A stretch of DNA of 52,540 nt. Origin: Planctomycetota bacterium. Lineage in GTDB: Bacteria > Planctomycetota > Phycisphaerae > SM23-33. The translations under genes and the position numbers were made by a program. The stretch is taken from contig JAJRYB010000082.1 of the NCBI GenBank assembly GCA_024275995.1, positions 1-52,540 of the forward strand, read 5' to 3'. A model generated the notes under the pieces. The model searched no databases. It saw only the letters and a program-made list of their open reading frames with translations, and was not told the DNA's origin. This document shows, in pieces, positions 1 through 52,540 of the stretch (its first letter is position 1; each line of letters opens with the position of its first letter).

Positions 1-190
1 CAAAGCAAAGCGTTTTTTAATTTCTCTGCATCTCTGTATCTCTGTGTGTAATAAGACGTTACGTATTTTTGCCCCTCAAAAAACCCTTTCCAGCCTGTTC
101 CCGGTTGTCCCAGGATTTGCGTACTTGTGCGGAGTTGTGCGAACTTGTACGAAACGGTACGCTTTGGTACGTACCGGTACGTTATTGTCC
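1..190. repeat. Long dispersed repeat, copy A (inverted relative to 21306-21500)
   Basis: The first ~190 bases match the reverse complement of 21306-21500. About 115 bases are almost identical, including a stretch built from repeated tctctgcatctctgtat units and the block ending in agcctgttcc. The rest differs mainly by gain or loss of 10-base units. The part at 110-185 is a degenerate array with a 10-base period whose units usually contain GTAC or GTGC. The copy begins at or before the window edge, so its true left end is unknown. It overlaps the 3' end of the hydrolase gene by only a few bases. No protein is supported here. Confidence 0.85.
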
Positions 191-961
191 GGCCCACTGT
201 TTTTGGTCCCGTCCGTTCTCCAGGAAGAAATCCACAAGTGCCTGACACTTGAAGAATGCGTCCACTTCCTCGTGGCATCGTCCGGGCATTACGATCAGCT
301 CCGCGTGCCCGCCGTGCTGCGTATAGCGACGGACAAACTCACCCGAGTTCGCCTCCATCGGGACCATTTCGTCGGCGTCTCCGTGGATGTGCAGTATCGG
401 CACGTCAGCTTCCGCCAGCGGCGCCAGGCGGTCCATCGGATTGTACATCGCAGCCTGCTCGACGAGCTGGTCGATCGAAAGCCCGCAAGCGTCGGCGATC
501 GTCTCCATCCATCGCGGCTGGTATATCTCGCAGACCGGATATATCCCGCCGACGCATTGGACGCGGTCGGGGTGCTCGACCGCCCAGTTGTAGTGCATCG
601 TCCCACCGCGGCTTTGGGCGAGCAGGCAGGCCTTGTTCGCCAGCGGGAAATTCGCCGTTGCGATGTCCAGAAAATCGGTAAAGACAGCCCGGCCGGCCTG
701 GGAGCCCCAGGACTCACCAACGTCCACGCCGGCGACGGCGAAACCTGCGTCCAGTAGTTGCCCAAAGATCCATGCGTGCAGATCCTTGGGCAGCGGATAG
801 GGGTCCTTGATGAACGACGGCGCGTACCATATCCACGGATGCGTTTCACCGTCGCCGGAGGCTTTCGGAAGAATAACGAATCCGCCGGCACTTGCGGGCA
901 CGGCGAAGTCGCATCGCCGCCGGCCGTATTGCTCGGAGTTGACAATACCGGGTTTCGTCAT
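182..961 (-). CDS. Alpha/beta hydrolase fold protein
   Basis: This 259-residue protein shows the order of an alpha/beta hydrolase: a nucleophile elbow A-Q-S-R-G with Ser117, an acid in H-G-D-A-D-E (Asp195 or Asp197), and a histidine in G-R-C-H-E (His230). Such enzymes cleave esters, amides or related bonds; the substrate cannot be read from sequence. No signal peptide is evident, so it is probably cytoplasmic. ATG at 961 is preferred over an in-frame GTG six bases upstream. It is the last gene of a minus-strand run with two Gfo/Idh/MocA oxidoreductases and a UroD-like protein, only 15 bases after the previous stop. This suggests a role in the same catabolic pathway, perhaps deacetylation or lactone opening (inference). 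Confidence 0.82.
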   Translation of the reverse strand: MTKPGIVNSEQYGRRRCDFAVPASAGGFVILPKASGDGETHPWIWYAPSFIKDPYPLPKDLHAWIFGQLLDAGFAVAGVDVGESWGSQAGRAVFTDFLDIATANFPLANKACLLAQSRGGTMHYNWAVEHPDRVQCVGGIYPVCEIYQPRWMETIADACGLSIDQLVEQAAMYNPMDRLAPLAEADVPILHIHGDADEMVPMEANSGEFVRRYTQHGGHAELIVMPGRCHEEVDAFFKCQALVDFFLENGRDQKQWAGQ

Positions 962-976
962 CCGCACGACCCTTTG

Positions 977-2050
977 TTAGAGCGTCTTGAGTTTCGGCAG
1001 GCGGTTTTGCCGATGTGCTTCCTGGAGCACGAAAATCTGCCTGCGGACCTGCTGCGGCGTGACTATCGGCGAGGCTTTTCCGGTCATCACGTCGTAGATG
1101 TTCTCGTAGAACAGCTTGACGGCGTGGTGGAACTCGCCGAGTTTGGTTTTGCGCGGCTTGAAGGTTTTCTCCACCCAGGGCAGCTTCTCGGAGCAGTAGT
1201 CCAGGTTCTCCGCCCATCCTTTCTGGAGTTTCAGCTTCGGCGCCTTTGCGGGGTCGAAGTACTTCCATTTCAATCCTGCCGGGCCGCCCGCAAGCCCGCC
1301 ACACGTTCCGCTGACGACGTACATGTGCTCCGGTGGATACGCCTGGTAAGAGCTGATGACCACCTCGATGAGAGGGGCGTCCTTTCCGTAGAGCGTCACC
1401 ATCGCAAAGTCGTCCGCGTCGCCGGCCGTATTGGGTCCCGAAGCCAGTCGGCTGAAGACCTTTGGCATGCGTTCACCGAACAGCACGATCGCCTGGTCCA
1501 TCGGATGCGGTCCGGTGTTGTTGAGATTCCCACCACCGTATTTCTGGAGGGTCTGCCAATCCCACCGGCGCTTGAAGTTACTCCAGTCGATTCGCACATG
1601 CATGATCTTTCCCAGCACGCCGGAGTCGATGACCTTCTGCAACTTGGTGAAAACCTGGCCGAAACGCGAGTTCTGGAACGGCAGGAAAAATCGCCTTGCC
1701 GATTTCGCAGCCGCGATCATCCTGTCGATCTCGCCGACCTTCCCGGCGATGGGCTTGTCGCAGACGACGTGCAGCCCGGCCTTGAAAGCCTCCAGCGTGC
1801 CCTTGACGTGCAGGTGACTGGGCATGGCGTTGACAAACAGGTCCAACTCGCCGTCGCGGATAAGCTCCTGGTAGGTCTTGTATGTTCTGCATCCGAATTC
1901 GTCGCGTGCCACGGCCAGCCGCTCATCACTTCCGTCGGCGACGGCGACGATCTTGTACTTGCCTTTCGATTGGCGAAGCCAGTTGGCGTGGATGGCGTAT
2001 CCGCTTCTACCTTGTCCGGCGATGCCTACGCGGATCTTCTTGCGTGTCAT
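977..2050 (-). CDS. Gfo/Idh/MocA family oxidoreductase
   Basis: This 357-residue protein has an N-terminal Rossmann domain, with the dinucleotide-binding stretch V-G-I-A-G-Q-G at residues 8-14 and the family lysine in V-C-D-K-P (Lys99). The C-terminal alpha/beta domain follows. These proteins oxidise or reduce sugars, inositols and related polyols with NAD(P). The length is typical. The ATG at 2050 has GGAG about 10 bases upstream. It lies between a second member of the family (2090-2953) and a hydrolase (182-961) in the same direction, so co-transcription is likely. Planctomycetes carry many paralogues, and the substrate of this one cannot be assigned. Confidence 0.88.
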   Translation of the reverse strand: MTRKKIRVGIAGQGRSGYAIHANWLRQSKGKYKIVAVADGSDERLAVARDEFGCRTYKTYQELIRDGELDLFVNAMPSHLHVKGTLEAFKAGLHVVCDKPIAGKVGEIDRMIAAAKSARRFFLPFQNSRFGQVFTKLQKVIDSGVLGKIMHVRIDWSNFKRRWDWQTLQKYGGGNLNNTGPHPMDQAIVLFGERMPKVFSRLASGPNTAGDADDFAMVTLYGKDAPLIEVVISSYQAYPPEHMYVVSGTCGGLAGGPAGLKWKYFDPAKAPKLKLQKGWAENLDYCSEKLPWVEKTFKPRKTKLGEFHHAVKLFYENIYDVMTGKASPIVTPQQVRRQIFVLQEAHRQNRLPKLKTL

Positions 2051-2089
2051 TGTGCGTGTTCTCCGTTTGGATACCTTTGGGGTTCCGAG

Positions 2090-2953
2090 TTAAAACTTCG
2101 ATACTTTCACGGTCGTCCTGCTATCGAGGGAGCGTTCCATCGCATCGAGAATCGCCAGCGGCGCGAGCATTTCCGCTTCGCTGAAAGGTTCCTTACCGGT
2201 GCGGAACATCTTCGTGAAAATTCGCGTCGTGGTGGTATAGACTCCCTGATCGTGCGGGATCGCCATCGTGAACGCTCCGTCGTGTCCGATGGCGGAGAGG
2301 TAGAACATGTAAGGCGAGTCGACGACGAAGTGCATCGATGCCGTCAGTCCGTCGGGGTAGCCCACCACTGCCGTGGAGTCCTTGCCGTTGACGATCATCG
2401 TCGCGTGCCGGGCGCCCGCGCCGAGAAGGTCGGCCAGCAGCGCCGCCTGGTGAATACCGTAGAACCAGATGCCCCCGTACCTGCTGCGGAAGTCGCCCGG
2501 ACCGTACACCCGAATCGACCGCAGCTTCCCGATGGACTTGAGCTTCTTGCGGGCCTCGATGACGCTCGGCAGGTAGGGCAGCGAACTCATGGTGCACAGC
2601 GGAGTCCTGCACTCGGTGCGAAGCTTCAGCAGGCGCTTCGCCTGGGCGAGCGAGGTCGTCATGGGCTTGTCCACGAACACGGGCACGCCCGCCTTAAGCA
2701 GCGTCTTGGCGGCTGCGAAGTGATACTTCCCGTCGCGGTGGTCGATCATCACGCCGTCGACCTGCCCGATCATCTCCGATGGGTCCGAGACGATGTTGGG
2801 TATATGTCCTTTCTCCGCAGCCGCCTTCGCGAAGGCTTTTGTCTCTCCCCATACATGGGTCGCCCTCACGCCGCGTATCGCTTTCTCTACGTTCAACACC
2901 ACCGCCACTGACGCGGTGTGACTGTTCTCCGCGCCGACAAATCCGATTTTCAT
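2090..2953 (-). CDS. Gfo/Idh/MocA-like oxidoreductase, short form
   Basis: This 287-residue protein begins M-K-I-G-F-V-G-A-E-N-S-H-T, a Rossmann start without the usual full glycine pattern. It carries F-V-D-K-P with Lys96 at the position of the family's conserved lysine. It is about 50-70 residues shorter than typical members, with a reduced C-terminal domain. The frame is open further upstream to 3109, but ATG 2953 is preceded by AAAGGAG at ideal spacing and starts exactly where homology-like sequence starts. It is 39 bases upstream of the next oxidoreductase gene. The short form and altered nucleotide loop leave its cofactor use less certain than its neighbour's. Confidence 0.83.
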   Translation of the reverse strand: MKIGFVGAENSHTASVAVVLNVEKAIRGVRATHVWGETKAFAKAAAEKGHIPNIVSDPSEMIGQVDGVMIDHRDGKYHFAAAKTLLKAGVPVFVDKPMTTSLAQAKRLLKLRTECRTPLCTMSSLPYLPSVIEARKKLKSIGKLRSIRVYGPGDFRSRYGGIWFYGIHQAALLADLLGAGARHATMIVNGKDSTAVVGYPDGLTASMHFVVDSPYMFYLSAIGHDGAFTMAIPHDQGVYTTTTRIFTKMFRTGKEPFSEAEMLAPLAILDAMERSLDSRTTVKVSKF

Positions 2954-3105
2954 CAGTCCAGCTCCTTTCCAGCCCGGGGATAGGCCAAGGCAATCAGGTA
3001 GGTGTAGCTTGAACCCGTTTTTCGCGGACAGGTCAACAGCTATTTGATTCTTTTTTTCGATGCATCCGGATAGCCCCGTCGAGGCGCCTCGCCGGGAAAG
3101 GCAGA

Positions 3106-4110
3106 TCAATTGGTTTGCCGACGGGCAAGGTCGATGAAGGCCAGCATGTTTTCCAGCGGCACGTCGCCTTCAACGGCATGGGCGGGCGAGAGGATATATC
3201 CGCCTTTTTTACCAAGCTCCAGCAGTCGCCGCGTCTCGTTGCGGACGTCTTCGACGGTTCCATACGGAAGCGTCTTTTGCGTGGAAAGCCCGCCGTGGAA
3301 CGCCAGTCTGCCCCGATAAGTTTCCATCAGGGCCGCCACGTCCATCACCTCGGGCTGGAACGGATTGAAGCAATTCAGGCCCATGTCTATCAGGTCGTCG
3401 AACAGTTCATCCACATCGCCGCAGGAGTGGATCATGACGAATCTGTCCGCGTCGCGCACGGCTGAATACATCCTCTTGAGTTGCGGGGCGATGAACTCGC
3501 GCCAGATCGCCGGACCCATCTGCAGCCCGTGCTGCTGCCCCCAGTCGTCGCCGAAGTGCACGGCGTCGATGTCGTATCGCAGCGCCTCGTTGGCCTGGGC
3601 GATATTGTAATCCGCTATCGCGGCAAGCAGCTCGTGCACAAACTCCGGATGATCGAAAAAGTCCATCATCAGGTTTTCCATTCCGCGCAGGGTCCATGCC
3701 CGCTCGTACAGGGAAAATCCGATCTGGAAAACACGGAATCGATCTGGCGCGTCATCGATGGCTTGTGGAATATCCTTGAAGAACCGCCTGTCCAAGGGGT
3801 CGGGGAAGGTATACCCCTCCAGCGTCGGCTCGGGCAATACGCAGCCTTTCACGATGCCGATGTCCTTATCGACGTGGCGATCCCAGAGAACGCCGAATAC
3901 GTCTCGCACGCAATCGTTTCCGACGTCGGTAAAGAAACCGATGTCGCTGCCAAGGCCGAGAAAATGGTTCCCGAGCACCTCGTCCAGATCATCCCGACCG
4001 TAATGGTCGATCAACTTTTTCTTCGCCTCCAGGGTGAAGCTGAAGTGCCATGGAACGTACGTCGGCTGCTTGCCTTCCAGGACATCGCGGACAATCTGGC
4101 GCTTGGTCAC
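3106..4110 (-). CDS. Uroporphyrinogen decarboxylase-like (UroD superfamily) protein
   Basis: This 334-residue TIM-barrel protein resembles the UroD/MtaA superfamily. Recognisable pieces are [10 protein letters not shown] near residue 190, [10 protein letters not shown] near 230 and F-H-G-G-L-S-T-Q near 275. The last two resemble the H-x-C-G metal site of methyl-transfer relatives rather than a true HemE. The start is GTG, chosen because AAGGAG lies six bases upstream and no better ATG exists. It is the first gene of the run with two Gfo/Idh/MocA oxidoreductases and a hydrolase. Members of this family often sit beside sugar dehydrogenases in planctomycetes, with unknown function. I would not call it hemE. 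Confidence 0.82.
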
Positions 4111-4256
4111 GTCGTACTCCTTATCGAACCCGAAGCGCCGGCGGTCGTTTTCCGATCCTCCAGCCGGGGAAAGTTATGTTACCCGCCCGCCGGCCATATC
4201 GCCCACCTGAATCTTATGTTTCAGTAGAAGGATATGGATTTCCTGGAGGCGGCTCG

Positions 4257-4754
4257 ATGACGGGAAAGCTCGTTTTTTTCGTCGTGCTGGCTTTGTGCTG
4301 CGCGGGCGCGTATTGGCACATGTCGGGCGACCCGTCCGCGCTGGACAACCTCATGCAGGTCCCCTCGTCGTTCCCCGCCCGCAGCCTCGGGGGCATCGAG
4401 GAGATGATCCCGCGGGGACCGCCGAGCGAATACTGCGAAGATGGACGGGTGACGGTGTTCGCCTTCATCAAAAGCCGAAGCGGTGCGTGCAGAACGCTTC
4501 GGCGGCACATCGAGAGTTTCACAAAGCTTCGCCCCGACGTGGCATTCAGGTACATCAGGCTCGACAGCGGCCGGGATTACGCCGACTATTTCACGCGGCA
4601 CGGGATCGACTTCGGTAAGGCGCCGCACGTCCTGATCTTCGACGCAAGTTGTAAGCTGCTGGCCGAGGACAACGGTCGATACAAGAGAGGCCTGGAACTG
4701 CTCTACAAGTGGACCGACGCCGAACGCGGCAAAACTGTATCCGGTAGTCGGTAG
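4257..4754 (+). CDS. Membrane-anchored thioredoxin-like protein
   Basis: This 165-residue protein has one N-terminal hydrophobic segment (about residues 4-20, K-L-V-F-F-V-V-L-A-L) followed by a thioredoxin-like domain. That domain has V-T-V-F-A-F-I-K-S as the central strand, then S-G-A-C-R-T-L-R-R where the active site lies, and a later K-A-P-H-V-L-I-F-D strand with the cis-proline-like position. Only one cysteine is present at the active-site turn, so the usual C-x-x-C redox pair is missing. The domain probably faces outside the cytoplasm. ATG 4257 is chosen over upstream in-frame starts because GGAGG precedes it and the hydrophobic segment begins there. It ends with TAG. Confidence 0.68.
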   Translation: MTGKLVFFVVLALCCAGAYWHMSGDPSALDNLMQVPSSFPARSLGGIEEMIPRGPPSEYCEDGRVTVFAFIKSRSGACRTLRRHIESFTKLRPDVAFRYIRLDSGRDYADYFTRHGIDFGKAPHVLIFDASCKLLAEDNGRYKRGLELLYKWTDAERGKTVSGSR

Positions 4755-5085
4755 CCGGTTGCCCGTCGTCGGCGTAAAACCTTCGCTCCCGCTCAAGGTC
4801 GGGCTTCGACCAAAGGAGGCCCGGGGATGGGACCCGATTTATCGGGACGAATCCCCGGGAATCTTACAGGAAGCCAACCTGCCGTAATGGCAAAATCGTC
4901 TGTTCGCAGGGGGATTTTGACAGGGCCCGTTCCCGCAAATGCATATTTGACGCCCACCTGGAATCTCACAATTCCGCTTGTTAACGGCATTTTCTCTCTG
5001 CGTCCTCTGTGATCTCTGCGTTGAAGGCTGTTTCTTGATGTGGTGCGGTACGCAAGTTGCATACTTCGGATGGGGAGGTATCGAC
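4755..5085. other. Gene-free interval upstream of clpB
   Basis: These 331 bases hold no supported gene. They contain a large palindrome at 4820-4859, a possible promoter (TTGACA at 4917-4922 with a weak -10, tgcata or catatt, about 17-19 bases further on), and one arm of the ctctg-type short-period repeat at 4992-5030. ClpB in many bacteria is heat-shock controlled. I found no CIRCE-like inverted repeat here. Confidence 0.5.
4820..4859. repeat. Nested palindrome, possible terminator or REP-like element
   Basis: The outer arms CCCGGGGAT (4820-4828) and ATCCCCGGG (4851-4859) pair over 9 bases. The inner arms CCCGAT (4833-4838) and ATCGGG (4841-4846) pair over 6 bases around a TT loop. The two stems are separated by a small internal loop. 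No T-tract follows on either strand, so an intrinsic terminator is not proven. It lies 66 bases after the stop of the thioredoxin-like gene. Confidence 0.6.
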
Positions 5086-7677
<2,592 letters not shown>

Positions 7678-7746
7678 CGTGCTTTCTCCATGCACGATTG
7701 GGCCATTGACGTTATCATGTCTATAGTACGGATGAGGCGCGTAAGA

Positions 7747-7929
7747 ATGACGAGGAAGCCACAACACTTTCGGCGAGGGCGGCGCATTGTGGCGCATGTC
7801 GCTCGTGATTATGCCGATGCCGAGGATTGGGATCTTGAGTTCTGGCAGAAGCAGACCCCCCAACAGCGTCTCTCGGCGCTCGTGGCGATCCGGGAAGATG
7901 TCGCTAAGGTCAAGGGCAGGCGTCGATAG
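7747..7929 (+). CDS. Small protein paired with a nucleotidyltransferase
   Basis: This protein has about 60 residues, with a basic N-terminus and an acidic-aromatic motif D-Y-A-D-A-E-D-W-D-L-E-F-W, followed by a helix T-P-Q-Q-R-L-S-A-L. I recall similar small proteins directly upstream of DUF6036-type nucleotidyltransferases; that is from memory and was not searched. The next gene begins 30 bases later and is of that type. The start is uncertain: ATG 7747 has GAGG nine bases upstream, and the frame is also open from ATG 7690. The pair is reminiscent of antitoxin-toxin or HEPN/MNT-like modules, but this protein shows no HEPN R-x4-6-H motif. Its function is unknown. Confidence 0.65.
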   Translation: MTRKPQHFRRGRRIVAHVARDYADAEDWDLEFWQKQTPQQRLSALVAIREDVAKVKGRRR

Positions 7930-7959
7930 GGACACCCCGTAGACGCCTGGGAAGACGAA

Positions 7960-8415
7960 ATGGACTCGATCAGCGATTTCGAGGAGTTGCTGGGCCTGCT
8001 CGAAAAGAACGGGGTGGAATATGTGATCGTCGGTGGATTGGCGTTCATCTATCACGCTAAGCCGCGCTACACGAAGGACATGGACCTGTGGATTCGCCCA
8101 TCCGCAGAAAACCGTCGCCTGGTTAACGACGCTCTTGTCGAATTTGGCAGCCCAATGTTGATAGAAGATGGGGATCCGGACCAGATCCTTCAGATCGGCG
8201 TCGCGCCCAACCGCGTTGATATTCTTCTGAATATCCAAGGGGTCAGGTTTGAGACGGCATGGCGAAAGCGAATCCGGGATCGATACGGAAAGGTCGAAAC
8301 AAACTGGATTGATCTGGACAGCCTGATCCGCGCCAAGGCAGGTATTGCAAATCCACGTCACGAAGAAGATGTGCGCGTCCTTCGTCGGGTGCGATCGCGC
8401 CGAAAGGAGAAATGA
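7960..8415 (+). CDS. DUF6036-like nucleotidyltransferase
   Basis: This 151-residue protein has the nucleotidyltransferase signature V-G-G-L-A-F (Gly25-Gly26) followed by K-D-M-D-L-W, with metal-binding Asp40 and Asp42. A third acidic residue, Asp87, lies in N-R-V-D-I-L-L. This is the minimal polymerase-beta fold seen in MNT and AbiEii-like proteins and in DUF6036. Such enzymes transfer NMP groups to RNA, tRNA or protein, and several act as toxins or antitoxins. It follows the small acidic-aromatic protein by 30 bases, and the two look like a unit. Whether the pair is a toxin-antitoxin system here is inference. It ends with TGA inside a purine-rich stretch. Confidence 0.8.
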   Translation: MDSISDFEELLGLLEKNGVEYVIVGGLAFIYHAKPRYTKDMDLWIRPSAENRRLVNDALVEFGSPMLIEDGDPDQILQIGVAPNRVDILLNIQGVRFETAWRKRIRDRYGKVETNWIDLDSLIRAKAGIANPRHEEDVRVLRRVRSRRKEK

Positions 8416-8464
8416 AATTCGAAATGTTTCTCCGAAAAAATCCGCTTCCTGAAAAGACAAAACA

Positions 8465-8947
8465 ATGAGTGACGTTCCGTTGCAGTCGATTGGACGGGGA
8501 TTCGCGTTCAACGAGAAGATCCTGGACATGCTGCTGGACGGATTCGACGCGGATGGTTACGCGCGTCGATTCAACGACGCCAAGTCGGCGGCATGGATGC
8601 TTGAGCACCTAGCCGCCACCCGCAGGTTCTACGCGAGCGTGCTGGAAATCGAAGTTCCTCCCCCGCCGTGGAAAAAAACCGACGGTTCTGTTTCTGATGG
8701 GAAAGTTTCCGACGAGTGCCCTGCCCCGCAACAGGTAATCGCAGACTTCGCCGCAGTCGGCGCAGAAATCGTCGCGAAACTTTCCGGCATGACGAACGAG
8801 GACTTCACCCGCACCGTTTCTCACATCGTCACTCGCCGGGACGTTACGCTCGCCGAGCAGTTGCAGTTCTTCCACTTTCACGAGTCGTATCATCTTGGCC
8901 AGATCGGTCTGATCCGCGCGATGCTTGGACTGCCGTACGCCGTCTGA
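8465..8947 (+). CDS. DinB/YfiT-fold protein
   Basis: This 160-residue four-helix-bundle protein has three histidines in the DinB arrangement: His48 in W-M-L-E-H-L-A, and His139 and His143 in the segment F-H-F-H-E-S-Y-H-L-G-Q. These normally bind a divalent metal. The family includes thiol transferases that use bacillithiol or mycothiol, and many members of unknown function; the name does not imply DNA damage induction. ATG 8465 begins the conserved region. It follows the nucleotidyltransferase gene by 49 bases in the same direction, and converges with the DUF4159 gene ending at 8962. Substrate unknown. Confidence 0.82.
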   Translation: MSDVPLQSIGRGFAFNEKILDMLLDGFDADGYARRFNDAKSAAWMLEHLAATRRFYASVLEIEVPPPPWKKTDGSVSDGKVSDECPAPQQVIADFAAVGAEIVAKLSGMTNEDFTRTVSHIVTRRDVTLAEQLQFFHFHESYHLGQIGLIRAMLGLPYAV

Positions 8948-8961
8948 TCGTGACGGGTCCA

Positions 8962-10491
8962 TCAGTGCGTCAGTGCATATGCGAATACGTTCACGCCCAG
9001 TCGGATCGCGTCGGCGTCGGAGTATCCGCGATTGTACGCGAAGCCCAGTTGTTCCCACCCGGTCGAAAGCCCGAAGCTCGAATAGATCACGCCGAGTTGC
9101 CCGTCGATGGTAATACCCTCCAGCGCCGGGGCGTTCAGTGAAGGCTGCTGCGCCTTGACCAGGTCGGTGTAATCCACCGCGGCGATCCTGTAGGGCACTT
9201 GGTACGCGGGCGACTTGAGGTCCAGCCTCTTGAGCGTCGCCTTGGGCAGCACGCGCTTTATCTCCCTACGAAACGCCGCGTCGAACGCTTTTCGCCCGGC
9301 CGCTGCGTCCGCGACGAGCATCCCTCCACCGGCCAGGTAGCTTCGCAGGCGTCCGACTTGCGCGTCGGTCAGCTTGAAGTCCCTAAGGCCCGTCATGTAG
9401 AGCACCGGGTGTTTGAATACGTCCACGTTGTCCAGACCGACCACCTCGCGTTTGAATTGCACGTTGAGGGTGGTGTTCTTCTGGATGTACTTCATCAGGT
9501 TCGGCAGGGCGTGCGGGGTGGGGTCCCAGTCGCCGTCGTGTACGATCTGCGCGATTACGAGCTGGTCGCGCGTGGCGTTGTCTTTCTGGTAGTATATCTT
9601 CTCGGAACCCCACTGGCGGGCGTACTGGAAGTTCGCCAGCGTCGTAGTGATGATATTAACGCCCAATGCCAGCGCGTCGTCCTGGTGATAGAGCGTCCCG
9701 CCTTCGATGGGGTTCTTTACGACGTCCCACCCGCAGTTCAGGTCGATCGGCGAGAAGATGATAGCCGCTCGGCAGCCGAGATACACCGCCTCCAGGTAAG
9801 GCGGCATGGATCGGAACGGTTCGGAGTTCTTTCGGACTCGCATTCGCGTGATCTTGAAGTAAGCGTTGAACAGCGGCGAGTCGGTGTCTATGGGCGCCAG
9901 TTGTCGTTTCGGGAATATCTTCGCGATCTCCATCCTGGCGCTCTTGCGGAATTCCTCGCGCCCGCCCTGGGCGTGGACCACGAGCGTTCCACCGTCGTAG
10001 AGGTAGCGTCGGAGTTTCGCGACGATACCCTCGCCGAGTTTCGGCATGGGGGTCCATCCGGTGATGTAGAGCAGGGGCAGCTCCGTGGGGTCCCATGAAA
10101 ATTTTTGCAGGCTCGTCGGAACGAAACGATACCGGATTTTCAGCCGCTGATTCGCGTAGTGCATCAGGCGTTCGATGTCTATCTGCGTGGTCGGGAAGGC
10201 GCTGACGGAGAGGCGTTTTCCATCGACGATCTTAAATTGCGTGTCGGAGAAATGGATCATGCCGATAAGGGCGGGCGGCGCCGGTTGGCGCTTGCGTTCC
10301 GAACGTCGCAGGGGTGTCGCCGGCAGCGGTAGAGGAGGCAGGCCTTCGGCGGCGCTGCGGCGCTGGGGTTTGGCGCGTGGAGGTTTGCCGGCCTTGGGAT
10401 TTTTCCAATCTCCGTGGACGCTCGCCGAGACCAGCAGGAGTCCCGTCAAAGCCAGAGACGCCGATACCAATCTTACCCGTCGTGGTGACAT
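8962..10491 (-). CDS. Secreted protein with two DUF4159 domains
   Basis: This 509-residue protein has a signal peptide (M-S-P-R-R-V-R-L then a hydrophobic run to about residue 25, A-S-V-H-G), a basic proline-rich linker, and two successive DUF4159-like units. The first (about 90-300) contains L-L-Y-I-T-G and a later L-G-V-N-I-I-T. The second (about 310-509) contains V-L-Y-M-T-G-L and ends L-G-V-N-V-F-A-Y-A-L. DUF4159 proteins resemble class I glutamine-amidotransferase-like folds in some planctomycetes; no catalytic triad is visible to me. ATG 10491 is preferred over the open frame to 10569 because the signal peptide starts there. Function unknown. Confidence 0.8.
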   Translation of the reverse strand: MSPRRVRLVSASLALTGLLLVSASVHGDWKNPKAGKPPRAKPQRRSAAEGLPPLPLPATPLRRSERKRQPAPPALIGMIHFSDTQFKIVDGKRLSVSAFPTTQIDIERLMHYANQRLKIRYRFVPTSLQKFSWDPTELPLLYITGWTPMPKLGEGIVAKLRRYLYDGGTLVVHAQGGREEFRKSARMEIAKIFPKRQLAPIDTDSPLFNAYFKITRMRVRKNSEPFRSMPPYLEAVYLGCRAAIIFSPIDLNCGWDVVKNPIEGGTLYHQDDALALGVNIITTTLANFQYARQWGSEKIYYQKDNATRDQLVIAQIVHDGDWDPTPHALPNLMKYIQKNTTLNVQFKREVVGLDNVDVFKHPVLYMTGLRDFKLTDAQVGRLRSYLAGGGMLVADAAAGRKAFDAAFRREIKRVLPKATLKRLDLKSPAYQVPYRIAAVDYTDLVKAQQPSLNAPALEGITIDGQLGVIYSSFGLSTGWEQLGFAYNRGYSDADAIRLGVNVFAYALTH

Positions 10492-10663
10492 TGCAGGCCC
10501 TTTCACGCAATGGCGGTCGCGGCCGCCGGTGCAGACAAATCGCCCAAAGCCCCCCCCCGCGATCTCCAACTCTTATAGAACGCGCCCCGGAGCGCAGAGG
10601 GAGCAGTTATTCTGAAAAAAACCCACCCTCGTTATTGTCCCATCATGGGCGATGGTTTACTTA
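10492..10663. other. Intergenic stretch, DUF4159 gene to MITE
   Basis: I see no gene here. The right end (10640-10660) contains what was the 3' untranslated part of the TPR lipoprotein gene before the element at 10664-10936 inserted. Reading the minus strand from the insertion point, the first codon completed would have been AAG followed by TAA. Confidence 0.5.
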
Positions 10664-10936
10664 GAGTCCCTAACAGAATGCCGCGTGAGCCGCGTTGTGG
10701 CGAGAATCGGATGGCTGCGAGGAAGGGCTTTCGACGCCATACCTCGTTACGGTATTGCGAGGAGTCCTGACGAAGCAGACGCCGATTCTCGCCGCAACCC
10801 TTCGGGACGCGGGTCTTTTGCCCGCATCCCGCGTCGCTCGAAAGTCAATGATGCGGAAGGCATCATATCCTCCTCGCTCCTTGGCTGCGAACAAAATACC
10901 TCGCGTCGCGGCCACGGGTCATTCTGTTAGGGACTC
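10664..10936. mobile_element. MITE-like element with 17-bp perfect terminal inverted repeats
   Basis: The 273-bp segment is bounded by gagtccctaacagaatg at 10664-10680 and its exact reverse complement at 10920-10936. TTA lies directly outside each end (10661-10663 and 10937-10939), consistent with a 3-bp target duplication. Imperfect similarity of the ends continues inward. The interior is rich in secondary structure: ATGATGC/GCATCAT around a 5-base loop near 10840-10862, and a 10-bp G+C stem around a 7-base loop near 10803-10829. No transposase is present, so it is non-autonomous. An open frame of 81 codons crosses it on the minus strand, but it looks like no known protein and has no clear ribosome binding site. 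The right end supplies the last two codons and stop of the adjacent TPR gene. Confidence 0.8.
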
Positions 10937-11181
10937 TTACCCATCAACTCGCGGATTCTTCGATGGGCAAAGGAAACATTGCTTGAATTGAACTGTTCGT
11001 GCTGTATGGCCAGTTTGTAGCATTCGACGGCCTTGGCCTTGTTCTGAAGGCGGTAGTCCCACACCGTGGCGGCCTGGAAGCGCGCCGGTTTCAGGATGTT
11101 CTGGTCCCACTGCCATGCGCGCTCGTACCAGCGCACCGCGCGCAGGTTCTTGTTGAAGTACTCCTTGTATATTTCCCCGAT
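10927..11181 (-). pseudogene. C-terminal TPR part of the lipoprotein gene, beyond an in-frame TAG
   Basis: Directly after the TAG at 11182-11184 the same frame continues I-G-E-I-Y-K-E-Y-F, then R-W-Y-E-R-A-W-Q-W and C-Y-K-L-A-I-Q-H. These are tetratricopeptide-like helices of the kind expected at the end of the upstream frame (P-N-S-T-K-V-A-L-A-A-Y). The frame ends M-G-K-S-P-stop, where the Ser, Pro and stop codons are encoded by the terminal repeat of the element at 10664-10936. Without the insertion and with one TTA copy, the gene would have ended M-G-K-stop. It could be re-initiated at ATG 11136 as a short separate product, which I consider less likely than a single gene broken by one nonsense codon. 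Confidence 0.75.
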
Positions 11182-11922
11182 CTAGTACGCCGCCAAAGCG
11201 ACCTTGGTGGAGTTAGGCCAACGGTTCACCAGACGCCGGAAATGGATCAGCGCCTGACGCTGCTTGTTGTAGTCCGTTGTGATAAATGTCCGCAGGAGAC
11301 CCTTCCCGCTGTTATGAAGCTTGAGCGCCTTGGCGTAAAGCGCATCGGCCTCGGGGACGACCTCCACCGGCTTGAGCTCTTTGCGTGGGATTTCAGCGTC
11401 GAAGAAATACATGTACGTCCGTTCGGGGAACAGGCGCATCTGCATGTTGCGGATCCGCAGGGCCTTGTAAGAACCAGGCGCCGTCCGATCGTAAAACTCC
11501 GCCAGTTCGGCGACCGCGTTCACATAGGTCTTGCGAGCGCTGAGAGCGTATTCCACCAGCAGTCGTTCGTCGGCGTTTTCCAACGACTCGCCCTGGGGTG
11601 GTTCGATCTTCGGCAGACCTTCCCACTGGAACGTCTGTGCCGTTTTCAGATTATCCGCCTCGTCGCGCGCCCAGTTGTACTTGTCCATGTTACCGACCTT
11701 GTAGTAGTAACTTTTGAGGACCTTCAGCCGGTAATCGTAGTTGACGCGCGCCGCCTCTACGGACGTAGCCGCCGCCAGTTCCGCAGGGTTGTTCCGGCTC
11801 ACGGCCAGTATGCGGACCAGCTTGCCCTTTACGCGTGGTTCGGATGGTTTGGAGTTGCAACCAACGGGCAGAGAAAAAACCGCGACGCCGGCAAGTACGA
11901 TCTTGATTATTTCCCGTTTCAT
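11182..11922 (-). CDS. TPR-containing lipoprotein, N-terminal part up to an in-frame TAG
   Basis: This part has 246 residues, starting M-K-R-E-I-I-K-I-V-L with a lipoprotein signal ending S-L-P-V-G-C. It would be lipidated at Cys22 and face the periplasm. The rest is mostly helical and contains TPR-like spacing (E-A-D-A-L-Y-A-K-A-L and H-F-R-R-L-V-N-R-W-P). AAGGAG precedes ATG 11922, so that start is preferred over 11961. It ends at TAG 11182-11184, but the same frame continues with clear TPR sequence to 10927, giving a full product of about 331 codons. Its function is unknown; TPR lipoproteins often scaffold envelope complexes. The break may be a real nonsense mutation or a sequence error. 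Confidence 0.78.
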   Translation of the reverse strand: MKREIIKIVLAGVAVFSLPVGCNSKPSEPRVKGKLVRILAVSRNNPAELAAATSVEAARVNYDYRLKVLKSYYYKVGNMDKYNWARDEADNLKTAQTFQWEGLPKIEPPQGESLENADERLLVEYALSARKTYVNAVAELAEFYDRTAPGSYKALRIRNMQMRLFPERTYMYFFDAEIPRKELKPVEVVPEADALYAKALKLHNSGKGLLRTFITTDYNKQRQALIHFRRLVNRWPNSTKVALAAY

Positions 11923-12161
11923 TTGTGAAACTCCTTGACCTGTAATCTTCCAAAGTGACACTCGTCAGTGTATTCTCTGGCAGGAGCGATGTCCATGTAA
12001 GTTTCCACGAAAGCGCCGCCCACCGGGACGAGTGGATATCGGCTGGATAATCCGCCGAACCTCTTGCCAAACGTCGTCGGACGGCGTAAAAGAAAGGCAA
12101 CATGTCTGCGGGGATGTCCCGCTTTACAATATCGCCGCTGCTGGCGGCAAGGAGAACAGAT

Positions 12162-12695
12162 ATGAAATGCATGAAGGTTACGGTCGCCTGTCTGGTTGGT
12201 GCGGCTTTGATTGGCAGCATGAGCGGATGCCTGGTGCTCAAGCAAGAGCTCGACGTGAAGGTGGCGGAGCTCGAAGAATGCCAGAGCACCCTGGAACAGA
12301 CCAGGGGCGAACTGACAAAATGCCAGGGCGACCTCGCCAACGCCAAAAAGGACCTCGCCGACGCCAGGACCGCCCAGCAGAAGGATGCCGCAGCCGCCAA
12401 GTCCAAGATCGCTGCGGCCAATGCTGAAAACGATCGTCTGAAAGCCGACCTCGCGAAGTTGAAACTCAGTCACGCCGCTACCGTCAAGGAGTTGAGCGTC
12501 GCCAAGGGGCGGGCAAAGGCCGCCGAGACCGCCCAGGGGAATTTGGAGACGCAGCTCGCCGAACAGAAGGCGAAGGTCGTGGAACTGAACGAAACGGTCC
12601 GGCGTCTCCAGTCGAAGATCAAGGCGCTCGAGACGACGATCGATGACCTGAAGAAAAAGGCCGACGACACGAAGCCCAAGCCCGTTCGCCCGTAG
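12162..12695 (+). CDS. Coiled-coil lipoprotein
   Basis: This 177-residue protein has an N-terminal lipoprotein signal (M-K-C-M-K-V-T-V-A-C then S-M-S-G-C) with lipidation predicted at Cys23. The remainder is a nearly uninterrupted heptad-type coiled coil rich in Ala, Lys, Glu, Leu and Asp, ending in a short Lys-Pro tail. AAGGAG at 12149-12154 sets the start at 12162. The architecture resembles Lpp-like or SbmA-type periplasmic spacers that link the outer membrane to the wall (family-level analogy only). It is divergently transcribed from the TPR lipoprotein gene; the 239 bases between must contain both promoters. It ends with TAG. Confidence 0.8.
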   Translation: MKCMKVTVACLVGAALIGSMSGCLVLKQELDVKVAELEECQSTLEQTRGELTKCQGDLANAKKDLADARTAQQKDAAAAKSKIAAANAENDRLKADLAKLKLSHAATVKELSVAKGRAKAAETAQGNLETQLAEQKAKVVELNETVRRLQSKIKALETTIDDLKKKADDTKPKPVRP

Positions 12696-12740
12696 GCTTT
12701 GTGGAGTTGGGCCTGCCTGCTGCGGTGCGATGTAATTGCC

Positions 12741-12977
12741 TCAGCGGTGATGGTGTCGTCCGCGCCCGCCGCGGTTCAAGACGATGACGGCCTCGGGACG
12801 TTCGTAGTTCGCTCGGTGCGACCTGATGTCCCTTGTTGCGCTCCGTTCGTAACAGATGTGCTGCCTGCGGTGGTGACGGTTGCGGCAGCCGACCATGAAC
12901 AACCCAGCCGCCGCTACCAGGACGATCGCAGCGAGTAACGTCGCCATCTTTACCGGTAATGACTTTTTCATTTTCAT
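12741..12977 (-). CDS. Small His/Arg-rich lipoprotein or membrane-anchored peptide
   Basis: This protein of 78 residues begins M-K-M-K-K-S-L-P-V-K, continues with a strong hydrophobic run and reaches L-F-M-V-G-C, a lipobox. The mature part is unusually rich in His and Arg (R-N-R-H-H-R-R-Q-H and a terminal G-R-H-H-H-R), which could bind metal or anionic polymers. ATG 12977 has AAGGG a few bases upstream; an earlier in-frame start at 13001 is less likely. It converges with the coiled-coil lipoprotein gene. I do not recognise the family, and the low-complexity tail is the main reason for doubt. Confidence 0.58.
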   Translation of the reverse strand: MKMKKSLPVKMATLLAAIVLVAAAGLFMVGCRNRHHRRQHICYERSATRDIRSHRANYERPEAVIVLNRGGRGRHHHR

Positions 12978-13028
12978 GACGCGCCCTTTCGTTTCGGCCA
13001 ATAGCTCGGCCTGGTTCTCTCTGCCGAA

Positions 13029-13205
13029 TCACATGCCGTTGTCCCATTCCAGTAATGGGCTTTGGCATATGGCGCAGAGGACCGCGGCGGGGCGTCGATA
13101 CGCATTGCGGTGCGGATACACCATGAACATCGGGTCAAGGTCCGATCGCCAGGAAACGCGGATGTGAATGACCTCCCGCTTTCGCTTTCGTGACTTGGTG
13201 TTCAT
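13029..13205 (-). CDS. Small basic protein with a CxxC motif (58 residues)
   Basis: This short gene starts at ATG 13205 with AAAGGAG eight bases upstream and ends at TGA 13029-13031. The protein begins M-N-T-K-S-R-K-R-K-R, a strongly basic tail. It has a central I-R-V-S-W-R segment, and near residues 44-47 a C-A-I-C pair followed by Q-S-P-L-L-E-W-D. One CxxC could be half of a zinc ribbon, binding zinc as a dimer, but this is inference. It lies 51 bases upstream of the His-rich lipoprotein gene on the same strand. I do not recognise it. Evidence for translation is the ribosome binding site and the uninterrupted frame only. Confidence 0.5.
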   Translation of the reverse strand: MNTKSRKRKREVIHIRVSWRSDLDPMFMVYPHRNAYRRPAAVLCAICQSPLLEWDNGM

Positions 13206-13521
13206 GATCGCTCCTTTCCGTTTGCGCGTCCCGCATCGGCCCGGATGCGTGGGCTCCTGCGTCAGAAGGTTAGTGGCGCCTCCGGAACGACAGTTACAGG
13301 TTTTCCCCTACCGGATTGATATTCCCCACCCGTATGATTTTACGTTGGACAAAAGTGATAATACTTTCATTCTCTATCTGTTTGCTGGTACGCTTCATAG
13401 AATCGCATGGATTACTTGCTGGATATCAAGCGATTGATATGCGATGGTGTTTGTGCTTTAATAGCCATGTCCTGTTACGTTTGCGGTTTTGATAATGCCG
13501 TGGGGCGGAAGGGACGGATTG
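13206..13521. other. Divergent intergenic region before the pseudopilin gene
   Basis: These 316 bases contain no supported gene. A TA-rich stretch at 13340-13380 holds promoter-like hexamers (TTGGAC at 13345-13350, GATAAT at 13357-13362), though their mutual spacing is not canonical. A second candidate set, TTGATA near 13434 and TTAATA near 13458, precedes the plus-strand gene. None is strong enough to assign. Confidence 0.35.
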
Positions 13522-14283
13522 ATGAAGCGACAGGCGTTCACACTGATCGAATTACTGGTTGTCATTGCGGTCATAGCTCTGCTTCTGAGCATTCTTACCC
13601 CGTCGTTGCGGGAGGCCAAGGAGCTTGCCAGAACGACGGTGTGCCAGTCGAACATGAAGCAGCTCGGACGGGCGGGGCTTGAATTCGCAGCCGATAACGA
13701 AGGGCGCGGGCCCGGATCGGCGCATCGTGACATTCCCTCGAACTCCTCCATAGCGTGGCAGAATATCTTGAACCATGTTCACTACGAGGAAGACCTCGTC
13801 GAGCGCCGCGCGGCGACGTACGATTCGAAAAAGCTCTCCTGTCCGTCGCTCAAGGACTGGGGAGGATCACCGTCGGTTTTCGCGTGGAACCTCGATGCCG
13901 CGGGCGGTCCCACCTGGGGGTCGAATCCGCCGGGTGGGCCATACGGGCAAGTCATCAGCGACCCCCGCGCGATCAACCCAGCCTGGGACTTCTATCGCCT
14001 GGGCGCTCTGCTCGAGCGATTCACCCAGATCAGCTATAAGTTCCTCTGCATCGAGAGAGAGCGGGCGAACGATTATCTTTACGGTGGCGCTTCCTCCCCG
14101 CATTACGACGTCGTCCTCGGCGGTGGAGGAACGCATGGCTATCCCCCCTGGACGGATGCTTACGGCTTGTTTTCGTTCCGCCATAAGCTGCGAGGCAATT
14201 TTCTGTTCTTTGACACCCATGTGGAAACGCTGGGTCCGGGCGAAGAAATCAATTCTGCGGAGAGGATCAAGATGGAACCTTGA
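13522..14283 (+). CDS. Prepilin-type N-terminal methylation/cleavage protein (pseudopilin-like)
   Basis: This 253-residue protein begins [16 protein letters not shown]. That is a type IV prepilin signal cleaved before Phe6 and followed by Glu at mature position 5 and a hydrophobic helix. The rest is a globular domain with Q-S-N-M-K-Q-L-G shortly after the helix, and near the C-terminus a histidine followed nine residues later by Asp-Thr. That is a variant of the H-x9-DG motif of planctomycete and verrucomicrobial pseudopilins. Such proteins are processed by a prepilin peptidase and usually act in a type II secretion-like system or at the surface. No other secretion gene is nearby. A 12-bp hairpin spans its stop codon. 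Confidence 0.85.
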
Positions 14284-14290
14284 TCCTCTC
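14260..14290. terminator. Perfect 12-bp hairpin between convergent genes
   Basis: Arms GAGAGGATCAAG (14260-14271) and CTTGATCCTCTC (14279-14290) are exact complements around a 7-base loop. The stop codon of the pseudopilin gene lies in the right arm, and the convergent PPC-like gene stops at 14321. No T-tract follows on the plus strand, so it is terminator-like rather than a textbook intrinsic terminator; protection of 3' ends is an alternative. Confidence 0.55.
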
Positions 14291-14320
14291 TCGCTGCGAT
14301 CGCGCCGGGAGGACGGCGCG

Positions 14321-15676
14321 TTAATCAATCACGATGTTCTGCGCGATTGCGCTCACGAGGCGGAGTATCTGCGTGAACCTCGATTCTTCACGGTACCTTC
14401 TGCGGTGCGGGGCCGGCGATGGTCGGCGAGCGTCGCGCCGGACTTCGTGCCGGATATATCCATCGTCAATCCGTCGCAGGCTCAGGCGATAGAAGCCGGT
14501 ATCGTCGTCGTCCTGCGCTTCGAGCTTGACCTTGAAGTACCGCACGTCGCGCGTCGCCGTCAGGTAGATCGTCCCGCCGCCGGCGGGGAGTTTGAACTTC
14601 TCGACGCGCCGCTCCTTATCGCCGTAGCGCCGCAGCCGGATCTCGCCCTTGAGCGGCGTGGTGGCCCGGCTGACGGTCAGTGCGTACCGTCCCGGCGACG
14701 GTGGAGTGAACATCGTCCAGTCTTCGTCCTCGTCGGGATAGATCGTGTGAAGTTGATCGGAATTCGTGCGGATCACGCCGGGGCGCTTGCGATCGTCGTT
14801 CGGCTCGAACACATCCCGTCCGCGACGGTTATTGATATTCGTATTGTAAATGTAACCTTCGGATTGTGTTTCGACCCGATTCGACACCCGCAACCCCGCA
14901 GGGGTTGCATTGGCTACACGAAGGTCAATAAGAATCGGCCGGCTGTGCCATCCGCCACCTCGGAAGCGTTCGACAATACGGAACGCTCGTGACGTGTCGT
15001 GCGTTTGCGGATTCTCGATGTCCACGATGCGGACGAGACCCGTGCCGACCCGCCCGCCTGCCACCTGGGGCACGCGCCACAGCAGGCGATCCGTTTCTGC
15101 CGGCAGGAGGCGAGGCAGCCCGTCGAGCGTCCATGAACGCCCGTCATCCGCGGAGAACTGGACCTGGACTTGTCGAACGTTTCTGCTCGCACGCCAGCGG
15201 ATTTCGATTGTCTGCCCGGAGAACAAAGTCGTCCCGCCCGTCGGGCTGAGCAGATCGATTCGCCGTCGATAGTGCCCCCTCTCGCCGCGCCTAAGCTCGA
15301 CGGAAAGGCTCACTCCCGAGAAATTTTCAGCGCCGTACAAAGTAACATACCACCACCCTGCCGTCGGGTTGTGGATCACGATGTGATCCCGCGTCGTGCT
15401 TGAATTGCTTCTGCTGTTCCACCGTCCCGCCTGGGGCGGCAGTCCGTACCGGACGTACAGGTCCGAGTTGCCCCAGCCGCCACCGGAGTTGATCTCCAGT
15501 GAGCGTGTATTGACGGGAACATAGGCGCGCCCGCCCCAGACGCTTGCGCGGCGCCCCGAGATTCCGTCAAGCCTCTGCCCGTCGCCCAGTATGGCTTCAC
15601 GTCCCAATGTCGGCGCGGCGCCCAGCAGCCCCGCGAGAACGGCTACTATCGTCAGGGTTTTGTATGTGGTTTTCAT
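14321..15676 (-). CDS. Secreted multidomain protein with pre-peptidase C-terminal (PPC)-like modules
   Basis: This 451-residue protein has a cleavable signal peptide (M-K-T-T-Y-K-T-L-T-I-V then A-A-P-T-L-G). Two beta-rich units with PPC character follow: about 45-130, with H-I-V-I-H-N-P-T-A-G-W-W-Y-V-T-L-Y-G, and about 290-410, with F-E-P-N-D-D, D-E-D-W-T-M-F-T and the ending G-F-Y-R-L-S-L. An Ig-like stretch lies between them (T-I-E-I-R-W-R-A-S). PPC modules are found on secreted proteins and are often removed after export; here there is no catalytic domain. GGAAGG precedes ATG 15676. The C-terminal tail is strongly basic, then hydrophobic. Function unknown, probably surface or periplasmic. 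Confidence 0.75.
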   Translation of the reverse strand: MKTTYKTLTIVAVLAGLLGAAPTLGREAILGDGQRLDGISGRRASVWGGRAYVPVNTRSLEINSGGGWGNSDLYVRYGLPPQAGRWNSRSNSSTTRDHIVIHNPTAGWWYVTLYGAENFSGVSLSVELRRGERGHYRRRIDLLSPTGGTTLFSGQTIEIRWRASRNVRQVQVQFSADDGRSWTLDGLPRLLPAETDRLLWRVPQVAGGRVGTGLVRIVDIENPQTHDTSRAFRIVERFRGGGWHSRPILIDLRVANATPAGLRVSNRVETQSEGYIYNTNINNRRGRDVFEPNDDRKRPGVIRTNSDQLHTIYPDEDEDWTMFTPPSPGRYALTVSRATTPLKGEIRLRRYGDKERRVEKFKLPAGGGTIYLTATRDVRYFKVKLEAQDDDDTGFYRLSLRRIDDGYIRHEVRRDARRPSPAPHRRRYREESRFTQILRLVSAIAQNIVID

Positions 15677-15900
15677 AGTTCGCCTTCCTTTCCGTTCGCG
15701 TGGAAACGGGCCGTCGCCGACCTCGTCGTCTGCCCGTGTTCACTGCGGTAGTGCGCGCAGGGGCGAGAAGGTTACAGGCGTGTACTAATATTCACTTTCC
15801 GGCGACGGGTAATTTGTCGATAATACCGTTGCATACAGAGATCGCCCGCGCGAAAGGCCGTGCAGGCGAAATGTCGCAGGACAGGTATTGGGAATAGCGC

Positions 15901-16308
15901 ATGACAGGACAAAAGCTCGTCGTTCGATATGCCGACGGTCGGCTTCTCAAGGGGTACACGACCAATTTCAACCCTAACGCGCCGCATTTCCTGCTGCTCA
16001 CCGGCAGGGATGGCGATGACGTCCAGCGCACCGTCGTGGAACTCATCAGGCTGAAGGCCCTTTTCTTCGTGCGGGATTTCGCCGGCAATCCGGGCAGGAG
16101 GGACCGTGACTTTTTCCAGGAGCACCAGGTCTACCAGGGTCGGCGCATAGAGGTGAAATTCCTCGACGGCGAAACGCTGGCCGGGGCCACCCCCAACTAC
16201 GATCCCGAGGCGCTGGGTTTTTTCGTCTTCCCCGCCGACACCGAATCCAACACCATCAAGATATTCGCGATCAACTCCAGCGTAAAAAACGTCCGGTTTA
16301 TCCAGTGA
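15901..16308 (+). CDS. Cytoplasmic protein with two related beta modules (DUF6982-like)
   Basis: This 135-residue protein is built of two related halves: V-V-R-Y-A-D-G-R-L-L-K-G-Y near residues 7-19, and I-E-V-K-F-L-D-G-E-T-L-A-G near 83-95. Each is followed by N-x-x-P and a hydrophobic strand (H-F-L-L-L, F-F-V-F-P). I associate this pattern with DUF6982, from memory and without a search. There is no signal or membrane segment. The conserved D-G-x-x-L-x-G resembles small barrel domains used in signalling or PilZ-adjacent proteins; that is only a hint. It converges with rmuC and shares a hairpin region with it at 16335-16362. Confidence 0.68.
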   Translation: MTGQKLVVRYADGRLLKGYTTNFNPNAPHFLLLTGRDGDDVQRTVVELIRLKALFFVRDFAGNPGRRDRDFFQEHQVYQGRRIEVKFLDGETLAGATPNYDPEALGFFVFPADTESNTIKIFAINSSVKNVRFIQ

Positions 16309-16334
16309 ACCGTAACATCTTTATTACCCGAAGC

Positions 16335-16362
16335 CTGCCCGAAGGCGTCAATCCTTCGGCAG
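16335..16362. terminator. Hairpin between convergent DUF6982-like gene and rmuC
   Basis: The left arm CTGCCCGAAGG (16335-16345) pairs with CCTTCGGCAG (16353-16362) with one bulged C, around a 7-base loop that contains the rmuC stop codon. The right arm doubles as the last codons of rmuC. A T-tract is absent, so it is a possible bidirectional terminator only. Confidence 0.4.
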
Positions 16363-17400
16363 TTGGCGGGACTGGCGAAGGTCCTCGATCTTGTCCAACG
16401 GTTTTTGCAGCATGTTCGTGCGGGTGGTGCGAAGGTTGTCATAGGTTTTCTGGACGGTATCAAGCTGGCTTCCGAGGCGATCGACCTCTTCGCTGTATTT
16501 CTGCCATTGCGTGTTGAACTTCGACAGCAGCGTAATGACCTCGTCGGCGGTCTTCATGATATTGGCGTGCTCTGCCGCCTGGCGAATCACCGACAGCATC
16601 GCATACAGTGTCAGCGGGCTGGCGAGCACCACGCGCATTTTCAGCGCGTCGTCGATCAGGTCGGCGTTGGCCTCCAGGACGATCGAGAATATCTGCTCCG
16701 ACGGAATGAACAGCAGCACGTAGTTGACGGTGCCGTTTTTCGTATCTATGTATCCGCGCCCCGCGACGGCGCGGATATGCCCGCGAACGTCCTTCACCAA
16801 CTGCTGAAGGGACGCATTCCGCTCGTCGTCAGCCTCGGCGTCGAGGTAGGCCTTGTAGTTCTCCAGCGGGAACTTCACGTCCATGTTCACCTTCAACTCG
16901 CCGGTGAGGTAGAACGTGAAATCGGGTCGGCCCGATTCGGCGTCGGCGGTGGACTGCTTGGAATAGTTGATCCCCTCTGCCAGACCCGCCAGGCGGAGCA
17001 CGTCGTCGGCCATCCTCTCACCCCACGCGCCGCGCCGCTGGGTGCTGGCGAGCATCTGGTGCAGGTCGCCCGTCGTCATCGCCAGTTGCGTGACGGACTT
17101 TCCCAGGACTCCCAGTTCCTTCTTCCGATCGACCTCGCCATCCTGGAGAAATTTCCTCACCTGCTCCAGGCGATCGTTGACGTTTTTAATCGCCTGGTCG
17201 ATCAGCTCCTTTTTACTTTCGAGCTGTGCGCCCGCCGTCTCCGCGACTCGCTTGGCATTGGAGTCCAGCGCCTCGCTCGCCAGCGCGGAGAACGTCTCGC
17301 GCATTTGCTTTTCGCCGGAGCGGCGGAGGATGTGTGAAATCGCCAGCGCGATAGCCGCGCCGAGAATCACCCCGATCAGAAAGCCGATGAAGTATTCCAT
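16348..17400 (-). CDS. rmuC: DNA recombination protein RmuC
   Basis: This 350-residue protein has an N-terminal transmembrane helix (residues 2-25, F-I-G-F-L-I-G-V-I-L-G), a coiled coil to about residue 110, and then the RmuC domain. That domain has R-G-A-W-G-E near 125, M-D-V-K-F-P-L-E-N-Y near 175, and L-L-F-I-P-S-E near 230. RmuC limits recombination at short inverted repeats in E. coli and has a PD-(D/E)xK-like nuclease fold. The membrane anchor and coiled coil are usual for the family. It is a single gene, back to back with der (118 bases between the starts). Its presence in a repeat-rich genome fits its known role but is not special evidence. Confidence 0.93.
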   Translation of the reverse strand: MEYFIGFLIGVILGAAIALAISHILRRSGEKQMRETFSALASEALDSNAKRVAETAGAQLESKKELIDQAIKNVNDRLEQVRKFLQDGEVDRKKELGVLGKSVTQLAMTTGDLHQMLASTQRRGAWGERMADDVLRLAGLAEGINYSKQSTADAESGRPDFTFYLTGELKVNMDVKFPLENYKAYLDAEADDERNASLQQLVKDVRGHIRAVAGRGYIDTKNGTVNYVLLFIPSEQIFSIVLEANADLIDDALKMRVVLASPLTLYAMLSVIRQAAEHANIMKTADEVITLLSKFNTQWQKYSEEVDRLGSQLDTVQKTYDNLRTTRTNMLQKPLDKIEDLRQSRQLPKD

Positions 17401-17517
17401 GTGCTTTGTCCCGGCCTGTCATTTTACACGAGTACACCCCGCATGTGAACGCTCCTTCCCGAATTGTCGCGTGCCTTGCGACTGGCCTGAACGTTCCCCG
17501 GCGAGTAACATGTTGCC

Positions 17518-18861
17518 ATGCCCTTGCCCATAGTAGCCATCGTAGGCCGACCGAACGTCGGAAAGAGCAGCCTGCTGAATAGACTCGCCGGACGGCGCAT
17601 CGCCATCGTCGATGCCACGCCCGGCGTGACGCGCGATCGGATTTCCGCTACGTGCGAAGTCGGCGAAACCTCCGACAAGCCCAAGCTCATCGAGCTGGTG
17701 GACACCGGTGGAATGGGTATCGAAGACGTCGACGACCTGACGGACCACGTCGAGACGCAGATCGCCTACGCCGTCGAGGCGGCGAGCCTTATCCTGTTCA
17801 TCGTGGATGCCCGCCAGGGCGCGGCGACTCTCGACCGCCACGTCGCCGAGTCGCTTCGCCGCCGGGGCAAATCCGTGCTGCTCGTCGCGAATAAAATCGA
17901 CAGTGCCGGCGTCGTTACCGAAGTCGGCGAGATGAACGCCCTCGGGTTCGGCCACCCGATCGAGATATCCGCCACTCACGGACTTGGCGTTGCCGACCTG
18001 CGGGATGCGATCGCCGAGGCGCTCGCCGACGTCGCGAGCGACCTTCCGGCGGAACCGGTCATGAAGCTCGCCATCGTCGGAAAACGCAATGCGGGAAAGA
18101 GCACCTTCATCAATGCCCTCGCAGGCCAGCAGCGACTTATCGTCTCCGAGAAACCCGGAACCACGCGCGACAGCGTCGATGTGACGATCGAGATGGACGG
18201 CAAGAGGCTTACGCTCATCGACACCGCCGGCGTCCGCAAGAAGCGAAAGCTCGCCGGCGACATCGAATATTACAGTCAGCATCGTGCGATGCGCTCGATC
18301 CGACGCGCCGACGTCGTGGCGATGCTCATAGACGCCTCCGTGCCCGTCTCGCAGGTGGACAAGTCGCTCGCCGGCGAAATAGCCGAGCAGCTCAAGCCCG
18401 TCGCGCTCGTTGTCAACAAGTGGGACCTCGCGCAGGACAGGGCAAGCGGAGATGACTACGCCGAGTATCTCACGAAGACCTTCCCGGAGCTTTCGTTCGC
18501 GCCGGTAAGCCTGACTGCCGCGATCAACGGGAAGAACCTCCGTGCGACGATCCGCCTGGCCGAGCATCTTTTCGACCAGGCGAACACGCGCGTTCCGACG
18601 GCAAGGCTCAACGAATGCGTCGAGGAAATCCTCCAGCTCCGCGGACCGTCTCACAAGTCCGGCACCCGCCCGCCGAAGATCTTCTACGCCTCGCAGATCG
18701 CCACCGCGCCGCCGACCGTCGTGTGCTTCGTCAACGACGTGAGGAGCTTCGACACCTCCTACCAGAGGTTCTTCGTCAACCGGCTTCGCGAGCGTCTGCC
18801 TTTCGCGGAAGTGCCGATCCGCCTGATCTTCCGCCGGCGGCGAGGCGGCAGGCAGGAGTAA
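17518..18861 (+). CDS. der: Ribosome biogenesis GTPase Der (EngA)
   Basis: This 447-residue protein has tandem GTPase domains. G domain 1 has G-R-P-N-V-G-K-S at 9-16, D-T-G-G and N-K-I-D. G domain 2 has G-K-R-N-A-G-K-S-T near 188, D-T-A-G and N-K-W-D. A C-terminal KH-like domain follows from about 355. Der is required for maturation of the 50S ribosomal subunit. The second P-loop differs from the usual G-R-P-N-V-G-K-S-T, a variant I associate with planctomycetes, and it keeps the essential Lys and Ser. ATG 17518 starts directly at the domain. The gene ends with TAA and is followed by the palindrome at 18909. Confidence 0.96.
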   Translation: MPLPIVAIVGRPNVGKSSLLNRLAGRRIAIVDATPGVTRDRISATCEVGETSDKPKLIELVDTGGMGIEDVDDLTDHVETQIAYAVEAASLILFIVDARQGAATLDRHVAESLRRRGKSVLLVANKIDSAGVVTEVGEMNALGFGHPIEISATHGLGVADLRDAIAEALADVASDLPAEPVMKLAIVGKRNAGKSTFINALAGQQRLIVSEKPGTTRDSVDVTIEMDGKRLTLIDTAGVRKKRKLAGDIEYYSQHRAMRSIRRADVVAMLIDASVPVSQVDKSLAGEIAEQLKPVALVVNKWDLAQDRASGDDYAEYLTKTFPELSFAPVSLTAAINGKNLRATIRLAEHLFDQANTRVPTARLNECVEEILQLRGPSHKSGTRPPKIFYASQIATAPPTVVCFVNDVRSFDTSYQRFFVNRLRERLPFAEVPIRLIFRRRRGGRQE

Positions 18862-18908
18862 CGGTTCGGATAGTGTTTTGGAAATATCGCTGCACCACGC
18901 ACAATACA

Positions 18909-18938
18909 ACAGCCCACAGATGTCCGTCTGTGGGCTGT
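18909..18938. repeat. Palindromic repeat, copy 1 (convergent der / OmpA-like gene)
   Basis: Arms ACAGCCCACAGA (18909-18920) and TCTGTGGGCTGT (18927-18938) are exact complements around the 6-base loop tgtccg. The same arms recur at 21813-21844 with a different centre. It lies between two converging genes and could serve as a bidirectional terminator, but there is no T-tract on the plus strand. A dispersed REP-like element is the better description. Confidence 0.75.
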
Positions 18939-18970
18939 AATCGTAATCGTCGATCACAACGGTTATTCCA

Positions 18971-19807
18971 TTATTTTTCATTCACCTCGGGCGCCACCGA
19001 GGATGTCAGGTATCTGTCCGGCGGGACGATCCAGATTTCCACCCTGCGATTTTCCCTCGCTCCGCGGTTGTTGGGGGCGTTGGCGACTATGGGGTGATAC
19101 TCGCCGAAGCCCATCACGCCGACTCGCTTTGCCGAGAGGCCGGCGTCGGTCAGCACCTTCTGCACCGCTACCGCGCGATGCACCGACAGATACCAGTTGT
19201 TCGGGTGGCGAACCTTCGTCGCGCGCTTGCGGATCGGAATATCGTCCGTATGCCCCGCGACGTATACGTGGAACGTCGCAGCCTCCGGCGAGTTGACGAT
19301 CTGGACGAACTTCGCCAGCGCCGCCTTGGCGCCCACCTGGACGAAGTCCTTGCCCTTGTCGAACGTCAGGTCCGCCTTGAATTTCACCATACCGTACTGC
19401 GGCAGGTATTCCACAAGCTGCGGGTTGGTCCTGGCGAATTCGCGCAAAGCCTTGTCCACCGGCTGGGGCAGGCGGATATCGGGAAGCGCCGCAATGGGCG
19501 CCAGGGAGTCGATCTTCTTTTTCAGCTCCGCCAGCGAATCTTTCAGGAGCTGGTTTTCCGAACGGTAGCTCGCCAGCTGCGCGTCTTTGCGTTTCGCTTC
19601 CGCGTCGGCGGTTTTGAGTTTCTCGGCGAGTTGCCGCTTTTCTGCAAGGGCGAGCCTGTGATCGGCGCGAGACTTGCTGACCTCGTCGTTCGCCCGTCGG
19701 CACGCAGCCAGGGCTTCGTCGTAATCTTTTCTGGACACGCATCCGCCGAGGACCATCGAACCCAGCAGTGCTGCGGCGACCAGGGGAACAAGCACCTTCG
19801 TTTTCAT
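18971..19807 (-). CDS. OmpA-family peptidoglycan-binding lipoprotein
   Basis: This 278-residue protein has a lipoprotein signal ending V-L-G-G-C (lipidation predicted near Cys23) and a coiled coil from about 30 to 105. An OmpA C-terminal domain follows, with Y-V-A-G-H-T-D-D, N-N-W-Y-L-S-V-H-R-A, G-F-G-E-Y-H-P-I and a terminal N-R-R-V-E-I-W. The Asp in T-D-D and the Arg in N-R-R are the residues that bind diaminopimelate in this family. It probably tethers the outer membrane to the wall, like Pal, but the long coiled coil is unlike Pal. ATG 19807 has AGGAAC nine bases upstream. It is followed on the same strand by no close partner. Confidence 0.88.
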   Translation of the reverse strand: MKTKVLVPLVAAALLGSMVLGGCVSRKDYDEALAACRRANDEVSKSRADHRLALAEKRQLAEKLKTADAEAKRKDAQLASYRSENQLLKDSLAELKKKIDSLAPIAALPDIRLPQPVDKALREFARTNPQLVEYLPQYGMVKFKADLTFDKGKDFVQVGAKAALAKFVQIVNSPEAATFHVYVAGHTDDIPIRKRATKVRHPNNWYLSVHRAVAVQKVLTDAGLSAKRVGVMGFGEYHPIVANAPNNRGARENRRVEIWIVPPDRYLTSSVAPEVNEK

Positions 19808-19880
19808 CAGGACAGTTCCTTTCTCTTTCTGCGCGAAGCAGACCCCTCACGCTCCCAGCTCTTGTTGTCCGGAAATAACC

Positions 19881-20705
19881 TCAACTTACGCGGCGCAGGG
19901 CCTCTTTGCGCGTCGCGGTCGATTTGCCGACGAAGAATCCCGCGGCGGCCGCCGCCACCAGAACCACCACGCCGCCGATAACCACGCCGGCCATATTGTC
20001 CTGCAAACTGTTGACGAATTCCGGCACCCTGCCGGTCATCGCCGCGAGTGACAGGGTGCCTATCAGCATCGCCAGCAGCGACGCGCCGATCAGCAGACCG
20101 TTGAACAGTCCCGCCGTCGGGTCGATCACTTCCGCGGGCGCCGCCTCGACTATCTGCACCTCGGGCTGGGCGTAGGTAGCAGGTTCTTCTTCCAGGCCGC
20201 TCCCTACCAAACCGCTGCCCAGGCCCGAACCGACTTCGCCTTCCATGTCGATATGATCCAGCACCTCGGCGCCCAGCGACGTATCGTCGCTTTCCCGCGT
20301 CAGGTCCAGCAGGCCCGAACCGCTTCCCACGCCTTCCAGCGATATCTGGTCTTCGATGCTCGGGGCGATCTGCGTCTTGGCCATCGGATCGGCCGCTTCG
20401 ATCTCCAGGTCCTCGTCGTCGAAGATGCTGATCCCCTCTGCCGTGATCACCGTGTCATCCTTGCTCTCCGGCCCGGGCGCGCTGTCGGCTTCGGATATGC
20501 TCACCGTGTCGCCTTCTGCCGGCGCCAGATCGACCTCGCCGCCCGCCCCGGCGAGCGCGTCTACGTCGCTGACCTTGAACATCGTCTTGGCGCCGTCGGC
20601 GTAACTCCTGAGCTTACCGTCGGAAACCATCTGCTCCAGCGTCGCAACGTCTACGCCGAGCTTTGCCGCGGCTTCCTCGTCCGTATAGTACATCTTGTTG
20701 GCCAT
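19881..20705 (-). CDS. Membrane-anchored protein with an excisionase-like HTH domain
   Basis: This 274-residue protein begins with a MerR/excisionase-like helix-turn-helix (Y-T-D-E-E-A-A-A-K-L-G-V, then D-G-K-L-R-S-Y, then F-K-V-S-D-V-D-A-L; residues 6-52). A long, acidic, low-complexity linker covers about 55-190. Two transmembrane helices lie near 203-225 and 240-262, before a short basic tail. An HTH placed before a membrane anchor suggests that a DNA- or protein-binding head is held at the inner membrane. I recognise this layout as common in planctomycetes but know of no proven role. AGGAG precedes ATG 20705. The next gene upstream (20738-21142) is 32 bases away and probably co-transcribed. 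Confidence 0.75.
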   Translation of the reverse strand: MANKMYYTDEEAAAKLGVDVATLEQMVSDGKLRSYADGAKTMFKVSDVDALAGAGGEVDLAPAEGDTVSISEADSAPGPESKDDTVITAEGISIFDDEDLEIEAADPMAKTQIAPSIEDQISLEGVGSGSGLLDLTRESDDTSLGAEVLDHIDMEGEVGSGLGSGLVGSGLEEEPATYAQPEVQIVEAAPAEVIDPTAGLFNGLLIGASLLAMLIGTLSLAAMTGRVPEFVNSLQDNMAGVVIGGVVVLVAAAAAGFFVGKSTATRKEALRRVS

Positions 20706-20737
20706 GCGTTCTGACTCCTGCCGCTCTCTTGCAGCGA

Positions 20738-21142
20738 CTACTTTCCGCTCGCCGGGCCGGCCGGCAACCGCCGGGACCGCTCCACGAGCTTCTTAATCTC
20801 TCTCGGCAAAGGTTCCGTATTATATTCATCTAATCGCAGATCGAACGTAAAGTTTCGGCCTGCCATCAGGCGCAATTTACGAACGTTCGGCAGCCATTCG
20901 TAAACACACATCGTACCCTTCTGCGCGTCGACAAGATATATTCCGTAAGAACCGCTCGTGACCTTTCCGGCGACTGCAAACAGAGAGCCTCCGGCACCCA
21001 CGCCGGTCTCCACGTCCGCCTGCGAGCGACTTGCCGTAACTTCCACGAGCAGGCAGACGGCGATCACCGAAAGCGATATCGCGATCAACCACTGCGCCGG
21101 CGGGGTCCTGCCGACCTGTCGTCGTAAAATTTCCTCTGCCAT
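20738..21142 (-). CDS. Single-pass membrane protein of unknown function
   Basis: This 134-residue protein has one transmembrane helix (about 19-38, Q-W-L-I-A-I-S-L-S-V-I-A-V). An extracytoplasmic part follows, with L-F-A-V-A-G-K-V-T-S and a segment Y-L-V-D-A-Q-K-G-T-M-C-V-Y-E-W that looks like a small beta domain. It ends with a charged helix. A longer frame is open to 21211, but ATG 21142 immediately precedes a soluble N-terminal segment and is favoured. It lies just upstream of the HTH-membrane protein gene in the same direction, so the two may act together at the membrane. I do not recognise the family. Confidence 0.62.
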   Translation of the reverse strand: MAEEILRRQVGRTPPAQWLIAISLSVIAVCLLVEVTASRSQADVETGVGAGGSLFAVAGKVTSGSYGIYLVDAQKGTMCVYEWLPNVRKLRLMAGRNFTFDLRLDEYNTEPLPREIKKLVERSRRLPAGPASGK

Positions 21143-21305
21143 TTGTATTCCGCGATTCTGCGCGCCGATAATCCCCGCGCTGGAAGCGATTATAGATCGA
21201 CGGAAAGACACTTCAAGCGAATTTCCACGCCTTCACCCCTGTTTCGCCCCTGCTTCGCCCAAGGCTACGCAGGGCTACGCCGCAGCAGGCCGTTGCGCAG
21301 GAGAA

Positions 21306-21500
21306 CGTACCAAAGCGTACAAGTCCGTACCAAAGCGTACCGTTTCGTACAAGTTCGCACAACTCCGCAAATCCGGGGACAACCTGGGACAACCAGGAAC
21401 AGGCTGGAAAGGGTTTTTCGAGGAGCGAAAATACGTAACGTCTTATTACACACAGAGATACAGAGATGCAGAGAAATTGAAAAACGTTTTGCTTTGTTTT
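21306..21500. repeat. Long dispersed repeat, copy B (inverted relative to 1-190)
   Basis: This is the reverse complement of window positions 1-190, with about 115 nearly identical bases. At 21306-21407 the sequence is a degenerate tandem array with an exact 10-base period: units such as cgtaccaaag and cgtacaagtc alternate, followed by gggacaacct-type units. The array differs from copy A by whole 10-base units. Beyond it lies an acagagat-type stretch. No flanking transposase or target duplication was found. Confidence 0.85.
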
Positions 21501-21812
21501 TAAACCTCATTTCCCTCTGTTTCTCTGTGTCGGTTTTTCGTTCTTTAATTGTCAAGCAACTTCGGCGCGCGTAGCACGCGCCTCCATACTTGGGCGAATC
21601 CCCACGTTTTGACCACCCGAACAGGTAATTTTTCGAAAAGTGATGGGTGCAAGTCTTTATTCAGGCGAGAGATATAAAAAAATATTTTCCGGGTTAAAAT
21701 CGGGAGTGCGTTGGACTTTTTGAGCGCACAAAAGGGGCGCGCCGAGCGTGCATGGGATTGAGACATCAGGAGTTACAATCGCCGCTCACTGGTGATATCG
21801 CGGAGAAACACC

Positions 21813-21844
21813 ACAGCCCACAGATTGCAATCTGTGGGCTGTGA
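21813..21844. repeat. Palindromic repeat, copy 2 (perfect 32-bp palindrome)
   Basis: The half-site CACAGCCCACAGATTG (21813-21828) is followed directly by its reverse complement. Twelve bases of each arm are the same as at 18909-18938. It lies 27 bases past the stop of the minus-strand lipoprotein gene ending at 21871, a position suited to transcript termination or 3'-end protection. Confidence 0.75.
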
Positions 21845-21870
21845 CTCACCGTTCGCGGCGCTTGTGATTT

Positions 21871-22683
21871 TTATGGCGTCTTCGAGGCCGGCTGGGTCGT
21901 CGGCGCAACGGGTTTCTCCGCGCGTTCCGCCATCGCCGCACTCATGACCGCTTTCATCATGGCGACATTAAACTCCTGCTCGATCTTCTCGGCGGTGTAA
22001 CCTTCCCCGCCGATCTTGGTAGTAGCTTCCCTGACCACACCGGTCATTATCCTGGCCATCTTCAAGGTCTTGTCCCGCTGCTCACTGGTGGGCATTGCCG
22101 CACCCATGTCCACCTTCCAGGCGCCGTCGGTTTTGACGAGATTCATTTTACCGCCCTTATCGGGCATCTCAGCCGTCGCCTTATCGCCATTTTCTTCTAT
22201 CTTGACCTTTGTGGCGAGCTCGTCGATCGTGGGCATCTTTTTTCCGTTTTTACCAGGCGCTCTTCCGTACGCAGCCACGAACTTCTTGTTGTATGCGTAC
22301 ATCGCGCTGATCTGGCCGAACATTACCTTGGCCATTTCCTTATCATCGACGTTAACCGACGAGAGGAACAGGCCCTCGTCGCCCTGCTCCATCGCCCTGG
22401 CCATATTGAGGACGGCAGCCTTCGGCGTGGAGGCTGTCGATGCGGCGGGTGTCCCCGCCTTGGGCGCCACAACAGGAGTCTCGGCCTTGGGTTTCACGAC
22501 GGGCGTCTCGGCCTTGGGTTCCACGGCGGGCGTCGCCTTATCGACGACCTCGCTGGTCGCAGGCGTTTTTTTATCGCTCTTATCGCCCTTATCGTCGTCG
22601 TATTTCTGTCCGTCGCCGCATCCGATTGCCAGCAGACCGATTCCGACCAGCAGTATCGCCGTCCAGTGCATTCGCGTGTTCAT
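21871..22683 (-). CDS. Lipoprotein with Pro-Lys-Ala-Glu repeats
   Basis: This 270-residue protein has a lipoprotein signal (L-L-A-I-G-C) with lipidation predicted near Cys22. A disordered linker follows, holding an Asp-Lys-rich stretch and three to four tandem copies of V-x-P-K-A-E-T-P-V (about 50-80). The globular part (about 85-250) is mixed helix and strand, with G-D-K-A-T-A-E-M-P and L-V-K-T-D-G-A-W-K-V-D that resemble NTF2-like or DUF4878-type folds. GGAAAA precedes ATG 22683. The repeats probably span the peptidoglycan layer. Divergent from the flavin reductase-fold gene. Function unknown. Confidence 0.75.
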   Translation of the reverse strand: MNTRMHWTAILLVGIGLLAIGCGDGQKYDDDKGDKSDKKTPATSEVVDKATPAVEPKAETPVVKPKAETPVVAPKAGTPAASTASTPKAAVLNMARAMEQGDEGLFLSSVNVDDKEMAKVMFGQISAMYAYNKKFVAAYGRAPGKNGKKMPTIDELATKVKIEENGDKATAEMPDKGGKMNLVKTDGAWKVDMGAAMPTSEQRDKTLKMARIMTGVVREATTKIGGEGYTAEKIEQEFNVAMMKAVMSAAMAERAEKPVAPTTQPASKTP

Positions 22684-22848
22684 TGTGTTTTCCTTTCAAT
22701 TTGGTCCAGCGTTTCGTCGGCGAGTATCACCGGGCGGTATCGATAATGCAACAATACTCCACCCGGCGTGGTCGATCTCCGTCGGGATTGCACACACGCT
22801 CCAGGCGCATCATAATATCGCTTAGCCTGAACAGGAAAGGACCCGACC

Positions 22849-23361
22849 ATGCAGAAAACCGTCCCTTACGCCAAGGCGATCGACGCGAAGTATCCCGAGC
22901 AGGTCGTAATTGCAATCGCCCGCGCGGCCGGCGGCGTATGCAATCCGATAACGCTGGGCTGGACCATGATAACCTCCCACGAGCCTCCGATGATGGCGGT
23001 TTCGATCGGGCTTGGGCGATACTCGCTGGAGGTTTTCCGGCGGGCGAAGGAATTCGTCGTCGCCATGCCCTCCGAGGACCAGGCCGACGAGACGATGCTC
23101 TTCGGCACCAGGAGCGGGCGGGACATGGACAAGTTCGTCGCGGCTGGGACGGTCCTGGAGGACGCATCGGAAATCGACTGCGTTATCATGTCGGACGCGA
23201 CGGCGAACTTCGAGTGCAGGCTCGTCGGCGAGATGGAAACCGGGGACCACAGGATCTTCGTCGGGGAGGTTGTCTGCTCGCACGTGCATCCCGATATGCC
23301 GTCGCGCCTTTACACCGCCGGGGCTGGGTACAAAATGTCCGGTATCGCAAGGTTGGGGTAG
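22849..23361 (+). CDS. Flavin reductase-fold (FMN-binding split barrel) protein
   Basis: This 170-residue protein matches the flavin reductase-like split barrel, with N-P-I-T-L-G-W near 32 and M-M-A-V-S-I-G-L-G-R-Y-S near 48-59. It also has K-E-F-V-V-A-M-P, E-C-R-L-V-G-E-M near 125, and H-R-I-F-V-G-E-V-V near 135. Family members bind FMN and reduce it with NAD(P)H, or act as components of two-component oxygenases; some bind heme or act on flavin-linked substrates. GGAAAGGA lies upstream of ATG 22849. It ends with TAG and converges with the lipoprotein gene at 23382. The partner enzyme, if any, is not in the window. Confidence 0.85.
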   Translation: MQKTVPYAKAIDAKYPEQVVIAIARAAGGVCNPITLGWTMITSHEPPMMAVSIGLGRYSLEVFRRAKEFVVAMPSEDQADETMLFGTRSGRDMDKFVAAGTVLEDASEIDCVIMSDATANFECRLVGEMETGDHRIFVGEVVCSHVHPDMPSRLYTAGAGYKMSGIARLG

Positions 23362-23381
23362 AGCGTAACGGATGAAACCTC

Positions 23382-24407
23382 TCAGCGGATTCTGAACTCG
23401 TGCTTCATGACCGGTTCGGGACCGGAGTAGAACTTGATAACGTAGGTTCCGGAACCTCCCCCCCTGGCGGCGATGTCCCTCGGGCTGAACTGCAACCCGC
23501 GCCCTGTCGCCGAGTGCGCCTTGCTCCAGAGAAGATTCATCGAGACGAGATCTTTTCGCGCCCCCTTGCGGATAATGGTTACGCGGAACCGGTTGCGATC
23601 GCATACGGCCGGGAGCTTCACCACGAAATACGCCTTCTGATCGGAGATGCTGAAGTTGTTCGTAAAGGCCCACTTCCCGTCGTAATAGTCACTCGCGGTG
23701 CGGAAGTCCTTCGGACTGACTTTTATCTGCAACCTGGTGATCGCGAATCGCCGCACAAGCTGGTGGACGACCTGCTGGACGGCGGTGCTGAGGCACGCCT
23801 GCGGGTCCGCCTTGGGGGGCGAACCTTCCGCCCACGCCCGGTACTGCGCCGGGGTGGGGGTGGCGTAGATAGTCGTCCCGTCCGTTCGCAGCAGTGCGGC
23901 AGCAACCTGGACGTTCGCTTCATTGCGCGTCCAGGTGTACCGGTTGTACGCGCCGGTCCAGACCTGGCGTTTGCGCACCGGGTCCCAGGCCATCACCGGC
24001 TGCTGCTTGCGCTGGGAATGACTCGTAGCCGAGTATGCGGTAACCGTTCCGGAAAGGATCGCCTGCACCTTTCCGCGCTTGGCGAATTTTTTCGCGAGGG
24101 CGGCTGCGTCCTCACCGGTCAACATGCTGCGACGGTCGGACTCGTCCAGCAGGAGTTGCAGGTCGTTGCGATTGTAGATGCGGTACGTTCCGTTGGCCAT
24201 CAGCGCCGTCGCCAGCGCGTCGCCGACGACAAGGTCCGCGCCGCGAACGCCGGTGGCGTTGCGGAATCCGACGACGGCGACGTTCTTCAGGTCGGACCTG
24301 TAGAACGGTGGGTACTGCGTGATCCATATTTTCTTTGAGCAACCCACCGTCGAGAAGCCCGACAGCACGATGAAAATCGACAGCGTTGCGAAGCGTCGAA
24401 ATGACAT
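23382..24407 (-). CDS. CsgG/TolB-like lipoprotein
   Basis: This 341-residue protein has a lipoprotein signal ending F-S-T-V-G-C. The N-terminal half resembles the nucleotide-fold domain of CsgG/TolB-N-like proteins: N-V-A-V-V-G-F-R-N-A-T-G, then G-D-A-L-A-T-A-L, R-N-D-L-Q-L-L-L, and A-I-L-S-G-T-V. The C-terminal half (about 220-341) is beta-rich and ends with an immunoglobulin-like segment. Such lipoproteins often assemble on the outer membrane. ATG 24407 follows AGGAGAAC, so the open frame upstream to 24518 is ignored. Proteins of this kind with G-N-A-T near the start usually accompany LPS or secretion functions; no partner is visible here. Confidence 0.72.
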   Translation of the reverse strand: MSFRRFATLSIFIVLSGFSTVGCSKKIWITQYPPFYRSDLKNVAVVGFRNATGVRGADLVVGDALATALMANGTYRIYNRNDLQLLLDESDRRSMLTGEDAAALAKKFAKRGKVQAILSGTVTAYSATSHSQRKQQPVMAWDPVRKRQVWTGAYNRYTWTRNEANVQVAAALLRTDGTTIYATPTPAQYRAWAEGSPPKADPQACLSTAVQQVVHQLVRRFAITRLQIKVSPKDFRTASDYYDGKWAFTNNFSISDQKAYFVVKLPAVCDRNRFRVTIIRKGARKDLVSMNLLWSKAHSATGRGLQFSPRDIAARGGGSGTYVIKFYSGPEPVMKHEFRIR

Positions 24408-24609
24408 GAACGGTTCTCCTGTGATCTTCCGAACGAACGCGGGACAGTATATCCCAATACCAACCAGTCTGTAAGAGCCTTTGAAGAAGTCCGATCCTGT
24501 TGATCTTCGTCTTGCCAATGCAACCTGCCGAAGGCAGTTGCAGCCGTCAAATCAGGCCTGAAGACGAACCGGAGATTACATTTACAATACGAACATCAAT
24601 AAATGGCGG

Positions 24610-24795
24610 AAATACGAAATACGAAACCCGAAATACGAAACAAATTGCAAATCCGAATGTTCGAAACACAAAACTCACGCCCCCAACTGTAATAACGATG
24701 GGACGCTGACCGGTGGAGAGTTTTTGTCATTCGGTCATTGCGATTTCGATATTGTTTCGAAATTCGTGCTTCGTTATTCGATATTCCTGTTTTCG
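24610..24795. repeat. Inverted pair of cgaaatac-type short-period repeats
   Basis: On the left (24610-24690) units such as gaaatac and gaaaccc recur with a period of about 7-9 bases (for example aatacgaaatacgaaa). On the right (24735-24795) the complementary type (ttcgatattgtttcgaaatt, tgcttcgttattcg) appears in the opposite orientation. The middle is a short unique sequence. No protein lies between the arms, unlike the GxxExxY locus, so this may be an emptied cassette. That is inference. Confidence 0.6.
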
Positions 24796-24864
24796 CCGCC
24801 GAAGGCGGTGAGAAATACAGGTTAGCGGTTCACAAAGCTTCGTCGGAGGAGAAAAAAGCCGCGG

Positions 24865-24894
24865 TTGCCGCAGCCACCGCGACGATGGTATAAT
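24865..24894 (+). promoter_or_regulatory. Sigma-70-type promoter for the rhomboid gene
   Basis: TTGCCG at 24865-24870 and a perfect TATAAT at 24889-24894 are separated by 18 bases. Transcription would start near 24901, about 68 bases before the ATG at 24969. Confidence 0.6.
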
Positions 24895-24968
24895 CCCGCG
24901 GCGCTGTACGCTCGAAGCGTCATCGCGCAGGATTTTCCGGATTCGCTTTAGGAGCGTATGCGTCTGCA

Positions 24969-26153
24969 ATGATCCCGATCGGAACCAGCTACCGCCTTGG
25001 ACGAACCCCGTGGGTGAACTACGCCATCGTCGTGGCGAACGTGTTGATCTTTGTGATGGGCTATCATGCCGCAAACGAGGCCGCTTACGCGAAGATCAGG
25101 GGTTACCTGCTTTACCCGGACGCGCCGCAGCTGCACCAGTTCTTCTCGTCGATGTTCCTTCACGGCAGCCTGATGCACCTGATCGGAAACATGGTGTTCC
25201 TGTGGGTATTCGGGAACGCCATCAACGACCGGCTCGGCCACATCGGATACCTTGCGTTCTACCTCGCCGGGGGCGTCCTTGCCGGTATCGGGTACATATT
25301 GCTCGGTGGAAACGCCCCGGTGCTGGGGGCCTCGGGGGCGATCGCGGCGGTGACCGGAGCGTTCCTCGTGCTGCTGCCACGGACACGCGTGACGATACTC
25401 ATTATCTTCTACTTCATCCTGCCGGTCGAAATCTCCAGCCTGCTGTTCCTGGCGATCCAGTTCCTCTGGAACCTCTGGATGTCGATGGACCCGTATTTCA
25501 CCGGGGTCGCAGGGGGTGGGGTAGCCTACTCGGCCCACTCCACCGGATATATCTTCGGTATAGCGGTCTCCGTCATGCTGCTGGCGACGAAGGTGCTCCC
25601 GCGAGACCCGTTCGACCTGCTGAACCTGATCCGTTCGCATCGTCGAAGAACGCGCTTCCGGCGCATGGTTTCGCAGGGATACGACCCGTTCAATTACATC
25701 GACCCGAACCTGCGCCGCGACGACGGGCGAAGGGTGGAGACGAAGGTCGTGCAGGAAACCGCGACCGATACGCCCGCCGGGCGCGAGCTGGCGCTCCGCA
25801 AGCAGATTTCCCGGCTCGCGGCGCAGCACAACATTCCAGAGGCGGCGGAACGTTATATCGAGCTGACCGAACTCGCGCCGGACGCCATACTTTCGCGACA
25901 GGTGATGCTGGACGTCGCCAACCAGTTCATGTCCGACAACCGTTACGATTCAGCCGCCGCCGCTTACGAAAAGTTCCTCAAACACTACAACAACTACGAA
26001 CACGAGGCGGACATTCATCTGATGCTCGGGATAACTTACGGCCGATATCTGGGACAGAACGACCGCGCCCGGCGTCACCTGGAACTGGCTATCCAGAAAC
26101 TGCACGACGAGCGGAAGATTCGGCTGGCGAAAGCTGACCTGGAAAAACTTTAG
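24969..26153 (+). CDS. Rhomboid intramembrane serine protease with C-terminal TPR region
   Basis: This 394-residue protein has six or so membrane segments in the first ~215 residues, with rhomboid motifs. These are H-L-I-G-N near 69-73, G-A-S-G-A with catalytic Ser122, and Y-S-A-H-S-T-G with catalytic His190. A hydrophilic C-terminal region of about 175 residues follows, with TPR-like repeats (A-A-E-R-Y-I-E-L, A-A-A-Y-E-K-F-L-K-H-Y, A-R-R-H-L-E-L). Rhomboids cleave membrane helices within the bilayer. The TPR tail would be cytoplasmic and may recruit substrates or partners (inference). It ends with TAG. The gene 34 bases downstream encodes another membrane protein, so the two may be co-transcribed. 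Confidence 0.9.
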   Translation: MIPIGTSYRLGRTPWVNYAIVVANVLIFVMGYHAANEAAYAKIRGYLLYPDAPQLHQFFSSMFLHGSLMHLIGNMVFLWVFGNAINDRLGHIGYLAFYLAGGVLAGIGYILLGGNAPVLGASGAIAAVTGAFLVLLPRTRVTILIIFYFILPVEISSLLFLAIQFLWNLWMSMDPYFTGVAGGGVAYSAHSTGYIFGIAVSVMLLATKVLPRDPFDLLNLIRSHRRRTRFRRMVSQGYDPFNYIDPNLRRDDGRRVETKVVQETATDTPAGRELALRKQISRLAAQHNIPEAAERYIELTELAPDAILSRQVMLDVANQFMSDNRYDSAAAAYEKFLKHYNNYEHEADIHLMLGITYGRYLGQNDRARRHLELAIQKLHDERKIRLAKADLEKL

Positions 26154-26187
26154 AAAACTCTCCGTCTGTCGCGGTGGATCGACAACC

Positions 26188-26931
26188 ATGCACTTCATGC
26201 TGGCAGACATTTCGACCTCCGGAATCGTCGAGAAGCTCCGTGAGCTTGACGTGCCAACGAAGGAACAGTACGTCGACGAACTCGTGAAGATGTCCCAGCC
26301 TCCGCTGGATATGGGTACGATCCTCGTCTTCATCATAATGTTCGGCTGCGGGCTGGTGTACCTGCTCCAGGGGTGGAAGATATTCAAGATTCTCGTCGTC
26401 GTGAACGCCGCGATTCTCGGATCGTTGGCCGGTTCGCGCCTCGGAGCGGAGATGGCCGGTCCCAACGCGCCGCTGTTTTGCGGTATCGCCGGCGGGCTGC
26501 TCCTGGCGGTGCTGGCGCTTCCGGCTATGAAATACGCTATAAGCATAATGGGCGCTTTGGTGGGCAGTTTCCTGGGCTACGCCCTGTGGGGATACGTCGC
26601 CGGCGCCGCAGGCCGACCCCAACTCCAGGAATACGCATGGGCCGGGGCGCTGATCGGACTGATCGCGCTGGGACTACTGGCGTTCGTGGTGTTTCGCCTG
26701 GTGGTTATGGTCTTCACGTCCGTGCAGGGTTCGCTGATGGTGGTCACCGGAATGCTGGGGCTTTTGATGATGGCAGAGTCTCTGCGCAAGAACCTTGCCG
26801 ATTCGCTTAAGACGAAGATTCATCTTCTTCCGCTGCTCATCGGCGTACCGGCGATCATCGGTTTCGCCTTCCAGATTTCCGGCGTGTCCGCCAAGGCCCG
26901 CAAGAAGAAAAAAGCAGCCGGGGGAAGCTGA
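26188..26931 (+). CDS. Polytopic membrane protein (DUF4203-like)
   Basis: This 247-residue protein has an N-terminal soluble segment of about 40 residues and then about seven hydrophobic helices. Several are glycine-rich with G-x-x-x-G spacing (I-L-G-S-L-A-G-S-R-L-G, I-M-G-A-L-V-G-S-F-L-G). The C-terminal tail is very basic (A-R-K-K-K-K-A-A-G-G). The glycine pattern resembles TMEM198/DUF4203 proteins, which I mention only as a similarity. ATG 26188 has GGTGG upstream. It lies between the rhomboid gene and recJ, all on the plus strand with gaps of about 34 and 55 bases. Function unknown. Confidence 0.7.
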   Translation: MHFMLADISTSGIVEKLRELDVPTKEQYVDELVKMSQPPLDMGTILVFIIMFGCGLVYLLQGWKIFKILVVVNAAILGSLAGSRLGAEMAGPNAPLFCGIAGGLLLAVLALPAMKYAISIMGALVGSFLGYALWGYVAGAAGRPQLQEYAWAGALIGLIALGLLAFVVFRLVVMVFTSVQGSLMVVTGMLGLLMMAESLRKNLADSLKTKIHLLPLLIGVPAIIGFAFQISGVSAKARKKKKAAGGS

Positions 26932-26986
26932 ACATCCGCCGTCGTGCTATACTCTCCGGCGACCTGTCGCAGGAAGGAACGAGAGC

Positions 26987-28729
26987 ATGGCTTGGCGTGC
27001 ATGGAGGCCAGACGCATATCGATGGTCCGTTCACGAGAGCTTTGGCGGCGCGGACGAACTCGCCCGCAAGCTCGGAACCACCCCGCTGGTCGCGCAGGTG
27101 CTTCACAATCGCGGAATAGACAGCGCCGAGGCGGGCAGGGCGTTCATGAAGCCCAGGCTCGGCGACCTGCACGACCCGTCGGAGCTGTCCGGCGCGGTAC
27201 AGGCCGCGGTGCGAATCGCGCGCGCCGTCGCGGAAAAACAGCGCATCGTCATCTACGGGGATTACGACGTAGACGGAATGACCGGCGTGGCGATTCTCTA
27301 CGCGATTCTCACGATGCTCGGCGCCGACGTGCATTACTACGTCCCGCATCGCCTGGACGAAGGTTACGGCGTAAATGCCAAGGCAATCGAAAAGCTCATC
27401 GCACGCGATATGAACCTGCTTATAACCGTCGATTGCGGAATCAGCGCCGTCAAGGTTCTTTCCGAGGCGACGAAAGCGGGCGTGGACGTTATCGTGACGG
27501 ACCATCACAGCCCGCCGGATCAATTACCGGAGGTGGCGGCGATCGTCCACCCGGACATTCCGCAAGGCAGCTACCCCAACCCCGCCCTTGCGGGGGCGGG
27601 CGTGGCGTTCAAACTCGCCTGGCAGGTCGCCCGTGCGGTCTGCGGGTCTCGGCGCGTTGACGAGCCGATGAAAAAATTCCTGCTGGACGCGACGTGCCTT
27701 GCAGCCCTGGGCACCATCGCGGACGTGGTGAACCTGCGAGGCGAGAACCGCGTTCTGGCGGTGTTTGGACTGGCGGGACTTCCCGCGACCGATCACCCCG
27801 GACTGCGCGCGCTGCTGGAATCGGCCTCCCTCGCGACGGGCAAACTCGATGCGTACGACGTGGGCTTTCGCCTGGCGCCGCGACTGAACGCCTGCGGACG
27901 AATGGGGCACGCGCGACTGGCGGTCGAACTGCTGACGACCGCCTCGCCGGACCGCTGCCGGGAGATTGCAACCTACCTCAATACGCAGAACACGCAGCGA
28001 CAGAAAGTGCAGCGGGAGATTACGGAGAAGGCCGTCGAAATGGTTCTCAGCAGGGGCCTGGACGCCAAAGACAACCGGGCGATCGTGCTGTCTTCGCCGA
28101 ACTGGCACGGGGGGGTAATCGGAATCGTCGCGTCGCGCATCGTCGAGCGGTTCAACCGGCCGACGATCCTGATCGCCATCAACGGGGACGGGCAGGGGCA
28201 AGGTTCCGGCCGGAGCGTACCGGGCTTCCACATGCGCGACGCGCTTGCGGCGTCGGGTAAACACCTGCAAAGCTTCGGCGGGCACGCGATGGCGGGCGGA
28301 ATCCGGATAGACCCCGCCAATATCGACGCCTTCGCGGAGGACTTCTGCCGCTGCGCGAGAGAAAACCTTCCCGACGACGCGCCGGCGCTCGATATCGACG
28401 CCGAGACGACGCTTGCGTCACTGAACTTCACGACCGTCCAGCACCTCTCGCGCCTCGCCCCGTTCGGACAGGGAAATCCCCCGCCCCTGCTGATATTGCG
28501 CAACTGCGAGCTGCCCATGGCCCCCAAACGCATGGGAAGACAAGGCGCAACCGCGAGCCTGTACCTCAAGCAGGGTTCAACCAGCCTCCGGGCGGTCGGG
28601 TTCGGAATGGGGGACCTTGCCGACAAACTTATCGGAGTATCGCACGTAGACGTAGCCGCCGAGGCGACGCTGAATACCTACCGCGGAAAGACCAACGTTG
28701 AGTTGCACCTGAGGGACGTACAGTGGTAG
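26987..28729 (+). CDS. recJ: Single-stranded-DNA-specific exonuclease RecJ
   Basis: This 580-residue protein is of typical RecJ length. The DHH phosphoesterase domain has Y-G-D-Y-D-V-D-G (Asp92, Asp94, Asp96), the D-H-H triad at 172-174 and V-D-C-G. A DHHA1 domain follows, with G-G-H-A-M-A-G-G near 430, and a C-terminal OB-like domain. RecJ degrades single-stranded DNA from the 5' end in recombination and mismatch repair. A longer frame is open from 26795 inside the preceding gene, but ATG 26987 has AGGAAGGAAC upstream. TATACT at 26948-26953 could be a -10 box, though no -35 is clear. It ends TAG immediately before a short-period repeat. Confidence 0.95.
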   Translation: MAWRAWRPDAYRWSVHESFGGADELARKLGTTPLVAQVLHNRGIDSAEAGRAFMKPRLGDLHDPSELSGAVQAAVRIARAVAEKQRIVIYGDYDVDGMTGVAILYAILTMLGADVHYYVPHRLDEGYGVNAKAIEKLIARDMNLLITVDCGISAVKVLSEATKAGVDVIVTDHHSPPDQLPEVAAIVHPDIPQGSYPNPALAGAGVAFKLAWQVARAVCGSRRVDEPMKKFLLDATCLAALGTIADVVNLRGENRVLAVFGLAGLPATDHPGLRALLESASLATGKLDAYDVGFRLAPRLNACGRMGHARLAVELLTTASPDRCREIATYLNTQNTQRQKVQREITEKAVEMVLSRGLDAKDNRAIVLSSPNWHGGVIGIVASRIVERFNRPTILIAINGDGQGQGSGRSVPGFHMRDALAASGKHLQSFGGHAMAGGIRIDPANIDAFAEDFCRCARENLPDDAPALDIDAETTLASLNFTTVQHLSRLAPFGQGNPPPLLILRNCELPMAPKRMGRQGATASLYLKQGSTSLRAVGFGMGDLADKLIGVSHVDVAAEATLNTYRGKTNVELHLRDVQW

Positions 28730-28732
28730 GTG

Positions 28733-28782
28733 AAACAAGATCTCAAATCTCAGATCTCAGATCAAATTTCAGATTTCAAATC
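28733..28782. repeat. gatctcaaat-type short-period repeat between recJ and pssA
   Basis: The unit varies around atctcaaatctcagatct with a period of 7-9 bases. It fills the gap between the recJ stop (28729) and the pssA stop (28776), and the TGA of pssA lies within it. The same type of sequence occurs at 37730-37792. Confidence 0.65.
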
Positions 28783-29687
28783 GCGGTTTTCCCGCTCCGT
28801 CTGAAAAGGCGTCGCCAGGCTAAGCTTGCCGGTCCGATAATAACGAACCCCAATGCAAGCACTGCCGCCGTCACGTACACCTCCAGCACCATCGCCAGCA
28901 CGAGGATCACCATTTTCACGAGCGAGCCGAAAGGCCTCCTTCCTCGCAGGTATTGGTTGAAAATGTGCGGATACCGTATGCGGGAGACCATCAGCAGCGC
29001 GCAGATGAGCGTAATCACCGGAAGTGCGATGCCTACGGTCGGCAGCAACCAGGCGCTGTCCGCCCAGCCCCTGTCCACTGCACGGGTGAACAGCAGCACG
29101 CAGGTCATCAGCGCCGCAGCGGCGCCGGGCGAGGGCAGCCCGACGAAACTCATGTGCGCCGATTCGTCCGGTTCGTTTTCGACGTTGAACCTCGCCAATC
29201 GCAGCACCGAGCAGGCTACGTACGCGCCGCCGATGCACCAGACGGCGCGCCCGGCCGGGAGGTAACTCCACTCGAGCGGTATCTTCAGGTTTTCCAGCGC
29301 CATGACGCTCGTCCGCAGGGTTATGATCGCCGGCGCAACGCCGAAACTGATCGCGTCGCACAGGCTGTCGAGCTGCCCTCCGAAGTCGCTCGTGCGCCGC
29401 GTCAGTCTCGCCACTCGGCCGTCGAGCATGTCGCAAACCATCGCCCCGAATATCAGCCAGGCTGCGAACGTCAGGTGATACATCTGCGCGTCGAGGCTTC
29501 CGGAAGGACGCGTAGCCATGTGGATGGCGGCGAACCCGAGCAGGCCGTTCGAGACGGTCAGAAGGGCTGGGAGTATCGCCGTGCTGCGGAGAATCCGCCT
29601 GCGCAGGCGTCGCGGGCGACGGTCTGGCGTCGCATCCGTCGCCGGTCCGTCAGGTTGCGAAGTTTTTTCGTCGTGTCGGGTAATCAT
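28776..29687 (-). CDS. pssA: CDP-diacylglycerol-serine O-phosphatidyltransferase
   Basis: This 303-residue integral membrane enzyme carries the CDP-alcohol phosphatidyltransferase signature: D-G-R-V-A-R, then Gly, then Asp and Asp (D-G-x2-A-R-x8-G-x3-D-x3-D), in the segment beginning D-M-L-D-G. It has about eight hydrophobic segments. It condenses CDP-diacylglycerol with serine to form phosphatidylserine. The ATG at 29687 overlaps the stop of psd by four bases (ATGA), which indicates translational coupling and fixes the start; GGTGGA lies upstream. The next gene makes the product into phosphatidylethanolamine. The last residues and stop codon run into a short-period repeat. Confidence 0.92.
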   Translation of the reverse strand: MITRHDEKTSQPDGPATDATPDRRPRRLRRRILRSTAILPALLTVSNGLLGFAAIHMATRPSGSLDAQMYHLTFAAWLIFGAMVCDMLDGRVARLTRRTSDFGGQLDSLCDAISFGVAPAIITLRTSVMALENLKIPLEWSYLPAGRAVWCIGGAYVACSVLRLARFNVENEPDESAHMSFVGLPSPGAAAALMTCVLLFTRAVDRGWADSAWLLPTVGIALPVITLICALLMVSRIRYPHIFNQYLRGRRPFGSLVKMVILVLAMVLEVYVTAAVLALGFVIIGPASLAWRRLFRRSGKTAI

Positions 29688-30448
29688 TCCACCTGGGACC
29701 TGTCCTGGCAACCTCGCGGGGCGGAAACCAGCACCGTCTCGCCCGCCTTCACATGGTCCGCGATTTTCACGCAAATATCTCCGAGAAGTTCTCTCGGAAC
29801 GAGCAATTCCAGGCGGGACCCGAATTTTATCATACCGATCCGCTGTCCGCACTCGATATGTTGGCCGCGGGTGAGATCCGTAACAATCCGCCGGGCGATA
29901 AGCCCGGCGATCTGGCGGACGACGACAGGAAGCTCCTGCCCGTTATGATTGTACCGCAGGCGGATCGTCGTCGATTCGTTCCTTTCCCCAGCCGCCGGAT
30001 CACGCGCGTCCAGGAACGCGCCGTCGCGATGGGCGACGGATTCGACCACTCCACCGCACGGGCTTCGATTGACATGCACGTTGAAGATGCTCATGAATAT
30101 GCCGATCCGCACGCCCTCGCGCTGCAGCTCGCTGTCTGCGCCGAGGTTTGTAATATCGCTGACCCTTCCGTCGGCGGGACTCACGAACAGGCCTTCGCCG
30201 CTTGGCGCTCGGCGGTCCGGATCGCGGAAGAACCACCCCAGCCACACCCAGACCAGCAGAAACGGCGTCGTCAAAGTGAGGAACCACCACGAAACCGTCG
30301 CCGCCGCCACTGTAACCGCGGCGCACAGGCCGACCAGCACACCCGTGCCGAGAAGCAGTTGCCGCGTTCCATACCTGGTGAATAACGCCACGATAATCTC
30401 CCATCCGTCACGATATCGCGGGAATTGCCGGAAGTCAAACCCGTCCAT
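29684..30448 (-). CDS. psd: Phosphatidylserine decarboxylase (short, archaetidylserine-type)
   Basis: This protein of 254 residues has two N-terminal hydrophobic helices (about 28-75), then the decarboxylase core. It has V-S-P-A-D-G-R-V near 89-96, N-V-H-V-N-R near 123-128, and K-F-G-S-R-L-E-L, where the chain is cleaved between Gly210 and Ser211 to form the pyruvoyl cofactor. The G-S-R form instead of L-G-S-T marks the short PSD family. It turns phosphatidylserine into phosphatidylethanolamine. ATG 30448 is preferred; a GTG at 30460 is in frame but neither has a clear ribosome binding site. It lies downstream of a strong terminator at 30468-30501 and upstream of pssA (ATGA overlap). Confidence 0.9.
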   Translation of the reverse strand: MDGFDFRQFPRYRDGWEIIVALFTRYGTRQLLLGTGVLVGLCAAVTVAAATVSWWFLTLTTPFLLVWVWLGWFFRDPDRRAPSGEGLFVSPADGRVSDITNLGADSELQREGVRIGIFMSIFNVHVNRSPCGGVVESVAHRDGAFLDARDPAAGERNESTTIRLRYNHNGQELPVVVRQIAGLIARRIVTDLTRGQHIECGQRIGMIKFGSRLELLVPRELLGDICVKIADHVKAGETVLVSAPRGCQDRSQVE

Positions 30449-30467
30449 CGCGCAGGGCACGGCGCAT

Positions 30468-30501
30468 AAAAACGGCGACCCGTTTCGTAAGCGGGTCGCC
30501 G
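30468..30501 (-). terminator. Intrinsic terminator of the lipoprotein gene 30533-31741
   Basis: Reading the minus strand, CGGCGACCCG pairs with CGGGTCGCCG around a 9-base loop and is followed by five T residues (the A-run at 30468-30472). It lies 32 bases beyond the stop of the lipoprotein gene, so it should end that transcript before psd. Confidence 0.85.
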
Positions 30502-30532
30502 CCGCGTCATGTGGTGCGGGATGAGGGTGAGA

Positions 30533-31741
30533 TTATTTCGGCTTCGGCGAACCGTCCGCGGTAAACCCCGTCGAATCGTTTCGCACGACGGTGTCCACAA
30601 CGAACGCCGGACTGATCGCCAGGGGCGTCTGAATTCCGTTTTCTTCAATGGCGACGATTCGCAATCGGCAGTGCTTTGCGGTAACGCGAGGGACGGTCCA
30701 TTTCAGCTTTCTACCGTACTTCAAACCACTCGCCAGCGTCCGCCAGATGCGTCCATCGGTCGAGGAAAAGTGCATCTCGATCGTGTCGTATTTCTCAGCC
30801 GCCGGAGGCATCCACTCGAGCACCTGCGTAGTCCCACCGCGAAGCAGCCTGCCGGATTCTGGCCAGCCTTTTTTCTTGTCGCGGAGTTCCGATACCGGAG
30901 GGACGGGTTCGAATTTACCAACCGGCCTGACGGCGAGCTGTGGACCGTCCTTGCCGGACCGCGCAACGCGCAGCACTTGAGAGAGGCCCATTCCGACGTT
31001 ACCGGACTTGTCTACCCCCTCGATACGGAACCGCAGGCCGCCTTCCCGGACGGCCTCGGGGGGAATCTCGACCTTCATGCTGCCGACAGGGGGAAGGGCG
31101 TCCGGGAAACGGCTCCAGATGAGGTTGTTCGGGAACCGCGCGAAACACACGCCAAGCCTGACCGTTCCTTCGGCAAGGTTCACGTCGCCGACGCTCCAGT
31201 GCACGGTGACCTGCTCGCCTGCCTTGTAGATGCGCGGGATCGTCTTGTCTTTGTCCTTCCACGGACCTGGCGTCACCGTTACCTGCACGCCCGGCGGCTG
31301 GGTGTCGACCACGTAGATTCGGTGAGGCATACCGGGCGGGACTTCGCTTACGCCCTGTCCGGGCCCGACGAAGCGTATCCAGTATTTACCGTCGCCGGTC
31401 GCCTTGAACAGGAAGTGCGACTGCTCGACGCCGAAGTATCCGCTCTTGGACCACTTTTCGCCGGCGTTATCGGAACACCACACAGCCACGCGGGGCGCTC
31501 CGTCAACCTGGCTGCCGCCCGGATGCCGAATGAAGAAATATTCGTTCCGCGTGTAGTAAACGCCGATATCCTGCCCGACGTTTTCGAGCGGTTTGAGCTC
31601 TTCGGTCGGACGGTAGTAGAACGGCGCGTCGTACGCCCATCCGGGGTAATCGACCTTGGGGTTCCAGTCGGGATTTTCGTCAACCTGGGTGCACCCTGCC
31701 AGCAGCACCACAGACAGGACAAACAAGAGACATCCGCGCAT
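30533..31741 (-). CDS. Lipoprotein with Ig-like/beta-sandwich repeats
   Basis: This 402-residue protein has a lipoprotein signal (V-V-L-L-A-G-C) with lipidation near Cys17. The rest is beta-rich, with Trp- and Asp-containing strands such as W-C-S-D-N-A-G-E-K-W-S-K, F-S-S-T-D-G-R-I-W and G-V-D-K-S-G-N-V-G. These are typical of Ig-like or sialidase-like beta sandwiches with exposed S-x-D-x-G-x-x-W motifs. ATG 31741 is favoured over the GTG six bases upstream. A well-formed terminator follows the stop. Surface localisation is likely. I do not recognise a more specific family. Confidence 0.72.
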   Translation of the reverse strand: MRGCLLFVLSVVLLAGCTQVDENPDWNPKVDYPGWAYDAPFYYRPTEELKPLENVGQDIGVYYTRNEYFFIRHPGGSQVDGAPRVAVWCSDNAGEKWSKSGYFGVEQSHFLFKATGDGKYWIRFVGPGQGVSEVPPGMPHRIYVVDTQPPGVQVTVTPGPWKDKDKTIPRIYKAGEQVTVHWSVGDVNLAEGTVRLGVCFARFPNNLIWSRFPDALPPVGSMKVEIPPEAVREGGLRFRIEGVDKSGNVGMGLSQVLRVARSGKDGPQLAVRPVGKFEPVPPVSELRDKKKGWPESGRLLRGGTTQVLEWMPPAAEKYDTIEMHFSSTDGRIWRTLASGLKYGRKLKWTVPRVTAKHCRLRIVAIEENGIQTPLAISPAFVVDTVVRNDSTGFTADGSPKPK

Positions 31742-31832
31742 TATCACACCTTTCCTGACGATAGGGTTAAGTCAGTATCCTTACGGGTGCTATCGGCAAA
31801 CCGGCTGGAAATAATGCGGAGAAATTGCCCGT

Positions 31833-32612
31833 TTAGCGAAGATACTCGAATGCCCGCCGGAAAAACAGTTGCCCATCCGCGCGGGTGACGTTTCGGCGGG
31901 TCCATTGGGGGTGGTGCGTAACGTCGACGAAACGCTCCGGGTGAGGCATAAGCCCCATGACTCGCCCGGACGGATCGCAAATGCCGGCGATATCGTCGAT
32001 ACTCCCGTTCGGGTTGACCGGGTACTTGCCGGAATTGCCCCCTGCGTCCACATATCGCAGGGCGACCTGGTCGCCGTCGCGAAGTTTACCGAGCGTCCGA
32101 TCGTCCCGCGGAACGAATTTTCCCTCGCCGTGTGCGATCGGAAGCGCGACGATCTCGCCGGCGGGGAGGAAGACGCATTTTTCCGAATCGCTGCGCAGGT
32201 GGATCCATCGGTCCTCGAAACGCCCACGATCGTTCCATGCCAGCGTTACCTCCGCACCCGCGCAGTCCGTCGAGACCTTCGCCCAGGGAAGCAGGCCGCT
32301 CTTGAGGAGAACCTGGAACCCGTTGCAGATGCCAAGAATGAGTTTGCCCGCGGCTACGAACTCGTTGAGCGCCCCGGCGAGGTTGTGCAGCATCTGGTTG
32401 GCGAGGATTTTCCCAGCCGCCACGTCGTCGCCATAGCTGAACCCCCCCGGAATGACGAGGAATTGATATTCCGCCAGCGCCGAGGGGTTTTCCATCAGCC
32501 GAAACACGTGAACGCGCGCCGACTCGAAGCCCGCCTGCCGGAGCGCGAACTGGGTCTCCCGGTCGCAGTTAACCCCGGCCGCTCTCAATACCAGTGCTTT
32601 CGGTGTCGCCAT
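31833..32612 (-). CDS. purQ: Phosphoribosylformylglycinamidine synthase, glutaminase subunit PurQ
   Basis: This 259-residue class I glutamine amidotransferase has the oxyanion loop and nucleophile in L-G-I-C-N-G-F-Q (Cys96), and the His-Glu pair in M-P-H-P-E-R-F. P-G-G-F-S-Y-G-D-D lies near 55-63. It supplies ammonia for the fourth step of purine synthesis with PurL. The start is ATG 32612; the frame runs on to 32663 but that part lies in a repeat. The left inverted end of the GxxExxY cassette begins only 12 bases upstream, so the ribosome binding site is poor (GGAAAAAAA). It is downstream of purL, on the same strand. Confidence 0.94.
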   Translation of the reverse strand: MATPKALVLRAAGVNCDRETQFALRQAGFESARVHVFRLMENPSALAEYQFLVIPGGFSYGDDVAAGKILANQMLHNLAGALNEFVAAGKLILGICNGFQVLLKSGLLPWAKVSTDCAGAEVTLAWNDRGRFEDRWIHLRSDSEKCVFLPAGEIVALPIAHGEGKFVPRDDRTLGKLRDGDQVALRYVDAGGNSGKYPVNPNGSIDDIAGICDPSGRVMGLMPHPERFVDVTHHPQWTRRNVTRADGQLFFRRAFEYLR

Positions 32613-32684
32613 TTTTTTCCTTTTGAACCACAGAGAACACAGAGAACACGGAGTTACTAACAAATTCTGCTACCGATCGAACTT

Positions 32685-32753
32685 TCAGTTGGCCAATCGT
32701 TTGATTCCGCGTGTAAGTGTTCGATGATTAAAATTGATCAGTAACCCTAAACG
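32685..32753 (-). pseudogene. C-terminal part of the GxxExxY gene, beyond an in-frame TAG
   Basis: After TAG 32754-32756 the same frame continues R-L-G-L-L-I-N-F-N-H, then T-R-G-I-K-R-L-A-N and stops at TGA 32685-32687. This matches the usual GxxExxY ending (G-L-L-I-N-F and G-I-K-R), so the two parts were one gene of about 134 codons. Confidence 0.85.
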
Positions 32754-33089
32754 CTATTCGGCGCTCTTAAGATAACTTAACAGTTGGGCTTCGTGGATCG
32801 ACAACAAGCGATCCACAGCCTTGAGCTCCACAATCACATCGCGCTCAACCAGAAGATCCACGCGCTGTCCCTCTATTTCAATATCCTTATATCGCACACG
32901 GACCGGAACCTGGCTTTGAACCCGCAGGCCCCGAAGTCCCATTTCGTATATCAGAGCTTTTTCATAAATTGATTCCAGCAGGCCGGGACCAAGGCGCCGA
33001 TGGACCTCGATAGCGGCTCCGATGATCTGATCCGTGATACGGTTCAGTTCTTCCGGAACAGGAGTGTGAGTCCTATCGGCATTGGTCAT
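32754..33089 (-). CDS. GxxExxY family protein (PD-(D/E)xK-like), truncated by TAG
   Basis: This 111-residue frame starts at ATG 33089 and contains the family motif G-L-L-E-S-I-Y (residues 36-42). I-G-A-A-I-E-V-H-R-R-L-G-P lies just before it, and V-D-L-L-V and V-I-V-E-L-K-A-V lie further on. The latter form the D...E-x-K part of a nuclease-like fold. The family is widespread and of unknown function, often flanked by short-period repeats, as here. The frame ends at TAG 32754-32756 in the sequence S-A-E-stop-R-L-G-L-L-I-N-F, so it lacks about 22 residues of the conserved C-terminus. The active-site residues precede the break, so partial activity is possible. Confidence 0.82.
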   Translation of the reverse strand: MTNADRTHTPVPEELNRITDQIIGAAIEVHRRLGPGLLESIYEKALIYEMGLRGLRVQSQVPVRVRYKDIEIEGQRVDLLVERDVIVELKAVDRLLSIHEAQLLSYLKSAE

Positions 33090-33145
33090 CCAAGTAGCTC
33101 TTTCAAAAAAACTCCGTGTCCTCTGTGTGCTCTGTGGTTCAGTTT

Positions 33146-36079
33146 TTACCAATCAAACGTTTCCTGCCAGGCGGCCTTGGCCTGGTCTATGGGCAGGTCG
33201 ATTCCCACGTCGTCGCCGCTGATAACGATCCTCCCGGTGTCCGTGACCTTTCCCACTTCGCCGACGGGACAGTCCGCCACCAGGCGCAGGAAGGCGTCGT
33301 ATTTGTCCGGCGATACCTCGATAAGGAACCGCCCGGCGTCTTCGGCGAAAAGTTTAGCCGCATCCGGAACGGACGCGCCTCCGGTCGGCACGGCGGAAAG
33401 GTCCATCTCCACGCCAAGGGCGCCGGAAAACGCCATTTCCCCAGCCGCGACCGCAAGCCCGCCCTCCGAGAGGTCGTGGCAGGCCCGGACGGCGCCCGCT
33501 TCGATCGCCGACTGGATCGCGCGCATTACGCGAATGTTGGTTTGCAGGTCCACCTGCGGCACGTCGTTTCCGCTTTCGACGTTCTCGACGATAAGGTAAT
33601 GGCTGCCTCCCATCGCGCAGCCGGTCCGTCCGAGCAGGAACAGGTGGTTTCCCGCTTCCTTGGCGTCGGCGGTAACGCAGCGCGACACGTCGTCGATAAC
33701 GCTTATCGCGGAGATCAGCAGCGTCGGTGGAATCGCGATCGTCTCGCCGGAGGCGGTCTGGAATTCGTTATTGAGCGAATCCTTTCCGCTGACGAACGGC
33801 GTGGAATAGGCGATTGCGGCGTCGTAGCAGCCCTTGGCCGCCTGGACGAACGAACCCATGCGGTCGGGCTTGTTGCAATTGCCCCAGCAGAAGTTGTCGA
33901 GAATCGCGGTCCTCTCGAGGTTCCCTCCGACGGCGACGGCGTTGCGCAAGGCCTCGTCGACGGCGTGCAGGGCGCTTTGGTAGGGGTCCAGCTCGCCGAG
34001 CTTCGGATTCATGCCGCAGGAAATCACCACTCCCTTCCGGCTGTCCAGTACGGGGCGGATAACGGCGGCGTCGCCCGGGCCATCTTCCGATGCGCCGACA
34101 AGCGGCTTGACGGCGCTTCCGCCCTGCACCTCGTGATCGTACTGGCGGATGATCCATTCCTTGCTGGCGACGTTCGGCGCGGCGAATATTTTCAGCAGCG
34201 TTTCGTTGCAATCGCCCTTCAGGACGGGCAGCGGCGAGAATTTTTCGATTTTTTCCCAGACGGCCTCCTTCGTCGGACGCGGGCAGCCGTCGTGAAGAAA
34301 CCGAAGGTCGAGTTCGCCGACGGGCTGTCCCTCGTAGAACAATCGCAACGTGGCGTGGGCATCTTCCACGGGCGGGACGCCCGTGCCGCGAGAACCGTAA
34401 TGCCCGATAACCGTCGCTTCCACGTCCTCGTCGGCGAAGATTTTGAGAATCTTCCCGACGTTCTCCTGCGGCACGGCCAGCACCATCCGCTCCTGCGCCT
34501 CGGAGATCCATATCTCCGCATAGGAAAGCCCGGCATACTTGAGCGGCACGCGGTCCAGGTGGACCTCCGCGCCGATATGCTCGCCCATCTCCCCGACGGC
34601 ACTGGAAAGCCCACCCGCGCCGCAATCGGTTATGCACGAGTACAGACCCTGCTCGCGGGCCTGGAGAATCGTGTCGAGCATCTTCTTTTCGGTGATGGCG
34701 TTTCCGATCTGCACCGCGTGGGAGAACTGCGTTTCGTGGACGTGCGTCAGCTCACCGGAGCTGAACGTCGCGCCGTGTATTCCGTCCCGCCCGGTCCGAC
34801 CGCCGAGGCAGATAATCGCGTCGCCGGGATCGGGAGTCCGCTTGCGGCATTTGTTTTTGGGAAGCAGGCCGACCGTACCGCAGTAGACCAGCGGGTTTCC
34901 GAGGTATTTTTCGTCGAAATACACCGCCCCGTTGACGGTGGGTATTCCCATACGATTACCGTAATCCCGCACCCCGCCCACCACGCCGCGCATCACGCGC
35001 CGCGGGTGCAGAACGCCCTTTGGCACGTCATCCAGCGGCATATCGGGCGGGCCGAAGCAGAAAACGTCGGTATTCGCCACCGGCTGGGCGCCCAGACCGG
35101 TGCCTATCGGGTCTCGCACCACCCCTCCGATACCCGTCGCCGCTCCGCCGTACGGTTCGATGGCCGAGGGATGGTTGTGCGTCTCGACCTTGAAGCACAC
35201 CGCCCAGTCGTCGTCGAATTCGATAACGCCGGCGTTGTCCTCGAACACGTTCAGGCACCACGGCTTGTCCAATTCCTGCGTGACCTTGAACACCGTGTTC
35301 TTGATGAGGTTGGGTATCTCCTGGACAACCTCCCCGGCGCGGTTGCGCACGCGCACGTTGGATCGGAACGTCTTGTGCCCGCAATGCTCGGACCAGGTCT
35401 GGGCGATCATCTCCAGCTCGACGTCTTTCGGCTCGCGCCCCAGGGTGCGGTAGTGGTCCCGAATCGCCCGCATCTCCGCAGCGTTCAGGAACATTTCGTT
35501 GTCGGAGGAGAGTTTTTCCAGCGACTCGTCGTCCAGCTCGCGGATGGGAACTTCCGTCACGCAAAGCTCGTACGATCCCCCGTGAACCTCCGGCGGCGTG
35601 TACGACGAAAAGTGAATGTCCTCGATAACGGGATTGGCCAGCAGCTTCGTGGCGATTTTATCGAGCAGTTGCTGTTGTTGTTCACCGGATACCGACTCCT
35701 GGATACCGGCTACGAAATCCAGTTCGTATCTTCTACCGGTGCGGACGGACTCGATCCCAAGCCCCATGCCGCGAACGGCCCGCTCCGCGGAGGCGGCTAC
35801 CGGGTCCATCACGCCGCCCTTGAGATGAACCTCGATTACCGACGCGCCGTTTGCGTCGCAGCCGGACAGGGTGAATTGCTCGGTCACCGGATCGGCAAGC
35901 AGCTCCCTGCCCACGCGCCCGGCGTCGTCCGCGGACAGTTCGCCGATCAGGAAGAACAGCCGCGCCGAGCGCACCGCCGAAACCGAATCGATACCCAGCT
36001 CGCGGATCTGATGCAGCACGCCTTCGGCGTGCGGGTCGCCGAATCCTTGCCTGATCCTGACTTCAACACGATGCGTCAT
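33146..36079 (-). CDS. purL: Phosphoribosylformylglycinamidine synthase PurL with two N-terminal PurS-like domains
   Basis: This 977-residue protein consists of two PurS-like units and a PurL core. Unit 1 (about 1-75) has V-E-V-R-I, G-D-P-H-A-E and E-L-L-A-D-P-V-T. Unit 2 (about 80-165) has I-E-V-H-L-K-G-G-V-M-D-P, G-R-R-Y-E-L and K-L-L-A-N-P-V-I-E-D. The core then has H-N-H-P-S-A-I-E-P-Y-G-G-A-A-T-G. It converts FGAR to FGAM with ATP and ammonia from PurQ. In the three-protein bacterial form PurS is a separate dimer, so two fused copies may mimic that dimer in one chain. No separate purS is present. ATG 36079 has no strong ribosome binding site, but the frame fits. Confidence 0.93.
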   Translation of the reverse strand: MTHRVEVRIRQGFGDPHAEGVLHQIRELGIDSVSAVRSARLFFLIGELSADDAGRVGRELLADPVTEQFTLSGCDANGASVIEVHLKGGVMDPVAASAERAVRGMGLGIESVRTGRRYELDFVAGIQESVSGEQQQQLLDKIATKLLANPVIEDIHFSSYTPPEVHGGSYELCVTEVPIRELDDESLEKLSSDNEMFLNAAEMRAIRDHYRTLGREPKDVELEMIAQTWSEHCGHKTFRSNVRVRNRAGEVVQEIPNLIKNTVFKVTQELDKPWCLNVFEDNAGVIEFDDDWAVCFKVETHNHPSAIEPYGGAATGIGGVVRDPIGTGLGAQPVANTDVFCFGPPDMPLDDVPKGVLHPRRVMRGVVGGVRDYGNRMGIPTVNGAVYFDEKYLGNPLVYCGTVGLLPKNKCRKRTPDPGDAIICLGGRTGRDGIHGATFSSGELTHVHETQFSHAVQIGNAITEKKMLDTILQAREQGLYSCITDCGAGGLSSAVGEMGEHIGAEVHLDRVPLKYAGLSYAEIWISEAQERMVLAVPQENVGKILKIFADEDVEATVIGHYGSRGTGVPPVEDAHATLRLFYEGQPVGELDLRFLHDGCPRPTKEAVWEKIEKFSPLPVLKGDCNETLLKIFAAPNVASKEWIIRQYDHEVQGGSAVKPLVGASEDGPGDAAVIRPVLDSRKGVVISCGMNPKLGELDPYQSALHAVDEALRNAVAVGGNLERTAILDNFCWGNCNKPDRMGSFVQAAKGCYDAAIAYSTPFVSGKDSLNNEFQTASGETIAIPPTLLISAISVIDDVSRCVTADAKEAGNHLFLLGRTGCAMGGSHYLIVENVESGNDVPQVDLQTNIRVMRAIQSAIEAGAVRACHDLSEGGLAVAAGEMAFSGALGVEMDLSAVPTGGASVPDAAKLFAEDAGRFLIEVSPDKYDAFLRLVADCPVGEVGKVTDTGRIVISGDDVGIDLPIDQAKAAWQETFDW

Positions 36080-36168
36080 TATGTCCGTTCCTCTCGCTCT
36101 CGGGAAAGCGGCATTCTAGCGGCGACGACGCCCGCCGACAATCGGGCAGCGAAAAAGCCTTTTCCCCG

Positions 36169-37569
36169 TCACACCAGGTATCGTTTATCCGTGCGGGTGA
36201 AGGGCTTGATGGCCTTGACCATATCGTTGTACCCGTCGCGCCCCATCAGCGCGAAGGTCGCCTGCTTGCCCAGTTCGACGGCTGGCTGATCGTAGGCGTC
36301 GATGTTCAGCAGCTCGCCCATCAGGCTGGTGGTGAACTCGTAGAGGAACATGAACTCGCCCACCGAGGGAGGCGTTATCGCGTCGAACTTTATCGTAACG
36401 CTGGGCCTGTGCGAGACTGCCAGTGCGTATTCCGTAGCCGTCTTCTCGGCGTTCAGCAGCTTGGAGAGCTTCGCCCTGCGCAGATACGTCAGGCCCGGAA
36501 CGTCGGCGAAGACGTCCGGCACGCGAACCTCGGCTGGATGTTTGGCGACCTCCAGGAAGACCACCAGCTTGTCGTTAGGCCCCTCGCGATATAGCTGGAC
36601 CTGGGAATGCTGATCCGTCGTACCGAGCGCCTTTATCGGCGTGGGACCGGCGAAAACCTCACGCCCGTCGCGGTCGGCGCTCTTTCCGAGCGATTCGGCC
36701 CAGAGCTGGCGATACCAGTCGGCCAGCATGTAAAGCCGGTTCGAATAGGGCATCATAACGTGCATGGGCTTGGACTTCTCGGCGTAGGCGAGGTACTTGA
36801 CGGCTGCCAGCACGGCCGCGGGGTTCGATCGGAACTCCGTACTCTCCACGCGCTGGCGCATGGCGTTTGCCCCGGCAAGCAGGGCGTCGATGTCGATACC
36901 GCACATCGCGGCGCTGAACAGGCCCACCGGCGAGAGAACGCTGAACCTGCCACCGACATCGGAAGGTACTTCCAGCGTGTCATACCCGTCCTCGCGGGCG
37001 ATATCGTGCAGCGTGCCCTTTTGCGAATCCGTCGTAGCGACGATCCGCGACGCGAAAGCATCGCCCAGCTTCTTGCGGAGAAATTCGCGGAAGATCATGA
37101 ACTGGCTGGCGGTCTCGGCCGTCTCGCCGCTCTTGGAGATCACGTTGAACAGCGTCGTTTTGAGACGCCGCCCGATAAACTTCAGCGTATCGTTGACCAT
37201 CGCCGGGTCCACGTTGTCCAGCACGAACAGTCTCGGCCCGGGCCGCTTGCGGTCGGAAAGCAGGTTGTACGTGGTCGGGTTAAGGGCCGACTGCAAGGCG
37301 ATATTGCCCAGGGCGCTTCCGCCGATACCGAGCACCACCAGGTCGGTCGTCCCAGGCCGATGTTTCTCAGCCAGTACCTTGACCTGCGATGCGTACTGCG
37401 GATGCGTCGGCAGCTTGACGTATCCCAGCTCGCCCCGAGCGACCTGTCCCATAACGGCGGCGTGGGCGGCCATGACCTGCTGCTCCCCGGCGGCAAGTTC
37501 CGCCGGGGAAAGTCCGTGCTCTTGACCGACGACGGCTGCGGTGGCGTTCTTCCAGTAAAGCTGAATCAT
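36169..37569 (-). CDS. pgi: Glucose-6-phosphate isomerase
   Basis: This 466-residue protein, of the shorter bacterial PGI form (about 450 residues), has the SIS domains. V-L-G-I-G-G-S-A-L-G lies near 80, S-K-S-G-E-T-A-E-T near 140, and G-G-R-F-S-V-L-S-P-V-G-L near 200. The second half contains G-T-T-D-Q-H-S-Q-V-Q. It interconverts glucose 6-phosphate and fructose 6-phosphate. ATG 37569 follows a GGAAAGG sequence. The frame is open to 38103, but that part overlaps thiS on the other strand and a repeat, so it is not used. It is divergent from thiS-thiG, with 249 bases between. Confidence 0.94.
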   Translation of the reverse strand: MIQLYWKNATAAVVGQEHGLSPAELAAGEQQVMAAHAAVMGQVARGELGYVKLPTHPQYASQVKVLAEKHRPGTTDLVVLGIGGSALGNIALQSALNPTTYNLLSDRKRPGPRLFVLDNVDPAMVNDTLKFIGRRLKTTLFNVISKSGETAETASQFMIFREFLRKKLGDAFASRIVATTDSQKGTLHDIAREDGYDTLEVPSDVGGRFSVLSPVGLFSAAMCGIDIDALLAGANAMRQRVESTEFRSNPAAVLAAVKYLAYAEKSKPMHVMMPYSNRLYMLADWYRQLWAESLGKSADRDGREVFAGPTPIKALGTTDQHSQVQLYREGPNDKLVVFLEVAKHPAEVRVPDVFADVPGLTYLRRAKLSKLLNAEKTATEYALAVSHRPSVTIKFDAITPPSVGEFMFLYEFTTSLMGELLNIDAYDQPAVELGKQATFALMGRDGYNDMVKAIKPFTRTDKRYLV

Positions 37570-37691
37570 CTCTGTACCTTTCCTGCCAGTTCTTTTCTCT
37601 GAGACTTGCGGAGCATAGCTTATTGTCCACTCATGTCCATGGCAACATGGCATATGTTTGGACGGGGCGTTTGCAAGCCGGACCGGTAAGC

Positions 37692-37721
37692 TTGACCGTA
37701 CCCGTGCGGTGTTCATATAAT
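37692..37721 (+). promoter_or_regulatory. Sigma-70-type promoter for thiS-thiG
   Basis: TTGACC at 37692-37697 and a perfect TATAAT at 37716-37721 are separated by 18 bases. The start of transcription would be near 37728, leaving a leader of about 90 bases that consists mostly of the repeat at 37730-37792. No TPP riboswitch fits in it. Confidence 0.7.
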
Positions 37722-37729
37722 CATTCACG

Positions 37730-37792
37730 GGAATTTTTGATTTTGATTTGGATTTGGAATGTGAGATACGAGATTTGAGATTTTGTTTTTTC
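37730..37792. repeat. gatttgag-type short-period repeat upstream of thiS
   Basis: Runs of gattttgatttggatttgg and gagatacgagatttgagatt with a period near 6-8 bases. It resembles the repeat between recJ and pssA (28733-28782) in the opposite sense. It lies within the presumed thiS leader RNA. Confidence 0.6.
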
Positions 37793-37818
37793 GTGCGTCC
37801 CTTACGGGGAGAGGTTAA

Positions 37819-38019
37819 ATGAAAATTCGCGTAAACGGAGAGTCCAGGTCGGTAGAGGACGGTATGACCGTCGCCGCCTTGCTGGCGGAGCTTGACCTTG
37901 AACCGTTGCGATGCGCCGTCGAGCGGAACAGGCAGCTTATCCCGCGGGCACGTCACAGCGAGACCGTTCTGAACGAAGCAGACGAGCTGGAAATCGTCTC
38001 GCTGGTCGGTGGAGGATAG
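37819..38019 (+). CDS. thiS: Sulfur carrier protein ThiS
   Basis: This 66-residue ubiquitin-like protein begins M-K-I-R-V-N-G-E and ends V-S-L-V-G-G-G. The terminal Gly-Gly accepts sulfur as a thiocarboxylate for the thiazole ring of thiamine. The length is normal. It ends with TAG, and one base later the thiG ATG begins. GGGGAGAGG lies upstream of ATG 37819. The adenylating partner ThiF and ThiH or ThiO are not in this window, so they must be encoded elsewhere. Confidence 0.93.
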
Positions 38020-38020
38020 G

Positions 38021-38851
38021 ATGCCGGAGACAGTCAAAACCATGGAACCGCTGCGAATCGCCGACTTCGAGATCGCCAGCCGGCTGTTCGTCGGAACGGG
38101 CAAGTACGCAACCTATGAGCTGATGCGCGACGCCCTGGCCGAGAGCGGCTGCGACGTGGTAACCGTCGCGGTGCGGCGAGAGCGGATGGTCGACGCCGAC
38201 GGGCGGAACATACTGGACTTCCTGGACCCGGACAAGTACACGCTGCTGCCGAACACTGCCGGATGCTTCACGGCAGAGGAAGCCGTACGCACGGCCCGAT
38301 TAGGGCGTGAACTGCTGGAGGGACTTGGCAATTCCGGGGCAGGATGGGTCAAGCTGGAAGTGCTCGGCGATAAGACAACGCTGCTGCCGGACCCCATAGG
38401 TTCGCTGGAAGCGCTGAAGGTTCTCAAGAGCGAGGGCTTCACGGTTCTGTGCTACACCAGCGACGATCCGATAATAGCGATGCGCCTCAAGGACGCCGGG
38501 GCGGATTCCGTAATGCCTGCCGGCGCCCCGATAGGAAGCGGACAGGGAATACTCAACCCGTGCAACATCCGGATCATCCTCGAACAACTCAAGGACGGCG
38601 ACGAGCGGTTCCCGGTGATCGTGGACGCGGGGGTAGGAACCGCAAGCGACGTTACGATAGCGATGGAACTCGGCGCCGACGGCGTGCTGCTGAACACCGG
38701 TATCGCCGGGGCGGAAAGGCCGGTTCAGATGGCGGCCGCCATGCGCCACGCCATCGAGGCGGGGTATCTCGCCGGACGGTCCGGGCGAATTCCGCGCAAA
38801 CTGTACGCCACCGCGTCCAGCCCGCTGGAAGGCGTAATCGGAATAAAGTAA
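38021..38851 (+). CDS. thiG: Thiazole synthase ThiG
   Basis: This 276-residue TIM barrel has F-V-G-T-G-K-Y near 23-29, the Schiff-base lysine in W-V-K-L-E-V (Lys111), D-A-G-A-D-S-V-M-P near 165-175 and G-A-P-I-G-S-G-Q-G. The phosphate loop at D-A-G-V-G-T-A-S-D is also present. ThiG condenses deoxyxylulose phosphate, dehydroglycine or iminoglycine, and ThiS thiocarboxylate into the thiazole phosphate. ATG 38021 has GGAGGATAGG upstream, contributed by the thiS end; a GTG at 38009 inside thiS is less likely. Tight coupling with thiS is clear. The end is TAA; the next gene begins 10 bases later. Confidence 0.95.
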
Positions 38852-38861
38852 GGTCCGCGAA

Positions 38862-39329
38862 ATGACACAACTTGACGAGCCGAATATCGACCGTCACATG
38901 GACCGGCGAACGAGGATCTGCATCGGGATTATCCTCGTCGGGCTGGCGAACTTTATCGCCTACGTGATTCTCTACTGGTTCTTCTGGGGCGAGGCGGTCA
39001 ACGGTCGCGTGGAGAAGCTTTCCGACGGAACGTTACGCTATTTCCTGCAATCGGGCGTGGAGGTCTCGCGCGGGGTGTTCATCTACAGCGGCGTCCATTC
39101 CATCAGTATCGCGCCGACGGTGGGGGCTATCATGCTGGCTATGCTCACGCTCGCAAAGGAGCGAATCGCCTCGTCGATGCGATCGGCGATCGTCCGCGGA
39201 CGAACCATGATAACGATCCTGGCGACGGTGATCTCGATGATCGTCGTGGTCTGGACGGCATGGTTCATCCTGCAATTCTGCCGGAAACTGGCCGGTTCCG
39301 CCGCCGTGGGACCGGGGCTTGGCGGATAG
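38862..39329 (+). CDS. Three-helix membrane protein of unknown function
   Basis: This 155-residue protein has a short polar N-terminus and three hydrophobic helices (about 20-42, 75-95 and 112-140) with basic loops. I-C-I-G-I-I-L-V-G-L-A opens the first, and the last ends I-V-V-V-W-T-A-W-F-I-L. There are no recognisable motifs. AAGG lies upstream of ATG 38862. It sits between thiG and the DinG-type helicase gene, whose ATG is two bases beyond its stop, so the three genes are probably one transcript. Any role in thiamine synthesis is unsupported. Confidence 0.65.
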   Translation: MTQLDEPNIDRHMDRRTRICIGIILVGLANFIAYVILYWFFWGEAVNGRVEKLSDGTLRYFLQSGVEVSRGVFIYSGVHSISIAPTVGAIMLAMLTLAKERIASSMRSAIVRGRTMITILATVISMIVVVWTAWFILQFCRKLAGSAAVGPGLGG

Positions 39330-39331
39330 GC

Positions 39332-41320
39332 ATGGACCTCTCGGTCGAAGATATCCTGGCGCCCGGCGGACTTGTATCGGAGCACCTTGTCGGATACGAG
39401 CATCGGCCCGAGCAGTTGGAGATGGCCCGCGCCGTCGCCGGCGCTTTCGCGGACAACGAACACCTGATCGTGGAAGCGGGAACGGGCGTCGGAAAAAGTT
39501 TCGCCTACCTCGTCCCGGCAATCCTTCGCGCAGCGGTCAACAAACAGCGAACCGTCGTCTCGACGTACACCATCGCACTTCAGGAGCAGCTTATCCGCAA
39601 GGACCTTCCGCTGCTGGCAGAGGCGCTGCCGCTGAAGTTCTCAGCCGTTCTGGGCAAGGGACGCAACAACTACCTGTGCTTCCGCAGAATGGCTATGACC
39701 ATGCACAACCGCGACAGGCTGCTGTTCTCCGAGAAGCACCAGAGGCAGCTCGACAAGCTTTCCGCATGGGCGATGGAAACCGAGGACGGTTCGTATCAAT
39801 CCATTCCCTTTCGCCTGGATTCCACCGTGTGGCAGAAGGTCCGCAGCGAAAAGGGCCTGTGCCGCGGACCCAAGTGCAAGCACTGCCATTCGTGCTATTT
39901 TCTCGCCGCTCGCAAGAAAATGTGCGGCTCGGACATCGTTGTGGTGAACCACGCGCTGTTCTTTTCCGAGCTTGCCCTGCGGTCCGCGCCGGCGACGCTT
40001 CTGGGCGGTTACGACCTTGTGGTGCTGGACGAAGCCCACACCGTCGAGCGGGTCGCGGGCGACCACTTCGGTCTGAGCGTTTCGTCCGCGTCGGTGCAGG
40101 GCCTTCTCCGCGAGCTGTACGACGATCGTCACGATCGTGGTCTGCTGGCGATCATCGGCGTAAAGGACGCGATCGCAGCCGTCAACCGGGCGCATAACGC
40201 AGCCGGGCGATTCTTCGAGGCGCTTGCGTCGGCGGGCGCGCCCCAGGTCGAACACAACGGGCGCATCGTCAGCGCGGCGGTGGTTACGGACGACCTGTCG
40301 GAGGCGCTTCTGGCGGCGGCGGGGCACCTGCGAAAACTTCGTCAAAAAAAAGGCGACGACGAGCGGAACATGGAACTGCTCGCCTTCGAACGTCGAACGA
40401 CGGAAACCGCGATGAACATCCGCCAACTCGTCGGGCAGGAGGACGAGGACTTCGTCTACTGGCGAACGCTGCGAAAGACGGCGGGGCGAAAGAGCGTCCA
40501 CCTGTCATGCGCGCCGATCAACGTGGCGCCGATCGTACGCGAGCTGCTCTTGGACGACGTGAACTCTGCCGTGCTCACCAGCGCCACGCTGGCGACCAGG
40601 AGAGCGGACAAGCACGGGTTCGATTACCTGCGCAGCCGGCTTGGCGCCGAAGACGCGCGGGAACTGCTGCTCGACAGCCCGTTCGATTTCCGCAGGCAGG
40701 CGAAGCTTTACGTGGAAACGCGCCTGGGCGATCCGAACCGCCTGGAGACGTTCGTACCCAACGCCTGCCGGGCTATCAGGCATTACGTGGAAAAGTCGCA
40801 GGGACGCTGCTTCGTGCTGTTCACGAGCTACGCGATGATGCAGGCCGTAGCGGGCGAAATCGACGATTTCTGCGCCGATAACGCCTACGAACTGTTCGTG
40901 CAGGGACAATCGCTACCACGCGGAATAATGCTGGCGCGGTTCTCCAAACACCCGCGCAGCGTCCTGCTCGGGACGATGAGCTTCTGGCAGGGGGTGGACG
41001 TTTCCGGCGACGCGCTGACGAACGTCATCATCACCAAGTTGCCTTTCGCCGTTCCGGACGATCCCGTAGTCGAGGCGCGCATCGACGCCATTCGCAAGGC
41101 GGGCGGGCGACCCTTCCCGGATTATCAACTGCCCGAGGCGATCATCTTCTTCAAGCAGGGATTCGGCCGGCTGATCCGATCGACGAAGGACAACGGCTTC
41201 GTGGTGGTGCTGGACCACAGGATCGCGACGAAATCATATGGCCGGAGCTTTATCGCCGCCCTGCCCGACATCGAGATCGTGATCGACGAGTTTTCCTCCG
41301 CTGAACCACATCTTTCATAA
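39332..41320 (+). CDS. DinG/XPD-type ATP-dependent DNA helicase with Fe-S cluster
   Basis: This 662-residue superfamily 2 helicase has Walker A E-A-G-T-G-V-G-K-S (Lys55) and a four-cysteine cluster site Cys177, Cys182, Cys185 and Cys188. The D-E-A-H box is at 233-236. Motif V-like F-W-Q-G-V-D-V and motif VI Q-G-F-G-R-L-I-R lie near the C-terminus. The cysteines bind a 4Fe-4S cluster in DinG and XPD. It unwinds DNA with 5'-to-3' polarity in known members, including D-loops, R-loops and G-quadruplexes. The ATG at 39332 follows the upstream stop by two bases and is preferred over the open frame to 39260. It has no N-terminal exonuclease domain. Confidence 0.93.
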   Translation: MDLSVEDILAPGGLVSEHLVGYEHRPEQLEMARAVAGAFADNEHLIVEAGTGVGKSFAYLVPAILRAAVNKQRTVVSTYTIALQEQLIRKDLPLLAEALPLKFSAVLGKGRNNYLCFRRMAMTMHNRDRLLFSEKHQRQLDKLSAWAMETEDGSYQSIPFRLDSTVWQKVRSEKGLCRGPKCKHCHSCYFLAARKKMCGSDIVVVNHALFFSELALRSAPATLLGGYDLVVLDEAHTVERVAGDHFGLSVSSASVQGLLRELYDDRHDRGLLAIIGVKDAIAAVNRAHNAAGRFFEALASAGAPQVEHNGRIVSAAVVTDDLSEALLAAAGHLRKLRQKKGDDERNMELLAFERRTTETAMNIRQLVGQEDEDFVYWRTLRKTAGRKSVHLSCAPINVAPIVRELLLDDVNSAVLTSATLATRRADKHGFDYLRSRLGAEDARELLLDSPFDFRRQAKLYVETRLGDPNRLETFVPNACRAIRHYVEKSQGRCFVLFTSYAMMQAVAGEIDDFCADNAYELFVQGQSLPRGIMLARFSKHPRSVLLGTMSFWQGVDVSGDALTNVIITKLPFAVPDDPVVEARIDAIRKAGGRPFPDYQLPEAIIFFKQGFGRLIRSTKDNGFVVVLDHRIATKSYGRSFIAALPDIEIVIDEFSSAEPHLS

Positions 41321-41516
41321 CCACAAAGGACACCAAGATCACAAAGACCACGAAATTAAAAAATCATGTCACAACATGGGCTTGCAAAGGCCAGCGACGT
41401 TTATTGATGAAAACCGAGTAGACAGGGTGTTCATTGTGAAAGCGGCAAACGGTGGGTGTAATTGTTTTTGATATAAAACCCTTTGTGACCTTCGTGTTCT
41501 TCGTGACCTTTGTGGT
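41319..41516. repeat. Inverted pair of accacaaag-type short-period repeats
   Basis: The left arm (41319-41355, accacaaaggacaccaagat-type units) and right arm (41482-41516, ttcgtgacctttgtggt-type units) are imperfect inverted copies, about 70-75% alike. They enclose about 125 bases of otherwise unrecognised sequence. The unit begins right at the stop of the helicase gene. No gene can be supported in the middle. It looks like a degenerate or emptied version of the cassette at 32624-33141. Confidence 0.6.
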
Positions 41517-41538
41517 GAAAAATGCAGTGTAGCCGGCT

Positions 41539-42489
41539 CTACGAGCACAGCGCCACGAGAAGGTCTCGCATCGCCGTCCTGGCGTCGGTTCCGCTCTTCA
41601 TGCTCAAGTCGCAACGAATCATGCTGCGGAAGTCATTTTGAATGGATTCCAGCGGGCGCCGGCGAATCAGGGTCATGAACCTCGCTTTATCGTAACTGAC
41701 GTTGGCGTCTTTCATCGCCGCATCGACACGTTGCCCGGCTGCGATCTGCTGATGCACCTTCATCACGCGTCGCAGATGCCATGCTATCTGCCCCAGCGTC
41801 CTGAATTCCTCGCCGCGCACGGTGAGCATACCGTCCAGTATTTTCAGGGCCGCGGGAAGATTCCCATCGGCAAGCGCTCTTGACAGCGAGAACGCCGCCG
41901 GTCCCGCCGTCGCCGTCACCAGCGCCGCCACGTCCGTCCTCTCCACCGTTTCCCGCTGCCCGACGTACGCGGAGAGCTTCTCCACTTCGCTGTCCAGTGC
42001 GGAAAGGTCTTCGCCGATACATTCGACGAGCATCGCCGCGGCTACGGGCTTAATCTTCTTCCCCCGCTTGCCGAAGGCCTTTTTCAACCAGCCCGGAAGG
42101 TTCCGTGCTTTCGGCGACGTACAGTCCCGCACCTCGCCTATCTTCCCGGCGAGTTTCGCCAGGCGGGTATTTCCAGGCCAGGACGCGACCGAGATCACCA
42201 GCACGCCCGACGCGCTCGGCGCGTCGAGGTACGCCTCCAGCCTGTCGCGGTAGGCGCTGATAAAGGCGTCGGCGTCGCTGATGATCACCACGCGGATAGG
42301 CGCAAGGAACGGCGCGGTGCGAAGTTCGTCCAGAACCTCGGCAAGCTCCGCCGTCGCGTCGAACGTCGAAACGCACAACTGCGGATCGGCGCCGGACAGG
42401 ACGTGGGAGATAATCTCCCGCTTGTACGCGTCGCGCAGAAAGCCGTCCGTTCCCGCGAGAACATAGAGAGGCTTGACCTTTGCCGTCAT
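41539..42489 (-). CDS. holA: DNA polymerase III delta subunit HolA
   Basis: This 316-residue protein matches the HolA fold: A-AAA-like domain, then domain II and III. Recognisable parts are P-L-Y-V-L-A-G-T-D-G-F-L near 7-18, V-V-I-I-S-D-A-D-A-F near 68-77, and L-D-S-E-V-E-K-L near 175. In domain III, R-R-V-M-K-V-H-Q-Q is followed by a series of hydrophobic helices. It is the clamp-loader subunit that opens the beta clamp. ATG 42489 has AAGGTGA upstream; the frame open to 42579 would overlap the ArsR gene. It ends with TAG. The gene for the ArsR-type regulator lies 64 bases upstream of it on the same strand. Confidence 0.85.
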   Translation of the reverse strand: MTAKVKPLYVLAGTDGFLRDAYKREIISHVLSGADPQLCVSTFDATAELAEVLDELRTAPFLAPIRVVIISDADAFISAYRDRLEAYLDAPSASGVLVISVASWPGNTRLAKLAGKIGEVRDCTSPKARNLPGWLKKAFGKRGKKIKPVAAAMLVECIGEDLSALDSEVEKLSAYVGQRETVERTDVAALVTATAGPAAFSLSRALADGNLPAALKILDGMLTVRGEEFRTLGQIAWHLRRVMKVHQQIAAGQRVDAAMKDANVSYDKARFMTLIRRRPLESIQNDFRSMIRCDLSMKSGTDARTAMRDLLVALCS

Positions 42490-42553
42490 AACGTGATCAC
42501 CTTCGTAACGGCATTTTGCGGCCTGGCCTGCGGGAAGTAAAGCCCCCGGCGAT

Positions 42554-42895
42554 TCAGTTCTTCGCCAGTCCCAGCACAAGCGGGCCCATTCGAAGGGCGG
42601 CCATCTTTCCGTCCGCGAGCATGGCCTCCATTGCGGCGGCGTAACGGGCGAGGGCCAACTGCTCTATGGAGTAATACATCTCTTTCCCGTCGCGGCGCGC
42701 TGAGGCGAGTCCCCCCATCCGGAGAATGCCCAGGTGCCGGGATACGGTGGGCTGGGGCGTCTTGAGCTTCCTGCAGAGTTCGGAGACATTTCGTTCCCCT
42801 TCCTGCAACGTCAGAAGCAACCGCAAACGCGTCGGATCCCCAAGTACACGGAAAAGTTTCGTCAGCGCTTCGACATGCTGCGCCTGTCTGGCCAT
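42554..42895 (-). CDS. ArsR-family winged-helix transcription regulator
   Basis: This 113-residue protein has the ArsR fold: L-F-R-V-L-G-D-P-T-R-L-R-L-L-L near 14-28, the recognition helix at T-P-Q-P-T-V-S-R-H-L-G-I-L (about 46-58), and the wing R-R-D-G-K-E-M-Y-Y-S. The single cysteine in E-L-C-R-K is at the alpha3-type position, but the second cysteine of metal-sensing ArsR is missing, so metal sensing is doubtful. AGGAG precedes ATG 42895. Its target is unknown; it could control holA or itself. Confidence 0.87.
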   Translation of the reverse strand: MARQAQHVEALTKLFRVLGDPTRLRLLLTLQEGERNVSELCRKLKTPQPTVSRHLGILRMGGLASARRDGKEMYYSIEQLALARYAAAMEAMLADGKMAALRMGPLVLGLAKN

Positions 42896-43132
42896 CTTTA
42901 CACTCCTGTCACTAATTACAAATAGGGAGATCAGCCTTCGTTCGCAGAAAGCTCGACGTCGCAGTACAGGTAACACCCCGCAGATTCCCGTTCCCGAGAA
43001 CACCACAGAATTGCGAGACACGGCAGATGCGACCAATAACCGGATTTTCCGTCTCCGGACCGGACATACGAACCTGCCGCTACGCAGAGAGGGCGCCGGA
43101 CCGGGCAATGCAACAGAAAACGCCGCCTTTAA

Positions 43133-43261
43133 CTACATCTGTCTTCGCTTGTATATCCTCAGGAAGACAAGCAGTGCAACCACAAGAAGCAGCAGCGGAA
43201 TCTGCCACCAGTACAGCCAGTCAATGCCGAGAAACGCAGCCAAAGGATACGGGCTAGTCAT
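43133..43261 (-). CDS. Small single-pass membrane protein (42 residues)
   Basis: This gene of 42 codons starts at ATG 43261, with AGGAG eight bases upstream, and ends with TAG 43133-43135. The product begins M-T-S-P-Y-P-L-A-A-F, has an aromatic stretch I-D-W-L-Y-W-W-Q-I-P, then a leucine-rich helix L-L-L-L-V-V-A-L-L-V-F-L, and ends R-I-Y-K-R-R-Q-M. This is a short membrane protein with a basic cytoplasmic end. It lies 237 bases upstream of the ArsR gene on the same strand, and 168 bases downstream of tRNA-Met. Small proteins of this kind often modify a membrane enzyme, but no partner can be named. Confidence 0.6.
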   Translation of the reverse strand: MTSPYPLAAFLGIDWLYWWQIPLLLLVVALLVFLRIYKRRQM

Positions 43262-43428
43262 TCGTATATCTCCTGTGTTGCCGGAGGAACCAATATGTTT
43301 TCTCCGGATGAAATAATTGTATAGTCTCGCGCTCTAAACTCCGTCAAGCAAAAACCTGTTTTTGTCGTTCGCAAATTTCACAAGTCAAGCGCCACCAAAG
43401 AACAGGCCCCGACGAACCGGCGGGACCA

Positions 43429-43502
43429 TAGCGGCGACTGGATTCGAACCAGTGACCTAGGGCTTATGAATCCCTCGCTCTAACCAACTGAGCTACGCCG
43501 CC
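43429..43502 (-). tRNA. tRNA-Met (anticodon CAU), elongator type
   Basis: 74 bases fold as a cloverleaf. The acceptor arm GGCGGCG pairs with CGCCGCT (final pair G-T), the D arm is GCTC/GAGC, and the anticodon loop is TTCATAA with stem AGGGA/GCCCT. The top pair of that stem is A-G. The T arm is ACTGG/CCAGT around TTCGAAT. The anticodon is CAU. CCA is not encoded (A then TGG follows). D-arm and anticodon-loop features resemble elongator tRNA-Met rather than initiator, which lacks three GC pairs here. A lysidine-modified tRNA-Ile(CAU) is the alternative and cannot be excluded by eye. Confidence 0.85.
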
Positions 43503-43602
43503 ACGTTAACCAATCGCTAATGCCTCTAATCATCGTCACAACGCGCGAAATTATCAACCCCTTTTCGTTCTCAATGGAGATGATATCGGAGATTTTGTTA
43601 GA

Positions 43603-45039
43603 ATGTCCCGCATGCAGATCGTCGTATTACTGGGATTCGTCGTCGCGCTTGTGCTCTGGAAGACGCCCCCGCTTGCAGCGCAGGGATGGTGGACGGCGGC
43701 GGCGCCCGGAGCGTACCTGCTTATCGTCGCGGCGACGGCATGGTGGAAGACGGCCTTCGCCACCGGCAACATCGAGCAGGGGCGGGAAATCCCGCCGGGT
43801 GTCCTGCGCCGATATGGCGTTATGAACATCCTGGGACAGGTGTGGATGGTGGGCGGGCTTGCCGGGGTGATCGTAACCGGCTACGGAGCGTGGCTGGCGA
43901 GCGGTCTGCACCTCGACCGCGTCCCGCTAGTGGGGGAGCTTGCGACCCTCGCGCCGTTCGTGGCAGCACTGTTGCTGAACTGGGCGATCGAGTATCCCTT
44001 TCACCGGGTTATGCGAAAACGAATCGCGGATATCGAACGCCGAGACGGTATCGCCGGTCCGAAAATCTGGTCTCGCGCCCAGTACGTCACGTACAACGTT
44101 CGTCACCATCTCCTGTTCATCGCCGTGCCTGTCTGCCTTATCATAGCCGTCACGGACGCCCTGGCGCTGTGGGTCGGACCGTACATGGGCGATTCCGTTC
44201 CGGCGAACCTGTTAATGACGGGCATGACGGTGTTTGCCGTCGCGGCGATCTTCTTCTTCGCGCCGCTCATGATCGTGCGCATCTGGCGGACGCGCCGCCT
44301 GGAGGACGGGGCTCTGCGCGACGAGCTGGAAAAAATGTGCCGCTCTCTTCACCTGGGCTATCGCGAACTGCTCGTCTGGGAGTCCGGCGGGGTAATAGCA
44401 AACGCCGGCGTCATGGGACTTGCCGCGCCGGTTCGCTACATCCTGCTTTCCGACGGGCTACTGGAGGGGATGGACCCCAGGCAGGTCAAGGCCGTCTTCG
44501 CGCACGAAGCGGGACACATCGCCGAGCACCACATTTTTTACTCGGTACTGTTCGCTATCGCGGCGGCAACGTTCTGCATGTACGCGGGCCTGCTGGTCGT
44601 CGCGCCGCTGGAGATGTCCGACGACGAGGCCGCGATGGTTTCGCAGGGCGTGGGCATGGTGCTTCTGGCAGTTGCGTGGGGAGTTGTTTTCGGCTGGCTT
44701 TCACGCCGGTTCGAGCGTCAGAGCGACGTGGTAGCCGCATGGGCCTGCGGCGAAGGCGACGCCGCCGATCCGGAGAGCATCACGCACGAAGGCGCCGCTG
44801 CGTTCGCCTCTGCCCTGCAGCGGGTGGCGCAGCTCAACGCCATTCCGATGGGCCGGCACAACTGGCGACACGGATCAATCCAGGCACGCGTGCGATACAT
44901 CCTGTCGCTGGCTTCCACCGGCGGCACCCGACGCGATATCGATCGGGCGGTCCGGAGGATCAAGCTGACGCTCTGGATCGCCGCAACCGGCGCGGTGCTG
45001 TTGACAGGCCTGGATATGCTGTTGACCGCGGAATGCTGA
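43603..45039 (+). CDS. M48-family zinc metalloprotease, polytopic
   Basis: This 478-residue protein has about six membrane segments in the N-terminal 215 residues, then a zinc protease domain with A-H-E-A-G-H (His301, Glu302, His305). The third ligand glutamate lies in R-R-F-E-R-Q-S-D-V-V-A near 370. Two further hydrophobic helices follow. This is the M48 plan of HtpX and Ste24-like proteases. HtpX is shorter, while Ste24-type enzymes have long N-terminal membrane regions, so it is closer to the latter. Substrates are unknown. The ATG at 43603 has GGAG about 15 bases upstream. It overlaps the next frame at its end. Confidence 0.88.
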   Translation: MSRMQIVVLLGFVVALVLWKTPPLAAQGWWTAAAPGAYLLIVAATAWWKTAFATGNIEQGREIPPGVLRRYGVMNILGQVWMVGGLAGVIVTGYGAWLASGLHLDRVPLVGELATLAPFVAALLLNWAIEYPFHRVMRKRIADIERRDGIAGPKIWSRAQYVTYNVRHHLLFIAVPVCLIIAVTDALALWVGPYMGDSVPANLLMTGMTVFAVAAIFFFAPLMIVRIWRTRRLEDGALRDELEKMCRSLHLGYRELLVWESGGVIANAGVMGLAAPVRYILLSDGLLEGMDPRQVKAVFAHEAGHIAEHHIFYSVLFAIAAATFCMYAGLLVVAPLEMSDDEAAMVSQGVGMVLLAVAWGVVFGWLSRRFERQSDVVAAWACGEGDAADPESITHEGAAAFASALQRVAQLNAIPMGRHNWRHGSIQARVRYILSLASTGGTRRDIDRAVRRIKLTLWIAATGAVLLTGLDMLLTAEC

Positions 45040-45095
45040 AAACACGCGATTGGACGCTTGCTGCCGTCAACGGCGATGCGTTCGGAGAAACGAAT

Positions 45096-45896
45096 ATGTC
45101 ATCAAAGGTTGCCGTTATAACCGGGGCATCGGCCGGTATCGGAATGGAAACCGCACTGGCCTTTGCGCGCAGAGGTTACGCCGTCGTGCTGGCCGCTCGA
45201 CGGGAAGATCGCCTGCGACAGGTCGCCGAAAAATGCCGCGGGTATGGAACAGAGGCGCTGGTCGCACCGACAGACGTAGCCCAGGAAGAACAGGTCGACG
45301 CGCTGGTCGAGTCGGCGATGGAACAGTTCCGGCGCATCGACGTGATGGTCAACAACGCCGGTTACGGCGTGCACGCGCGGGTCCACGAAACCTCCGACGA
45401 GCAGATGCGCCGTATATTCGACGTGAACTACTTCGGTGTTTTCTACGGCTGCAAGGCGGTCGCGCCGATCATGATCCGTCAGCGCAGCGGGCACATCTTC
45501 AACATATCGTCGGTAATCGGAAGGCGAGGCTCGCCTTTCAACGGGGCGTACAGCGCCACGAAGTTCGCCATTCGCGGTCTGACCGAATCGATGCGGGTGG
45601 AAATGTCGCCCTACGACGTGCGGGTAACGTGCGTTTGTCCGGGCCTGACCGAGACGGACTTCTGGCGCCACGTGGACGGTGGCAAACCCAAAATGCAATC
45701 GAGCTTCAAGGCGCTTCGTTCGATCCAGCCGGCGTCGCACGTCGCACGCAAGATCGTCGCCGCCGTCGGAAAGAATAAGCCCGAGATGGTCTTCACGCCG
45801 GGCGGAAAATTCCTGGCGCTGATCAGCGCCCTCAGCCCGCGACTGACTGACTACCTGATGCGCCTCTACCACGACGAACTCACAAAGTCGCCGTAA
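45096..45896 (+). CDS. Short-chain dehydrogenase/reductase (SDR)
   Basis: This 266-residue protein is a classical SDR: T-G-A-S-A-G-I-G near 9-16 for dinucleotide binding, N-N-A-G-Y-G near 85-90, S in N-I-S-S-V near 138, and the catalytic Y-S-A-T-K. A-A-R-R-E-D-R near 37 suggests NADP preference (two Arg after the second strand). ATG 45096 has GGAGAAAC upstream; an earlier start at 45033 would overlap the M48 stop and add a tail. It follows the protease gene by 56 bases. The substrate cannot be told. Confidence 0.88.
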   Translation: MSSKVAVITGASAGIGMETALAFARRGYAVVLAARREDRLRQVAEKCRGYGTEALVAPTDVAQEEQVDALVESAMEQFRRIDVMVNNAGYGVHARVHETSDEQMRRIFDVNYFGVFYGCKAVAPIMIRQRSGHIFNISSVIGRRGSPFNGAYSATKFAIRGLTESMRVEMSPYDVRVTCVCPGLTETDFWRHVDGGKPKMQSSFKALRSIQPASHVARKIVAAVGKNKPEMVFTPGGKFLALISALSPRLTDYLMRLYHDELTKSP

Positions 45897-45954
45897 GAGG
45901 CCGGACCCTGCCCGGTCCATATCCGGCAGCATCGAGGCTTGAGACAAACAGGCA

Positions 45955-45984
45955 TTGACACGCAGCGGATTTCGCATGTATATT
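45955..45984 (+). promoter_or_regulatory. Strong sigma-70-type promoter for ilvB
   Basis: A perfect TTGACA at 45955-45960 and TATATT at 45979-45984 are separated by 18 bases. Transcription would begin near 45991 and leave about 220 bases of leader before the ilvB ATG at 46210. Confidence 0.75.
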
Positions 45985-46020
45985 GCGGGTATGGCAGCGG
46001 GCAAGCGCGAATTCGGACGG

Positions 46021-46092
46021 ATGTTTTCCACGAGCGGCCTGCTGTCCATAGCCTCTGCTGCATCTCTGCGGACAACCGTAGTTGTACTGTAG
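46021..46092 (+). CDS. Putative branched-chain amino acid leader peptide
   Basis: A 23-codon frame (ATG 46021, TAG 46090-46092) ends Leu-Arg-Thr-Thr-Val-Val-Val-Leu. The same frame can also start at ATG 45991, essentially at the transcription start. Leu, Ile, Val and Thr make up nearly half of the residues. An inverted repeat ACAAC/GTTGT is built into the Thr-Val codons, and a longer stem GCTGCGCGCA/TGCGCGGCGGC follows at 46095-46121. This is the design of ilv attenuators, in which stalling at regulatory codons switches RNA folds. I could not identify a terminator hairpin with a U-run before ilvB, so control by translation or Rho is possible. The ribosome binding site is weak (CGGACGG). Confidence 0.45.
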   Translation: MFSTSGLLSIASAASLRTTVVVL

Positions 46093-46209
46093 GTCGCTGC
46101 GCGCAGGTTTGCGCGGCGGCCAAGCCCTCCGCACCTCGCCACGGCTTCGAGAATAGCCATGACGTAACCCGATAATTCTTGGTAACCTGAACAACGCAAG
46201 GACGGACCT

Positions 46210-47922
46210 ATGACAAAACACAGAGACAGGCCCGAAGGAAACGAACGATTCGTCGGACTCAGCGGCGCGAAGGTCTTCCACGAGACCCTTCTGGACGAGG
46301 GTGTCGACGTGCTGTTCGGATATCCCGGTGGAACGGTTCTCCCCATTTTCGACGTGCTGTACGATTCGCCGATCCGGTTCGTCCATTCGCGTCACGAACA
46401 GGGCGCTGCGCACATGGCCGACGGTTACGCCCGCAGCACCGGACGGGTCGGCGCAGTGATAGCTACCAGCGGTCCCGGCGCGACGAACCTCGTGACGGGT
46501 CTTGCGACGGCATACATGGATTCGGTTCCGATGGTCGCCTTCACCGGGCAGGTCAAGAGCAACCTGATCGGTAACGACGCCTTCCAGGAAGCGGACACCA
46601 CCGGCGTTACGCGCCCCATTACCAAGCACAACTTTCTCGTCAAGCGCGTCGAGAATTTCAGCAGGACGATCCGGGAGGCGTTTCACATCGCCCGCACAGG
46701 CAGGCCCGGTCCGGTCGTCGTGGATATTCCCGTGGACGTTACGGTCAATACGCTCCAGCGGGTCCCGGAGATGGAACTGAACTTGCCCGGTTACAAGCCG
46801 CGAACGATCGGGCACATTCGCCAGATAAGGGCAGCCGCCGAAGCGATCAACGCCGCGGACAGGCCGCTGCTTTACGTCGGGGGGGGCGTGATTATCGCCA
46901 ATGCGTCCGCGGCGCTTCGCGCCGTGGCACAAAAGGGCAGCCTGCCCGCAACGACAACGCTGCTCGGGTTGGGAGCGATCGACGAAACCAGCCCACTGGC
47001 GCTGAAAATGCTCGGTATGCACGGAACGGCGACGGCGAACTTCGCCGTCCAGGACTGCGACTGCCTTATCGCCGTCGGTGCGCGCTTCGACGATCGCGTT
47101 ACGGGCGACGTCAGCACCTTCGCGCCGAACGCGAAGATCGTCCACATAGATATCGACCCGGCGTCGATCTCCAAGAACGTCAAGGTGGATATACCCGTCG
47201 TCGGCGACGCGGGCGACATACTCGAAAAAATGCTCGATTTCATCGAGAGCAAAGATCGGTCCGCCTGGTTGAAGAAAATCGAAGGCTGGAAGAAAGAGTA
47301 TCCGCTCAAATACGAGACCGATGGAAAGATCAAGCCGCAGGAAGTCATCGAAAAAGTCGCCGAGTTGACGGACCACAATGCGATCGTCGCCACGGGCGTC
47401 GGTCAGCACCAGATGTGGGCGGCACAGTTTTACGGCTGGCGGCGACCGCGGCAGATCATAACGTCCGGCGGACTGGGCACGATGGGATACGGATGCCCCG
47501 CAGCCATCGGGGCACAGGTCGGAAACCCGGGCGCAACCGTGATAGATATCGACGGCGACGGAAGCTTTTCCATGACAATGGTCGAGGTCATCACGGCTGT
47601 GCAGGAAAACCTGCCCGTCAAGTTCGTGGTGCTTGACAACGAGTACCTCGGAATGGTCCGCCAGTGGCAGGAAATGTTCTACGGGCGGCGTTACTCCGCG
47701 GTGAACCATCCGTGCCCGGACTTCGCGAAGGTCGCCGAAGGCTTCGGCGCAAGAGGCATAGGGGTTTGCGAGCGGAGCGATCTGTCCGACGCTATCAGCG
47801 AGATGCTCGCTCATGACGGCCCGGTCGTGCTGCACGCGAAAGTCGAACCGGAAGAGAACGTCTTCCCGATGGTGCCGGCAGGCAAGGGCCTGCACGAGAT
47901 GGAACTGGGAAAGCTGTCGTAG
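46210..47922 (+). CDS. ilvB: Acetolactate synthase large subunit
   Basis: This 570-residue ThDP enzyme has the catalytic glutamate in R-H-E-Q-G-A-A-H (Glu63), the central T-T-T-L-L-G-L-G-A region, and the ThDP magnesium motif G-D-G-S-F-S-M beginning at about residue 449 with N-E-Y-L-G-M following. It makes acetolactate or acetohydroxybutyrate, the first step of valine, leucine and isoleucine synthesis. The length and the presence of the regulatory subunit gene 143 bases downstream indicate a biosynthetic enzyme rather than a catabolic one. AAGGACGG precedes ATG 46210. It ends with TAG, followed by an inverted short-period repeat before ilvN. Confidence 0.95.
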   Translation: MTKHRDRPEGNERFVGLSGAKVFHETLLDEGVDVLFGYPGGTVLPIFDVLYDSPIRFVHSRHEQGAAHMADGYARSTGRVGAVIATSGPGATNLVTGLATAYMDSVPMVAFTGQVKSNLIGNDAFQEADTTGVTRPITKHNFLVKRVENFSRTIREAFHIARTGRPGPVVVDIPVDVTVNTLQRVPEMELNLPGYKPRTIGHIRQIRAAAEAINAADRPLLYVGGGVIIANASAALRAVAQKGSLPATTTLLGLGAIDETSPLALKMLGMHGTATANFAVQDCDCLIAVGARFDDRVTGDVSTFAPNAKIVHIDIDPASISKNVKVDIPVVGDAGDILEKMLDFIESKDRSAWLKKIEGWKKEYPLKYETDGKIKPQEVIEKVAELTDHNAIVATGVGQHQMWAAQFYGWRRPRQIITSGGLGTMGYGCPAAIGAQVGNPGATVIDIDGDGSFSMTMVEVITAVQENLPVKFVVLDNEYLGMVRQWQEMFYGRRYSAVNHPCPDFAKVAEGFGARGIGVCERSDLSDAISEMLAHDGPVVLHAKVEPEENVFPMVPAGKGLHEMELGKLS

Positions 47923-47928
47923 AAATAA

Positions 47929-48031
47929 CCTTCAACGCAGAGAGCGCAGAGGTCGCAGAGAGAAGAAGGTTTTAAAAAACTACTTCCTGTGCTCAGCGTT
48001 CTCGGCGATCTCTGCGGTGAAAGCTGTTGTT
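47929..48031. repeat. Inverted short-period repeat between ilvB and ilvN
   Basis: The left arm (47929-47969, cgcagagagcgcagaggt type) and right arm (47984-48031, ttctcggcgatctctgcg type) are imperfect inverted copies, about 65% alike, separated by 14 bases. The left arm closely resembles the single arm upstream of clpB (4992-5030). It sits inside the ilvBN operon, so it would be transcribed and fold as a hairpin between the two genes. Confidence 0.6.
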
Positions 48032-48065
48032 CAAGAGCAGCGGTAGCGTTTCAGGAGAAAACGAA

Positions 48066-48578
48066 ATGAAGCATGTAATCAGCGCATTGGTCCGGAACCA
48101 GCCCGGCGTTCTGGCGCACATCGCCGGCATGTTCGCCGCGCGGGGTTTTAACATAGATTCACTCGTCGTCGGTCGAACCGAGGAGGCGGACCTGTCGCGA
48201 ATGACAATCGTGGTTCTCGGCGACGAGAGCGTGCTGGAGCAGGTCCGAAAGCAGCTTGGGAAGATCATTCCGGTCGTGAAGATCCGCGATTTTTCCGAGG
48301 TCGCATACGTAGAACGCGACCTGCTGCTGATCAAGATCCACGTACCCGCGGAAAAACGTCCCGAGGTAACGCAGCTGGTGAACCTGTTCCGCGGCAGGGT
48401 GGTGGACGTTGCGCGAAACTCGCTGATGGTCGAGCTTTCCGGGCCGGAAGACAAGCTCGAAGCGTTCATCGACCTTCTCCGTCCCTACGGCATACGCGAG
48501 CTGGCGCGTACCGGCGTAATCGCCATGCAGCGCGGACAGCAGGCAAAGAACGATGCAGCCCTGCAGAATTCGTCGTGA
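48066..48578 (+). CDS. ilvN: Acetolactate synthase small (regulatory) subunit
   Basis: This 170-residue protein has an N-terminal ACT domain (V-I-S-A-L-V-R-N-Q-P-G-V-L and G-F-N-I-D-S-L near 4-36), a second ACT-like part and a C-terminal domain. It is of the IlvH/IlvN type that confers valine feedback inhibition and activates the large subunit. AGGAG precedes ATG 48066. The name ilvN or ilvH cannot be chosen on sequence alone; ilvN is used for the partner in this operon. It ends with TGA, 8 bases before the next ATG. Confidence 0.93.
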   Translation: MKHVISALVRNQPGVLAHIAGMFAARGFNIDSLVVGRTEEADLSRMTIVVLGDESVLEQVRKQLGKIIPVVKIRDFSEVAYVERDLLLIKIHVPAEKRPEVTQLVNLFRGRVVDVARNSLMVELSGPEDKLEAFIDLLRPYGIRELARTGVIAMQRGQQAKNDAALQNSS

Positions 48579-48585
48579 CGGTGGA

Positions 48586-49485
48586 ATGACCCTGCCGGAC
48601 GATCGCGAGAAAATCCTGCTGGATACGGATATCGGTACGGATATCGACGACGCGTTGGCGCTGGGGTACCTGCTCAGCGAGCCTCGATGCGAACTGCTCG
48701 GCGTGACGAGCGTAACCGGCGAGCCGGAAAGACGCGCGGAGATGGTTTCCGCCATCTGCCGCAACGTCGGGCGCGAGGACGTTCCGATTCACGCCGGCTG
48801 CCCCGAAGCGCTGCTGATACCCATGAAGCAGACCCGGGCGCAGCAAGCCGGCGCCCTGGGCGATTGGGACAGGCAGCGGGATTTCGAGCCGAACTCAGCC
48901 GTCGAATTCATGCGCCGGACGATCCGCTCGAACGTCGGCGAGGTGACACTGCTTGCGATCGGGCCGATGACTAACGTCGCCCTGCTCTTCGCGACGGACC
49001 CTCAAATACCAGCCATGCTCAAGCGGCTCGTGCTTATGTGCGGGCGGTTCTTTGATTCGACAGACGGAGTTGAATGGAACGCCTCCGGCGATCCGCACGC
49101 CACGGCGATCGTGTACGGGGCGGGCTGCCGGGCCGGACCGCCCAGGCACGTGAGCTTCGGCCTGGACGTGACACTGCAATGCACCATGGACGCGGATACC
49201 TGCCGGAAGAAATTCTCAGCCCGCGTGCTCGAACCGGTGCTGGATTTCGCGGAGGTGTGGTTTGCCAGGTCGGACAGGATCACCTTCCACGACCCGCTGG
49301 CGGCTGCGTGCATATTCCAGCCGGACCTGTGCACCTATGCCGAAGGTCGCGTTACGGTTTCGCTCGACGCGCCGACGATGGGGCGGACCATTTTCGATAG
49401 CGATAGCGGCGAAAAGCCGCATGCCGTCGCTTCGGAAGTCAACGCCGAGGCGTTCTTCGAGCATTACTTCGCCGTGGTGAAGTGA
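48586..49485 (+). CDS. Inosine/uridine-preferring nucleoside hydrolase family protein
   Basis: This 299-residue protein has the nucleoside hydrolase signature L-L-D-T-D-I-G-T-D-I-D-D-A near residues 11-23, whose aspartates bind calcium. I-G-P-M-T-N-V-A-L lies near 125 and H-D-P-L-A-A near the second calcium-ligand region. These enzymes hydrolyse N-glycosidic bonds of nucleosides. The sequence has T-D-I-D-D-A in place of the common N-D-D or D-D-D-A forms, a minor variation. ATG 48586 is preferred over 48553, which overlaps ilvN. It is only 8 bases from the ilvN stop. A link to branched-chain amino acid synthesis is not implied. Confidence 0.87.
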   Translation: MTLPDDREKILLDTDIGTDIDDALALGYLLSEPRCELLGVTSVTGEPERRAEMVSAICRNVGREDVPIHAGCPEALLIPMKQTRAQQAGALGDWDRQRDFEPNSAVEFMRRTIRSNVGEVTLLAIGPMTNVALLFATDPQIPAMLKRLVLMCGRFFDSTDGVEWNASGDPHATAIVYGAGCRAGPPRHVSFGLDVTLQCTMDADTCRKKFSARVLEPVLDFAEVWFARSDRITFHDPLAAACIFQPDLCTYAEGRVTVSLDAPTMGRTIFDSDSGEKPHAVASEVNAEAFFEHYFAVVK

Positions 49486-51294
49486 TTACCCGTTACCGAG
49501 CGCGTGGAGAGCGGCGCGTTTCAACTGCTCCAACCTGGCGGCATCCATTCCCTCGAAGGTAACGATCCCCGCGTCCGGGACGGGATCGCTTCCGTCCCGC
49601 CAGCCGGAAAGCCCGCACGCCATACCGACAAAAGCGCGAAGCTGCACGTCGTTCCACTTGTTCTTTATCCTGAGCATTCGCAGCAGCTCGGCGATTTGCA
49701 AACCCTCGCGCCACGCCTTCATGCGCAACGACGGAACAGGCTCGTTCAGCCCGAACTTGCGACCGGGATACATCAGCGCCGTCGCATCGGCCTTGGCGAG
49801 GTCGCCGTCGGAGGCGATCGTCTGCCACGGCAGCGTACCGGTAGCGCCCCAGCAGTAGCTCCGCACCGGCCAGACGGTCCAGCCGAGATTGTCTTTCGTG
49901 AACGATTTCGGCATCCGGTAGTTCCAGTATTCCTCGCCGAAGTTCCGTTTGCGGTAAGCGATTAACCACCGCTGTTTATAGAGTTGCCCCGCGCATACGT
50001 TCAAATCCACCAGTCCGTCCAGCCAGTTGCGCTGATACCCGGGCCTGGATATGTCGATGCGGAAATCGAAGTCGAAAGGCACGATGTCGCCAACGGCCAT
50101 GCCTCGCACCAGTCGCCCGAAGTATCGCAACGCCAGAAAATCGTCGGCGAACATAGGTTCATCCAGCAGCCAAAGGCTGATACCCCGACCGCTGCTTCGC
50201 TTGAGATTGCGGAAGTAGTATTTATTGTTGAGATACACCTGGTAGCGAGTCTTGAGGTAGTTCTTCCCGGCCAGGAATCCAGCAAATGCGTTCATCCGGT
50301 GCGCCCAGACATACCCGAACCCCATGCGTTCGTTAAAGCATTTCTCGATCGGTGGAAGCCCGGCGGTCCATCGAAGGAATTTTTTGTAATCCCTTGGCGG
50401 AGGCCAGGGTGCAAAGGCATCGGCCAGTTTGACAGGCCAGTTTTCGTGGAATGGCAGATACATGTGATGGACGGGTACGCCCGCGCCGGGTCCGACGTAG
50501 CCGTGGGCTTTCGTGAACGCCTCGCCCGAAAGCAGCGGGCCGAACCGCTCGTCCCATTCCTTCCAATCGGTGATTTTGACATCCTTGCCCTTTCCGGCGA
50601 TCTTCGGCGCGCCGCGCCAGTTGATACTCCCGCTCTGCGAGTACGGCAGGACGTTGAGCGTCATGCGATGCGAATGGGCAAGACGATAATACTTCCGCTC
50701 CATCTCCATGAACGCCTTGGGATCGGATGTCTTTACACCCATCGCCCTCGCCGGCGAGGAGTAGGTGTTCATATCGCCGACGATGTTGAACTCGTCCGGC
50801 AGCGCGACGCCCACTACCCGTATCCTGATCGCAGCCGTCATCACCTCCTCCTTGCCGTTTCGCCGAATGATCAGTTTGCCTTCGTAAGGGCCCGGTGTCG
50901 TTTTTTTCGGAACCCAGACATCGACGAAAATCGCCTGGTTCGCCTGATTCGGAACCTTGTTCTGCGGCCAGGGAATCAAAAATTTCTCGCCGGCCTTGAG
51001 CGGCACAAGCACCTCGGCGTGGTATTGTTTGCCTTTGGGGACATGCCATACGCGATAGAGCTTCACGTGCTGGAGAGGTGGAACATCTGCTCTTACCGGA
51101 CCGACAAATTCCAGACCCTTAATCGAAACACTCACATTCCCTGCTGTTCCCTTCGGCGGCATGATAACGATCTGCAAGCCCACCCACGCATTCCGCGGCG
51201 TGATGGGAACGGGCACGCCAGGGAATTGGCCCCAGGCTTCATTGGGCTTCGGGTAAACCTTGACCGAGTCGAGTTTCTCCTCGGCCCCGCGCAT
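49486..51294 (-). CDS. DUF4091 glycoside-hydrolase-like protein, C-terminal part beyond TAG
   Basis: This 602-residue frame starts with ATG immediately after the TAG at 51295-51297 and is in the same frame as the upstream gene part. It contains a beta-sandwich (about 1-150), a TIM-barrel-like central domain with Trp-rich strands and W-L-L-D-E-P-M-F near 372, and the DUF4091 C-terminal part (F-G-L-N-E-P-V-P-S-L-R-M-K-A-W-R-E-G near 525). Such proteins resemble glycoside hydrolases and are usually secreted. There is no signal peptide in this half; it is provided by the upstream part. It could be translated separately (AAGGG lies upstream), but a single gene of about 946 codons broken by one TAG is more likely. 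Confidence 0.78.
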   Translation of the reverse strand: MRGAEEKLDSVKVYPKPNEAWGQFPGVPVPITPRNAWVGLQIVIMPPKGTAGNVSVSIKGLEFVGPVRADVPPLQHVKLYRVWHVPKGKQYHAEVLVPLKAGEKFLIPWPQNKVPNQANQAIFVDVWVPKKTTPGPYEGKLIIRRNGKEEVMTAAIRIRVVGVALPDEFNIVGDMNTYSSPARAMGVKTSDPKAFMEMERKYYRLAHSHRMTLNVLPYSQSGSINWRGAPKIAGKGKDVKITDWKEWDERFGPLLSGEAFTKAHGYVGPGAGVPVHHMYLPFHENWPVKLADAFAPWPPPRDYKKFLRWTAGLPPIEKCFNERMGFGYVWAHRMNAFAGFLAGKNYLKTRYQVYLNNKYYFRNLKRSSGRGISLWLLDEPMFADDFLALRYFGRLVRGMAVGDIVPFDFDFRIDISRPGYQRNWLDGLVDLNVCAGQLYKQRWLIAYRKRNFGEEYWNYRMPKSFTKDNLGWTVWPVRSYCWGATGTLPWQTIASDGDLAKADATALMYPGRKFGLNEPVPSLRMKAWREGLQIAELLRMLRIKNKWNDVQLRAFVGMACGLSGWRDGSDPVPDAGIVTFEGMDAARLEQLKRAALHALGNG

Positions 51295-52326
51295 CTACCA
51301 TACCCAGCCCTTGTGTACGCCCCCGGCCGGCATCGCCGAGTTTGGCTTGGTGAGCTTCGGCGCCTTCGGCGTCGCCAACACCGGCGATGATCTGACCCGA
51401 ATCGCCTTGCCGACAAACGGCTGCGGGCCTATGAAACTGTCAACCCGAACGTAGTAGTTTGTGGACGGCATCAATCCCTCGACGACAATCGCCGGGTCCG
51501 ACAGCGTTACAAAACTGCGAACCGTTTTTTCAAGCCTGTATGCGAGCAACAAAGGTGTCTCGGAAATATATACCCGGCTGCCGAAGACCTTCTTTCCCGG
51601 CCAGGATGTGTCGATCCGGATCGCTCCCGTTCCGAAACCGCTTGCGGGTACGAACGGGGTGATTTTCACCGCTGGACGGGACAATCCTCCTGCGATATGC
51701 CAGGGTTGTCCCTCGATCAGCAGGTACGGCTTTGCGCCGGCCTGCTCGCGCGTGTAGATATCGTGATTCTCGCGAGTCTGACCTTTTTCGTCACTCATCA
51801 CCAGCCCGTGCGACAGGCCGACGGCGACCGCCTGGATGAGTTCCGGGGCGATGGGTATCTCCAGCCAGCCACTCCTGCCCGCTTTTACGTCGGAGGCTCG
51901 CCACATCATGTACGGCGAGTTGAACGTCGCATCCAGCATCGTTCCGCCGTGCGGAGTCCAGGGCTTGTCCGGGTATTTCAGATGCGTAAAACACGTCGAG
52001 CCTTTTTGCGGCCTGTTGACGGCAGTGCCTTCAGACCACTCGTACGGTACGGTACAAAATGCGACTTTGCGCAAATGTCCGCGGGCAAGCTTCACGTGCA
52101 GCGTAGCTTTGGTAATCTTCCAGCCGCGAATTTGCTTCGTGTCGAAATTGAACAGGTAATAATGCTCGTTGCCCTTGACGCGGATGCGCGAGTTGCCGCC
52201 GGTGTTGAGCGATACCTCGTTCTTGTGGGCGCAGATTCCGACGTCTCGGGTGACGGGCAGCTTGAGTGTGCCGGCAAGAACAATGGAGGGAATCAGGGAC
52301 AAGACGATGAATACAATTTTTCGCAT
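51295..52326 (-). CDS. Secreted N-terminal part of the DUF4091 protein gene (ends at in-frame TAG)
   Basis: This 343-residue part starts at ATG 52326 with a signal peptide (M-R-K-I-V-F-I-V-L-S-L-I-P-S-I-V-L-A-G). A DNRLRE-like domain (about 25-210, with L-K-L-P-V-T-R-D-V-G and W-L-E-I-P-I-A-P-E-L-I-Q) and a fibronectin-like domain (about 225-320, ending in P-S-T-N-Y-Y-V-R-V-D-S) follow. The frame stops at TAG 51295-51297 after G-W-V-W. That V-W precedes E-E-K-L-D-S in the next frame, which fits the pattern V-W ... E-K-x-x-P seen at the start of the DUF4091-associated beta domain. GGGGTG precedes the start. The product would bind or degrade polysaccharide outside the cell (inference). Confidence 0.74.
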   Translation of the reverse strand: MRKIVFIVLSLIPSIVLAGTLKLPVTRDVGICAHKNEVSLNTGGNSRIRVKGNEHYYLFNFDTKQIRGWKITKATLHVKLARGHLRKVAFCTVPYEWSEGTAVNRPQKGSTCFTHLKYPDKPWTPHGGTMLDATFNSPYMMWRASDVKAGRSGWLEIPIAPELIQAVAVGLSHGLVMSDEKGQTRENHDIYTREQAGAKPYLLIEGQPWHIAGGLSRPAVKITPFVPASGFGTGAIRIDTSWPGKKVFGSRVYISETPLLLAYRLEKTVRSFVTLSDPAIVVEGLMPSTNYYVRVDSFIGPQPFVGKAIRVRSSPVLATPKAPKLTKPNSAMPAGGVHKGWVW

Positions 52327-52540
52327 ATTGCACCCCAACGCAACAGGCAATCCCCCCTTCGATCATTCGACAAGCTCATGGTAAACAAGCTCAGGGCAGG
52401 CAATCCCCAATCCACAATAAAAAAGGCCGACCCTGGGATTCGCTGTGCGGCGCCTCGCAAAGCTCGGCGTCGAACCCGGAGTTGCCTTGCTGCGCAAGGC
52501 AGGGGTTCTCATTTCGCCTGGCTGTGTTAAATCCGCAATC

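Follow-up and report, generated by a model that had tools for sequence, protein, structure and literature searches.

A MITE that replaces stop codons at gene ends in Planctomycetota and looks like a new, structured kind

The window, i.e. the whole stretch of 52,540 nucleotides of a Planctomycetota bacterium which was analysed (contig JAJRYB010000082.1), contains a mobile element which has supplied a new stop codon to the gene at whose end it inserted, and whose body is built of two inverted structured domains. At the DNA level a MITE has indeed replaced a stop here, which is an event of a known kind. The element itself looks like a new kind of structured MITE, the module that it carries having a putative function.

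Results

The element, its copies and their target sites

A preliminary description had proposed a MITE-like insertion of 273 bp with exact inverted ends of 17 bp between TTA direct repeats, and this is what we found: the element spans positions 10664-10936, its left end is identical at 17 positions out of 17 to the reverse complement of its right end, and a TTA stands on either side (Table 1). Terminal inverted repeats, a target-site duplication, a short length, the lack of a transposase and many copies with unrelated flanks are the attributes of a MITE. About 15 related copies, full or partial, occur in the 2.64 Mb host genome and more are found in other genera; the copies in the same genome mean that the element is not due to chance. 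With at most 2 mismatches the 17 bp end occurs 21 times, against 0 times for a reversed control pattern.

Table 1. Coordinates of the features of the element and of the two neighboring genes
Feature	Positions	Strand	Remarks
DUF4159 gene, co-directional, downstream	8962-10569	-	true start probably internal, e.g. 10449
Target-site duplication, left copy TTA	10661-10663	.	TNA duplications also at other copies
Left terminal inverted repeat GAGTCCCTAACAGAATG	10664-10680	+	
Structured domain D1, single long interrupted hairpin	10690-10801	+	covariance model R1, 111 bits
Structured domain D2, inverted diverged copy of the domain of D1	10803-10911	-	R1, 31.5 bits, E 1.3e-4
Right terminal inverted repeat	10920-10936	-	contains the stop TAA of the minus-strand gene (10927-10929)
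Target-site duplication, right copy TTA	10937-10939	.	
Putative lipoprotein gene, weakly TPR/YfiO-like, 3' end inside the element	10927-11922	-	in-frame TAG at 11182-11184
In-frame TAG	11182-11184	-	Tyr in 24 of 29 orthologues

Direct flanks of 3 bases, which had been expected at the other copies too, were checked in 35 elements of several genomes and genera, chosen by their ends alone: they are identical in 25 of the 35, where they read TTA, TAA or TGA, and some copies are mismatched, so that the expectation holds for many copies and not for all. When the strands are pooled the target consensus is YTWAR, of which TNA is duplicated. Sizes fall into classes of about 50, 110-173 and 220-283 bp, which seem to correspond to bare ends, to a single domain and to a pair of domains, few copies having been checked by eye; a simple motif count gave no confirmation of the one-domain reading for the 110-173 bp class. 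Four of the smallest copies are mobile hairpins of 48-53 bp, made of nearly nothing but terminal repeats (L257:2555-2604, L258:2562-2609, L220:3094-3146 and L221:2852-2904) and still flanked by perfect TTA or TAA duplications. As these ends-only copies are mobile too, the module is dispensable for insertion. Four loci of another genome (L239, L246, L252 and L254 of G007) are apparent hybrids, with one GAGTCCC-type end and one GGGGCTCTAACAGAATC-type end. Plasmid and phage collections gave no match.

The stop codon of the lipoprotein gene

On the minus strand, the reading ATG GGT AAG AGT CCC TAA across the right junction was confirmed: the stop belongs to the element and the protein ends in RELMGKSP. 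Joining the flanks with a single TTA gives ATG GGT AAG TAA, i.e. ELMGK and a stop, as had been proposed for the empty site. This reconstruction is supported by the C-termini of the orthologues and by conserved synteny. Among 29 relatives, which belong to the same family or a neighboring one, the protein mostly ends near the same place (e.g. ELTGK, ELTGQ, ELTGS, ALMGQ or ELMGQ, followed by the stop), and about 17 orthologous loci have the DUF4159 gene next, on the same strand, with no such insert between the two genes and a gap of usually about 130-290 nt if measured up to the start of the alignment. Hence an orthologous gene without the insert, which the preliminary description had suggested looking for, does exist, in loci free of the element where both genes are still adjacent. 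Among the relatives of the host gene, those that are named are MAGs of Planctomycetota, several of them Phycisphaerae; the nearest orthologue has 61% identity, and no empty site of a sister strain was found in the genome-contig collection, where the closest relative of the gene has 54% identity. A C run at 10550-10559, close to where the DUF4159 gene begins, is a possible slippage site.

Two parts of the preliminary description fared less well. The label of TPR gene is weak, the only matches (YfiO/TPR_6) lying below the cut-off, and the statement that the protein was kept intact is unproven: the assembled gene has an in-frame TAG about 84-85 codons before the inserted stop, which may therefore never be reached. 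At the position of this TAG the 29 orthologues have Tyr (24), Phe (3), Arg (1) or His (1), and no other listed orthologue from the same family has an internal stop. After the TAG, 84 codons are open and have a coding-like score. Either a recent nonsense mutation or an error in the assembly of the MAG could account for the TAG.

Recurrence of the replacement

The insertion supplying a stop had been presented as one clean case; it stands at the DNA level, but it is not isolated, as it recurs in several genes and genera. We took 47 paired copies from six genomes and called genes on the in-silico empty sites with an iteratively trained gene caller; these calls are heuristic and most of the genomes are draft assemblies. 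Twelve of the 47 copies have a stop codon at a distance of at most 6 nt; the corresponding figures are 2.9% for TWA sites as a whole, 6.8% for the TWA sites which are not deep in genes (p 5e-5) and 11% for YTWAR control sites outside genes (p 0.004). At 20 nt or less there are 19 copies out of 47, against 10.5% (p 1e-7) and 16.7% (p 1e-4) of the latter two kinds of sites. Compared with YTWAR sites outside genes, the excess at stops shrinks to 2-3 fold. Positions deeper than 60 nt within a gene are occupied by a single copy of the 47, but by 57% of the controls. To explain the crowding at gene ends, selection against damage to genes suffices, without any special targeting of stops.

Among the 19 copies near stops, 12 leave the protein unchanged and the rest alter it by -1 to +5 residues. 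Tails in SP followed by a stop are found at five copies in three genera, and one further tail is KIP followed by a stop. At six copies the target starts one base 5' of the stop; in those of them whose gene-side copy is TTA, this TTA and the first G of the end recreate a TAG. Stop replacement is seen in intact genes as well. Elsewhere in the host genome, a copy of 170 bp (L286/L287; C116:8807-8982 of G000 and the end of C131) exactly fills the space from a hisH-like stop codon to the beginning of a hisA-like gene. Both genes were identified by eye from their ORFs, and the hisH-like stop TAA is the duplication. C116 and C131 share this copy at their ends, which shows that the assembly breaks at the repeat.

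Relationship with IS5 elements

TNA targets are known from IS5 subgroups. Other genomes of the class contain autonomous candidates for the mobility of the element, namely IS5-type elements with closely similar ends: complete IS elements of about 870-906 bp have related GAGCNCCTAACA-type ends and two overlapping ORFs, which match DUF4096 (5e-29) and DDE_Tnp_1 (2e-22), and are flanked by TAA/TAA or TGA/TGA in some cases and by mismatched TNA in others. At contig ends of one genome (G046), the C-terminus and the N-terminus of an IS5-type transposase adjoin GAGCGCCTAACAGAATG or GAGCCCCTAACAAAATG ends. A DUF4096/DDE_Tnp_1 transposase between matching ends is thus a property of the partners and not of the element itself. 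The IS427 group typically has a pair of overlapping ORFs (PMC3281130), and the layout of the partners agrees with this. From the TNA flanks and from the matching ends on two-ORF IS5 elements of the class we concluded that, as far as sequence can tell, the element is a MITE of IS5 type. The first DDE_Tnp_1 loci considered as partners in relatives were rejected, their ends being mismatched with those of the element. In a profile search of the host genome, the IS5 transposase families PF01609 and PF13340 were absent; hence either mobility has ceased there or the assembly lacks the partner.

Fold and covariation of the body

The fold of the element is far more stable than that of shuffled sequences on both strands (z -9.5 and -10.8). 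In many elements, the full-length form is made of two inverted copies of one domain of about 110 nt, which is described by the model R1. Covariation was calculated on 23 full-length copies from several genera and two families, assembled blind to structure and deprived of their terminal repeats: 96.7% of the cells are pairing, 33 of the 59 pairs have changes on both sides, against 19.2 +/- 2.3 in shuffles, and covariation reaches a score of 0.382, where shuffled and slid controls give 0.165 and 0.05-0.08, respectively.

In the same 23 copies, the single stem mismatches of D1 are G-T in 12 cases and A-C in 2, those of D2 read in its own sense are G-T in 7 and A-C in 0, and the outer stem of the terminal repeats has 23 G-T against 20 A-C. 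Matches selected by the model agree (30 loci against 5), with an ascertainment bias, as the model favours G-U. A strand symmetry seen in whole elements (17 G-U against 12 A-C cells) was overturned once the cells were split by domain and read in their own sense. The excess of G-U over A-C, which is seen within the domains but does not extend to the end stem, suggests that either domain may act as a single folded strand (RNA or ssDNA) and the ends as duplex DNA; the signal is carried by few cells (19 against 2 in the structure-blind set) of related sequences and is an indication only. Rfam (4227 families) gave no match in the window region; at 12 divergent loci it gave only weak matches, which lie outside the element.

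Distribution of the domain and possible exchange of ends

R1, the E-values of which are rough, was run on 397 genomes of the class and on 392 taken from the phylum; it has matches in 53 and 40 of them, respectively, and often many in one genome. The loop motif GCAAGG..GACG..GAGGA..ACGCCGC is kept in distant matches and the stems differ. The module is found between differing ends, for example GAACCCCTAACA with TTA/TTA, GACGCTGTTTCAG with TAA/TAA and GCCCTGTCTGAAAA with CTAG/CTAG. Within the host genome, bodies which are about 90% identical have two end types and do not group by end, GAGTCCC-type and GGCACYC-type ends standing on the same body (L282-L285 against L277-L281 and 10664-10936). This means that ends were exchanged or bodies converted. 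The literature that was searched, with incomplete coverage, gave no description of the domain.

Discussion

We are confident of the account taken as a whole, in which an IS5-type MITE would have been inserted by a trans-acting transposase and would have replaced a stop, survivors remaining at gene ends and the two-domain body being conserved. An IS5-family transposase would act in trans on the non-autonomous element, insert it at a YTWAR/TNA target and duplicate TTA, here at a point four bases before the stop codon of the lipoprotein gene. At the TAA-side end, TNA followed by GAGTCCCTAAC carries stops in two of the three frames, so that with insertions at gene ends the host protein acquires a new stop after 0-5 residues. 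Insertions which break genes were probably purged by selection, a cause that would account for the observed distribution and outcomes, and the survivors would thus crowd gene ends. The body is more than filler, its two inverted domains of about 110 nt having a fold that is conserved over the phylum, with terminal repeats that vary. The domain would act as a folded single strand, RNA or ssDNA, and may owe its maintenance to a function beneficial to the element; for instance, it may fold within the host operon's transcript or be recognised by a protein of the host or of the element.

A native terminator or intergenic feature, with no insertion at all, would suit a stable fold located between two co-directional genes, yet it has practically no chance of being right in view of the target-site duplication, of the many copies with unrelated flanks and of the orthologous loci in which the adjacent genes are free of the element. 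Far more serious is the reading in which the host gene is a pseudogene, without functional stop replacement at this locus, to which we give a little under an even chance: the TAG stands where most orthologues have Tyr and the other listed orthologues of the family have no internal stop, but the 84 codons beyond it are open and coding-like, a single-base assembly error would also account for it, and the replacement recurs in intact genes.

Regarding the body, the element could be an ordinary MITE with a functionless palindrome, the pairing of which would be maintained by hairpin-templated repair or gene conversion, its placement at gene ends being a residue of selection. The homogenised copies within a genome, with similar bodies mixed among terminal-repeat classes, are consistent with this, as is the fact that most control TWA sites are intragenic, where a single one of the 47 copies occurs. 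We nevertheless consider it rather unlikely, because the loop motif persists over the phylum despite the changes in the stems, and because the excess of G-U over A-C, present in each domain in its own sense and not in the end stem, is not what symmetrical repair predicts. That the domain would be a functional folded RNA (or ssDNA) module, with the terminal repeats as an interchangeable vehicle, seems to us evenly balanced: covariation above that of shuffled and slid controls, multicopy matches across the phylum, the same module between different ends and the strand-specific excess of wobble pairs argue for it, whereas the lack of any Rfam match and the mobility of the 48-53 bp copies argue against it.

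Several known systems resemble the element in part. IS427/IS1031-type elements of the IS5 family (DUF4096 + DDE_Tnp_1) have similar terminal repeats GAGCNCCTAACARAATG and TNA duplications and are found in the same class; unlike them, the element is without transposase and carries a structured body which those ISs lack. In Coxiella burnetii, QMITE1 and QMITE2 overlap the 3' ends of genes by 1-50 bp and alter their last codons, one QMITE provides a C-terminal extension, and the direct repeats of QMITE2 are of 7-9 bp (PMC5896051). They are a published precedent for a MITE at gene ends altering last codons, but here the stop comes from the TNA target together with the terminal repeat, and in several genera. 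REPINs, or inverted REP doublets, are two inverted hairpin units with compensatory changes which are mobile together (PMC3116915), as are the paired units of the element. REP units are recognised by GTAG-tagged ends and an associated RAYT. Unlike REPINs, the element is bounded by IS5-type terminal repeats, has TNA duplications and a domain of about 110 nt. ERIC/RU, NEMIS, RUP and other bacterial MITEs, which we likened to it by description only, are likewise short, structured, intergenic and multicopy, and to our knowledge no case has been described among them in which terminal repeats are exchanged around a single conserved module.

Target preference and end sequence jointly let insertions at gene ends regenerate stops, which is observed in several genera and against controls. 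Tentatively, and at somewhat less than even odds, we propose that a folded RNA or ssDNA module of about 110 nt, often an inverted pair, spreads in the phylum Planctomycetota between many IS5-type terminal repeats, that selection keeps its fold and its loop motif as stems and ends change, and that it would have a function of its own rather than be a decayed transposon. An aligned, covarying module present throughout a phylum inside MITEs makes the function of MITE interiors directly testable, and it is this structured, end-exchanging module which deserves to be followed up.
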